Source: Bolinopsis microptera
Lineage: Eukaryota > Ctenophora > Tentaculata > Lobata > Bolinopsidae
DNA length: 64,000 nucleotides
Assembly (NCBI RefSeq): GCF_026151205.1
Contig: NC_087082.1
Coordinates: forward strand, 15,657,365-15,721,364
Direction: 5' to 3'
The first letter of the stretch is position 1; the number at the start of each line of letters is the position of its first letter. Positions 1 to 64,000 of this stretch are shown in pieces. A program made the position numbers and the translations under genes. Below the pieces are notes generated by a model. That model saw only the letters and a program-made list of their open reading frames with translations, searched no databases and was not told the origin of the DNA.

Positions 1-3
1 TAC

Positions 4-995
4 CGAGCGAAGACCATGTACTTTGTACTCCCATCAGAATCAGTGTAGCTGGTTACAAGATGTGCCTCCGCAGCGAAAGCTTTTCCTCCGATTATGTGTT
101 CAGATCCTCGAGCTCCTGGTTCTCCCCAATGAATATGGAGCTGCACGAGTGTTGCCATTCTGTTATTCATCCAAGGTACTTTCGCGTAACTTCCGGTTGG
201 GTTCACGGAGTATTTCATCGTGTTTGCGTTGTTCATGTTAGTCTGAAAATTGAGTGACTAGGTAGATTGGAAATTGGAATGTCATTATGTAAAGTACATG
301 ACAAAAAATGGGAACATTCGATTTTAATTATCGACAGTCATAGTTTAGTCAGTTCAAACCCTGACATCATAGCATGTAATTATTATCCAACTGCTTAATT
401 TAACGGTATTAAAAATTTTACCATCTTAACGATGTTCTGCGGTAAACTCAGAAAAGGTGTTGTTGAATCCACAGAAACATTTGAGGAAGGATCTGGGACA
501 TTAATGGGAGATTGTGCAGCTCCTGTGGTACAAACTCCGCCCCTGATAGAGAACATATCTGTTAGTTTTTCACTCTTCACGATGGTCCCATGATCTCAAG
601 AAGGTGATAGATGTAATACTCTATCTGTTGACCTGTTATTATACCGACCCGCAAATCTGGCATCAGCAATTTCCGGTGATGAGGAGGGTTTTTTACTGCC
701 TAATTCCCGGGATCGGCCAGAAATACCGAAATTCCTGGCGACTGGGAGAAGTTCCAGTCTCGGGCCAAAATCTAGCTCTAGTAGTAACTGCATATAAGCA
801 ACTCTCACCAGATTATGATAACAATTCAATCATGATTAGTTCGTTCTAGTTAAACAACCAAATGAAGCAATGTCGCCAGTACAGGACGACGTAATCTGTA
901 TTGTGTTCTTACCAGTGATTTTGGCTGCTGTAGTCCAGCTGTGTTCCACTGTTAGATGCAGAAATAACTTCCATCAAGGTTAAAAACAGAATCAT
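4..995 (-). CDS. Alpha carbonic anhydrase, copy A (5' three exons; 3' end outside window)
   Basis: Zinc enzyme interconverting CO2 and bicarbonate, probably secreted. Three exons are visible on the minus strand: 913..995 (ATG at 995, hydrophobic signal peptide, then the family's N-terminal SQNHW), 422..542 (CTTGAAQSPINVP, the usual QSPI block with a Cys for the extracellular disulfide) and 4..242 (QLHIHWG with the first two zinc histidines, GSEH gate Glu, AEAHLV with the third). Introns are GT-AG, and phases 2, 0 and 2 join cleanly. The remaining exons lie left of position 1. Exon lengths 121 and 239 are identical to those of the downstream paralogue at 5770..9418, so the pair arose by tandem duplication. 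The proton-shuttle His64 position reads NNAN, so Asn replaces His. An AG acceptor (1000-1002) lies four bases before the ATG. Confidence 0.9.
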
Positions 996-1855
996 TGTTC
1001 TGAGAGTATAGACTATAGAAACATATTATGACGAAAATGGGAAACATCCAATAATCTTTCCACGTTCAATAACGCGTTAAACTTAACATGTCGTTACTAT
1101 GCGTCTATGCAACTTCATAATTTCACCTAATTTTCACGTGCGGTCAAAGAAGCACGAATATATCTCTGAATTATCAAAAGTTAATAAAATTATCAAAAGT
1201 TAACAAAAGTTGCACCATCGGCTGCTTTCTACTCGAGACCGAAAGAACATTTCTAAGACAAATGATATAAACTTCGGTCCTGGACGAGGAAAATTATTAA
1301 CGTCAGTTGTCAGCTATCGTAACTGTAATTGGAGTTACCGATTGACCCTCTGTGAGGCAAGTAAAGGGCATCGACTGTCTGTTTATTATATTTCATTCAG
1401 ATAACGTATGGAGCATCAATTGTTTGTCATAATGAGAGGCAGTAAAACTCCAGGGCTGTGATGAATAATGACAATGGTCATCCCGTGGTAACATTAAAAT
1501 ATATCGACTCAGTTACATCGCGATCGCTTCCTCGAACTATTTGTTATATTTGTTATATTTATTTCGAACTATTTGTTATTATTATATATTTGTAGTAGTG
1601 TTGAAAGTATTGAAACTCGTATGCATTTTTAATGAAAGCTAACAATAACATGTTCAATGTTTAGGACCGAGGAGTAAATGGCAAGTTTTCTATTCTTTTT
1701 AAATCAATGTCACTAAAACCTGGACAAAATAATCTCAACTTTGTATCAGTTAAGACCGAGAGACAATGGCAGGTATTGTATTTATTTGTAAGACATATAA
1801 TCTAGATATTTCCTTCCGGTCATGGTCTCGTTCAGAAGCAATATACATTATACAA
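996..1855. other. Upstream of carbonic anhydrase A, no gene seen
   Basis: AT-rich sequence without coding signal. Around 1210-1235 is a short piece (GCACCATCGGCTGCT) of the dispersed repeat described at 1856..2035. Nothing else is supported. Confidence 0.5.
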
Positions 1856-2035
1856 GTGTGATGGGATCGCACTATTGACCTATCACTATTCACCGCGCTT
1901 TTTTGCACCATCGGCCGTTATTCGTTCTATCTGATTTGTGTACTTCAACTTGGTATTGCTGTGTACAATGATCAACTTGCCCATCACTATGGTTAGGGTT
2001 AAACGTTTTTCATGATGTAACATTCAAAACATAGG
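1856..2035 (+). repeat. Dispersed repeat family R1, copy 1
   Basis: About 180 bp sharing the ordered landmarks ATCGCACTATTGACC, TTTTTTGCACCATCGGC, TTCGTTCTATC and GATTTGTGTACTT with copies at 19575..20290 and 61108..61590. Shorter pieces occur near 1210 and near 4400. No coding capacity and no terminal repeats are visible, so the class of element is open. Confidence 0.6.
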
Positions 2036-2075
2036 AAAGTAAAATTGGTTTTAAAATCAGAAAATACGTACATAT

Positions 2076-2390
2076 CAGGGTATCTATGGGCCTTACTTTT
2101 TTGAAGATGGCGACTGTGGGAAAACAGAAACTATCAAAACGGCTAATTATATTGAAATGCTGAAGAAGAAGTTTTTGCCAGCACTAAAAAGGAAGAAAAC
2201 CTTCAAAAATTGTTGGTTTAGGCTAGATGGGGCGCCACCCCATTGTAGCAAGGAAAGTATGGAGTGGTTGAGTACTCAATTTCAGGATAGAATCATTTCT
2301 CGGAATGCTGCATTTCTGTGGCCACCATACTCGCATGATCCCTACCCTTGTAATTTCTACCTCTGGGGGTACCCTAAGACTTACACGTAA
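2076..2390 (+). pseudogene. mariner/Tc1-type transposase fragment
   Basis: An open stretch of about 105 codons matching the C-terminal half of a DDE transposase: YGPYFFEDG, then the second catalytic Asp in DGAPPH, then WPPYSHDPYPCNFYLWGY, the degenerate form of the family's WPPxSPDLxPxDFFLWGY block that holds the third acidic residue. The N-terminal HTH half is absent and the frame stops soon after LWGY. This is a dead remnant, inserted between the two carbonic anhydrase genes just downstream of an R1 repeat copy. The exact mariner subfamily cannot be told from this piece. Confidence 0.82.
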
Positions 2391-2690
2391 CCTCTAATTA
2401 TATACTTGTGGAGCATTCAAAACAAAGGGTAGAGAATCAAGATTATACAATCTTGTGTAAATAATTACACAGATTCTCAGTTAAAGATATGAGTTATGGC
2501 TATGCATATCGCAACATAAAACTTGAATGATTTATTATAAGATTATAGTACTTAAAATCATTCAGCCATGAATTACAATTGCTCATGCAACAATTTCCAC
2601 GCTAAAGCTCCAGCGAAAATAATTATCAGGTTTATAATCAGAATCAGATAGCTTAACTACAGTTACCCATAGCTACAGTAACATAAACCC
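2391..2690. other. Intergenic, no gene seen
   Basis: AT-rich spacer between the transposase fragment and the hairpin-rich segment. No gene, no repeat I can name. Confidence 0.4.
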
Positions 2691-2712
2691 GCCACGCAAA
2701 GGGTTTATATAA

Positions 2713-2742
2713 CAGATCATCCCGCGCTAGCGGGATGATCTG
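2713..2742. repeat. Perfect 13-bp-arm hairpin
   Basis: CAGATCATCCCGC (2713-2725) is followed by a 4-base loop GCTA and its exact reverse complement (2730-2742). A second hairpin (AATCCC...GGGATT, about 2790-2816) follows. Similar GCGGGATGAT/ATCCCGCG motifs recur near 3575-3650, so they may mark the ends of one element spanning about 2690-3660 that contains the Crypton-like fragment. Confidence 0.6.
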
Positions 2743-2892
2743 ATAAACACATACGAGTGCGCGCAGTGCACGAGTTTTGTGTTAATATGTAATCCCGAAG
2801 CGCCAGCTGAGGGATTACATTTATTTAGCCCTGGGCGTGAAGTGTTTATGGATTATAATTATCTCCGGCGATTTCGACAAGGGATTTATACT

Positions 2893-3147
2893 TTAGAAGA
2901 GAGTGATAAAGACAGAATACATAGTCTTCATATTCAAGTCAAATCCAACAGAAACAAGAAAGCACTCTAAAATGTAGTTGAGTCGTTGAACAGGAATTTG
3001 GTCAAAGTCATTGAAGTCACGAGCAAATCTGGATGACTGAAGCCAAGAATTAAATTTGTTTAGAGCCCAGTTGTTGACTCTAACTGTACTGTCCGGAACA
3101 CGATTGGAAAGCAGTTCATCAATCTGAATGTCAAACCGATCTGTCAT
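2893..3147 (-). pseudogene. Crypton-like / DUF3504 N-terminal fragment
   Basis: An 84-codon minus-strand frame resembling the N-terminal helical domain of Crypton-type tyrosine recombinases and their domesticated ZMYM/QRICH relatives. The order is a nonspecific lead, then NNWALNKFNSWL, then a short linker and IPVQRLNYILECFLVSV, which corresponds to the family's pattern (KxFxxWL ... IPpeeLnxxLxxFFxxV). The catalytic recombinase domain is absent. It lies between GC-rich hairpins at about 2713 and 3600, suggesting a non-autonomous or decayed element. The call rests on pattern only; an unrelated short ORF is possible. Confidence 0.4.
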
Positions 3148-3354
3148 AGTGGAGCAATAGCTTGAACGTTAGCAGGAACAAGAGCTGGAAGGAGAGCAAG
3201 CAAAACAATACTATTTTTAGGGCACGGACAAGGGTAGCTGGCTAGTCGCCAACTTCTCACGCCACGCGTTGGAGAAATTCCAAGAATTAGCTGCTTTGGC
3301 AACGTTCCCAGGAATTTGCGTGTAAAAGAAGTGGACGGTTACGATGTTTCATAT

Positions 3355-3438
3355 CACGTGGTGCGCTTTCGTGTCACGTGGTATAGACTCGGCGTTTGCT
3401 ATTGGTGGCACGTGGTACGCACGTGACGCGCCCACGTG
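3355..3438. promoter_or_regulatory. Cluster of five CACGTG E-boxes
   Basis: CACGTG occurs at 3355-3360, 3375-3380, 3409-3414, 3420-3425 and 3433-3438, five times in 84 bases of otherwise AT-rich DNA. CACGTG is the core bound by bHLH-Zip factors (Myc/Max, USF, TFE families). It may instead belong to the GC-rich element it sits in. Function is inferred. Confidence 0.45.
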
Positions 3439-3660
3439 ATCGCGCGTCTAACTGTTCTACTATTATCGAGTTCTAATCAGCAGTATCATTGATTATTGTA
3501 AGTCGGAGAATTGAATGATAAACATCAGTTACGACTAAAAAGCGGGCCGGGTTTATACAAATTTCCGGGGCGGGATGATATCACCTTGAGATGTTTATCT
3601 AACAGCGGGCCGGGCTGAGTGATAATATGATCCCGCGTCGAAATCCCGGAGATATTTATA

Positions 3661-5769
3661 GCTGCTGAATAATTCTACCCTTCACAATAACTCTTAACCC
3701 CAAACCTAAAACTCTATAACAATGAAAAATGTCGCTCTGCCGAGTAAATTATATGACTACCTACGGTCTAAGTTCTTTTTAACAAAGAAATAACAAATTT
3801 GTTTGAAAGGCTCCGTTTTAATATATTTACCCATATAATTGTAAACTTAGGCTAAAATATGATAATCCTCGTGACCCAGAACCTACAGTTTAAACTTTTA
3901 AACAAAGGTTATATCCGTGGTAAACTAAATGTGTATATTTAAATTTTATCCTTATTGTGAACCAACATTTTGAGACCTTCTAAACTAAACATTCGATAAA
4001 ATTTTACAGGGTATATAAGCAAACGTTTTGTCCCTGCATATTAACTAAATCAATATATAAATGTGATTCTGGTGGGGAGGTGAAGTAAAAGGAGGAATCA
4101 AAGCTAGTGCCATAACTGAAATTTATTTTTTTCCCTCCTTGTTCATGTTTCATGAAATTGCCCATATATAAATGTGATTCTGGTGGGGAGGTGAAGCATA
4201 TTTTCTTAAGAGTAAGGTTTACACTAATCCCACTCCCAAAACAACAGAGGAGCTTAAAAAACATCAGAAGGGAAGCGAGAAAGATACAACTTAACACAGT
4301 CAAGTCTTAAAGTTAAAGGCTGCAAATTTGGCCAATTGTTCAGCTTAATTGCAGTGTTTTTTGTCTCCAAATTTGCCACACATAAATTAAAATTGTTTTG
4401 GGCTGGTGCGGAATCGCACTATTTACAAAACATATAGGCCGATTTTGACCGAGACCGGGAGTAAGCCGTGATTCCGGTCGAGACTTGCATAACGAAACGA
4501 TGTAACATAGTCAATATATTTAAATTTTGCCATTGGGTGGCAAGTTCCCATACATCGTAGTCCGATAGTTTCGCTGCGTCATAACTCATAATATATGTAC
4601 ATTTGTGTAATACTGCTGTCCCTTAGTAATAGTTGATCAAGTCTCCTTATTGCTTATATGAGAATACAAACGGCAAAACCTTCAAATTTTCGCAGCTCAT
4701 ATAAAAATTTGCCTTGGATGTTTTTTGAGAAAATGATGTCTGACTCTGCATTCGTCCCATATATAAAATATACAACATCGGAAACATTATCAAAAAGACC
4801 AACTGGCACTGTAGGGATTGATCTTAAAGAATGTATAGTACTTAAGCAGGGGTTAATGGAAGAATGTGCAGTTTATGGAAGTCTGTTATAGTGTTGTTCT
4901 CAAAGATGACAATTGACAATGACATCTGTTAGAATTCTTCAAATAATTCTCTGTTCTGGTGTGGGGAACTTATCGAGCACATCTATTTAATTCCTCAAGT
5001 CTCATATGATCTGAAATATGGGCCAGTAAAAACAATAGCAGTCGTCAATAAATCTACAAATTGTTAATGTTCGTTCATGTTCCACTCTACTCCAGCTTCT
5101 CAAACCTTCAAACAAAGGGGGACAATAAAGCTATTCCATTTGAAGCTTTGGGCAGTTTGGTGCGTGCCTGGGGATCTAAATTGTAAGGAACGACATGTAA
5201 TCCTGTGCAATCCTGTCGAAATCCTGTGTAAATCCTGTGTAATCCTGTGCAATCCCATCTTCAATTAATCGGATTAAGTCTCCTGATCTGATCTCTGGGG
5301 AGACCGATAAGATGGGCTCTCAAAAAATACTTTTCAACGATAAACGAATAAAAATTCAGATTTTCTGTATTTTAATTTAGAGGTTCAATATTTTACAACA
5401 TCGGACAGCTCAAAATTGTATCAAAATAAGCACAAATGAAAATTTTCAAGTTCTTTTAAATCTTAGAATCCAAGCTTAGATGGAGAACCGTTAATTTAAA
5501 TTGTTCTAAAAATGCCTTTTATCAGAATCCAAAGTAATTTTCCTAACATTGTTTGTAATGGGGTACCCCTGAAACAGGAGGAGCTTAAAACTTAAAACTA
5601 CTCTACATCCACTAATTATTGTCATCAAAATAACAAGAAACTATCCTAAAAGTAAAACAGCAGCGGCTGCTGGACAATATTTGTTAAAAAAGTTTTATAA
5701 TCCATCCTAAAAAATATAACATTTATCTATGAAGTTCCATCCAAAATGATCTTTGCAAGCTGAATCCAA
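3661..5769. other. Spacer with two small repeats, no gene seen
   Basis: A 33-bp direct repeat with core GTGATTCTGGTGGGGAGG occurs at 4053-4085 and 4164-4196, 111 bp apart. Near 4400 is a short R1 fragment. A run of AATCCTGTG-type units (about 10-12 bp) lies at 5199-5262. Nothing else is supported; 4658-4891 is open but resembles nothing. Confidence 0.5.
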
Positions 5770-8700
5770 CTACCCTCTGTGGTATTTGGTAGATTCTCGT
5801 CCGTTGAGTGGCTGGATTTCTCTCCAGTTACGTGTCATAGCAGGCATGTCTCCGTGTCCTAGGTGGATAAATGGTAAAGGTAATATTCAGTTTTGTTGAA
5901 TTAAAACCTATGTTGGGCTTGGCTGGTATGTGTAAGGTTTAGTTTAATCGCTAGTTAGATAATATCTGAAACATCAATGATGATTTTTCATAACAAGACG
6001 TATAGTATCTAAAACTCTCACCAAGTGACATCTTCCTCAGCTGCTTCAGCTGACGTTTGGATATAGTCAGGGGTTTCCTTACAATGACCCAGTGAACTAC
6101 CTCGCTGCATGGAGGTGTTGTCAGTCCACCCATGTATGTCTTCCAGATGTCTGTAAAGGGAATCTAATGTTAATTGATAATAATTTTAATACTTTCAACA
6201 CTACTATATAACAAATAATTTGAGGCTCTAGCGATGTAATAAACGAAGTTTCCAAGCCAAATTTGTGTGTTTCCCTTCGTGTCCAAAATCAATAATTGAT
6301 ATCCATATTCTTTGATCTAGTTGTGCGGATGAAATGAGTAAACTTGAGTATCTTAGCTTTATAAGGCATGCCCGACGCCCGTGCAACTCAGTTGCCAGTT
6401 TTTAGGTGGCTTAAAGTGGCTTCTGACATTATGTTAAGCACGCACCAAACTGGTAACTGTAAGTTGTAAGTGTAACGTTTCTAAGCTGATTTTCCGAAAT
6501 AAACAGTAGATTTGGATTCATATGTTTAAGAGACAAAAATCAGAACTGTATGAAGAAACGCACCTGAGTTTGCTGGGTAGAGAGCGCTCAGGTCGAAGGA
6601 GTCTATTTTCCTGTCCTCATTCTCCTTCTTAGCCCCCTCTATCATCAGTTCGACTAGTGCGTTTGCTTTTCCCGCCTTAAACACTCTATCAAAATAGAGT
6701 TGGTTTAAAAATGTGGATCCTAATTCGGTTCATATCACAATTAAAAATATTTTAAAGTTTAGAAGGGTCATGGTATCTAATATATCTGAACGACTGAAGT
6801 CACCAAACAACTGAAAAACCAATAAAACTTACCGAGCGAAGACCATGTACTTTGTACTCCCATCAGAATCAGTGTAGCTGGTTACAAGATGTGCCTCCGC
6901 AGCGAAAGCTTTTCCTCCTATCAAGTGTTCAGATCCTCGAGCAGCTGAGTCCCCCCAGTGAAGATGGAGCTGCATGAGGGTTACCTCTCGGTTTTCCATC
7001 CAAGGTACTTGGGCGACGGTTTGATCGGGATTTACGGAGTATTTTACTGTGTTCGCGTTGTTCAAATTCGTCTGGAAAGTTGAGAGTGATAATTGAGTTG
7101 TTTGTTTGATATTTGTTTGAAATATTTCGACTGTTTTTATTTCGTGAAGAATGTAAACCAGTTAGACCTTATTGAGTGATTGTAGATCACAGTGCTGGCA
7201 AGCATGATCGTGCTTCTTATATTCACTATACTATTTAGTATTTACCCCCTTTACTATTTACCCCTTTAATATTTACCTCCTTTACTATTTAACCCTTTAA
7301 TATTTACCTCCTTTACTATGTACCCCATTTACTATTCACCCCCTATAATAGTAATAATATTTACCCCCTTTACTATTTACCCCTTTACTATTTACCCCCT
7401 TTACTTTTATACCGCTTTACTAGTATACCCCCTATATTCTATAATACTGTTATACCCCTTTATTGTTTTTCAGGCATTAAGACTCATTGAAAGTAGTTCA
7501 GCAGGCATATTTTAAGTTCAAAACATTCTAATTGAATGTCAAAGATGACAGGAATTAAAAATAGTTATGCGGAGATTTTTAAGAATTTTGCATAAAATAC
7601 GCGCCAACAAAGTTATACAAAATTCGGTAAAAAACCCAAAATCACCATATTAAGGTGCCTCAAAAGTGTAAAAGATAAAGCCATTTCCGACCAGAGGTCT
7701 TAAACTTTAAAGATAATTGTTTACACAATAGTTTACATTATATGAAAAAAGATTTGACGTCATTATCACCTTTTGATGACGTCATCAATTTTAGCGTCTT
7801 TAGAACTTGATTTTTGACAAAGTCGATTTTACAGCATAGCCATAAAGGAGTTATTTTTATTCAAAATTTGAGGTCATATTGAAGTTAGATAATTGTTCAA
7901 GCATTCTGAAAATATACCGGAAAGTTTGCCTAGCTTGCTCGTGCTCCTTCATCAAGATATTTGTCATTGAAGTTAGTGCTTTTTTGAAGAATTATTTATA
8001 AAAACGTCAATTTTGCGATTTAGTATTCTCTGGTGTTGAACCATGCATTGAGTGTTGGAGCTCAGTTCTGCTTCCTATAGGTATAAATTGTGCATTAGGC
8101 TAGTTTTAAAGTTGAAAATCGAAAAGTTGCACACGTAAGGACACGCCCAAATTGATAGAAAATTGCTAAAATCACTGAAAATTGCTGTTTTCACCATTTT
8201 CTGACAACTTCGGAGTGCCTTTGAAAGTTTGCACGTGCGAAAGTTGAGAATTTTGCTCATTTGTGATTTTGAACAAATTCTGCTTTGCCACGACAGTTCC
8301 ATGTCATTATATATGAATTTAATGCCAACTTGAATGAATATAATGTGGCATGTTCAGTCAGTGATCGACCGATATGCTTACCTATACACAAGGAAATGTT
8401 TTTAAAGGAAAAATTTAGAAATCGTTGAAACTACCCCCTTATTAATAAAGATATCAGTTTATATTTCGACATAATATTAAGTACTCTGACATTATAATCA
8501 AAAAGAGATGATATTTGACCAAAACCCATAATTATGGGTAGAGTGGACCGCTGCCAGTGCCTCTCTTTCTCAAACAAAAGGAAATGATATCAATTTGATC
8601 TCGACCGATTTCATTTTCGTATCATTTTGCATTTGCAGACGGTCAATCAAATAAATATCATTTCCTTTTGTTTGGCAAAGAGAGACACTGGCAGCGGTCC

Positions 8701-9418
8701 ACTCTTCCCATGATTATGGGTTTTGGTCAAATTACTTACAAGTTTTATAACTGTACAACACCCAAATTACCATCTTAAAATTTTTCATTGGAAGCTGTAA
8801 GAAGGGTGTTTCTGCTGACACTTTTACTTTTGATGAAGGGAGAGGGACATCAATAGGAGATTGGTGTTCTCCGGTGATGCAAATATCGCCCCTGAAAACA
8901 ACATTAATCAGATTTACCGTCATTTCATAATTTTCGGTGACCAGAAGAGGCTATGATATAAACCTACTAGTGATTGGTTAAAAAATATTTTCGCGCTTAG
9001 GATTTGATCATTGAGTCATTTGGTGTAGTCATTTGGTAGTCATTTGGTAGTCATTTGGTAGTCATTTGGTGTAGTTCCTGTCTACCCTAGCGGTCATGTC
9101 AATGTCCGTTCAAGTAAATTCTGATTCATACTTAAATAAAATACTGATCATGAATGCCTTCGAGCGTTCATTTTAATGTCCGTTCAAAATTATGTCCGTT
9201 CACGTAATATCCAGTCAAATAACGTCCGATAAGCCTAAGGTAGTTATAATAATATTATGTGAGAGTGTAAGCAAGTTAAATAAGGTAATGGTACTATAGT
9301 CAATATTCATATTATATTCTTACCAGTGATTTTGCTCATCGTAGTTAATCTGTTCGTGTCCTTCCGATGCCAAAGTAACTGCGAACAAGGCCAAAAACAG
9401 AATCATCCTTCCCATCAT
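5770..9418 (-). CDS. Alpha carbonic anhydrase, copy B (complete, 264 aa)
   Basis: Secreted-type zinc carbonic anhydrase. Exons on the minus strand: 9324..9418, 8771..8891, 6833..7071, 6564..6685, 6022..6150, 5770..5858. All introns are GT-AG and phases agree, giving 264 residues, the usual family length. Visible: signal peptide 1-18, NYDEQNHW start, zinc ligands His108, His110 (LHLHWG) and His133 (AEAHLV), gate Glu120, Thr204 in LTTPP, a Cys36/Cys207 pair as in extracellular forms, and the C-terminal [11 protein letters not shown] signature. The His64 proton-shuttle position is Asn79 (NNAN), so turnover may be lower or use another shuttle. A TAG acceptor ends 3 bases before the ATG, after a T-run. 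Intron 2 contains a pyrimidine-rich repeat (7195-7475) and a 220-bp MITE. Paralogue of copy A at 4..995. Confidence 0.95.
7195..7475. repeat. Degenerate TTTACCCCC/TTTACTA tandem repeat
   Basis: About 15 imperfect units of roughly 16 bases (ATTTACCCCCTTTACT and variants), preceded by CACAGTGCTGGCAAGC. The same opening followed by ATACCCCCTTTAT appears in inverse orientation at 20455-20540, so this is a dispersed family whose internal array has expanded here. It lies in intron 2 of carbonic anhydrase B. Confidence 0.7.
7755..7784. promoter_or_regulatory. Two CRE palindromes TGACGTCA
   Basis: TGACGTCA occurs at 7755-7762 and 7777-7784, spaced 22 bases (about two helical turns), inside the carbonic anhydrase B intron. 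This is the CREB/ATF core site. It may be chance; function is inferred. Confidence 0.3.
8513..8732. mobile_element. 220-bp MITE with about 75-bp terminal inverted repeats
   Basis: Starts ATTTGACCAAAACCCATAAT and ends with its near reverse complement ATTATGGGTTTTGGTCAAAT. The inverted match continues inward through GGGTAGAGTGGACCGCTGCC and AAAAGGAAATGATAT. The centre is about 70 bp. No convincing target duplication. It lies 39 bp inside intron 2 of carbonic anhydrase B, next to the splice donor. A degraded relative (GGGTAGAGTGGAC ... GATTTCATTCTCGTTATCG) is at 18937-18995. Confidence 0.8.
9015..9082. repeat. Short tandem array of GTCATTTGGTA
   Basis: Five near-identical 11-bp units of AGTCATTTGGT, in carbonic anhydrase B intron 1. 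Just downstream, 9105-9215 holds several loose copies of TGTCCGTTCA. Confidence 0.75.
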
Positions 9419-10925
9419 TCCCTAAAAAAGTTAAATGTTCAGATATAATCGACATTTATTTCAAAAATAGGGTCGTTACCTCATATCGGCCTCGTGCGAC
9501 CAAATGTCGCGAAATCTTTTGATAATGTTTCGGCACTACAAAAGGTTTTCAATGTGAAAATATTAATCGTATGAGGAAAGCAAAGAAGGTCGCTCAGCAA
9601 GTCGACTGAATATTAGAAAAATACTGCATATCAATATATATTTCCGTTTTGAACCTCTCGAGCAACCTTATTATTAGTTTCTGTGAAATAAGGTTACTCT
9701 CGTACCATAAGTAGGTGGGAAGTCTTGAGTGAGGGACGCTAGCTTTGATAGATTGATTAGTCATTAGGGCAAAATGTTTGGGTTAATCAGCAACAAATTC
9801 GTGAAATAGTTTTAGCTATGTACGGAATCCAGAAATATACGTAGATACTAATTATTGTGGTATGGAAAGTAGTGGTACATATTTTGCATCTGGGCGGTGG
9901 GTCTTTGGGCGTGCGGTTGGATGATTACTCTGATAGACCTGTACTAGACACGTGCTAAAATTGTGATAAGCTATAGGGGTGAAATTGTTCTAAAATTTTA
10001 TTCATCAAATGTTAAACATATGCGGCAGTCCAATATTTCATTGTTCCGCAAATTCTCTGCAAAGGATTTGTAATCTGATTAAAACTATGGAATTAAGGCT
10101 AGAGATTCCAGCTTTAACTGAAAATTTGCAGACCTCATACCTTCAAATCTTATCCAAACAAATGAGAATGTTTTTGTCCTTTACAGTTTACAGACCCGAT
10201 CTCCTTTGCGGTAGTATAGTATGCTGATAGTCAGCGTCCACACCGTGGTTATTTTAAATAAAGACACATAACAAAAGAAGATGGACGTAGGTTCCTCATG
10301 GAATTTCTGTGCACATCACTCTAGTGGAAATGCCAGTCCCTGACATATTGTTTAAATGAAGAACAGCTAATTAGTATTAAAACACTGGCCACCGTTACTG
10401 TCATAATGTGGAAACAAGTTGAGCTCTGGTGAAAAAAAACTCCGTCAAAACACATGGTCCAATCATTATCGTTCATAATATATCACATAGCAGTTGTGTT
10501 GTGATTACGGCAATGAAATTAGTGCTGTTAAACATTACCGGCGAAGACAATATACATAATACATATCCTCATAACATGTATGGTGCAAAATGACAACAGT
10601 ATTAATCGGAAAATGAAGTCTACGCTTATCTCGTCTGATATAGCAAATTTTTAAACTTTTCGAAGAAAATTTTGAAGGAAATAGAATGCAAAATTGTGAA
10701 AAAAAAGAGTTTTGAAACGATTTTGCAAGAAATAACTTAAATATAAGACCTAACGGCTAGCACGCATTTTTAAACGAATTGCATATAATTTGCTCCTTCA
10801 TAAAATAGAAAAATTTTAATTTCAAATTTGGACGAGTCTTGGAACACCCTGTATAGATGGGAATAACGCGATAACTGCAAAAGGGCTGCAGAGATGACAA
10901 AACTATTAAGGTTGGTGTTGGACAA
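9419..10925. other. Intergenic, no gene seen
   Basis: Upstream flank of carbonic anhydrase B and beyond. AT-rich, no coding pattern with splice signals, no repeat recognised. Confidence 0.5.
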
Positions 10926-11053
10926 TGATAATTGGGTAAAATAGGGGAGTGAAAATAAATCAGGACTTATGATATTGGGTAAAATAGGGGAGGGAAAATA
11001 AATCAGGACCAATGATAATTGGGTAAAATAGGGAGGGAAAATGAATCAGGAAC
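10926..11053. repeat. Three tandem copies of a 43-bp unit
   Basis: Units start at 10926, 10970 and 11013, each with core TTGGGTAAAATAGGGGAG then AAAATAAATCAGGA. The minus-strand reading frame across it is a by-product. Confidence 0.85.
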
Positions 11054-12495
11054 AAAATTTCAGGAGACAATTCGTAAAAAAATGAAAGGTCGGAATTTTG
11101 ATTGCATTGAAGAGGAAGTTAGACGAAGAGTGAGAGGGAAAATCCGATTACTAATCAGAAAACTAAATAAGAGATAAATAAATTCCATTAATCAGTACAA
11201 TTTGGAAACTGTACTGAATAAGAGGAATTGTCAAGAAGGAGCGTACTAAATTTTAAAAATCTAATTGTGATAGAGAGATGAAACAAGCAAATCCAAAATC
11301 TCTAAAACCTATGAAACACGGGTAACTCAGCAGCCAGGGACTAACAATACAATAAGATACAATACAAGTAAGATTAGGAACAGGAACAGGTTTTTGTACC
11401 ACGTTTTGTCGTGATTTAAAGATTTAAATCCCACATCATTAAAAATCAAGCAGCAACAGATGAGTTATAATATAATGTTATTATGTAGTAGGAGACCAGA
11501 AACCGTTGACCAGAACAGAGAGAGAGAGAGAGTTATTATGTAGCATAATTATGTTAATCTCCCCGAAGAATGGCTACTCGACTCATGAGAATATTAGCTG
11601 GAGCTACTCTCATTGTTTTATGTAACGAGTAGAACTCTTACCATGACTTGTTAACAGTGAACATCTTAGTTGTAGTGAACAGTGGATTTTGACGTATTGA
11701 ACGCATGTTCCAGTCATTTTTTAGTGAACGGTTATTGAACGTTAGTGAACGTCAGTGATTATCAAAAACAAAAATTCATGAAAATAAACTTTTTGAAATA
11801 TCAATTTCCCCAACTGATAATTATTCATGAACATCTATGAACATTTAATTGTCCTCATTCTCGTAAGTCAATTGTTAGTTAGCAGAATTGTAGACTTAGC
11901 GGAGAGATAAAAGACTAACGTATTACTATTAACTCGTACTCGGTTTTATAGATCTAGATTGCAGAGTACGCTTTATAAATATTTACCTCATACCACACTT
12001 TATATTGCCACAAAAGACTAGTAACCGAGTACCGTTCTAGAGATTTGGCTACTGAATCGAAAACAGTCGGATATCAATATGTTTTCCTGTTAGCTAGACC
12101 AGAACTGAGTGGCAAACAGGAGAATTAAAACTATACTGAAAGGTTCTGGAATTTCTAACCGCTCATGGTTGCTAGATGTCAGAAAATTGTTTTATCTGCC
12201 ATTGGACCCTGTGATCCTATGATGAGGACCCGGCAATAGCCATTGGATCACAAGCAAAAACTATTTATCGAACTAAAGTACGCTACCTGGACTCTAGTTC
12301 GCCATCTTCGACACGTACCGGGCCGAAGTACGACAGGGGTGATATCTGGCGAATTTAATTTGTCGAACTATAGTGCGTGTCGAACTAGAGTACATGAATC
12401 CTACTGAACACTACTAGTAATTTATCCATAACGAGAGATGAGTTTTAGTGAACGTCGCGTATGTACAGAACATTTTTTGTGCACTACAACTAAGG
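11054..12495. other. Intergenic, no gene seen
   Basis: Contains a short GAGAGA microsatellite (11517-11532), scattered AGTGAACGT-like words at 11650-11760, and a GTCGAACTA/TAGTTCGACA-like inverted word set at 12270-12390. No coding region supported. Confidence 0.45.
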
Positions 12496-13239
12496 TTAAG
12501 GGGGCCGGGGGGGGTCTTCATCAAAATTCTCTCGAAATTGATTTTATAGTTGTTTCTGATAGAGGGGAGTGATATCTATCAGCTGCTTTTAGTCCCATGG
12601 AAAAAAATTGTTCCTAGCCGAAATTATCGCTGGTCAAAGGTCAGCGCTCATGTGTAATTGTATTGCGCGAGCGATTTTCAATCGCGCGTCCTGAAAATCG
12701 AGTCTAAAAAACTATCTTCTCCTACAATTTTTGAGCAATCACCCTGAAACTTTCAGGATATGTTCTAGGGATCATTTAGAAGAGAAGTATCGAGCCGAAT
12801 TTTGAGATAGGCCTCAGAAAATTTTTAAATCGATTTTGAAAATCTTGGACCTCATTTTTTGACGATTTTTCCAGGTCCAAGATTTTCAAAATCGATTTAA
12901 AAATTTTCTGAGGCCTATCTCAAAATTCGGCTCGATACTTCTCTTCTAAATGATCCCTAGAACATATCCTGAAAGTTTCAGGGTGATTGCTCAAAAAATG
13001 TAGGAGAAGATAGATTTTTAGACTCGATTTTCAGGACGCGCGATTGAAAATCGCTCGCGCAATACAATTACACATGAGCGCTGACCTTTGACCAGCGATA
13101 ATTTCGGCTAGGAACAATTTTTTTCCATGGGACTTAAAGCAGCTGATAGATATCACTCCCCTCTATCAGAAACAACTATAAAATCAATTTCGAGAGAATT
13201 TTGATGAAGACCCCCCCCCCCCCCCCCCGGCCCCCTTAA
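12496..13239. mobile_element. 744-bp foldback element with TTAA at both ends
   Basis: A near-perfect palindrome. The left arm (12496-12852, 357 bp) is repeated in reverse complement as the right arm (12873-13239, 367 bp) around a 20-base spacer. The arms differ by few bases; most of the length difference is a G run of 8 on the left against a C run of 18 on the right. Both ends are TTAA followed inward by GGGGGCCGG, as expected for a piggyBac-type insertion with TTAA target duplication and G-starting inverted repeats. There is no transposase. The RNA or single strand would form a hairpin of about 355 bp. Confidence 0.85.
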
Positions 13240-13299
13240 CATACATGTCGTTTGATGAGCATATTATCAATTATTATCGGTACTTTATTGAGACACGTT

Positions 13300-13326
13300 A
13301 TCATCATCATCATCATCATCATCATC
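13300..13326. repeat. (ATC)n microsatellite
   Basis: About nine uninterrupted ATC triplets. Confidence 0.9.
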
Positions 13327-13523
13327 TAATATCAGTCAAACGCAGAAACGTAAAAAGACGAAAAACGTATTTAAAAAAAGGATTTTAGTGGTGTTACTCA
13401 GCTGCGATTTATTATTAAGCTTACTTAAATGATTCTACCACTGAGCTTGTAATTTATATTTAAATTCGCTCAAAAATAAAATTTGAAGATTCAAGATTGA
13501 TTGGAGCACGAAATGTTTAATTC

Positions 13524-13684
13524 GAGGTCGTCCACATGTTACGTAATCAGCCAAAAGGGGAGGGGGGTTTCCAAATGATTACGCTAGTGTAATTTTGACA
13601 CAATAGCTGTGTTTAAAACTGAATACGGAGGGGGGGGGGTTTAAAATTGGCCAAAAATTGATTACGTAATATGTGAACGACCCC
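13524..13684. mobile_element. Harbinger-like MITE, copy 1
   Basis: 161 bp. The ends GAGGTCGTCCACATGTTACGT and ATGTGAACGACCCC are reverse complements with a few changes, with inner GTAATC/GATTAC words. Shares GATTACGCTAGTGTAATTTT and the G-rich centre with copies at 19793..19966 and 22789..22999. The left end is worn, so the target duplication is not clear here. Confidence 0.75.
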
Positions 13685-14277
13685 TTTACTAGGTATTGTA
13701 GTGAATAAATAAGACAATAAAATGAACATCAAGTAACTTTATGTTGCCTCGATTGAAACAAAATGGAAACGTCTGGCTACAAGTTCGACGTATAAATTCG
13801 ATCACATATTGAATACAAATAAGACGAGCAGGACACTCCCTTGAAAGACAGCTTTATCACCTCACTTGTAATGAAGATCGTATTTGTAAACGAAGAATAG
13901 AAGACTGATTGGTCAGTGACCTGGAATATAAACTACAAAAATGTTCGATATTTACAATGATTTCGATTTTCTCCGACTCTTGCTGGATGGACTAATTCCG
14001 TGCTAAGTGGTTACCATAGCAGTTATTTGATATCGAATAGGAGCTGATCGTGTTAGACACTATATCTACACTACACCGCGTAAACACTATAATAGTTGAT
14101 CTGTTGCAAAGGGCTAAGATGAGAAGACCCATTGCAATTGCAACTGTGATTCATTTTACGCGATAAGCGGTTGAATACAGCTCGAAACTCACATTACCAC
14201 AAAATTCGACGTGAGCACTGAAAAACTACACTAAATTCGCGAATACCAAAACACGTGCTTATTTGGGAAAAAATAAG

Positions 14278-15270
14278 AGGCACGGTATATCGAGGTACCC
14301 GGTATAGAGAGGCCCGGTTTATCGAGGTACCCGGTATAGAGAGGCCCGGTTTATCGAGGTACCCGGTATACAGAGGCACGGTTTATCGAGGTACCCGGTA
14401 TAGAGAGGCACGGTATATCGAGGTACCCGGTATACAGAGGCACGGTTTATCGAGGTACCCGGTATAGAGAGGCCCGGTTTATCGAGGTACCCGGTATAGA
14501 GAGGCCCGGTATATCGAGGTACCCGGTATAGAGAGGCCCGGTTTATCGAGGTACCCGGTATAGAGAGGCCCGGTATATCGAGGTACCCGGTATAGAGAGG
14601 CCCGGTTTATCGAGGTACCCGGTATAGAGAGGCCCGGTTTATCGAGGTACCCGGTATACAGAGGCACGGTATATCGAGGTACCCGGTATAGAGAGGCACG
14701 GTATATCGAGGTACCCGGTATAGAGAGGCCCGGTTTATCGAGGTACCCGGTATAGAGAGGCCCGGTTTATCGAGGTACCCGGTATAGAGAGGCCCGGTAT
14801 ATCGAGGTACCCGGTATAGAGAGGCCCGGTATATCGAGGTACCCGGTTTAGAGAGGCCCGGTATATCGAGGTACCCGGTATAGAGAGGCCCGGTTTATCG
14901 AGGTACCCGGTATAGAGAGGCCCGGTATATCGAGGTACCCGGTATAGAGAGGCCCGGTATATCGAGGTACCCGGTATAGAGAGGCCCGGTATATCGAGGT
15001 ACCCGGTATAGAGAGGCCCGGTATATTGAGGTACCCGGTATAGAGAGGCCCGGTATATCGAGGTACCCAGTATAGAGAGGCCCGGTATATCGAGGTACCG
15101 GGTATAGAGAGGCCCGGTATATTGAGGTACCCGGTATAGAGAGGCCCGGTTTATCGAGGTACCCGGTATAGAAAGGCCCGGTATAGAGAGGCCCGGTATA
15201 TCGAGGTACCCGGTATAGAGAGGCCCGGTTTATCGAGGTACCCGGTATAGAGAGGCCCGGTATATCGAGG
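14278..15270. repeat. 32-bp minisatellite, about 31 copies
   Basis: A nearly uninterrupted array with unit core TATCGAGGTACCCGGTATAG then AGAGGCCCGG. Variant units carry TTTATCG for TATATCG, or TACAGAGGCAC for TAGAGAGGCCC, and one partial unit lies near 15175-15195. Units remain above about 90% identical, so the array is recently homogenised. As 32 is not a multiple of three, the array is open in several frames on both strands; those ORFs are artefacts. Confidence 0.95.
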
Positions 15271-18200
15271 TTTTACTATATATTTATTGTCTGGTTTAAA
15301 GTACTTTATTGTCTGGTTTAAAGTACTTTAAATGGTAATTTTTACAAATAAGCTTTATATTGTTGCTGGATAATCAGTCACAAAATAATGTAGAACAAAC
15401 AAAATGATATGCAAGGTTAGCGTTTCTCTTAAGTTTGATATCAAGTTGAAATCTTGAAGGATGATGTTACTCCAAGAGCAAATTAAGTTGAATTCAAAAT
15501 GAATTCGAGTTAAATCACAACCGTTATGAAAACACTAAACATTAAACAACTAGTACCGTATGCACAATCTAAAATAATCGATCAATTGTTAAACCGAGGA
15601 AGAAATCGGCACTGAAAATGTTCGGTGAAGTTTGGCCTCACGGAAACAATTTACTACATCTGCCTGGTATAGCTACTTGGGCGGTACCGGCGTACCGCCA
15701 CGTGCGATATCGGGGGTCAACCCATTCTAGAATATTTAACCTAAAATACTTGTACAATTTTAGCGCTACCGCATAGCATATATAAATATTTACAATAGAA
15801 ATGCTTTCGAAATAATAAAAATTCTGTTAACGTGCGTTTCATGTTTATGTTTCATTTTCTTAATTATCAAATACTGGAAATGTTATTTTGAAGGTCATTA
15901 AACGGTAATAAACTTATACTTGTATAACAAATTATTAAACTGCGATAAAACGACTGAAACATCTTGTAATTCGTATAGCTGCTGATTATCAGGATATTGG
16001 GCGATCAGTGCAGAACATTTTTTTTTGAATTAATAGGTTTATATTCTTAAATTCGTTGTTATATAACATAATGTTACAATAGCAAAAAGACAAAGGATAA
16101 TGTCAATAGTTGTATCAAAAACTCATAGAAATTATCAAACAGCTAACTTAGGTCACCAGCCGATGCATATGGTCATGGTGACATAAAAATAGACAGAAAG
16201 AAAAACGTGAGGACTCCTAACTCATTAGTCCTTTCCCCAAAACTCAACTCATGAACCCATTGTCCCAACTTCCACCACATTGTATGGTGAACGAATGATA
16301 AACTTAAGTAAAGACAAAATTCAGTATTTTCTGCATTCATTCTAATATGATTAACATGAGGGGAATATATTTTGATATTGAATTTAGACGACCACTAATG
16401 ACGGTAGCACTAAAACGTGGCTGCTAACTGTAAGGACGATCATCTTCATAAGAACCGTCTGGTAGCATATCTTCAGGTAGTATGACTATAGCTTATGACT
16501 AGTTATTGTAGTAGAAGTCGAATAATTTAAAATAGTGTCGCACACCTCGATTTAAAAGTGGCTATTCTTCGTAAATATATACTAACCAGACTAATGCTTC
16601 GGTTGGAATTATTTTAATGTATTTTGCAGGGCCATCTCACAAAATTTGTAATATTCTATTGTAGAAGTTCGATTTAGAATTGGTGGGTGAGATCTCTGAT
16701 TATAATGATCGAGGGCCTTACGGTATTTCTACTCAAAACGCTAGGAACTGTAAACATATTTTAATAAACGTTTTTTACTATACAATTTTTGAAAAGTGTT
16801 CCGTTAGTGATTGGACTGAATTTTGATGTGTATCTTGATTGGCTAATCTTACTGTAAATTTCTAAAGAACCGCTAATTCTAAATCGGTGCACTATGGATG
16901 AGTATTAACTTATTGTAAGAATGATGATGAAACGGGAATGACGGGTTCTAAAAGTAGACAAACCGGCCAAATATTAATAGGCTGTTCGAATTTTGAACAA
17001 TTAAAAACGTCATAGTCATGTGTGGACTTTAGAGTGGCAACGTCATAGTGAATATATTATAGATTCCAGCAACTAACGGAGTCCTTAACTAAAAGCAGAG
17101 ATATATGGTATATGGCGGGGCTTGAACTCGCAGCCTTTCATTGCGAGCAGAACAAGCCTCCAATACACTCAACGAACAAAATGAACTGATAAACTACATA
17201 CTCACGAGTCCACATCAATTTTTTTGTGTTAGTTGCTGACTAACGGTTACTTTGATAGCCAATTTTATCAAAAGAGTTTTCTATCAAAAGAATTTTATCA
17301 ATTATCATCCTCGTATAATTTCTATAAAAAAAATAAAATAAAATTATATGTTTTATGCATATAGATTTAATAGAATTATTAATTTGATATACTAGCGCTC
17401 TAACCATGCCTCATGCAGTTTATATATAATGTGTTTTGAAAAATAGAACAAAATTTAAATTTAACCCCTCTTAGCTCGAAACATAAATGCAAGTAAACTG
17501 CAAGTAGAAACTATGCTTAAAAACGAAAATACTATTAAGGAATGTGATTTAACCTTATTCCACCTGCACTTTCTGCCACTCTGACAAATGTAAAACCAAG
17601 TACCACCCCAGTTCCTGCTTCCTAACTCTCATATGATGGTGCACGGCAATGTTCACCTACCAGTGCCATCTCATCGTCTTCACATAAACATTAAAATGTG
17701 ATATTATATGATATGATAAATATTTCTATAATTTATAGTAACTCTTTTAAAATAATTGTATACCAGTCTGAAATAAGGCACGAGTGGTAAGAGACGTACT
17801 TACAGTAGGGACTAGGAAGCAGTGAAGTTTGCACTGTATAAAGGAATTGGCGTGGTCCTGAAAACAACCAGGTCAACTGGAGATAACGTAACTAACTGGA
17901 GATATAACGTAACTAGCAACTAGATAATGGGAACCACAAACTGAATATAAATTATGAGATGTACGACAATTCTATAAAAGCGATAAGAGACTCATCAGTT
18001 CACACCTCAATTCACGCCCTAAAATCTAATCAGTCGTGTCACGTGCACTGAAATCAAAGATCTTATTAGGGTAGGCTGTCATGACTCATGTTTCAAGCAA
18101 TAAGTAGATGTGATTAAGTTTTCCTGTTTAGTGTTCTGTGGTTTAGTGTTCAGACATCTAATTGCACGATAGATATTATGTTAAATTGGCTTTCCTAGAA

Positions 18201-18735
18201 CGTGTTCTCCCAGCTGGTGTTTAAATTGGATCTTCATTATATTATGAGGAAATCCCTCGTCTCTGGGTTCGGCCAGATATCGGCGTCACCAAAAACATAA
18301 CTTACACTCCGACGCTGACTAACCTTATTCGGGTTGAGCGAGTGGTGACTCAAAGAGTGGTGATTCAAACAAACAGAATTATTTCCCTTTGTATCAAAAT
18401 GTAGTTTGAGGAGTCCTCACTCTCCTCACGTCCAACAATGCCGTTTCTTTTGTCGCTAATATACATGTAAAAAGCTTTTGTTAACAAAGAAGGTTACTTA
18501 TGGGTAACTGAATAATTTAGTATTATTATTGTAACGCACCACCATACGGATGCCAATTATGGCTCGCTTCTCCCCACAAAGTTACAACGAATTCTTCATG
18601 TAGTGCATCCTGGGTTTGGACAGTATATGCCCGTTTAAAATATTTCCATCACGTTACATAACATAATTCTCAATAAATGTAATAGATTTGTAGTGTTGTA
18701 ATTAGTTTAAAACTATAACACGCCCCTTGTTTCAG
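15271..18735. other. Intergenic or intronic, no exon confirmed
   Basis: AT-rich. It may hold upstream exons or introns of the plus-strand gene at 18736, but no exon with matching phase could be confirmed. A possible tRNA-derived SINE piece is noted at 17105-17175. Confidence 0.4.
17105..17175 (-). repeat. Possible tRNA-derived SINE fragment
   Basis: On the minus strand the segment reads like a worn tRNA body: an A-box-like GAGTGTATTGGAGG, then about 30 bases, then a B-box-like GAGTTCAAGCCCCGCC. The T-arm pairing is imperfect and no intact acceptor stem is seen, so it is not a functional tRNA gene. Weak call. Confidence 0.3.
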
Positions 18736-20994
18736 GTGAATAGCGAGGTGATACAGTGGACGTACGGAGCTATGATCTACAGGACCCGTTACTTACCGCT
18801 CCGGGAGGAGGGTGTTGACAAGGTCGTCTCTATCTCTGTCTCTAAAGCTGATGCGCTGTCTTACTACGCTGCCCTCCTCTGTTTCTTGGTAACTTGTTAT
18901 TTGTGAAGGCTACATTTTAAAACCAAAACTCAAATTGGGTAGAGTGGACTGATTTCATTCTCGTTATCGTTTTGCGTTTGGGTAACTACGACCGCCAGCT
19001 GGCACCATTTATCGTAGTTATCACAAATTATGACAACATGTCTTTTGCAAAGTACAGGCAACCATGTCCTGAGAAAAGTTTTGTGCGGACTGTTGATACA
19101 ACATTAAATTCCGCGCAGACAGGAATTGCAGATATTTCGCACAGACAGGAATTGCAGATATTTTTGCCGCAGTCAAACAAATTTAACGATTTTGTCCACA
19201 CAGGAGGCCTAGAAGCAATTTGGCAATAGAGATAATTTTCAAACACAGTTTCAATAACGATTCAAAGAATGAGATATAAAATGCATAATATGTAAGGGCC
19301 TTAGGGCCTGCCAACAACGATTGTTAAATAAATGTGATTCGAAAAAGGGAATGTAGATAAATCACAATACGCGGAGCTTATTCACATTTAATAAGAAAAC
19401 TATCCGGCGCCATGCAATTGGGCTTACATTGTTTCGTCTATGACTCGATTATTATAAACTTACCTTTTTGCCTCAATCAGCCTTACTAAAATAATGTCGC
19501 ATTTTGAAATTATTGTGTGTGATGAGTTGTAGCCAGCCCGATTATTGCAGAGCTCCCCTTCAGAGGTGACATGTAAGTGCGGTGGATGCAGAATCGCACT
19601 ATGTCGCACCATCGCGATCGGTTGTTATTCGTTCTATCAGATTTGTGTACTTTAACTTGGTACTGCTTTGTTCAATGCCCATAAGTATGGTCATAACGTT
19701 TTCGTCACGTCGTGACATCAAAAACATCGGAAATAAAAGATTGCAAGAAATCACGAAAAAAAACATGTAACATAGAACAAATTTTCTTCTAAGGGGTCGT
19801 TCACATATTACGTAATCACTTTTTGAAAAATTTTTAACCCCTCCCCCTCCCCCTCCGTAATCAGTTTTACACATAGCTATTGTGTCAAAATTACACTAGC
19901 GCAATAATTTGGAAACCCCCCGGCCCCCTCTCCCCACGGCTGGTTACGTAATTTGTGAACAACCCCTAAATGGAGCGACTTTTAGTACCATCGATATGTG
20001 ATAAAGGATGAATCTTTGCAAATGAATTACTCATCGAGCTGTGTGCCAATCCCTCAATGAGTTAACAGATTGAAATTGAGTCACTTTATAGTCTCAATAT
20101 AGTTTGCCAGAATTTTACTTTTAACTTATAGTGATACACATGATGTATCGGAACCTAATACATACCTAATACATACTGTGCCTTAATTATGGTTATCACC
20201 GGCTCAACTAGCCCCAGTCATTCTAGAATTCTAGAATTGTCAGGAAGCTCGATGTAAGACATTAACCTTGTAAGTCATTTGTTGTGTTAAACTCAACAAT
20301 TGTGTCAAATGCAACGTTGTACTATATACTACCTAGCCTTGCTGAACAACCCAACCTGAAGGAACCTAGACGCTGCAAATTTGGCACTTTTTGGAAAACA
20401 TTTCCGTGCTAATATACGTTTTGTCTGCTCCCCTATTAATGATCTGGGTCTTTAGTAGTAAACTGGTTATAACGGTAAATTGGGTATAAAAATAAAGGGG
20501 GTATAAAGTCAACGGTCGCGCTTGCCAGCACTGTGATTTATAAAGTTTTTTCAATTTTTAAATTATAGATAATACATCAATTAGTCTGGTACCCTAGAAA
20601 ATTACTTCAGTCTTATAACTTAATCGACACAATTTGTATCCTTAAAACACATCTACTAACCGCTAACATCTACTAACACCCACTAACCGCTAACATTGTA
20701 CAGGTCGTGCTCTCAGCTATAATATACTGGGTATACAAGCTGCGTAAGATGAGGAGCACTACATTCCTCCCCACCACTCTAGCTGACCTCCACGAGTTCA
20801 CACACAAACCTGCTAATCATTACACGGAGTTTTCCAACCCTAAAATAAACTTTAACAACGTGTGTCTTCCTCCGCAGAACTCTGCGCGCACCTTGGAGCC
20901 CCGAGGATCAGGGCTACTTCCCCGGACCTTCAGTGATTCGCTGTTGAACAGGGACTTAGGGGGTGGTAAACCTCCTATTTTACTAGGGGATTAG
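18736..20994 (+). CDS. Membrane protein of unknown function, last two exons
   Basis: Exon 18736..18888 (after TTTCAG, ending before GTAACT) and terminal exon 20704..20994 (after TGTACAG) join in phase 0, giving 147 residues plus stop. The join creates one membrane segment, SYYAALLCFLVVLSAIIYWV, followed by a basic stop-transfer KLRKMR and a cytoplasmic tail of about 80 residues rich in Pro, Ser and Asn. The N-terminal side of the visible part (WTYGAMIYRTRYLPLREEG) would be luminal or extracellular. Earlier exons were not found. An AATAAA signal lies at 21204-21209. I do not recognise the family; a single-pass type I protein is the likeliest topology. The intron holds a MITE nested in an R1 copy. 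Confidence 0.7.
18937..18995. repeat. Degraded copy of the 8513..8732 MITE
   Basis: Shares GGGTAGAGTGGAC and GATTTCATTCTCGTTATCG-like words in the same order as the element in carbonic anhydrase B. One end only. Confidence 0.45.
19575..20290 (+). repeat. Dispersed repeat R1, copy 2 (interrupted by a MITE)
   Basis: Begins with GTGGATGCAGAATCGCACTA and continues through GCACCATCGCGATCGG and GATTTGTGTACTTTAA. After the MITE at 19793..19966 the match to 61225..61590 resumes with CATCGAGCTG, CTCAACTAGCCCCAGTCAT and AAGACATTAACCTT. So R1 is at least 480 bp and was present before the MITE inserted. Confidence 0.65.
19793..19966. mobile_element. Harbinger-like MITE, copy 2, with TAA target duplication
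   Basis: 174 bp, starting GGGGTCGTTCACATATTACG and ending AATTTGTGAACAACCCC. Flanked by TAA at 19790-19792 and 19967-19969. A three-base T-A-rich target duplication and G-starting inverted repeats fit PIF/Harbinger-type MITEs. Nested inside R1 copy 2. Confidence 0.8.
20455..20540 (-). repeat. Inverse-orientation relative of the 7195..7475 repeat
   Basis: On the minus strand reads CACAGTGCTGGCAAGCGCG followed by TATACCCCCTTTAT and TATACCCAATTTACC. Same head as the repeat in the carbonic anhydrase intron but with few internal units. Confidence 0.6.
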
Positions 20995-21203
20995 GACTTG
21001 TTTTAGGTACGGGGTAGTTTTCTTAATTGTGGGATTAGAAATGGAATTAATTTAGTTCACGGAGTGTGTAGAATAAGAAGACCTGAATTTTAGATTAATA
21101 GGAAATGTACCTTTTCCAGTAAGTGCGAAGTAGCGCAATATTTAGCTCTCTATTATCACTTGGGTGACGGAGATGTTACCCCAAATCTTTTACTTCAAAT
21201 TTC

Positions 21204-21209
21204 AATAAA
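21204..21209 (+). terminator. Polyadenylation signal AATAAA
   Basis: Canonical hexamer 210 bp after the stop codon of the plus-strand membrane protein gene. Confidence 0.6.
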
Positions 21210-21225
21210 GGGTTATTAAATTGAG

Positions 21226-22788
21226 TTGTTAGTTTGATGTTGACTCATATTTATAATGAACTGAATTATAAGAGTTGAATCATCTTGTTTGGATGGATTC
21301 GTTGAAAATACATCAATGCGACTCGTTTTCATTTGAGATGTATTTTTGTTTTATCTGTATAGTTTTTATCTTAGTCCTTTGATCTGACCACTTACTTTGC
21401 TCAAGGTTCGAGTGATCTATCATGACGTGTTAATGTTAACTTTTCTTATATTATTGGAGTTTCACCACGGTGGGTAAATACTTAATAGGTTATGATTTGA
21501 ATTGGGTTGTTATATTTTAATTTAAATGATAAATAAAAATCGGAATATTGAAACAAATTTATAAGATTTACAGTTAAATTCTCAATCGATTTATGTTGAT
21601 ATTGTAGGGAATCGGTGCCCATATCAAATAAAACCTATTTTTATGACAGCAACCTCACTCCGCTATAACATTTTCAGCCATTAAGCATATTCTATTTTTA
21701 TGGCTGCTCTATCATAAACATCCAATTCAATTTCTCAAACTTTATGGGCACCATAAAGTAATTAAAATCTTTCAAAGTAATTAAAATCTGTGGCAAAAGT
21801 ACACCGTGGAGCATGCTAACAGTTTTTGGTTGAATAATAATATTGCGGGCAATGTTAATTTGTTTTGAATTATTTCATTAAATGTAAACAGCTGTAATTT
21901 ATCAATAAACATTCTTGGTCTATATACTTCTCTATCATTTTGTCGATTCAGGGACATTTCATGGAAAGTATCATGCTCATTTTGAAAAAAGTAAAATTTG
22001 TGCCCAGTACAAATTGGCAAATACATAGCAACATTCAAATTTTAAATACACAGCACCAATAAACGGCAGAGTGGAAATGACAAAATAATGTCATTTTTGG
22101 AGTTCAGTTGGGTTTCTCTCAAAGTCACACATTTCTCCACATCTGTCAATTATTGATGCTAACATTAATAGAGTCTCTAAATAAGGAATCCAAACCTAGA
22201 TAAAGATCACAGCAATAATTAACACAAATATAAAGAAGGAAACTAGTCAGGAAAGTCCATAACGTCTCATCTAAAATCCAATCCTATCTAAAAGTTGACC
22301 ACTCAGCCCATTATAATTTCATCTTCTTTTCTTTCTGAACCTTAAAAACATCTATCCCGAGTCCCGCTGAATGAATGTTAGTTGAGTGATCAACTGAATC
22401 GCAACTCATCAATATACACATATCTTCCTATCTTCCTATTTAACAACTATTTCCTTCAAAGTTCAATGTCTTTTGTTGGCTTGAAAATCAGTTTGACAAG
22501 CTAAATTATGTTACAAATTAAAAGCAATACAATGCTTTTGTAAGAAAGTGAGGACCTGTGCCATTTTGCTTACAAATCAACATGTGATGTTATAAAAAGC
22601 CAGTGTGAAATTTAGCATACACTATAATACTAGGTAAACGTAAGGATGAATGATATTGCGTAAGATTTTCTAAAATGAAGCACATATTGTGATGTGACAT
22701 ATTTTGTGATGAGTAGCACATTTTTAAAGGATGTATGACGTGATTTTCTGAAAGGATTAGCAGAAATGAGGCACACAAGGTGAGATAA
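21226..22788. other. Intergenic, no gene seen
   Basis: AT-rich spacer between the convergent plus-strand membrane gene and the minus-strand GPCR. ATGAGGCACA-type words (22670-22780, again 23035-23110) flank the MITE at 22789. Confidence 0.5.
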
Positions 22789-22999
22789 GGGGTCGTTCAT
22801 ATTGACATATTACGTAATCAGTGAGGGGGAGGCAGGGGATTTCTAATATATAATAATAATATAAATGATTACGCAATTGTAATTTTAACACAATAGCCAT
22901 GCGTAAAACTGCAGATTACGGAGGATGAGGAGGTTAAACCTAAGAATTGCCCAAAAAGTGAAGCTTTAAAAAGTGATTACGTAATATGCGACCAACACC
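22789..22999. mobile_element. Harbinger-like MITE, copy 3, with TAA target duplication
   Basis: 211 bp, starts GGGGTCGTTCAT and ends TATGCGACCAACACC. Flanked by TAA at 22786-22788 and 23000-23002. Internal words GATTACG, TAATTTTAACACAATAGC and GTAAAACTG are shared with copies 1 and 2. Confidence 0.75.
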
Positions 23000-23292
23000 T
23001 AATAATGTATGAGATTGTGAAAGATTTTCTGAAATGAGGCACATTTTGTGAATGAGGCACATTTTCGGATATGTGGCACACGTTTGTCCAATTTTATAGA
23101 ATGTGGCACATGTTGCGGGATATGCATATCCTTACCCGGAACCCGTTCCTGCTGGAACCGGGAAGCTCCACTTACATCTCCCGGCTCCACAAACAGCAAA
23201 GTCTTTAGATTATTAAGTACATGTTGAAAATCAATGATCAAATAGTTAATGTTGATCTGTAGATCGTTCACTGTAACTAATGTCTTACTGTT

Positions 23293-26200
23293 TTACACCG
23301 GACTGGGCGCACCATTACATTTACCGTTACGAACTTTGTTTCGCTGCAGCTCCATCTGGAAGTATCTATGGTATTTATTGTCCGACTTCTCAACGAGGAG
23401 AGCCCATCTGCCCTTGATAGAATCCCAGACTCTGCCCAACATCCTGCCTTTGATCCTCACGAAGTAGATGAGAGGGAAGATGCTGGAGTTGAAGGTACTG
23501 AGGACTGTGGTACTGACCAGATACACGTAGAGATACACGTGCCAGCTCTTGTGGTTGTAGTCGATAATAGGGCTGGCCAGCTCCAACTCGAAAGTGATGA
23601 GACTGTAGAGCCACAGGATCATGTAAGGACCGTAACTGATGATAAATGCGAGGGTGATTATGGTGATGGTGATGCTCGCTCGCCGGGAACTGTCCGTGTC
23701 ACGAAGCTGGGACATCTGCCGAGAGGGTCTGGCGTGGAGCTCGTCCGCGTGAGACATAGCCATAGATCGGGGACTTGGCGGCACTAGCGTCACAGAGATC
23801 TTCCTCAACCAGAACTGGGAGTTCTCCCGCAGTAGGTTTATTGATGCGGACTTGGCAGAAGTACTGTTAGATTCCCGGGAGTTTTCCCGTTTGGGATCGT
23901 GGGAGTTTTCCCGGGAGACGGAGAGGCGGGATGTTGAGGTACTGGCAGATCTGCTGTGTTCTCTGAGTCGCTCGTTAACCGTCATGTGCTCGTTATTTGT
24001 GACTGATGTCCTCTGAAAATCACGATTCATGTTAGACAAATACTGATGGTTTAACTGGTTGACCAGCAGAAATTGGGAATATTCAATATTAAGAATGTCG
24101 AGCAAAGCAATATCTAGAAGCTCATATTAAAGTTAGACACGATACTGAATATCATGCTAGTTACCCGCAAAAGTATAACCACTTAATGATTTTAGGAATG
24201 TCTACTGTCTAGGATCGCAATTTAACAAATACTGAAAACTCATATTAAAACAAGTTGTTATTAACCTGAAACTGCTCCTGTTCTCGGGTGTTATTCCTGA
24301 GTTTAAGGACGACAAGAGAACAGCAAACCACAGTGACCAGGAATGGGATGGTGATGGACATGTTGATGAACAGTTTGATAAGCTTGGGGTAAGAGTACTG
24401 GTTGTAGTCTATCAGCATGTAGAAGGCTCCAACTGCTTTGTAGTACTGAAATGTTTGGGTTAGATGAGTGCAGGGAGACTGGAATATGTAATATTTATCA
24501 GCTGAGACAATTGCTATTATTTGCAATGCCAGCCGTTCATACTACGATATGTATTAGTAAAAATCTACCCGAAATAATTCGGGATGGTACTTATTGTTAA
24601 AATTTAGCCTGGTCCTGGCCACATAGCTAAAAATAAATACATGTTAAGTATTAACACTGGTGCTACTTACCACGAAGTGGAAGTTGTCGTAGAAAGGAAG
24701 AGCGGAGATAAGTACGGGAATAGTCCAGGAGACAAAGCTAAGTATCAAAGCCTTGTTGATCGTCATTATTCTCCTACTGCTGAACACGTAGTACACACCA
24801 ATAAACCTGAACAAATTTTATATTATACAAATCAGTGTTGTCAATATTTCATACGAAATTTTCCTAAATTTCACTTCAGATATGAAGATATCACAATTCA
24901 CGACAATATCTGGACTGTTACACAACTAAAAGTAACCCAACCAACTATCCATAATAAAATAGATAAGTCTGGTCAATGTTATATCGGATAGCAACGCGTG
25001 GATAAGTTATTTTCTACACTTTCTACGTACCGAATGAAGCAGAGGTTGGAGGTGAGGTAGATTGAGAGGAGGGGAAGGAGGGTGGACAAATACCCGATGA
25101 TATCACAAAACACTGTGAAGGCTTGCTGGTTCTCTATCCCAAACTCCCTTCCTTTCACCTGTCAAAGTAGGCCGTAAAATGGTGTATGTTGTACTTAAAG
25201 ATACTGTTTCAAGTGCAAAGTTATTACTCTGTTATTGTTAATTCATGGTTTGGACTCTAGAACTAGAACTTGAATTTTTAAAAGGCCTATAGACTATAGT
25301 GGTTGCAATGTCATGACGTTTCGTTGACTCGGAATTTTGTGAATGTAATCACGTTTGCTCAGGATTGCATCTATTTTGTGAAAGTAATCACGCTTGCGCA
25401 GGATTGCATCTATTTTGAGGGATGACCTTAGAAGCAATTATGTAACCTTTTAAAACTTATTTAGGTACTGCGTGAAAAGGTATTGCTAGAACGAAAAGAC
25501 GCGGTTTCACGTAAGCATAACAGTCTGCACCAAGGTACGATCAAAATTTAGCTTTTATCTGACAGAGTGACAGGTTGAGTGCAAGAGTCTGCTTTTATTG
25601 CTCAACATCAAACAGGTGGTGACTACTGACTACGATCTATCAAATTCTTTGTTTCACTAAGCTCATTTAACTTTGAGAATAGACAATTTTCACAATATTT
25701 TGAAAGGTATTGAGTGTGCTCAGACCTAAATTCCTAGCATGAATTGTATCATGAAAAGTGCACTCACCAAAGCGTAGCTGACGACAGGGGCCTGGATGGA
25801 GCACCCTATCAGGTCAATGACACATAACTGTAACATAATGATAGAGGTAGGGTTGAACTTCTTTTTGAGGAACTTCATCACAATTACCACCAGCATCATG
25901 AAGTTAAATACCGTCCTGCGAAGGAAAGAATCGTTAACTCACTTGAATTGAATTTAAAATACGGTATTGCCACTTTTGAACCAGATCTTTTAAAATTTGC
26001 AATGATCGCTTCATCAGGATTCTAATATCGACTTCGCTTCACACTTACTTAACCCAAAATCTAAATTTGGATATGTACCCAAACTGTAAAACCTAAAGAG
26101 AAAATACAAACTTTCACTGAAAACCGGTACATACCCGACAATGCAAATGAAGAAGTAGATGCGGTACATACCCGACAATGCAAATGAAGAAGTAGATGTA

Positions 26201-26340
26201 ACCGGTACATACCCGACAATGCAAATGAAGAAGTAGATGTAACCGATAACTGTATCTGCACTACTACTGAAATATGGACCAGTTGGAATGGTGGAGTTAC
26301 TTTTTACCTCCCTGTCTTCTGTTCCATTTGATGTAACCAT
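23293..26340 (-). CDS. Rhodopsin-class seven-transmembrane GPCR (479 aa)
   Basis: Cell-surface receptor; ligand unknown. Exons (minus): 26213..26340, 25768..25915, 25031..25158, 24671..24806, 24266..24445, 23293..24012; phases 2,0,2,0,0 all agree. N-terminus with two N-glycosylation sequons (NGT, NST); TM1 about 31-54 formed across the first intron (FFICIVG + TVFNFMML); TM2 68-89; TM3 104-128; TM4 150-171 with Trp; TM5 202-226; a Ser/Arg-rich third intracellular loop of about 125 residues with several RENS repeats; TM6 353-379 (ISYGPYMILWLY); TM7 396-425 with NSSIFPLIY in place of NPxxY. The DRY motif is not present: the equivalent is near LCFIRFIG. The C-tail is short and basic. A CAG acceptor lies one base before the ATG. 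The first donor is part of a triplicated segment. Subfamily not recognised. Confidence 0.85.
25331..25421. repeat. Two tandem copies of a 46-bp unit
   Basis: Core words GTAATCACG and CAGGATTGCATCTATTTTG repeat once, in a GPCR intron. Confidence 0.75.
26129..26244. repeat. Three tandem copies of the GPCR exon 1 splice donor
   Basis: A 37-41 bp unit occurs three times. On the minus strand each carries ATCTACTTCTTCATTTGCAT, then TGTCGG|GTATGTACC. Donor ends are at 26213, 26172 and 26135. The first gives the standard transcript. The third adds 78 nt (26 codons) and stays in frame; the second adds 41 nt and breaks the frame. Confidence 0.9.
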
Positions 26341-29300
26341 TCTGTTTGTAGTATCTACAATATTTTAGAGTTTATGATCAAAAGAGCAAAGTTGGTGAGC
26401 AAATATTAGACTATCGGGTATAAATATCCCAATATAATAAATTGAATTTTAGTTTAATTCTTGCTGATTAAAACTTGCTTATTAGACCATTTTAATCCCA
26501 GAACTATAGCAGGTAGAAGCAGGTAGAAGCAGAGAAGCTACCCCTTATAAATAATATGGTTTAAACTGGTGAGTGGGAACAATATAAAATGTTAGACAGT
26601 GCTCTTATACTAGCTTGTTAATCTTCCCTCACGTGACATTTGTCAACCAATTACAGAGGCTGAGAGACCTGCAATAGTTTATTGAACCTATTAGCCTTCT
26701 TTTAGTTCACGCACTACTGGTTACATACAATGTACAAATCTACTCCTTTTATAATATAAACTAGGGAAGAGTTTTAATCGCAAAATAAAGAGGACTAGTA
26801 GTACGATCGGAAAAGCAACGTCAGGCGTCAAGCACTGCCCAAATCATAAAAGTCAAGCTATCAAAGATACGTTATGTTAAGATGTCCAGTATATACGGAT
26901 TTAGTGAAGAAAATTGCTTCTTTGATCTCATCTCTTAGCTAGATAATGATAAGTAAAGCTTTGAGGTTTAGTATCCTGTATCCGTTAAATTTTAACATAA
27001 CTAGCTTCATCAACCTAGTCCAGGAAAAAATGTTCAAATTATGTTTTAGTAAGTTCGTTTCCTTTTCTCGCAGTTAGTGTCCTTTTCTCTGGAATAGGTT
27101 GATGAAATCGCCGCTAGAGCACAGAGTCTAAGAGTTAAATGTCTAACAGCAACACTTGTTTCTGTCTAGTTCTAATGTACCGTCACAATAGTGACTTTAA
27201 ATATATTAGAGGCCCTGCTAACAATCTAAACTTCGATAACAAAAATTTGTTAACTTTGTTAAGAGGCAAGTGTATCAGTCTAATAAATGGGGATCTGGCA
27301 TTTACTGATGACTGAAAAATGCAAACCTCGTTTTGTTATGTTAACTTCAATTTGATGTTATGTGGCTATGCAAGCGTATCTATATTCTAAAAAATGCATT
27401 GCGTGTGAAGTACGAGAATCAGTTTTACTGTTTAAGTTTCGCGGTTTGTTAACAAAAGAGGTTTATGTTAAACAAGAAAATAATTAAATAAGAGTGAAAT
27501 TTTAACCAAATAAAACAGAGCAAAATGAAACAAAAACAGAGGTGGTTGGCAAGCAAAGTCAATTATCATATTTTGTGTTTAAATTTCAAAGTTTCTCAAA
27601 ACATATTTCATATTCTAACTTCGTGTGTAGCGCGTGAATAATTTGCAATAAGATCATTCAATTTGCCGGTCAAACAGTTTAAACTCGTAAAATGGTGTCC
27701 AATCTTTAATGCTTTTTTGATTATAATCAAAATATTACAAAGCTATCATAACAGCACATACAAGGAGCAGACCTGCCTTCTTTTCAATCTGGGTGCAAAA
27801 CATTGCTCTAAATAGCCAACTCCTCTCTCTTGTAACTACAAATCAACCAATCAAATCAACTAAAGAGTACTACGTGGGTTGGGGTTTGCAATTGGAAGTG
27901 AGACACATGACAATAGCTGTTACAACTCCCCGTGCAGTTACAATTTTATTGCGACACGTGCTATGGATACCCGCAGTTTGCACGTGCTGTGGATACCCGC
28001 AGTTTGATCAGCTCGTGTGTCAAAACTTCGTACCACAAGTCCACCATGGTCATTGTAGGAAGGCTATGATAATTACCATGTAAAGTAGAACACAAGGCTG
28101 CCTTAATGGATTGAACCTCATAGGCTCCCTAGACAGCTGTCCGCGATATGATCAGTAATTCCGTTCACCGAAATTCAGGAGCTAAATACCAAAACAGGCC
28201 GATACTTCCCCCTTTTTTGGTGCGCTAATTCCTGGTAACCGAGACAGGAAAGAAAAATACCGAAAAACGATTGCACAAAAATCTGACACTTCGTGGCATG
28301 TCAAACCCACAAAAAACCTGAACAACTCTGAATAACCGATTCAATTGTCCTGAAAATGGATTCTTCGTAATTATATCTCAATTCGTATATAAAATGTTGA
28401 TTGTCGGCTCAATTTGTCAAAGCAAATGACGGAAAATCTCATTAAATTCTGGCACGGAAGGCCAACTAAGCGTTCATGTTTAGTAACGCATAGCTGCATT
28501 TGATAATTGAGTATGACTGTTAACACTTTAACACTTGTAATCCTACTCAACGTATCTGCAAACCTCCGAGAGAGGGAGCTAGCTTATATCTGAGAGTCAC
28601 TGACTGTCAAACTAGCAGTCAGAGGCATGAACAGATTTGTAATGAATTATAGTCATAGACGAGATTGAAGATGTATCGAGATATCGTTATTCGTTAGAAT
28701 AAATCAATTTGTCATCCCGTAGAAAATATGTTCGGCAATTTATCAATTTGTCGTCTAAAATTTGTATGGCAATTTATAAATTTATCATTGAAAGTTGATC
28801 TATTTATTGCAAGGAATTAGACACGGATGAATCGTCACAAGCACAGTAAACTGTCGCTCAGACTCATTCCTCCTGATTCAAGTCTCATTTCTGCTATGAA
28901 CAGTACATCACAACTGTGATTGCCGAAACCCAGCCCAACTTTTATGATAACACCTTGCTAGCTTAGTTTGTAACTTTATTCATTATTTAACATTGTTATT
29001 AGTTAATATCACAATGAGATCGTGGGCTGTAGGACTCCCAATTCTCAAGAGAAAGATGAACAGTAGTGGATAACATAATAGTGGATCAAGGATTCCTGAT
29101 TCGCCGAATCATACTTGATACTCATAAGTTTTAATGATCTTAACTAATCTAAGTCTAACATAACTACAAAAAAGTATAAGTATTAGGATGTGCGTAAAAT
29201 CTCAAAGTAATTTTGCAGCGTAACAGCTTAAAAATTAAATAACCAAATTTGCTCTCAGATCTCCACTGATCTCTTTCAAACGATACCCTCTTAGTTTTAC

Positions 29301-29420
29301 AGGTTCATATGTTTAGCTCATGACAGCTTGTAAAGAAAGTTTAACCATAAAAGGCACGATCATCACTTACGTTTAGTCTTACACTAGACACGGCAAACTT
29401 GCGTAAACTTTAACACGTAC
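26341..29420. other. Upstream of the GPCR, no gene confirmed
   Basis: AT-rich. A two-copy 26-bp tandem repeat (CACGTGCTRTGGATACCCGC then AGTTTG) lies at 27956-28008 and holds two CACGTG sites. No exon with convincing context. Confidence 0.45.
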
Positions 29421-29479
29421 CGTAGCCTGTAAATGGTATTGGTAATGAAATTTATCGCTATGGGCTCTGTTGGGTGAAA
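29421..29479 (-). other. Exon-like segment, phase-compatible with the GPCR
   Basis: A 59-bp segment flanked by a good acceptor (TTTTTCTTTCAG) and donor (CG|GTACGTG), open in frame (FHPTEPIAINFITNTIYRL), ending in phase 2 like GPCR exon 1, so it could splice to 25915. It would replace the N-terminal half of TM1 with a less hydrophobic segment and has no ATG of its own. It may be a chance match or an alternative upstream exon. Confidence 0.25.
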
Positions 29480-32400
29480 CTGAAAGAAAAAGGTTATCAT
29501 TCTTAGACATAACAACCTTTTATATTTAACTTTAATTTGTCATCGATGAAGCGTGTGGGAGGAAATTGGATTGCTATTGGAGAGTTACAGAGTTGCACTA
29601 TCATTTATCACCATAGTCAGTGTCAGGACAATATTCCTCACCTTAGGCTTATTTTGTTAAAGACTACTGACTAATAACGTTCGCAGACTTATGCAACTTA
29701 TGCAATCAAATCATAGCTGAACTGAAGTTATGAACATAAATAGTAATACTCAGTAGAGCAGATGGATTGATTTTTGGGTTACCCATAAGATTCAATGACC
29801 CATAAGATTCAATGACAAATATCGAGTTTACCGCTCGATCTTGAATCCTATATTCAAGCCCTGGATGCTGTACGAATATAGTATATCATATTATAATTAA
29901 TATAAATAATAAAACATCAATTCGCGAACCAACTGGATTGATTCGACCATGATCTGCACAGACTATCATTTACACAGACCATGATCTAAAAAGACCGTGA
30001 TGTTAGACTACGATGCAAATTATGACATGCACTGGCTGCATTTTAACTATGTTCTCGGAATTCCCATTCCGTTGGCAGTCGAGTCGAGACTAAAAACTAA
30101 AAGAATCTTTACTCTTTTACGCAATGCACGTTAAAAGGGTATTAATGTTATGAGGTATTGTAAAACGTGGAACTTTCTGAAAGTTTGAGCTGGTCGAGAC
30201 AAAGTGGTTTGCATAAACGATGCTGTACAATCCATAAGAATGGGTAACCTTTAAAACGGCAGTTTGCGCGTGCGAATTTGAAATTCTTATTATCTCAGAA
30301 TTATCTGGAGGACTAGAATTTTCTGTAATCTAATGAATGAACGGGCAGGTTCAGGGTTTAATCTCGATATTCAAGATAATGAACAGCAGATTAGCAAATT
30401 ATCTTAACCCCAATGACTTTTCGCTGTTTCAACAAAATTACCAGCAACCCCACTTTTAGAGTAGTAAGATCAGATTTAGAACTAGACCGGAAAATCATTG
30501 TCAAATTAGGCCTAACGCTTAGTATTGGAGCTGCACCTTTTTAAAATGGCTCAAGTGTTAAGAAATCAAGGAAATTTGTAAGTGAGAAATTATATTTGAG
30601 GGGATATGTCCAACCCTAATTTGCAGGTTATAAGTCACAACTCTATTGTAATTGAGACCACCAACTTTGACTGAAAAATAAGCGTTTTTAAACTTAAAGA
30701 GGTGAGGTCAAAGTACTATTACTAACAGTAACAAAGGTTAAGTAAGAAAATAATGAATAAATTCGAATGTAAACTGTAAAGCTAGGAGTGACAAGTATGA
30801 CAGTTTAAATGCTCCTTATCGAAACTAAGTTATAAATTCATAACTCGACTTCATGAATTTTTAACGTCTTAGATTTACCAAATGCCTTTTAGGAGCTAAT
30901 TTGCATAATTTCGGAATTCAAGTTTGTGATCCTATATTGAAATAAGTTCACTGTTTTAAATATGCGTGAGAGGCAATTAATGATACCAGCCATTTGCGCT
31001 ATTTTTTAATTAATCCTATTAAAAGGTAAATTGATTATTTAAAGTGTCCTTAAGCTATTTTGTAAATTTTGAAAATCAGACCTAAATTGGAGTTCATGGT
31101 TCCATTCATAAACTGTTTTTGCTCAATGCTCTTGAGTATAGTTGATTTTGTCACCAAATTAGGTTCATATAACAATTCCTCAACGACAACAGTAAACGAA
31201 AACACTTTACGCGTTAAACTTGAAATTGAAGACGGCCGCGATGGCTGAATTGTTTATTTACAGGGAACAAGATTTGTGATTGGACAGCTTATTCGTGGTC
31301 GCCATGTTTTGCCAGACGTTGCGCCATTTCACTTGCATGGCCTGAATCTGATCACACGCGTAAACCCTAATTTTGATATATAACGTTATCGCGTGAATCG
31401 TCGTTATCCGGTGATTTGAAAACTGCGTGATGGAAAAAAGGTTAAAACGGAAACAAAATCAAACAGAATCAAATACTAGTCTTGTAAAGTGTAAACTTCA
31501 ATTGATATATACGGCACCTCATGCAATATCAGCAAAATAAGACACTGTGATCACCCTACTACATATAACCCATTACCGGCAAATATAGGTGCAATGCGGG
31601 CCGGCTATTAAATTTAACCGGCTAATAGGGCCGGCTATAAACCGGCTATAATAACCCCCATTACCTAGTGTTAACTGTAGCTGTACTCCGTGTAGTTGTA
31701 CACGGTAAGTGGTGTCAACGTACGGAAGGGGTATTATAACCGATAGCTTTCTGTAAAATTAACTGAAGCCGTTTAACCTAAAAGTTTACGAAGTTCCAGA
31801 ACTTTCTGCCGTCAGATCAATATTCTATAGACGTGATTGAGGTCTCAAGTAGGAGAGAAATGTTTTCAATTAATCAGAAACAGTCGAAAAATCACAACTT
31901 TCTGGTGGATAATCATAAACTTTGTCCCACTATAAGTATAATACGGGACCCTCTCACTGAATTTTAAAGAGATCATGAAGTGTAAATTTGCGAATTCTTC
32001 AAAAATACTTGAAACTTGGGTAGTGAGCTAGGCTTGGTAATTCTGCCGCAATCCCAAAATAGCTCCGTCGTAATTGCTTCACAAGCTGAGATAATATGGG
32101 GCATATCAATTACATTTTTCCAAGTTGCAGCTAGGTGACAGGATAGCATATACGACATGTGTAAAAACACCTGATTTTATTCGTCCATAACAAGTTTTCT
32201 GTTGGTTATTTTTTTGAACCGACAAGATTACCATCAGGTATAAACCATTATATTTCACATATCTTCCTAAATTTGGTGTACAGCGATTAATCTAGTTCCT
32301 ACAAGCAATTAAAGGCATCCCACTTCATGGAACTTGAATGTAGCACGAAATCCTGGAATAACAGCTTAATTTTAATGCCATCATGTGCGGCTGTGTTTCA

Positions 32401-35000
32401 GCTATCTTTATGCACATTTTGCTGATATGCCACCGAAATTAACTTGCTCAAAAATTCAAAAAACATGGTTTTTTGGCATATTTTTGGCCCAAAAATCGGT
32501 TTTTTGCGATTTTACCCGGGGAAACTCAGACTTATCATTTCAAAACCACGTTTAATCGATTCTACGGTCAAAAGTACGTCTAGAAAGATGTATGTGGAGT
32601 CCCTAACGTATCTGGTATCGAGCAGAAAATGCCCGTAAGAGCTTTTACTAGTAAATTTATAAGACAATTATTTGACGCTTGTGTATATTATGCACATTAT
32701 AATACAACCACAATTTTCGAAAGATAAAAGTCAAATCTATCAAGTGTCGTTAATTTGAAGATTTTATCAATTAAATTGGCGCCACAGCACATGAATAAAA
32801 ATGTGCATTTTAACACTGTTTCTATTGCGGTGTCCATGACAGTTAGCCGCAATCTAACAAAATAGGGCGATCTTCCAGTATCGATTTCACGAGACATAAT
32901 TAAGTTACGAATCTGGGAATTCCGAGCCCTATTCTTATACTAGTGTTTCTATGTGATAGTATATGTGAAATGTTTTGACGATTAAGTCGGGGACACTTCA
33001 TGATCCCTTTAAGATTTTGTCGCGAGTATTTAAAATTATGGTATGGCACATACAGTCGAACAATAACTTTCTTCGCCGGATCTAAAATCTGTTGTTGAGT
33101 AACAGTTAATGACAACGAATTCCGAAGTCTTCAGGTAAATCTCTGCGAATTGCGATATAGACGTTATTATTGTTGCTAACAATGAGGAGGGGTGCCTGTG
33201 CCAAAAGATCAAGAATCTTAGGATACTCCTTCAGAACATCTACAATGTAGTGTACTGTAAAACAAGGGCGGTCGAACTATTCGATGACCCTGTAGAGGAA
33301 TCTACGAACTTTACAAATTATAAATTATTATTATAACATGAACATCGGCTGGGTTGCAAGCATTTAATCAGACCATACAGTCTGTATTTTATAAAGTAGA
33401 CTGATAAAATATGGAACCTCAGCTGCCAGAATATCTAACGTGACGACGTTTAAAGGTTGCCCAGACGACCGGCTGCGGTATTAGACACTTTAATTCTTCT
33501 TATTTGTTGCTCCTGAAGTTGAAACCTCACAAAAATCAATCAGCCGAACCGACTAAACAGAAAAGCGTTGACAAACCGTAAATGTTAAACCGACAATTTC
33601 CTACAAAAAATTTCCTACAAGAAAGCTTGATAAATATCTCCTTGAAGCAAAAAATTCCGTTAAATCACTGAATTTTTCCGGAAAAGTATAACCGTGGCGG
33701 TGACAGTTGCATAGCTAACAAATTACGAAAAACTTGGTTGGAGGGTGCATATCAGCGAAAACACGGGTACATTCCTCAAGCCTCCTAATGTGAAACTATA
33801 ATGAATTACGTAAATTCGACGCTGTGGCAATAAACAACAAGCAATTATTCCAAGTATAATACGTTAGCTCTATTATCCAGCGTACAGATACACATTACAC
33901 ACACTACAGCACTACTCAAAGGACAAAAGGATGCAAATCAACATAACTTATAATACTAGAGCACTACAATTTATAGTGCTCTGCTATTGTAAGATAGTAA
34001 ACTTATTAAAACTCTAAACTGATATTATCAAACCGTATAGTATCATCTTTAAGATGATACTATTTATCAGAAAAGTTCTTCAAACATCTCAATACACTTC
34101 TATTGCAGATTATCTGGCGTATAGTCGGTTAATAGTTCTCATGAACCATGAAGTTGAACCTTCCAAAATAACACTTACCTGTTTATCTCAATTATCTCAA
34201 TTATCCTCATTAACTGAATACCAGAACAGTTACACGCTTCTTGTCAATCTCAAAGAATCTTCCCCAGAACTCAGAAGTGATAATGAAATTTTAAGAGATC
34301 TACCAACTGTTATACGAGCAACCACGAACAGAATTTGGTAGGCTCGACTTTGATACAGTTGACAACCTTGTACCTAGTTATGTGACCTATATTTTGCCAT
34401 CACATCTTCTGACAAGGTGGTGAAATCAGAATGATGATTGTGATATTAAATGTAGAAGTAACCAAGAAATTCCACCAATTTGATAACATTCCGCCACTAA
34501 TGTTGGAGTTTAAGAAGGTTTAAACTTTGAAACAACTCTGTTAAGTCCTCAAATTCTCAACTGGATCTATGACAGCAACCAATATATCGCTATAACATGT
34601 GTTATATTCATATTCATAATGAAATTGATTCCATTTCATTTCTTATCATGGGCATCGAGCATGACCCAGGTTTCTTAAATCTCAATCAAATCACCAACAA
34701 ACAAACCACAGCATGTCACTTTGAGTTTGATCACTACTGACTCGCACTCATCATATTATACCCTACAATGAACACAATGTCAGTCTGGCATGACCAATGA
34801 ATATTGATGATCAGGTTGAGAATTGAGATACTCAGATAGAGATTAAGTGACCAGCGGTTCATTATTCAACAAGAATAAGATCTAGTGACAAAGAAATTAT
34901 AGGATTGGTCACGATTCCATGAATATGATTATCTCGTATGTGTTATCTGACATAATCTTAACGTTGACTATTCAGATTATTGGAGATAACGCCCAGCTGT
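29480..35000. other. Long gene-free AT-rich stretch
   Basis: No coding region with splice signals found. Around 31585-31660 several CCGGCTATA words repeat. Open frames at 32444, 32697, 32900 and 34054 are short and resemble nothing. Confidence 0.45.
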
Positions 35001-35036
35001 CACTCAGTGTCACAGCTGTCACTCAGTGTCACAGCT
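34994..35036. repeat. 19-bp tandem repeat, 2.3 copies
   Basis: AGCTGTCACTCAGTGTCAC twice, then AGCT. Confidence 0.85.
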
Positions 35037-35241
35037 ACGGATGAGTGGTGACTGCTGCTGACGGCTCACAATCTTGCTGCCAAGAATCGTGACAAGCGGA
35101 GGGACGGACTAAAACCCAAATAGATGTTCAGCACCTAGCGTCTCCTCTCCCCTCCGCTCACCAGTTTTAAACATTCGTACTAAAACAGAAAAACAACAAC
35201 CTTGTTAGCAAGCACAAGTTAGCTGCAAGCGTGCTGAAGTT

Positions 35242-35286
35242 AGTCACGTGACATGCAAATAGCAAAGTCACGTGACATGCAAATAG
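35242..35286 (+). promoter_or_regulatory. Duplicated E-box plus octamer module
   Basis: The 20-mer GTCACGTGACATGCAAATAG occurs at 35243-35262 and 35267-35286, 24 bases apart. Each copy joins a palindromic TCACGTGA (bHLH-Zip site) directly to ATGCAAAT, the POU-factor octamer. No gene start is visible nearby. Regulatory role is inferred. Confidence 0.4.
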
Positions 35287-38200
35287 TTACAAACTTACCA
35301 ACGAGATTCGAAATAGATAAGAGGCGCAAGGATTATGTTTTTTTACCGGGTGGCACAAAATCTGACTTCACGACTAATCCAGGTGAAGAATTAGAACACT
35401 CCGTTCGCTAAACTTAAATGTTTTAAAATTAAAGCTTGCTGCTAGATGCAGTCGCGGAGTCTATTCAGAAGTTGGCTGCTTGTAATTGTAAATTATTGGC
35501 TATTCAGTGTTTCCTTCCCGGAATATGTTTCAAATAGTTGGCAGCAGGTGGCTCAAACACGGGCAGTCATGACGCTCTTAATTTTAAGTAGTCTGCAGTA
35601 GTCTTCCAAAAGCATTTTCTATGCTTGAGGGCTTCATGAAGCTGAAGTTGTGGAATAGAGAGTCGAGACTTGGCCGATTACAATTTATAATTGGGTTAAA
35701 TAACCATTTATTGGGTTAATTGATAAGTAAACCATTATTTCGAAAACTGATGAATACTTCTGTGATAAGATGTATTAAGTATTTCCGTCCCTGCTATCAA
35801 ATGCTATCATTGATTACCGTTAAGTGTCATTTAAACCTGCGATTTAACTTTAAAGTGTACGATTATCTTAATATAAAGCAAGATGGTCTCAACTGTCAAA
35901 AGAACACAAATGCAAACGAGTAAACGATTCAAAAGTCAAATTACAATGGCAAATGGTAAATGTCTGACCCAATATAAAAAGTAAATTTACCCAAAAGTCA
36001 AAAAGTATATATATACAAGAGAATGAGAATAAAATTGAAACAACTATGATAAACAAAGAAATAATCCCCGCAAATCTTCAGAATGAGATTTAAATGCAAT
36101 GACTCTTGATGATATACTGACAAAAAGAACACAACGACTTTAAAGAACTCCCGATATTTCCGTCACTGCTATCAGTAGCGAAACCCTTCTTTTATTGCAC
36201 GGTAACTTGCAGGCCATGTCACTGTCACTGTCCGGCGCAGCTTCTTATAACACGAACTATGGCCTTGTTAACTATAATTTGGGCCATTAAAATACCTTCA
36301 GTTCACTGTACACACTAGGGGGTGACGCCTTAATATGGTAAGGTATGCCGTATCCTATTCAGCAAATGACATTAGAATATAGCACCTCCAAGCTGAGTAT
36401 CTGTTGCGTATGCCGCAATGCGCCTTTGAAAAAGGAAATTTTTTACCAACCTCTATTGCTTCTTTTAGAAATTGGCACTATCCGAGTTATAATTGATACT
36501 ATTTCTACAGCTACTTAGAGTTGTGCGTCAGGAGTTTTTAAGAATGAATTTTATATTTTCTAACTTTAAGTATAAGGAAGCGGCATGTCGTGTCCCATCA
36601 AGGCTAAATGATTTTGTTTTAAAAGTCTGACTAAACTAGACTATGCACTAGACTATGCAATAGACTATAGAAAGGTCTGCAGAGTGTGTGGCCGACATAA
36701 CCCGCGCTAACTTACATGTGCAGATTAATGCGTGCTTTTCTTTTAAATAAAAACACTGCTCATTTGACAGCACTGAATGTCTTCCTCGAATCTTATTAGA
36801 GATTCTGGGAGGGCATACTAAGAATGACCTTCATACCAGCACGTGTTTTATCATAATAATACCCAACAAAAGAGTTTATCATTTACTAGCAAAATCATCG
36901 CCTTTCTAGATTTCTAGATTTTACTTGCTATTTTTATAGCTGCCGTATCCCAGTTTATACTAGTACTACAATTGTGTAAAACATGAGTAGAATAAATATA
37001 AAATCTTAAATAAATACCAGAAAGAATGAAAAACCAGTGCACATGATTGTAATATAACTTTTGTTGAACTTTACCAAACCATGTATTTAAATACTTTGTG
37101 ACTTAATCTTAGAATTGTGCACTTAGAGGGTCCGCCTGGTCCTGCCCAGTTGGACAATTTAAGACTAATTAACAAAAGACTGATTAGTATTTAATACTCG
37201 TACCGTGTCTACTGTCTACGTCTGTACACTTACAGCAACTGAGAAATTTCAACGTTACATGACATAATATAATTATATTATATCTTGTAAGGTTAATATT
37301 TTACTTTCCCTGTTTCGGGTTTCAAACAGTGCATGTACCAATGATCTGTCAACGGTGGGCGAAATTATGAACTGTCGACTTATTGTTTTGAAATTTCATG
37401 GCTTTCTAATAGTAATAGCAATCTTTTGCTTTAGGGGATGACAATCGGAGTTAAATACCACGAATAACGAATTCAAATATTTAGGGGTCTGGGAAGCACA
37501 TTTTCTCCCAATCTAAATAATAAGTCTAGCCCAGAATTTTTATTAAAGTTGCCAACTTGTGTCGGCAACTTTAATGAAAATGTCATGACTTATGAACTCC
37601 ACTTTTACAATAGATGCCGGCAGCTAAACTCCGACTTGGCAGTTAAGTTTTTAGACCGAAGCACGTTTTGTGAAGCCACTCTAACTTGCCTAACAAAATC
37701 CTACAAAAATCCAATAAACCAAAAAGTGACTGAACTCAACGAATAAGTTGGGCAACCGATGGCCCAAAACACAATACAATTCAGATAAAACTTTGCACAT
37801 GCAATGAGTTCGAGGAAATCAAGAAAATCCCCAGATCTACAACACAACTCTTACAACTAACGGAAATAAGTGCAGAATTACGGCATATCTTATCACGGGA
37901 CAGAGGACACTAAACCTCAACACCAAACACCATGGTGAGAGAGCTCCCACCAACGTCTCAACATCTAGTCTGTCCCTTGTGCGAATATGATTAGGTCTCT
38001 GTAGAATATTTCTTGTCGGGTTATGTCAAGCCAACTGATCCCAACTCACAGGAGAATACTTTCAAAAGTACTATCTTTCGCGGTCGAATGATATCTTTGA
38101 AATTGATAACAAACACGTCACCACTATCCCCACTATCATTTGACGGATGATACGCGTCTTAATTCCTTCGAATGAGAGACGAGAGAACCAGTGAGACATG

Positions 38201-41200
38201 TTAGCAGGTTATTAATACAGCAGTTCCATTGGACAATTATGGACGTGTAGAAGGTTGTATTTCTAGCCAAGGTGCTAGTCCTATGTGTCGAGCGGGCTTA
38301 CCAAAAAGACAAGTGCTCATTTTTTTCTATAATCCAGTCTCACTTAAGCATTGTTATCGTTTACATACTAAAATAACATTAGCAGCCTATTACAGGCAAA
38401 CTGGAAAAGGACGCTATCCTCATGTGGGCCCTGATAGTCCGATATCCAGGCTCTCCAGCTTGAGATCCCACTTGTTAATGCTAATTATTTGGTTTAAGAG
38501 ATTCTAGTTGCATCCTAATAAATGAAATTGATCCCCGCGACTAGCAAGAGAAAAACATAAAGCACAATAAAACGTATTAGAAACGTGGACACATCCTGAT
38601 TACTATGACTTATGAGTACGGTTGATAAGAAACAGGAAGCTAGGATCGTGTGAGGATTCTTGCCCAGGATTATATAGAACTTGCCCGATTACGGACAAGT
38701 ATATGAGTTTAAAACCATGACAGCTAACAGAATAACAAATGAAAGTCTAGCCCAGTTTAGAAGTAGAGATAGAGAATAACAGAAAAGTTTGTTAAATCCT
38801 GGTATAAGCTGTGATAATCTATAAGCAGCGATAATGGATATCGTATAAAGTAATAATTATCGTGGTCAACTCAAGAACAACAACTCTGTTCGAAGAATAG
38901 AGTTTCTTTGTTAAAGGCGTAGCAGTAAAACTTTAGCAAATCACTGCATATGCTGACAACCATGATTGAATAAGCCCCCGGATTATTAAGAACACATCCC
39001 TAGCACTATAAACCACAGTTAACCATAAAATTAAATAACGAACATGTCTTTTAAAAGGCTACACTGTATCCTGCATCGCAAGTACTGATCTTTTATGGGA
39101 ATTTTCACAGGCTGACAAGAGGGAATTCGTAAAAGAATTCTCATCCAGAACACTACCTGCCTGCCCACAAATATTTTGAGGGAAGATTCCCGAGCAGCAG
39201 ATCTCCTGATCTCAAACTGATAAACAATGTTCACAAACTATCACGTCGGTGAAAATTGCCGCACAAGGGAAGCTGCGGCAATTTTCCCATTTGTCAAGCT
39301 CTAGAACTGTAGCCCATTTGTCAATTTGCAGCCATGAAGTACACTGGCAGAGGAAACCGGGAAAAGTCGGTATTAAGGGGATAATATCCGGATAAAAGGA
39401 AGTGGAAGAGAAAAGTTTGCCTCTTGTCCGGGCTGGAACGGCAGGGGGCGTGTCCGGGCTGGAACGGCTGGGGGCGTGCACTAAAGCAACTGTCAGCACT
39501 CTCTCAACTATCTGCTAACAACTCGCACAATTAGCGTTATATAGGAACATATCCTGCTCAGTGCAATTCTCCTGCCTTATCTGGACTCAGGGACCTGGGA
39601 ATAAGCTGCGATCCTCGCTGGAAACTAGCAGTCCTCAGTTGTGCTAATGTTTGCATTCTTCAAATTGTTTGTGACCGATGCCAAGCAACAAGATAGGGTG
39701 ATTTTGCTGAGAAAATGTTTCAAGCAATAACGGAAGCAGGGTTGGTAAGGGGTTAGTTACTTTGTGAATTTATACGTTCTAAGAGTAGTACTAGTAAGTA
39801 AAGTGTTCCACTGTTCTGCTTCGTCACCTGATATTAGCCTATTGCCTAACTCACTTATATAGTGCATATTCACTTAATTTTACTTAATTAGCGCTGATTT
39901 ACGTATAGCGTTATTGTATGAGGAGGACAGCTAAATTATCGTTAATAGATGATCTCATAAATTTAGGGAAAGAATAAAGACATGGAAATTAATAAATCGG
40001 TTGTCAACATAAATCGTTTATAGCTTACAGCACATTTGTCAACAACAATGCAGACTAATTCCCTGCTTCTTATTTAACAAGTGGATAAAACATTCATAAC
40101 AATTCACTCACTAATAACTAATAAAATAACCAATTTAATCACCTATAGTTCTAGACAAAAATTCTGGAGTCAGACAAGTAAATTGTAACACTTTAGATCC
40201 AGCTATTACTGAAAATATGCGTTGTATCTACAAATCGTCGCTGGATACAAAAAATATCCTGCGATACAAAAAAAAACGACGAGAAAAAAAAAACAATAAA
40301 TATGCGGCATAAACCAGCACATTCGTCTTGCAGCGAATTTGTATCATTAAAGTTGTTAAAAATAGTCATGACAATTTGCAAGAACCCCTGAATCTTTCCT
40401 GCAGGAAACGAAATTCAATCTAGATTATCAGCATTTCTGAGCCATTGAGGACGCTAATTCCCATATTCCTAAGTAGCAGACGCTCTAGACAAGTGAAAAT
40501 ACCAAGAACAAAGTGCTCCCGTCATATAACTCAAAACATTTACACAATATTCCCGCCTGAATTCGTCAACACTTAATTAAGGTGTCACCGAATTGAAAGT
40601 GAAAAGGTGTAGAAGTAAAAAGAAAAAGAGGAGTGTCACCCCCCATTGAGGAATTCTACCAATTCTCACTCTCACTAGGTCACCAGTACCAATATCTTCA
40701 TACTTGAGGGAGTAGTATCTAGAGTAACACCTCGACACAGCACACCCCCGTATTTTATGTTTTGTGCAAAAACTTTTACAGAGAAACGAGTTGTTTTATT
40801 CACAGAACTAGCGAACAGTTTGCCGGGAAACAGAGGTCCTACTTCCTAGCTAACCGGTGGTGATGTGACCAACTAAAACGGCAGCCTGGAGCAAGGCCCT
40901 CTAATTTAGAAGCCCCATTAAGACGAAGAAACGTACGTGGCCAGAACTAAGGGTGTATTGCCTATTGGTCACGTGATATAAAGTCCTTTGAATGAATATT
41001 GGAAATTGGACGACTTCATTGGTAAACTATCAAGAAAAAAGGAGGGCGGCGTTTAGTGTGGACAAAGAAAGAGACAATGTTGCAATAGGTGACAAAAACA
41101 ATAATGTGTCAAAATCTGCATATCTAATGTGAAGCAACCTTAATGTTGAAAGTAGCGCTGCCTTTTAAATGAGCAAAATTGGGAGACAAAATGCATTGTC

Positions 41201-41360
41201 ATGATGACCGTTTAAAATCCACGAACAAAATCCATCATAACCACGACCTGGACACTATAAGCAGTAAGCAACCAACATCGAGATCCCCGAGAGAGAACTG
41301 ACAATAACTGGTCGACCTATGTTTATCCATAATCGACCTCTCCTCTTTCTCGAGAATTGA

Positions 41361-41421
41361 CACGTGCTCAGCCGCGCGGTACATCACGTGACACGTGTTC
41401 AGGCGCGCAGCTGAGCACGTG
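41361..41421. promoter_or_regulatory. Second cluster of CACGTG E-boxes
   Basis: CACGTG at 41361-41366, 41385-41390, 41392-41397 and 41416-41421, four times in 61 bases, mixed with GCGCGC words. Resembles the cluster at 3355-3438 in spacing and GC content. Confidence 0.4.
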
Positions 41422-43569
41422 ACACCAAGGTAGGTGGAGAGATATGTTGGCAAGTTTATCTCCCTATAAGGGAGAAGAGCTGAGTGACGCGCCGCATGCA
41501 AGGGAGGGAGTGAAGTAAGGAAATGCAGTCTTGCAGTCACCTTGTACGTGCCACACTGTGAACTTAACAAATAGAGGCCTGTGTTTCTATTTTTCCGTCA
41601 TGGAGGATCGGGGTAGGCACCCATTTCCTTCGCTTCCTGGACTCAATTCCTATGTCTCATCGCCACGCTTAGTTAATGGTGTGTCGGTATGAAAACTGGA
41701 AATTCTCAACTCACTTTTCAAAATATGAAGGAAATATTGGAAACAGCTGCGCTAGAATTCCACGCATCGCAAATTTCACTGGAAGGTTTGCCGTTAACCA
41801 GCCTGAATTATAAATCGATTACATGACATGTGTAGCGATATGAAACTTAATTTCAACATAAAATAAAGGTATGTTTATATAATGGACTCAAAGTATTTGA
41901 AATCAGCAACATCCTTCACCGTGATATATAAATACCCGGCTGTGAAGGAGATGGTACTGAATTTAAAATACCCAATTAGCACAAACCCTACAAAATACTT
42001 TGTATCAAGCTATAAAGGGGATTTAACAGTCAGAAACGTTCCGGCCTCTGTTAACCTGTCAAGATATTTGTGTGGACATTTTTAGAGTTCCCGACTACAA
42101 AGAACAGAATTGGTGAAGGACTCCGACTACAAAGAACAGGATTGGTGAAGGACTACGGAGACTGTTGTCTGAAGCTGTAGCGTTAGACAAGAAACCATCA
42201 CGGACAGAGTCAAACCTACGTCAAACTAGTGTTCGGTAGAGGTGATACAGCTGTCTCTAGCGACAAATGCTGTCAGGTTAGGATAGTTCAGCTTAATTTC
42301 ATTGGCAGGGAGATTAGAGAAAGTTCTGGCTTCCTTCCGGGTGGGTGTTAATAGGAAAATTACGGAAATTGTAAGATTTTACAGAACTAATTTATCAACA
42401 CGTTATAATTATCTTATCGAAAATGAGAAGAAAGGATTCACAGCTCGCACGGACAGTTTGTAAAACAGTTCTCTTAAAAGAAGGTTTCTCGACAGATCAA
42501 CTATCAGCGGTCCATCAGTGTGTTAATATACTAATATACTGCAAGAGTCTGTGAAGGCAAAAGTTACTGCAAAATTATCTTTCTGGGAATCTACACGATG
42601 CAATTAATTATTCCGGGAGCAAATTTAGTCACTGAAAGTAAATAGTACCAACAGAGTGGTGGCAATTTGTTGTTCAAATATTGCGAAATAAATCAGAAAC
42701 AAATAAGTTCATGTGAGAGCTTGGAACTAGTCTAGATCAGGTAAGTGCTTCCCTGAATTGCCGTTCAGAACATCAAACAAACTTCAATTGGAAAACGCCC
42801 AACTTAAATCAAATCTTCCTTGAGAGCGTACCAGGTTGTCAATCTAGCTTCTCCACTATGATTCGCTTAAAATTATGGGTTTGTAAGATATTAAAGGGAC
42901 AGGTCGTGCCATTTAATAGGCAATATAGTGACAATCTAAAAGCAATGTAATATGATATTTATGCGGATCGAGACTATTATTAAGGCATGAGAAACGTCAC
43001 GACGCCCAAACCATGCAAAATTCAAACTTCAATATACAACAACAACCCTGCGTTGGCTAGTCACTCAGAAGAACGTCAGGTGAGTTTAAAAGGACTGTGG
43101 TTGACGGTACCGGTGAAAAGTGACAGGAGGAACCGCCCCACTAACGAGAGATACCTGTCACCATGGTGACCTGAATAACCTTTTATCTGATACCGGGGTT
43201 CCTGAAGCTTGTAATTATTTATGATTACGGCGGAACAAAAGCTTTCGGGAAACGTTTGAGAGCAGATAAAAAGGAGGGCTATACTCTCAAGCTGTCATGA
43301 TGACAGTTGCTGTTTCATCATCAGGAAGTACGTTATGGCTAGAGACGGAACCACGGTTAGCTCGACCACATGCACTATTATTTTATTAGCCCTCAAACTT
43401 CCTCATATTTTATCTATACAAACAATGGCGTAGAAGAAATATAACAAACATAAATAAAATGAAATCATCAGTAAAATGTAACCCGCCAGCAGGAAAAACT
43501 AACTCTAAATTATTCTAAACTGCACAAATCACTACTTGTTATCACTACAAATCTGACATCAATCAGTCA

Positions 43570-43575
43570 TTTATT
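43570..43575 (-). terminator. Polyadenylation signal AATAAA
   Basis: Reads GAAATAAATG on the minus strand, about 30 bases after the CtIP-like stop codon. Confidence 0.6.
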
Positions 43576-43604
43576 TCATAATTTAAATCCAAATAAAATA
43601 AAAG

Positions 43605-46600
43605 TTAGCTATCCATTCGTGTCCTATATCTGTTGGTCCTAGGTTTTCGTTGAGTAGCTGGCTCTGTCGGCATGTCATGACTAATTGTGAGGTCCCAGAA
43701 GCTAGGAGGAGTGTTGGATATATTACCGTGTTGGTGCCGGTGTCTTGATACATCTCCTGGGATATTATAGTGGGTTACTTGATACATCTCCTAGAATAGT
43801 GTACATCACAATTTAGTTGCTCTTTACATTGCCAGTGTATTTCATCATTGTATTTCACTGGAGAATTACGGACTGAGAATTGTTAACGATATTCTTGTAT
43901 ACTGTGTATCGGGTATTTCCATAAAATACAGTGTATATATAATGAATGCTAATAACTGATAACTACAGTTATCACTCCCAAGAAGAACTCTACAAATCCA
44001 CAAGTTCTGACCTATAAGTTTAGCAATCTCCTCATCATCTAGTCCAGACGCCTTGTAATACCGGTAGCAGCTTGCGCAGGAAGATGCCGCCATCTTAGCG
44101 CGCTCTTCTTTCTTCCGAACCACTTTCGTGTACTTGAAATCTGTCTTCACCTAAACGACATGGATTAGTCGGGATTGAAGCAGTATCGAAATATATACTT
44201 CTCGGTGGTAACGTGTTTCAGTAAGTTTATATAGAGTGAATAATAATTGATGTGGTAAAGTAACATTTGATGGAAGATAAATATGAAGTATTCACCTTGT
44301 AACTCTTAGTAGGTATTGCGGTAGAATTAGACGGTTTAGAGCTGGAGCTAATTTTAAAGTCGTCATCCTCAGGTTCGGGAGTTACTTCTCTGTCAGTGTT
44401 TGTAAAAGGTCCTTGTAAAAGATCAGTCATGTTTTCAGGTAAACTGAACCCTAATTTCTCTTCTGATATTGAAATATTGCCTTTCCATTCTGTCAACAAT
44501 CCAAACTGCCTAGTTTCCCTAGTCAGGCTTGTAGTTGGTGTCACTGCTCCTTCGTTTCCTGTATAATTAACCTTACTGGGAGCTGTTGGTATTTCCGTAA
44601 GATCTGACTGAGACATGCCACCTAGATCTACGATAGGACTGACAGGGCTATCCGGACAAATAATAGGATTGTCCTTTACCGGCGTCCTTGCCGAGACGAG
44701 ACTGATATCACTATTTATTAATGACTCATTATCCTCGTCAGTAACTTGTGTATCAGCTGCATATAACACCAAACTCTCATCTCCCAGCATGCCGGGACTT
44801 GAGGACAAACACAACTTTTTGACAGACTTGGGCGTTGTGGGCTTCGTCCTTTTCAATTTAGACACCCTCTGTTTAGGACTAGTTTTGAAGAAGGGGCTGA
44901 TAACTGAACTTGAGACTTTCGAACTTGCGGAGCTTCGTTTGTGCGACAGATTGGGACTTTTAGGGCTGCAGAAAAAGAGTTTAGAATTTACAGGTTTAGG
45001 TTTAGAATAATGTCTAGGGCTGGTGGAAGTAGGTGAAATATCCCTGGTGGCTACGTCTGGAGAATCAACAGTGGTTGTATTTGAAGGAGCTGAGGGCGAA
45101 CCAATTTCAACATGCACTCTGAAAATACATGGGATTAGTTTACACCTGTGTAGATAGTACTATATAATAGTAGAAGAAGTACTATATATAATAGTAAAAG
45201 ATACAATAAACTATTATTATTATTATTATATAATTATACTCCAGCATCCAAGCGAATATGAATGACTGGCAAATAAGACTCAATAAAACCATATATATCA
45301 GCGATGATGAATGCAAAACGTACGGTGAAGGTTCGGTTAAGGGTCTATCTTTAGACTGGCACGTGCAGTTGTTGTGAAACGACTTCAGATACTTCGTTAA
45401 CTTTATCCATCCTTTCTCTGCCTCCATTGTCTTTTCGTGACTCTGTCTGAGTTTATTCTTATACTGTGCAACTTGTTTCATACGATTTCTATTTTCTTCA
45501 CTCGTCCTGCGAAATCACACTGGATTGAAAATACGATTTGGTGTACAATTGCCTACTGTATAACGCTTCTGTCCTACACTATCACGCGCCGTATCGAGTT
45601 CTACCGAGGAATTATTTCTATCTAATGGTTGATTTATGAACTTACTTCATCAGTTTGCTCTGAGTTTTCAGCAGAAGTCCTTTGGTCGTTAAATTTTGAT
45701 TCTCTTGCTCATTGAGCCGACTTTGTAAATCTGTAATTAAAATAATGAAAGTACTAATTGGCAATGAAACCCCGAGACTGACAGTCAACTGATAATAGAT
45801 AAAAATACTTTAATTACACGGAGTTGAAACAGTTGCCAATTATCTGTTATTGCCAGTGATCTTCCATAATATACAAACGCGATAGGGATCGCGTCAATTT
45901 TTTCAAATCGCGGTACACTCGCGCGAAGAAAACGACATTTTAACCACAACTTATGCTTCGCGCGCTACGACTCCGTTTCAAAAATACCAACCAAATTTGC
46001 GGCAACCGGCTGTAATTGTGTCACTCGTCAACAGAATTAACTTACATGATCAGTCATCAGTTATGCGTGATTTAAGTACATAATGTAAAACAATATTACA
46101 TTTTGTAATTAAGGTATACTGAGTATACTCATATTGACATTTTTAATTGAAAAAAGCTTCAGTTAGGAATGAGTGAAATATGATTATGATTAATATTATA
46201 TTTTTACCTATAGTTTACCTAGAATATGACCTGTTGAAATTGATGTTGTGTTCAGAATCTATTCTGAATCACACGGGATTGCGAATAAACGATCATGCAA
46301 ATGTTACTTACATCTTATACCTTACTTTAAAGTCAGAACTACCAACTTAGTTAAGATAAGACATTGTGACCATCAAGAAGGCAAGTTCGATTAGTAGCAA
46401 ACGTGGAGGTACAATCTCATCCATTAATAAAGTGTTACAGTGTATATTCAATTAATGAATATTGAAATACTTGACATGCTAAGGTTCGTGAGCATAGTTT
46501 TCACTTCACATTAAGCAGTGACAACATGGCCTTATTGTACTTATCTTTCTACGTTAATAATAATGAAACTTAAAAGTAAGAATCTCGCTAAAACAGCAAA

Positions 46601-47063
46601 GATAAGACTCTGATAGTTATAACTTTATAATGCTTTTGGACACGAAGGGAAACACACACGTAAGGCTTGAAATCTTCGTAAAACTACATCCTCAGAGCCT
46701 CTGATTGTTATAACGCTAGAAGTAGAAGATGATGCTAGTAAGATCTACCTACAGTGGAGTACCAAATAGTTTGGTTATTTCTAACGTGCGCGCATTTTTG
46801 GCCGCACTAAATAACCCCTCACGTTCCTAACCAGATATTTGATTCACGATGTCAATCCTTCCTAGCTCGGCGAGGCCCAGTGGTGCATCTCGCCGATCTA
46901 CGGTTGCCGAGAATATGCGATCTGTGGTTGCGAGAATATGCGCGGCGCGGCCCAGTAGTGCATCGCGCTACAAACCAGATATCTGTTGAATGAGTGTTCT
47001 GTTAAGTTCGTCTAGTTCCAGCAGGTGGGTTGAGAAATCCTCTCTAGCTTTGGTTACATCCAT
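43605..47063 (-). CDS. RBBP8: CtIP/RBBP8/Sae2-like DNA end-resection factor (489 aa)
   Basis: Cofactor of the MRE11 nuclease complex that starts resection of DNA breaks in the nucleus. Exons (minus): 46976..47063, 45646..45730, 45324..45506, 44296..45118, 44012..44150, 43605..43756; all phases agree. An N-terminal heptad-rich coiled coil (about 1-90, the oligomerisation region) is followed by a disordered middle with many SP/TP sites, and the C-terminal Sae2-like domain: VVRKKEERAKM (403-413), CxxC at 418-421, SRHRHQHG (443-450) and NTPPSFW. Thr455-Pro matches the conserved CDK site (human Thr847). The Cys that normally precedes SRHR is Val here. The protein is about half the human length, mostly by a shorter middle. 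A CTACAG acceptor lies one base before the ATG. The last acceptor is duplicated 34 bp upstream (15-bp repeat 43744-43758 / 43778-43792). Confidence 0.87.
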
Positions 47064-47816
47064 TCTGTAGTTACTTAATCACCTAATAGACCAGTTTGTT
47101 TTTAACAAATCACAACTGAATTTATGTTTTCAGCTTAAATAAAACATCAGAATATTATAATGAGTAAACACAGAGGAAAAGTTTTCCAATTTAGAGTCTA
47201 AGATTAGATAACCGCTGACCGGTATGATTTTAACACGAATGACAGGTTACGCTGTCCGACCATTATTCCACAGTATTACTGCATTTATACGGCATAATTA
47301 TTGAAAAATGTTGCGTATATTATCACAGCTTGCACATAATTATAAACGTATGAATTAATAATTAAAACAGTGACTGCACAACTTTTGGCAGCTTATAATA
47401 ATTAATATATTATAGCACATTATTTATGTTTGATCACGGGTAGATAAATAATATACTGCAAAAAAAACGGTTAAATTTTGAGATAGTTTACAACTGTCAA
47501 TAATTGGATAAAATTTCAAAGAAAAGCTAGAAAATAATTTTGGTGATAAATAGGTTAAATATCATCACTGATAACGTTCCTGTCATAACCTTCATTATAA
47601 ACATCATCAGTCATATTATGGGGTTCCATAATTTATAATGCAATTTAACTTTTAAGTAATAACTTACATAATTCTATTAAACTACTACGGTCTAGCTGTC
47701 AAGATATTGTTAACTTAAAAGTCCAGAATCAATCGTAGATTTGACAACAAAGTCTGAAGTCAGTCAGCATATTATAATAAACATGATGATGTATGACAGA
47801 AGCATAAGTAAGTACA

Positions 47817-48884
47817 TACATGTTACATGGCGAGATCTCCATCCAAAAGGATTAGTCTGCGTCATCTGCGTCATTACTTTGTATTATACAACTTCGGCGG
47901 GTAATATTTCTCCATCCTTTTCGATCTGCAGCCAATCTTCTCATACAATCAATCGTGAGTCCATTACGATCCAATCTCTGCTCAGCATCTTCAATAAATA
48001 CATCATTTAAGCTCTTCCTAGGCCTGCCTCTTGATCGTTTCCCATGCTTGGGTTTCCATTCAAGTAGATAGTTAGGTAACCGATCTTCAGGCATTCTACT
48101 GACATGTCCAAACCAACGTAGCCGTTTTGTTGCTATTATGTCAGTAAGAGCAGTTATTGAAGCCCTTCTTAAAACATCTTCATTTCTTACTCGATGGAAC
48201 CACCTCACTCTCAGGATTCTGCGTAAGCAGTACTGATGGAAAGACTCTAATCTTCTTGTCTGCACTTGAGTCGTGTTCCATATCTCACTTCCATAGGTCA
48301 GAATGGTAAGAACAGCTGCGATGTAGATTCGCACTTTGTTGTTAATGCTTATGTTCTTATTCTTCCAAATGTTATTGAGTTGGTTAAAAGCTCCGGTTGC
48401 TTTTCCAATCCTGACACTTATTTCTTTATCGATCTTGCCATCCGATGTAATTTTGGCACCCAAATAAGTGAATTGAGTGACCTGCTTTGCAGAGTTTCCA
48501 TCGACAGTAATATCTATGGTCCTATTCTCTGGGAGTGGGTGCTGCGACGTATCTTTCCCAATTACCATGATCTCTGTTTTCTTTGCGTTCATCTTTAAAC
48601 CCCCAAGCCCACAGTATTTCGCAATATTGTCCGTTGTTTCTTGCAGTCCCTCGACAGTGTCATCCATGCCTGCTATGTCATCAGCATAGTCCAAATCAAT
48701 GACACATTTTTCCGGTTGTCTGGAACTTTGTCTGTACTGAAGAGTAAAACCACGCGATATATTTTTAAACTTCTCGGCAAGTTCTAATCCCCAGTTAAGT
48801 ACAAGGTTGAAAATGGGAGGCCCTTGCACATCACCTTGTCCAGTCCCCGAATCGACATCAAACCATCTTGTCAATTCCCCATTG
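47817..48884 (-). mobile_element. 5'-truncated RTE-like LINE insertion with target duplication
   Basis: An uninterrupted reverse-transcriptase C-terminal reading frame fills the insert: GTGQGDVQGPPIFN, the catalytic LDYADDIAGM box, FTYLGAKI, and the C-terminal RLRWFGHVSRM ... GRPRKSLNDV tail. The 12-mer TAAGTAAGTACA flanks it at 47805-47816 and 48885-48896. The insert is 1068 bp and ends shortly after the stop in repeated GATGACGCA-like codons, as in RTE-type elements with very short 3' UTRs. The endonuclease and first RT motifs are lost by 5' truncation. No stop or frameshift, so the insertion is young. It sits between the CtIP-like gene and the PB1-FW gene. Confidence 0.93.
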
Positions 48885-49051
48885 TAAGTAAGTACACAAA
48901 TATGTCCACATCATAATAATATAACAACACCGGCGCGACAAAATTAGAATTAACTAGAGATCAAAAGATTCAAATAAGATCAGTTAAAAATCATCAATTA
49001 ATAATGAAACAATAATGCGAGTATAATATATGATTTATCAAACATTTAATT

Positions 49052-50260
49052 CTAATCCCCACTGGAGGAAGGCATCTCCTCACTACTCATACAAAACACC
49101 TTGTTACTATTCAGCAGTTTAGGTACAGAAATATCAGCAGGAATATTACCATGACACGCAAGAGAACCACCTTTCTTATCCGTATTTATCTGAACTTTCA
49201 TACTACACAAAGTAATCGCCTCCCTGCCGATAGAGTCCTGCAGTAGCGTCCACTTACTCTCATACATCCCCTCAGCAGAGGGGGCTACAAACTTCACAGA
49301 GAACTCCTGGATATTATCAGTGGAGGAGGTCCACTTGCCCACCCCCGCCCCACCTACAGGATGGATCGTCCCACCTTCATCAACCAGCTCCCAGCAGCTC
49401 TCAACACCCTGTTTCACCACAAGACTCCACACTACCTCCACCTCCGTACCGGGGGTTACTGTTACTATACTGTTCTTACAGGGCCCCAGGATGTACTCCT
49501 TGTCAGGGGGTATTGCTTTAGCTCTCTTGCTGCTACAAACCTGGTTATCTACATCCTCCTCACGGTTAGACTTCCTACTCCCCCTGTCTTGGGACTGGTT
49601 ATCTGGAGCTGGCTCCTGGTTAGTGCTAATTGTCAGGAAACTGGAGTAGAGAGGAAGGGAGGAGGACACCTGGGAAACTTGCGAGGAATGTTGATCTCCG
49701 ATAAACATAGCATCGCAATTATCTAGTACCATATCACCCTGTACCACTTGCAGGTGAGAGTTCACCCCACCCTGTACCACTTGCAGGTGGGAGTTCACAC
49801 CACCTGATTCTGATGAGCAGCCTGATCTCCGCTGAGTTTTATTACAACAACACAGCTTACTGCGGTGTGCCAGATCCCTGATCAGCTCTGGACCGTGTTT
49901 ACTCAGGTAGTTCTGTACAGCTAGTTCCACAGCGGTCTGAAACTTAGGGGATGTCTCGTCAACAACAACCGGCACCCCCGCATTAGCCACACCTGGTCCG
50001 GTGGTAACATTCAGTTGTAGTAACTGCCGTGTGTTAGCACAGGTTTCCTTGATTGTCCTGAAGTGTTCCTCGCTGGCAACCTCTTCGCTGGATCCCAGGT
50101 CACTAAGTGTGTAGAACCAGTTACCGGGAGTGAGTTTAAACTTCTGGGTTACCTCGGAGGTTATCTGCTGCCAGGAGGCACTGTCAGGCAGGTTGAGGTC
50201 ACATTCCTTTCTGCTGTCTATGTAGAGGGTACAGGGTATTGAGCTACCCCAGTGGATCAT
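49052..50260 (-). CDS. PB1 + FW (four-tryptophan) domain protein, NBR1-related (402 aa)
   Basis: Intronless frame. Residues about 8-85 have a PB1/ubiquitin-like pattern (CTLYIDSRKECDLNLP, DSASWQQI, then an acidic loop LGSSEEVASEEHF). Residues about 255-365 resemble the NBR1 central FW domain: VEVVWSLVVKQG, a second Trp in CWELV, and the hallmark VKFVAPSAEGMYESKWTLL. The ZZ finger and UBA domain of NBR1 are absent and the middle is Ser/Gln-rich, with an 11-residue tandem duplication (GGVNSHLQVVQ twice, 49735-49800). Likely role is autophagy-receptor-like or ILRUN-like scaffolding, by domain only. A 3-codon uORF (ATGGCGCTATGA) overlaps the start codon. Unlike its neighbours it has no acceptor close to the ATG, so the first ATG chosen here is less certain. 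Confidence 0.68.
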   Translation of the reverse strand: MIHWGSSIPCTLYIDSRKECDLNLPDSASWQQITSEVTQKFKLTPGNWFYTLSDLGSSEEVASEEHFRTIKETCANTRQLLQLNVTTGPGVANAGVPVVVDETSPKFQTAVELAVQNYLSKHGPELIRDLAHRSKLCCCNKTQRRSGCSSESGGVNSHLQVVQGGVNSHLQVVQGDMVLDNCDAMFIGDQHSSQVSQVSSSLPLYSSFLTISTNQEPAPDNQSQDRGSRKSNREEDVDNQVCSSKRAKAIPPDKEYILGPCKNSIVTVTPGTEVEVVWSLVVKQGVESCWELVDEGGTIHPVGGAGVGKWTSSTDNIQEFSVKFVAPSAEGMYESKWTLLQDSIGREAITLCSMKVQINTDKKGGSLACHGNIPADISVPKLLNSNKVFCMSSEEMPSSSGD

Positions 50261-51152
50261 AGCGCCATTTTTGTAGTTTTATTTATATCCTTAAAGTTGT
50301 TTGAAAGTTAGTATGTACCAATAATGATGTCATGTACGAATAAGAATGAGCCGGCTGCCGGTTGATAATTGCTAATTTGACTTTCCAGTTATAAAACCTT
50401 TAAGTTTGTTGTGATAGAAGCATATTCATATTCGGGGGTTTAGTGTTAAATTATTAGTTATTTATTGATACTTTTCAACGTAAAACATGCAGTCAATTTA
50501 AGAAACAAAGAAACATTTCAAAATTTTAAGCAAGCATCAAGGTCAAATAAAATGATTAGAATAGTATTTATTTCATGACGACACTGATATAATTGATGAA
50601 ATAAACTGATATAATATACGACAGATAAGGAAAGTATAACTCTGCCGGTATTGTTCAAATTTCTACTGATTTTCATACGTCATAATTTAACTAGATAATT
50701 CAATTCTAAATATAATAAACATGCAATTATTCTTGAGAACCAAGAAAATTATTCTTGAGAAAAAGAAAGTTGTAGTTCCAAGCTTTTAAATAATCAGGAT
50801 AGAACACGTTAAAATAATAGGCTATAATATCAAAATATGTACACGTCGTGATAAGCCGTGTGTTTAATAACATAATGATAAACCGCAAAACTAAAACAGA
50901 AAAAAAAGGAACCAAGAAATGGTTCCTGCGCCAAGCAGCATGAAGTTTTAATTTTGTTTTTGTTGGCAACCACGGTACAGCATTTAAACATTTTCCAATT
51001 TTCTGGTGTTTCGAATTCTGCAGATCTCGAATTTAAATGTCCTCGGATGTTCTGACATACTTATGACATCTCTTGCAGAGGAAATACGGCATTAGCTTGA
51101 ACGGAATTGCAATGAAAACTGAGATAATCTGAAGATATGATGCACGAGCAGA
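50261..51152. other. Intergenic, no gene seen
   Basis: AT-rich 0.9 kb between the borealin-like and PB1-FW genes. Nothing recognised. Confidence 0.5.
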
Positions 51153-52257
51153 TTATCGTTTAGAAGCAGCACGTGTGGCACGTGTTGTCCGCGTGGACCG
51201 AGTCACTGTGGAAGGTTCTTCGTACGTCTGCGGATGTCTTGCTTTCATAGTCGCCAGATTTAGATGGTAGGGTGATCCGTTCTCCGTGTACACAACTACG
51301 TACCCTCTCTTGGGTTGAGGTACAACCTGTCAGCACGTGCGTTTGTTAAAAACTAAATTTAAACGTCAAACAAATTGCAGAAATCGCAAATTTCCACAGA
51401 AAATCAGAATATTGGGCAATATTAATCACACAAGATAGATTTAAAGGTTCTGATACGTACCTTGGGTGTGATAAAGAGATTGGAGGGGGGCTGTGCTGCT
51501 CCCGGAGCAGGGGTAGAGAAATGCTCTGCAGGAGGCAGGGTGCTCTGTCTTGTTGTTTGGAGGGGGGCTGCCATCTTCTTGGTAGATTGGGGCTCTGTGT
51601 CCTCGTCTCTGAGAGGAAATGAGGTTAATTATTTAGCATGATAAAAGGTAATTATGACTAAGATTGCATTTTAAAGTTTTAATGTCACCATAATTACATA
51701 CTATTATAGTACCAATCTAAATATTCAAAATCACGTGACACTGACTTCCAGAGTTTTCACTCACCTAATCTCGTAGTGAAGTGGTCCCAATGCTACAAAC
51801 TTGCCGGACCGAGGTGCCCCATAGTCCAACATGTATCCCGCTTCAAAGAACTCCTTCAGAGTCAAGTTTCCGATTTCTTTGGGAACACTTTCCGTGAACT
51901 CTTCGTGGGCTTCTTGGTTTGATTGTATCAGCTGTGGTATCGGTTGTTGATATGTTAATAGAACCCAATGTTTCATATCAATCCTCGAACACTAATTATT
52001 TATTTTTTTAAATGTTCATAACAATGAAATAAAAATATAATATGATGAGAAGAAGCGATGCAATGGGAAAGTAAAGTTCATCCTACCCTTTCACCAAAGG
52101 CTTTCAGTTCATCAGTCATCCTTTCAATTTCTCTATCTACATTTATCTGATTGAACTTCAGTCGTTCAGCTCCGATACTTTTTCGTCGATTCTGCTCAGG
52201 GGTAATTTCCTTTTTTACCCCTTTTGCTGGTGCTGCACGTTTCTTTCTCCGAGCCAT
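51153..52257 (-). CDS. Borealin-like chromosomal passenger subunit (219 aa)
   Basis: Borealin links survivin and INCENP and targets Aurora B to centromeres. Exons (minus): 52087..52257, 51765..51931, 51461..51608, 51153..51326; phases 0,2,0 agree. The N-terminus is basic (MARRKKRAAPAK), then a long helix (INVDREIERMTDELKAFGER + LIQSNQEAHEEF) followed by VPKEIGNLTLKEFFEAG, the borealin N-terminal signature that forms the three-helix bundle. The middle is Pro/Thr-rich with SP/TP sites (LFITPK), and the last exon has the compact C-terminal block GYVVVYTENGSPYHLN then a basic tail. It is shorter than vertebrate borealin (about 280). A TTGCAG acceptor lies two bases before the ATG. Confidence 0.68.
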
Positions 52258-52935
52258 TCCTGCAATTTTGAGAAGTTACACGTGACTTTATTATTATCGT
52301 TTACTTTATCGTTTATTAGTATATTAGGTTCAATTGTTTTTCCTCGTATAATTATCTCCTAACCATGGCTAAACTGACAGTATATTACCACAGTATTTCG
52401 TTGGGTAGAGATGGTAATCAATGAAAGTTACACAATGAAACTAGGAATGAAAATGTTCAACTATAACTAATCTCAATCGTGTAATTATAATCCATGCAAA
52501 AACTAATAATAATAATAATATTATAATGTTAGATAATCTGAATGCAATTTGAATAAATCTGTTAAAAATAAAAGATCAGCGCATAAAATAAATCTGTTAA
52601 AAATATAAGATCATGGCATAATCTAAGGTACCCGAAGACCCGACCTTGGAATTCCATTATATGAAATTTGGTTCGGATATGGCCGGAATTGAACGTGCTA
52701 AAGCGGACGTATAAGAGAGGAAGAGAAAGAGGGAGGAGAAGAGAGAAAATGCAAGGTGCGAGAAGATTGCTAAAACGTTGAAATTAAAATGGAATACAAT
52801 TTGATCGTTCAAAACAATATAACACATCATTCAACTTTATCATCGTTTAAAATTATTTATAAAATTCTGAACATTCAATCTGAGATTTTAAAAACTAACT
52901 CAAAGATGATTGAAATATAATAATTTGAACACTAA
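52258..52935. other. Intergenic, no gene confirmed
   Basis: At 52622-52710 the plus strand is open for about 28 codons (KVPEDPTLEFHYMKFGSDMA) but lacks clear splice or start signals. A decayed exon or chance. Followed by a purine-rich patch at 52710-52750. Confidence 0.35.
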
Positions 52936-53730
52936 TTTACACAAGTCAAAGTAAATCATAAATTTTTTTCAAAGCTTTCCCATGAACTAAAAGTTCAGTT
53001 AGTTCACTCCAATATTCTCTGTTTCATAGACTACTGCAACTCAGTCTATTATGGTATAACAGAAAAGAATCTTCATAAGCTACAAAAGATACAGAACAAT
53101 GCTGCTAGATTTATCTTTGGTCTTTACGGAAAAAAGATACGTGAACCTATCATGCCTTACCTCAAAAAGCTCCACTTTCTGCCTGTTCGGTTCAGAATTA
53201 AGTTCAAAATATCACTTCTGGTCTTCAAGTGTCTTAATAACATAGCCCCTCAGTACTTACAAGGACACGTCAATCTAAGGGAAGTACGAAGACAAAGTTC
53301 CAGACTAGATGATGACTTTTATTTGTTGAAAGTTCCTCCTGCTCCTCATTTCAGACGAACAGATGCTGCATTTATGTTTTGTGGACCAAAAATTTGGAAT
53401 GAACTACCCTACTCAGTGAGATCATTATCATCTGTAGAATGTTTTAAAAATGCCCTAAAGACGTTTTATTTCCAACTAGCTTTTGATAATATTTCTAATA
53501 TTTGTCCATAATGTCTGAACTGATATGAAAGTGCATAATTTTAGTAACTTCATACAAATATTTGTTCATAAATTCTGAACTGTTTAAAAAGTCCATAATC
53601 TTGCTATTTCAACACTAAGTCTCGCTTGAATGACTTTAATGTACATCTTTGTTGGGTATATTTTAATGTCGAAGCGTGTAATAAATGTTAGAATTTATTT
53701 ATTTATTTATAAATAAAATATCTCAAAAGC
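52936..53730 (+). mobile_element. CR1/L2-like LINE 3' end
   Basis: A plus-strand open frame to 53511 gives the C-terminus of a CR1/L2-group reverse transcriptase: IDYCNSVYYGI, LHKLQKIQNNAARFIFGL, LKKLHFLPVRFRIKFKISLL, then CGPKIWNELPYSVR and FKNALKTFYF, all standard late landmarks. The following 200 bp resemble a 3' UTR and end in a TTTA microsatellite (53695-53712). It is 5'-truncated; the retained frame has no stop. Confidence 0.85.
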
Positions 53731-54058
53731 TAAAAAATGAGCTACACGGTCGAAACTAGGATAAAAACTAAACATTAAAGCTAAAAATACTTAACTACAA
53801 AAATGTCAAAAATACATCACAATTTGATAATTATTTGATAATTTGATAATTATTTCGAAATCGAATATAATATTTATTACACAATTTCTACAAACTAACT
53901 GCAAAGCAAGAATTTATGTAAAATACACTAATTTCAGTCGGCTAACTAATCTTCGTCAAAAGATATTATTATGATTAGAAGATATCCTTGAATCAAAATA
54001 ATCATATCGTAGCCTTTTCTGTCCAACGAGGTCAATAAACGAATGTGGGAAAAGGTTT
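53731..54058. other. Intergenic, no gene seen
   Basis: AT-rich, with repeated GATAATTATTTGATAATTTG words at 53825-53855. Confidence 0.4.
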
Positions 54059-55921
54059 TCAGTCAACCACTTCAGATAGTTCCTCTGCACAATCAATCAA
54101 CCTATCATAGAGCTGTTCGATGGATTCCCTGAGAAATGTATTCTCAGGACATTCTTGGAACTGTTTTATGCCAGCACAAAGATCTGGACATGACAAGTTT
54201 ACACGAGTGACTTCCTCAAACTTACAGTTTCTTTGGTGGGTCTTCTTTGAAATACCATCGACATCAACCTTAAATTCACCTTTCACAAGGGTATATCTGT
54301 AGACGATGCTGACATTAAATACAGCGAATAAATCATCATGGTAGAGAGCCCTCACTGCTATGTACATCACTTGATATAGTAGCTTTAAAAAAATCTTCGA
54401 GCATACGTAATTTACCTTCCCAGTAACTAGTCGTGTCGGATGAGACAAAGGTCTGGTAAGTTATACAATTTCCGTTTTTGATCAATACGTTTTCAATGTG
54501 CTTTGCTCGGCGTCTTTTTATGGAGATATTATCACCCATAAGGCCTTCACACCAACCAAGAGTAGCAGAGTACCTCACATTGCTACTTAAATCGAAAAAA
54601 CTTATGGTAACAAATGATTCTCCTTCTCCTTTTTTGAATCCTTGTTGAGTCAGCATCTTCGTCATCTTACCTGCACTTATTTTAAGATCACAAGAAAATT
54701 CAGCACTTTGCATACAATCAGGGTAGCCTACATGGACATCAGGGCTAAACTTGTGTACATAAAATGAGACACCTCCTAGACGAACTGAAACCTTAATTTC
54801 ATTCAAGGTGGGTAAACTTTCCCAGTCAAGGAACATGGAGAAACCTCTTCTCATCCTCTTTCTTAAATCGTGAGAAATATTGTTTCTATTTGCAAAAAAT
54901 CAAACTTTTCCACCCTGCAATTACCCATCCTATCACTTGATTCCGGCTCAATCTTCTGGAGAATGTTGAGTGAGTCTTCTTCGAAGATACAGTCCCTGAA
55001 GTCAACTCTTAACATTGCTGGGTGTGTTTCAACAAGACAAATTGTAGCTTCTCCAGTGTCACTGCATACCTTTATGTCTCTATACAAATAACTCAGAAAA
55101 ACTCTGTATTTTCTGATGCCAGGTAATCTTTTATTGAAACTCAGCCGCCCTAGCACTTTTGATATGATCATACTCGTAACTTGTGGGCTTGCCACAATTT
55201 TCAAAGAGCGGTTATCTTCGTCAAACTCGAGAGATTCAAGTTCACTATTGAAATCTTCGGACAACATATCCAAGTAGTTATCTTTCACAAGCGCAGTTTT
55301 AGACCCATATGGCACAGGAAGATAAGAATGGTGGGAGGTTCCATTTGAAGAAGGAAACTGTCCAGATCTGGATAGTGTTTTGATGATTGGAAATGATGCA
55401 GATTTAAATTTATTGTGCTCATCTTCGATCTTTTTGGCACATTCATCAAAGGCCTCTTTAGAAGAAGTCTTTACTTTAATAGTCACAATTTGATCATCGT
55501 CCTCATAGTCAAGCGATACACTTTCAACTCCTTCGATATCATACAGGTTATTCAAACATAAATACGTACTCCTGGATCTCAAAAATTCAACTAAGCATAA
55601 TGCAACAGTTTCCGAACCAGATGCTAGCGATGGATCAAATTTTTTAACTAGCCCATCACTCCATGTAAAGTAATCAAGAAAAACTTTATTCGAAATGAAC
55701 CACCTGATCTTTGATTTTACTGCATTTAATGTTTCCTCGCTCGGACACACAATATCAGCAATACCAGTGGTAAGATGGATCTGCAGAAATATGATTGGAA
55801 CCTGCGGGTTTCTAATAAACAAGTCGAGAAGTCTTTTCCGAGCATCTTTTGAGAGGAAATTTTCTGGTATCCAGTCAAAGGATTCTCTTACACGAGAGTT
55901 CCAATTAATATAGGTGCTCAT
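54059..55921 (-). CDS. Unrecognised intronless protein, frame broken at two T-runs
   Basis: About 620 residues in three overlapping frames: 55921..54863, about 54900..54336, about 54400..54059. The breaks fall exactly at homopolymers: T6 (54894-54899 region; one T short) and T7 (54390-54396 region; one T too many). Each frame is open until shortly past its run, and coding character continues (DFF into NRNNISHDLR; LEDFF into KLLYQVMYIAVRALYHDD). No domain is recognised; the sequence has alternating hydrophobic strands and acidic loops, no signal peptide and no membrane segment. Just upstream, in the same frame, an exon-like stretch (VYFTLYGEIVMEANF) after ATTTTTCAG ends in TAG three codons before the ATG. 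It could be a real gene with assembly indels, a recent pseudogene, or use frameshifting. Confidence 0.6.
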
Positions 55922-56928
55922 CTTCTTCTAACGAATGCTACATATTTTCTGGTCACGTCTGGCAAAATTTGCCTCCATCACTATCTCGCCATACAGAGTG
56001 AAATAAACCTGAAAAATAAAAGTGTGAGACTGGGCAAGATTTCACCAACATTTTATTTTATTCATTTATATTTTTTTCAAACTAACACTAATACCTACTA
56101 GAAAATATTCATACAATGATCCATACACAGTTCTTATGTGATCTGCTGCGGCTAATATCAGCATTTGACTATTTCTTTAGTGAAGTGTAATCTACCATGT
56201 ATAATGTTATAAGACCATTATCAATTATTATTGATCACTTTTAGGTAATAAAGTGACAAAACCAATGCCTTGACCCTATGATTTGTACTGCTTGTAAGCA
56301 ATTTACAAATATTAATCATTAACTTGCAATTTAATCAGATAATTTATTCATTGGTAGATTGGGGAGACCTAGAATGAACTTGTTATCGGTTTTAAAATGA
56401 TTTAAGTACGTAGTAGAAATTTGCAAATGGACAACTTGCATGAATTGAACGAAATTAGAGATATAGCTGCATGCAACAGATGTTGGGAAAATCTTTTTCA
56501 AGGGTACAGTTTACCGCATTAAGGTATTTTTAAGAATCATTTTTGTCGGTAAGATCGTGTTTTTTAATAATAATAATAATCATTAACTTGAATATGTTCG
56601 ATGAATCAGTTATCTGAGCTGTTATATTTATGACCTAGCAAACATATTTGTGAAATCTACTGCTACATTATGGGAGTAATAACATTTTCATCAAATTAAG
56701 CAACATAATATAATAACAACAGTGTAATTAGTATAATAAAAAATCTGAAAGCTAACATAACTGATTAAACCCACATAACTACATAACTACATAACAAGCT
56801 AAAATTTAAAACAAAAGCTCTGTATTTTAAAAACAGCCTTTAATCGTAAAAGCACAACTTAAATCAAGATCTACTCGATCTTTCTGAAAAAGATTTACTG
56901 AACTGAGTCCAGATTTCCCGAACTTGAA
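55922..56928. other. Intergenic, one exon-like piece
   Basis: Includes the short open stretch 55930-56010 described with the neighbouring ORF. The rest is AT-rich with an ATA/AAT microsatellite at 56565-56581. Confidence 0.4.
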
Positions 56929-57047
56929 GGGGGGGGGGGGGGGGGGGGGGGGAATCATGGTTTTTGTCCATTTTTGTCCATACGATTTTGTCCAATCTCA
57001 GAAAATAGGGTACCGCATGAAAAAAAATGGACAAAAAACATGATCCC
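56929..57047. mobile_element. 119-bp inverted-repeat element with 7-bp target duplication and a G24 run
   Basis: Flanked by ACTTGAA at 56922-56928 and 57048-57054. The left end is 24 consecutive G then AATCATGGTTTTTGTCCATT; the right end is AATGGACAAAAAACATGATC CC, its near reverse complement. The interior repeats TTTTTGTCCA. The poly-G run looks like expansion of a GGG terminus. Superfamily not assigned. Confidence 0.75.
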
Positions 57048-57416
57048 ACTTGAATCACAACAAAAAATAATTATACCCGATACCTATTTTAAATATTTCA
57101 AACATCACAAAACTTGTATGGTCGTCACATTAAAGCATTAATCATTTTAATCAGCATTACTGCTGTTGTAGAGTCTAGTGGATTTGATCATGTTTGAGGC
57201 AGTTATGTATCTAAAATCTAGCTATCGTAAATTGATCAACAAAACGAGAACGGAATTCTAGGTCATTTTTAAATTATACAATACAGTTCATATTATAATA
57301 CATTACTCAAACACAAATATTTACCCAGACATGTCTAGCAATAACTGTAACTAAAGAACTAAGCTATGTAAATAATTTAAATCTTAAATAAATATTCAGC
57401 AAGATCCCCTCTGATT

Positions 57417-57936
57417 CTAGCACTTATCAGAACTACAAAGTGTCTTGTTCAGCCACTCGTCAGAACCATCACAACAGTCACAATAACCGTCGTTCACTTG
57501 AGAACTTGGGATTTGCCCTCTAAAAGATTTAGATTTGGTCTCAGTTGAGCACATGAACACTCCCTGAAACATTACAATCGTCAATAAGAAGTTATATTAG
57601 TACTAGTGTAACCCGGCCTACGGCCGGGATTTCACTGCCGCAGTTAAAAAGGGTAGGAGTAATTACTCGCTGAGTCAAAACCCGCATTAGGTGACCCAAT
57701 AGTTTCTTAAACAATAATCTCATAATCAGTTATTTCTTGTGGATAATTAAGTCATTATTAGCCATGAGGCACCACACTCCATGATCATAAGGTCTGAACA
57801 CCGAGTATTACACCTCATCACTCCCGTCTTGAACCGCGCTTTCTATTTTTATTTAAATCGTTATAGAAATTAACCCTTGTTAACTCCGCACCACACCCGC
57901 ATATTATATTTGAAAACACGCATAACATTGTCGTAT

Positions 57937-57980
<44 letters not shown>

Positions 57981-59084
57981 GTCCAAACAGACCCCAAACA
58001 CTAACAGTCCCCCCTCCCCTAATAAGCTTAAGGTATAACATTACAGCGAATCTTCCGGGCTGATCCAATTATGACGCTACTTAAATGCAGCTATAACATA
58101 TTACACAGTAATGAGAGAGAGAGAGAGCAAGCCCCGTAACTCTTGCCGTTCTGCTCAAGCAATTTTATGTAACATTTGTGGTACAAAACCATCAATTAAA
58201 CCACTTACCACCGGCCGATTTAAAAAAAAATTTCCTATGGGCTTCATCAGAGTTTTGTCGGCACTATACCGAAAAAACCAGTCCCGTAACTATTACCGTT
58301 TTTTTTGTATAACTGTTTGGAAATTACACACAGACACACACACAGACACACACACAGACACACACACATTCTGGTGTTATTAAGTTGATATTAGTCAGTC
58401 TCCTCATATTACCAGAGAGGTCCAGGCAAGGCGAGCAGAAAGAAAAAATACAATTGGAAAAGGACAAAAAATTTCAAGTAAAGATGAGGGACCGGGTCAA
58501 CAAAGCAACGCAAGAAACAAATCATGTTCTGAAACTCTGTAATCCGGAAATTAAGGCTACCTACCTGGAAATTAAGTAATTAAAAAATTAATTAAATTAA
58601 TAATTCCTACCTGGAAATTAAGTAATCTAAAAAGTAATTAATTAAGACTATCTACCTTGTAACATGCACTTGTAGCCGGCTCATCTGAATGATCCACACA
58701 ATCACAATAGTCATCATTAAAATACTGCAACGGTAGAACACGGTCTTTATCACATACAATGACACTGCCATTGATGACATCATAAGGTTTCAGCTGGCCT
58801 GTATGGAACTTCAAAAGTTTTGCTTGCACTTCAGTAAATTCAAGTTTCGGTTTTAGATCACCTGATTTCTTTTTATTTACTTCCTCTTCTTTTTCATTTT
58901 CTTCTGATTCAGGTACCTTCTTGGCAGGGATAATTTGTTTCTCTGTAGGATGGGAGTTGTCATGCTGGTGAGGAACTGCATTGGTAAGGGTCAGTAACTG
59001 GTCATTGTTTAGCGTAAAGAACACCACTACTTGACATACTATAAAAAGTGATATTCCTATCAATACCTTCATTTTTTTCCTCAT
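57417..59084 (-). CDS. Short membrane-anchored glucosidase II beta N-domain protein (191 aa)
   Basis: Exon 1 58656..59084 and exon 2 57417..57563, GT-AG, phase 0. Residues 6-24 form a hydrophobic signal anchor or signal peptide (KVLIGISLFIVCQVVVFF), then an acidic/lysine linker (55-75), then the GluII-beta N-terminal module: VINGSVIVCDKD, FNDDYCDCVDHSDEPATSAC (122-141), then VNDGYCDCCDGSDEW (166-180), the paired LDLa-like Ca-binding repeats, ending with a Cys soon after. In PRKCSH this module binds the catalytic alpha subunit in the ER; here the Glu-rich middle, MRH lectin domain and HDEL retention signal are missing. It may be an ER or Golgi relative rather than the true subunit. An AG acceptor lies one base before the ATG. 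Only 365 bp separate it from TRMT10 upstream. Confidence 0.83.
57600..58380. repeat. Probable dispersed repeat with GA/CT and CA microsatellites
   Basis: In the intron of the GluII-beta-like gene. Begins with GTAACCCGGCCTACGGCCGGG (a 7-bp-arm hairpin CCCGGCC/GGCCGGG), holds a (CT)n run at 57941-57977, (GA)n at 58111-58127, two AACTNTTNCCGTT-like blocks and a (CACAGACA)n run at 58328-58371. Non-coding; element type unknown. Confidence 0.4.
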
Positions 59085-59449
59085 TCTGGTCCATGATTCA
59101 GTAATGATGACAGCTATAACTCTACAAGCTTCTCGGCATCCACGATCTGGTATTCTTCATTGGCATTCTTTACATTTCATCAAAGCTTGCCTAAAAACAT
59201 GGTAGTTACTGACTTACGAAGTGATAGATCAATTATTCAAATAAATTTACAATTTCAAGAAGAGGAATGGTACACGTTGCATTAAAATTGAGCTATCATG
59301 AATTTGCTGCCGATTTATCTAAATAAGTGCTCCAAAAATACCTGCCTTATGATATTTTCAGTTCAACCTCAATAAAACACATAATCTAAGAGAACATAAA
59401 ATATCAATGTTGTTCTGCCTCGAATAACTTATAATAAATAAAATAAAAA

Positions 59450-60418
59450 CTAAGACTCAGCCTTAACAGCATCATCTATTTTCAGAGCTTCAGTTTCTTC
59501 TGATTTAGCTTTATCATCTAAACTTTTAAGACCTTTTCTTTCTGGCACAGTCTTCTCAATAGCACTGGTCCAGCTGTTGCTGACACAAAAATTGGAAATA
59601 ATTTCAAAAACATGACAAACAGTAAGCACTTTTCGGGTTGATATTGTAAAGAACTGGTCGATTGGTAGTCTAGCATGCTGGAAACCAGCAGCTTGGGCGC
59701 GCTCATACGCAAGTCCCTTGTGAGCATTATGATCAACAAATCCTCCGATTACATAGGTTTTACTATCATCAAACGTTGATAACAAATTTTCTGACTCAGC
59801 ACAAAGGTACACCACATTTGAAGGCTCAAACAATTCAATTAAACTCTCACTTTTAAGATTGATATCCCAGTTTTTGTAGCCGTCAACACAGCCCATTCTT
59901 TCAAGAGTTTTCCCCTGCATGTTTGTGAGGTGTAACTGTAAAGGGTTGTCCATGTGCCTGTTCATTGCGTAAATTCTTTGGATTTGTTTGCTTAGTTTAA
60001 CGATATCCTTTTCCGTCATTAAATCATCAAAACTGCAATCTACAGCAACACGTAATTTGTTGTTACTGTCACATAGTTTGTTACCCTTACGACGCTTGGG
60101 CGCAGATGCAGGGTTGTTGGCTTTCTTTCTTTTCAATTTTTCTCGTTCAATTTTTCTTCTGATAGGTTTGAAGAAATCGAATTTTAGAGTTTTGAGCAGC
60201 TTCTTTTTACCATTTTTGGTCATATCATCTGGAAATTCATACTGATCTTTGAATACATTAAATTCTTCTTGTACTTTCTTGTACATAGCATCAAGTTCCT
60301 CGGTTGTACAAATAGTGGGTGCAGTGTTGGGTCTATTCTTCTCAGTTACTTCACCACTTGTAACTTCTTCCAGCCCCTCCTCGTCAGATAGTGGCTCTTC
60401 TGTGCCTCTTTTAGTCAT
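59450..60418 (-). CDS. TRMT10: tRNA (guanine-9-N1) methyltransferase, TRMT10 family (322 aa)
   Basis: Transfers methyl from SAM to N1 of purine 9 in tRNA. Single exon. The N-terminal acidic tail is followed by a Lys/Arg-rich tRNA-binding stretch (71-114), then the SPOUT domain: RVAVDCSFDDLMTEKDI (123-139), SKQIQRIYAMNR, the trefoil-knot block VIGGFVDHNAHKG (223-235) with Asp229 in the catalytic position, QHARLPI (247-253), RKVLTVCHVFEII and PERKG near 292-296. Length matches nuclear/cytosolic TRMT10A/B, not the longer mitochondrial TRMT10C. A TTTTGCAG acceptor ends one base before the ATG. The downstream gene follows after 365 bp and DPH3 precedes after 474 bp, all on one strand. Confidence 0.93.
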   Translation of the reverse strand: MTKRGTEEPLSDEEGLEEVTSGEVTEKNRPNTAPTICTTEELDAMYKKVQEEFNVFKDQYEFPDDMTKNGKKKLLKTLKFDFFKPIRRKIEREKLKRKKANNPASAPKRRKGNKLCDSNNKLRVAVDCSFDDLMTEKDIVKLSKQIQRIYAMNRHMDNPLQLHLTNMQGKTLERMGCVDGYKNWDINLKSESLIELFEPSNVVYLCAESENLLSTFDDSKTYVIGGFVDHNAHKGLAYERAQAAGFQHARLPIDQFFTISTRKVLTVCHVFEIISNFCVSNSWTSAIEKTVPERKGLKSLDDKAKSEETEALKIDDAVKAES

Positions 60419-60892
60419 CCTGCAAAACAGTGCAATAATTAATCACTGAAGTATCCAGGTATACTGCTAACCGCTTATTGTTACTAATTGTGTACAACTT
60501 AGTATTTATTATGCTGCAATGTTCATTACAAATGCAATGATTTATCAAATGTTCAGAGGTAGATGAAATTCATTTCTCCTAATAAAATTCTAGTCATTTA
60601 TTATCAAAATGCCTATGATACGTTTTTTAAAACTAAAATATTTAATAGCAAATCACAGAAATACCCTATGTAACACAAGTTACAACCCCTTTAAAAGTTC
60701 AAAAGTTTGATTTAAAAATACAAATAAAATAAATAAAAGTTTTCTAAAATAATTCACAGTGCTCCATGATAAAGCAAATCACTATTCCAAACATAAAAAA
60801 GAATAAATAACTCTTTGAGATTTTGAATACTTTTATAACATGGTAGGATCACAAATTATCTTTAAAAGATAATACTGGGTAAAGCTTAAAAG

Positions 60893-61022
60893 CTACGAAG
60901 TCTGTTGAACAGCAGTTCTGGCAGTTGATTTTAAATAATCGTCATGGTCATAGATAACTTTTATCATCAGTGAGCAACTTGGGCATTTAGCAATTTCTTC
61001 TCCATTTTCTAATTCTTCTTTG
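60893..61022 (-). CDS. DPH3: DPH3 (CSL zinc finger), last exon
   Basis: DPH3 gives electrons to the radical-SAM enzyme DPH1-DPH2 for diphthamide on EF2 and assists tRNA wobble modification. The exon starts after CTCTTTATCAG in phase 2 and encodes 42 residues: [20 protein letters not shown] (second half of the zinc site, CPSCSL) then [10 protein letters not shown] and a short tail. The N-terminal exon with DEVEIEDF and the first CxC pair is not in the window; it must lie beyond 64000 across the satellite, or is lost. If the latter, this would be a fragment. Confidence 0.88.
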
Positions 61023-61107
61023 CTGATAAAGAGGATGTTAGATTTCAAAAAGGTAGCAAAATGAAGGATACAATCCGGAAAAAAAGACCAGAGGCAATAC
61101 ATAGGTG

Positions 61108-61590
61108 TGGTGGGTGCAGAATTGCACTATTGACCTAACACCGCACTTTTTTGCACCATCGGCTGCTATCCGTTTTTATCAGATTTGCTTAAGTTTGGTA
61201 CTGCTGTGTAATGTAGCACTGACGTTCGATAATATCGATATTTGATTAAAAAAGAGGGTGAATCTCATCGAGCTGCAAGCTGGAACGTAATCAATGGTGA
61301 GATTGACATTGAGGCACTTTAATCACGATTAGATATTATACTATAGTTATACTTATAGTTATAAATTAGATTATATTATTATTATAGTTTATACACACAA
61401 TGTGTTAGCATCTAATGTTGTAAAGTTACAATATTGAATAATCTGCCTCGAATAATGTCACGATAAGCTCAACTAGCCCCAGTCATCCTGTCAATCTAAT
61501 CGCAAGAACTTCTATGAGGGTAATTCTATAAGACGTATAGATTTACACATTTAGCATTGTCAGAAGATTCATTGAAAGACATTAACTTTG
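61108..61590 (+). repeat. Dispersed repeat R1, copy 3 (uninterrupted)
   Basis: TGCAGAATTGCACTATTGACC, TTTTTTGCACCATCGGC, GATTTGCTTAAGTTTGGTAC, then CTCATCGAGCTGCAAG, CTCAACTAGCCCCAGTCAT and GAAAGACATTAACTTTG in the same order as copy 2 without the MITE. It borders the satellite block. Confidence 0.65.
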
Positions 61591-61861
61591 GGGGGGGGGT
61601 GTCATGTCCGTCTATGTCCGCCTATGTCCTGTCCTTTTTGGATTCTATGAGACAACGGACGTGTTTTTTGGGACATTGGCGGACACGGACGGACATTGGC
61701 GGACTCGGACGGACATTGGCGGACTCGGACGGACATTGGCGGACTCGGACGGACATTGGCGGACTCGGACGGACATTGGCGGACCCGGACGGACATTGGC
61801 GGACTTGGATGGACATTGGTGGACATTAGCGGACATTGGTGGACATTAGCGGACAAACATT
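61589..61861 (+). repeat. 20-bp minisatellite GGACATTGGCGGACTCGGAC
   Basis: After a G10 run and several TATGTCCG words, nine 20-bp units run from 61671 to 61854. Seven are of the main type; the last two are TGGACATTAGC variants. Open frames on both strands are artefacts of the repeat. Confidence 0.95.
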
Positions 61862-63490
61862 TTGAGGACTGAAGAGTACTGAAGAGTACTGAAGAGTACT
61901 GAGGAGGATGGCTGAGAAGGATGGCTGAGGAGGATGGCTGAGGAGGATGACTGAGGAGGATAACTGAGGAGGATGACTGAGAGGGAGGAGAAGGATCAGG
62001 AAGACCCAGGAGGAGGAGGACCCAGAAGGAGGACCTAGGAGGAGGAGGAGGAGAACTGAGGAGGATGACTCAGGAGGAGGAGGACTCAGGAGGAGGACTG
62101 AGGAGGACTGAGAAGGAGGAGGACTGAGGAGGATGGCTGAGGAGGATGGCTGAGGAGGATGACTGAGAGGGAGGAGGAGGAGGAAGAGGAGGAAGAGGAG
62201 GAAGAGGGCTGAGGAGGAGGAGGAGAAGGACTGAGGAGGAGAAGGAGGACCCAGGAGGAGGAGGACCCAGGAGGAGGACCCAGGAGGAGGACCCAGGAGG
62301 AGGACCCAGGAAAAGGCCCCAGGAGGAGGAGGACTGGGGAGGAGGAGAACTGTTGAGGACTGATGAGGAGGACTGAGGACGAGGAGGAGGAGTAGGAGGA
62401 GGACTGAGGAGGGGAGGAGGAAGAGGACTGGGGAGGATCAGGAAGACCCAGGAGGACCCAGGAGGAGGAGGAGGACCCAGGAGGAGGAGGAGGAGGACTG
62501 AGGAGGACTGAGGAGGAGGACTGACGATGACTGAGAAGGAGGAGGACTGAGGAGTACTGAGGAGGATGGCTGAGGAGGATGGCTGGGGAGGATGGCTGAG
62601 GAGGATGACTGAGGAGGATGAATGAGATGGAGGAGGAGGAGGACTCAGGAGGAGGACTCAGAAGGAAGAGGAGGAGGACTCAGGAGGAGGACTCAGGAGG
62701 AGGACTTAGGAGAAATGAGAAGGAGGACTGAGGAGAACTGAGGAGGAGGAGGAGGAGGACTGAATAGGAGGAGGAGAAGGAGGGGGACTGGGAGAGGACT
62801 GGGGAGGAGGAGGACTGATGAGAAGGATGAGGAGGAGGACCCAGGAGGAGGAGGACTGAGGACCGAGGAGGAAGAGGAGGAGGATGAAGAGGAGGAGGAG
62901 GACCCAGGAGGAGGAGGACTGAGGAGGAGGACTGAGGAGGACTGAGGAGGATGGCTGAGGAAGATGACTGAGAGGGAAGAGGAGGAGGAGGAGGAGGAGG
63001 ACTCAGGAGGAGGAGGAGGACTGAGGAGGACTGAGAAGGAGGAGGAGGAGGAGGAGGACTGAATAGGAGGAGGAGGGGGACTGGGGGAGGACTGAGGAGG
63101 AGGATGGAGGACTGAGGAGAAGGATGAGGAGGAGGACTGAGGACTGAGGAGGAAGAGGAGGAGGATGAAGAGGAGGAGGAGGACCCAGGAGGAGGACTGA
63201 GGAGGAGGATGGAGGACTGAGGAGAAGGATGAGGAGGAGGACTGAGGACTGAGGAGGAAGAGGAGGAGGATGAAGAGGAGGAGGAGGACCCAGGAGGAGG
63301 ACCCAGAAGGAGGACTCAGGAGGAGGAGGAGGACTGGGGAGGAGAAGGACTGTTGAGGACTGATGAGGAGAACTGAGGACGAGGAGGAGGAGTAGGGAGG
63401 AGGACTGAGGAGGGGAGGAGGAAGAGGACTGAGGAAGATCAGGAAGACCCAGGGGGAGGAGGAGGAAGAGTAGGAGGAGGAAGCATCTAA
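61862..63490 (+). repeat. Polypurine GGA/GACTGA satellite
   Basis: Over 1.6 kb in which one strand is almost all purine: GAGGAGGA mixed with GACTGAGGA, GACCCAGGA, GACTCAGGA and GATGGCTGA units. Higher-order copies exist: a block of about 107 bp (near 63096) repeats at about 63203, and about 62390-63000 reappears from 63601. The Leu/Ser/Pro-rich minus-strand frame at 63003-63503 is an artefact. Confidence 0.95.
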
Positions 63491-63600
63491 ATGTTATTTC
63501 CATTTTTGTCCGTTTTTGTCCATTTTTGTCCGCTCTATTTTTTTGATCCCCCTATAACAGCAAAAATTGAACATTTTATTTGGCAATTTAGGTGTCCATT
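63491..63600. other. Non-satellite island with TTTTTGTCC repeats
   Basis: About 110 bp of different sequence inside the satellite, with three TTTTTGTCCG/A words and TTTTTTTGATCCCC, the same words as in the inverted-repeat element at 56929..57047. It may be an end of a related element. Confidence 0.5.
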
Positions 63601-64000
63601 AGTAGGAGGAGGACTGAGGAGGGGAGGAGGAAGAGGACTGGAGAGGATCAGGAAGACCCAGGAGGACCCAGGAGGAGGAGGAGGAGGAGGACCCAGGAGG
63701 AGGAGGAGGACTGAGGAGGACTGAGGAGGAGGACTGACGATGACTGAGAAGGAGGAGGACTGAGGAGTACTGAGGAGGATGGCTGAGGAGGATGGCTGGG
63801 GAGGATGGCTGAGGAGGATGACTGAGGAGGATGAATGAGAGGGAGGAGGAGGAGGACTCAGGAGGAGGACTCAGAAGGAAGAGGAGGAGGACTCAGGAGG
63901 AGGACTCAGGAGGAGGACTCAGGAGGAGGACTTAGGAGAAATGAGAAGGAGGACTGAGGAGAACTGAGGAGGAGGAGGAGGAGGAGGACTGAATAGGAGG
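63601..64000 (+). repeat. Polypurine satellite, second block (runs off the window)
   Basis: Repeats the order of units seen from about 62391, offset 1210-1212 bp, with few changes, including the rare words CTGACGATGACTGAGAAGG and GAGTACTGAGG. So the satellite has a 1.21-kb higher-order period. Confidence 0.93.

Follow-up and report, generated by a model that had tools for sequence, protein, structure and literature searches.

The window, by which we mean the whole stretch of 64,000 nucleotides of Bolinopsis microptera DNA that was analysed, holds on its minus strand a gene for a rhodopsin-type (class A) GPCR, and at the first donor of this gene the end of exon 1 and the start of intron 1 stand in three tandem copies. 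The exon boundaries were set by eye from the sequence, with the open frame as a check, and the features are arranged as follows.

23293-26340, minus strand: receptor gene, from the start ATG (26340) to its end (23293), six exons and five introns
26213-26340, minus strand: exon 1 as closed by donor 1, 128 nt, ATG at 26340
25916-26212, minus strand: intron 1 as opened by donor 1 (297 nt); 256 nt with donor 2 and 219 nt with donor 3
25768-25915, minus strand: exon 2, acceptor at 25915, finishes TM1 (TVFN...)
25031-25158, minus strand: exon 3, in the joined open frame
24671-24806, minus strand: exon 4, in the joined open frame
24266-24445, minus strand: exon 5, in the joined open frame
23293-24012, minus strand: exon 6, encodes the final two helices (TM6 and TM7 as judged by eye) and carries the stop codon
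26126-26244, minus strand: the whole repeat array, 119 nt, three tandem copies
26204-26244, minus strand: repeat copy 1, 41 nt, with donor 1 (exon end 26213)
26163-26203, minus strand: repeat copy 2, 41 nt, with donor 2 (exon end 26172), frame shift
26126-26162, minus strand: repeat copy 3, 37 nt, with donor 3 (exon end 26135), in frame

Elsewhere the window carries minus-strand matches to a tRNA (guanine-1)-methyltransferase (59450-60442, E 1.2e-29), to a eukaryotic-type carbonic anhydrase (6829-7161, E 1.3e-13) and, below the cut-off, to glucosidase II beta (58638-59156, E 1.5e-07), as well as a reverse transcriptase fragment of a mobile element (47852-48910, RVT_1, E 2.4e-08). Judged by eye, 52936-53511 is a possible second LINE remnant (no Pfam match at E up to 1) and 2055-2390 a possible piece of a mariner-type transposase. 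Other tandem repeats include a satellite-like array of about 29 copies of 32 bp that are 95% alike (14276-15217), a very purine-biased, AGG-rich block at 62008-64000 (GC skew of 0.67 over 62001-64000), and a 33-bp duplication at 49735-49804 that repeats 11 codons (GVNSHLQVVQG twice) inside a long open frame of the minus strand, which weakly matches the NBR1 Ig-like domain (E 0.0011, below the cut-off). The receptor gene has another short tandem duplication in its intron 2 (25334-25417, period 39, 2.2 copies, 93% match). The window gave no Rfam match at the gathering score and no tRNA.

The receptor gene and its triplicated donor

Joined through donor 1, the six exons form 479 open codons with GT..AG at all five introns, and the introns other than intron 1 measure 224, 225, 253 and 609 nt; the open frame of exon 1 (26014-26364) starts after a stop codon upstream of the ATG. 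The sole Pfam family over its cut-off is 7tm_1 (E 3e-18, 66.7 bits against a cut-off of 30.5), which matches residues 50-423 of the receptor to positions 3-260 of the 260 in the profile, and among solved structures a GPR183 fusion chain is the best relative (E 1.2e-10). The TM1 of GPR183 aligns to that of the receptor (FIIGLVGN to CIVGTVFN) without a gap across the joint of exons 1 and 2, which splits CIVGTVFN, and the asparagine of the exon 2 TVFN aligns to what we take to be the conserved TM1 asparagine. Given the open six-exon frame, the 7tm_1 match and the gapless TM1 alignment, the gene looks intact and ordinary when read through donor 1. A hydropathy scan of the receptor (cut 1.6) returned 11 peaks, some of them split and none at the expected TM7, a profile from which the segments are not cleanly counted. 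A tblastn search of the window with the receptor protein (E up to 1) found no paralogue, its seven rows being the gene's own six exons and one fragment within the repeat (26203-26150), and one scan of viral contigs found no relative (three pattern matches, none confirmed).

The repeat unit consists of GGTTACATCTACTTCTTCATTTGCATTGTCGG, the last 32 nt of the exon, followed by GTATGTACC, the first 9 nt of the intron. Copies 1 and 2 are identical at 41 of 41 nt, copy 3 is the same 41-nt unit less GTTA with no other difference, and every copy carries the donor CGG/GTATGTAC, where the slash marks the exon end. A sequence-only reading of this DNA had described an exon end of 30-odd bases with its GTATGT donor, repeated three times over 26129-26244. 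The three tandem copies and the end at 26244 stand, as do the junctions it gave from 26213, 26172 and 26135 to the acceptor at 25915, whereas the array starts at 26126 and the unit takes in 9 intronic bases beyond its 32 exonic ones, with copy 3 shorter by 4 nt. When the window was searched for the unit with up to 3 mismatches there were 2 matches (copy 3 is undetectable in such a search owing to its 4-nt deletion), and 100 dinucleotide shuffles gave none, so the array is not a chance occurrence.

Origin of the array

Its sequence suggests that the array is probably a recent copying error. The bases CGGTT are present at both edges, on the left in TTATCGGTTA and on the right in GTACCGGTTT, and since this is the expected remnant of a microhomology-mediated event, it points to a tandem duplication through these 5 bases at the donor of exon 1 and intron 1. 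Slippage or unequal exchange would then have raised the count to three copies, and a deletion of 4 nt would have trimmed one of them; it is this order of events that we infer. Near-perfect repeats with a period of 18-100 form 20 arrays in the window, the donor array included, and 12 of the 20 lie before 61.6 kb, where the repeat-rich end of the window begins; the period-33 duplication at 49735-49804 is among them. If we guess that the window holds 30-60 donors, about 0.1-0.2 of such units would be expected to hold a complete donor by chance. A single donor-bearing unit in the window is thus mildly unusual and requires no special cause. Many duplications of this kind are to be expected genome-wide.

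Creation of an intron by the duplication was considered as well. The tandem-duplication model of intron gain requires an AGGT that supplies donor and acceptor alike, so that acceptor AG and donor GT both lie within the unit. By eye the 41-nt unit holds no AG, so no new intron is possible inside the array, and we rejected this origin.

Products and choice of donor

Donor 1 gives the 479-aa receptor, with the normal TM1 that had been read from the sequence. Use of donor 3 inserts 78 nt, or 26 codons in frame with a second IYFFICIVG, for a total of 505 aa by exon joining, and use of donor 2 shifts the frame and meets a stop after 62 codons; both outcomes agree with the sequence-only reading. The donor 2 stop sits in exon 2, with four introns still to follow, and its transcript is for that reason a probable target of decay and not the source of a third protein. 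Donor 3 is in frame because copy 3 is short by 4 nt; two extra units of full length add up to 82 nt, which 3 does not divide. The 26 added residues put YVPVTSTSSFALSGMYR and the second IYFFICIVG ahead of the remaining TM1. TM1 is intact in both forms, with a hydropathy peak of 2.69 in each, and the donor 3 form has an extra upstream hydrophobic stretch whose 19-residue Kyte-Doolittle mean reaches 1.85. This stretch could be part of the N-terminal tail, serve as a signal-like segment, or enter the membrane and upset the topology.

The array sets three donors of equal sequence before one acceptor. From -27 to +10 at the least, all three read the same, and each forms a U1 duplex with a calculated energy of -9.0 kcal/mol; the 4 remaining donors of the gene fall between -5.6 and -10.7. 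With identical donors and equal U1 pairing, donor sequence cannot choose among them, and position together with wider context must decide. The donor sequence GGUAUGUACC is self-complementary and pairs with another copy over ten positions, two of them G.U. In the folding model, over four folded stretches, the mean probability of pairing between donors is 0.10-0.50 for donors 1 and 2, 0.14-0.31 for donors 2 and 3, and 0.0 for donors 1 and 3, and the mean pairing probability per donor is 0.84-0.91, which leaves the three about equally buried. The 181-nt region is no more stable than shuffled versions of itself, of which 39 in 200 fold as well (z -0.88). Folding on this model gives no donor preference, given the equal burial and the unremarkable stability, and RNA structure was rejected as a donor selector.

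Our best explanation is that the donor was triplicated by microhomology-mediated duplication and that donor 3 is favoured and gives the 505-aa receptor, with donor 1 minor and donor 2 decay-prone; taken whole, we put this account at about an even chance. The spliceosome would favour the donor nearest the 3' splice site, which is donor 3, and the predicted product is a 505-aa receptor with a complete TM1 behind an N-terminal segment that is 26 residues longer and partly hydrophobic. The 479-aa receptor from donor 1 would then be a minor product at most, and any transcript spliced at donor 2 would be frame-shifted and prone to decay. Minigenes with duplicated donors, in work by Reed and Maniatis in 1986, reportedly favoured the intron-proximal donor. 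We place donor 3 ahead of donor 1 as the main site because the normally spliced transcript was not found from a human MSH6 haplotype with a duplicated donor (PMC9818763), and with the other readings counted we put its odds as main site at about even. The 219-nt intron that it makes is similar in length to three of the remaining four introns of the gene, which we count in its favour. That donor 3 is open only through the 4-nt deletion we also count for its use, as weak evidence. In a trial of 1-12 nt deletions in the exonic part of copy 3, with the last 9 exonic bases spared, 74 of 210 (about 35%) left donor 3 open, so an in-frame state that would arise this often by accident is suggestive at most. 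The extra hydrophobic stretch might speak against the use of donor 3.

These same observations bear on the other readings. Donor 1 might be used almost always, with copies 2 and 3 as inert intron and the frame of donor 3 a matter of luck. We regard this as unlikely, and it does have the advantage of a receptor with an ordinary N-terminus and TM1, of a deletion trial in which donor 3 is opened by chance in 74 of 210 cases, and of exonic signals that could lie upstream of copy 1 and favour donor 1; against it, copies 2 and 3 bear the same donor, preceded by 27 or more exonic bases that are likewise the same, and the duplicated MSH6 haplotype is a case in which the normal transcript was not found (PMC9818763). 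The equality of the donors would also suit a three-way switch, in which two receptor forms and a truncating form are made in a ratio that splicing factors, RNA structure or repeat number would determine, and the self-complementary donor with its modelled pairing of donors 1 and 2 and of donors 2 and 3, never 1 and 3, would offer it a means. Against this, burial is about the same for all three donors and the fold does not stand out from shuffled sequence, and such a switch appears improbable to us. The copy number could instead be an artefact of assembly or polishing, or of two merged haplotypes, as the identity of copies 1 and 2 might suggest. This is quite improbable, since the 4-nt deletion marks copy 3, which means that two kinds of copy or more must be present in some molecule or haplotype, and since the window has many short tandem repeats with two or three copies.

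With donor 3 preferred, the expected outcome is one or two proteins, not three. The claim of three proteins from one gene was right about three equivalent donors, but it exceeds the evidence in view of the MSH6 precedent and the decay-prone product of donor 2. Copy-number polymorphism of the array is plausible. With a last copy that is 4 nt short, 2 or 5 preceding full copies leave the last donor open and 0, 1, 3 or 4 leave it closed, and because openness depends on the copy count, alleles of different copy number would have sharply different effects should the last donor be the one in use. One could imagine a switch phased by copy number, with the preferred last donor in frame at certain repeat numbers, the deletion kept for restoring the frame of the donor in use, and the new hydrophobic N-terminal segment changing the trafficking of the receptor; we consider this a long shot. 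If the array does vary among individuals, it would offer a natural experiment on the way the spliceosome picks one of several identical donors set apart by position alone, and on the way a gene survives a tandem duplication at the edge of an exon. The alleles of one gene would cover all three frames, and usage could be read from transcript ratios.

Comparison with known systems

Gain of an intron by tandem genomic duplication has been described, for example in a potato RdRp gene (PMC4974935). Both cases are short tandem duplications that bear a splice signal, and the unit of our array lacks the AG that the model needs. In ordinary pairs of alternative 5' splice sites such as that of DOK7 intron 4, as in the array, donors compete for one acceptor and one is in frame and another truncating, but the DOK7 donors are unequal in strength and 11 nt apart, whereas duplication has given the array identical donors at spacings of 41 and 37 nt. 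DOK7 minigenes in which the stronger downstream donor was also placed upstream showed a weakened suppression of the upstream site, so the preference for the downstream donor is not absolute (PMC5585400).

The closest published likeness that we found is to MSH6 c.3936_4001+8dup, a human germline tandem duplication of 74 bp across the exon 9 donor. There too the exon end is duplicated with the first bases of the intron (66 exonic and 8 intronic by its name, 32 and 9 here) and identical donors compete. The transcripts of the duplicated haplotype used the downstream donor or skipped the exon, and none with normal splicing was found; the cloned long transcripts of one carrier were 7:1 for the downstream-donor form over the exon-skipped form. 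The exon-skipped transcript was alone in some carriers and in the saliva of that carrier, with proportions that varied, and the authors note that normal transcripts, if rare, may have escaped detection. In that case, then, use of the upstream donor was not seen and the downstream donor was not always used (PMC9818763). The two cases also differ: MSH6 has two copies and the array three, the MSH6 picture comes from measured splicing and that of the array from DNA sequence, and the receptor exon 1 holds the start codon, so that exon skipping would presumably play out differently. The MSH6 duplication shifts the frame and was judged likely pathogenic, whereas the last donor of the array is in frame.
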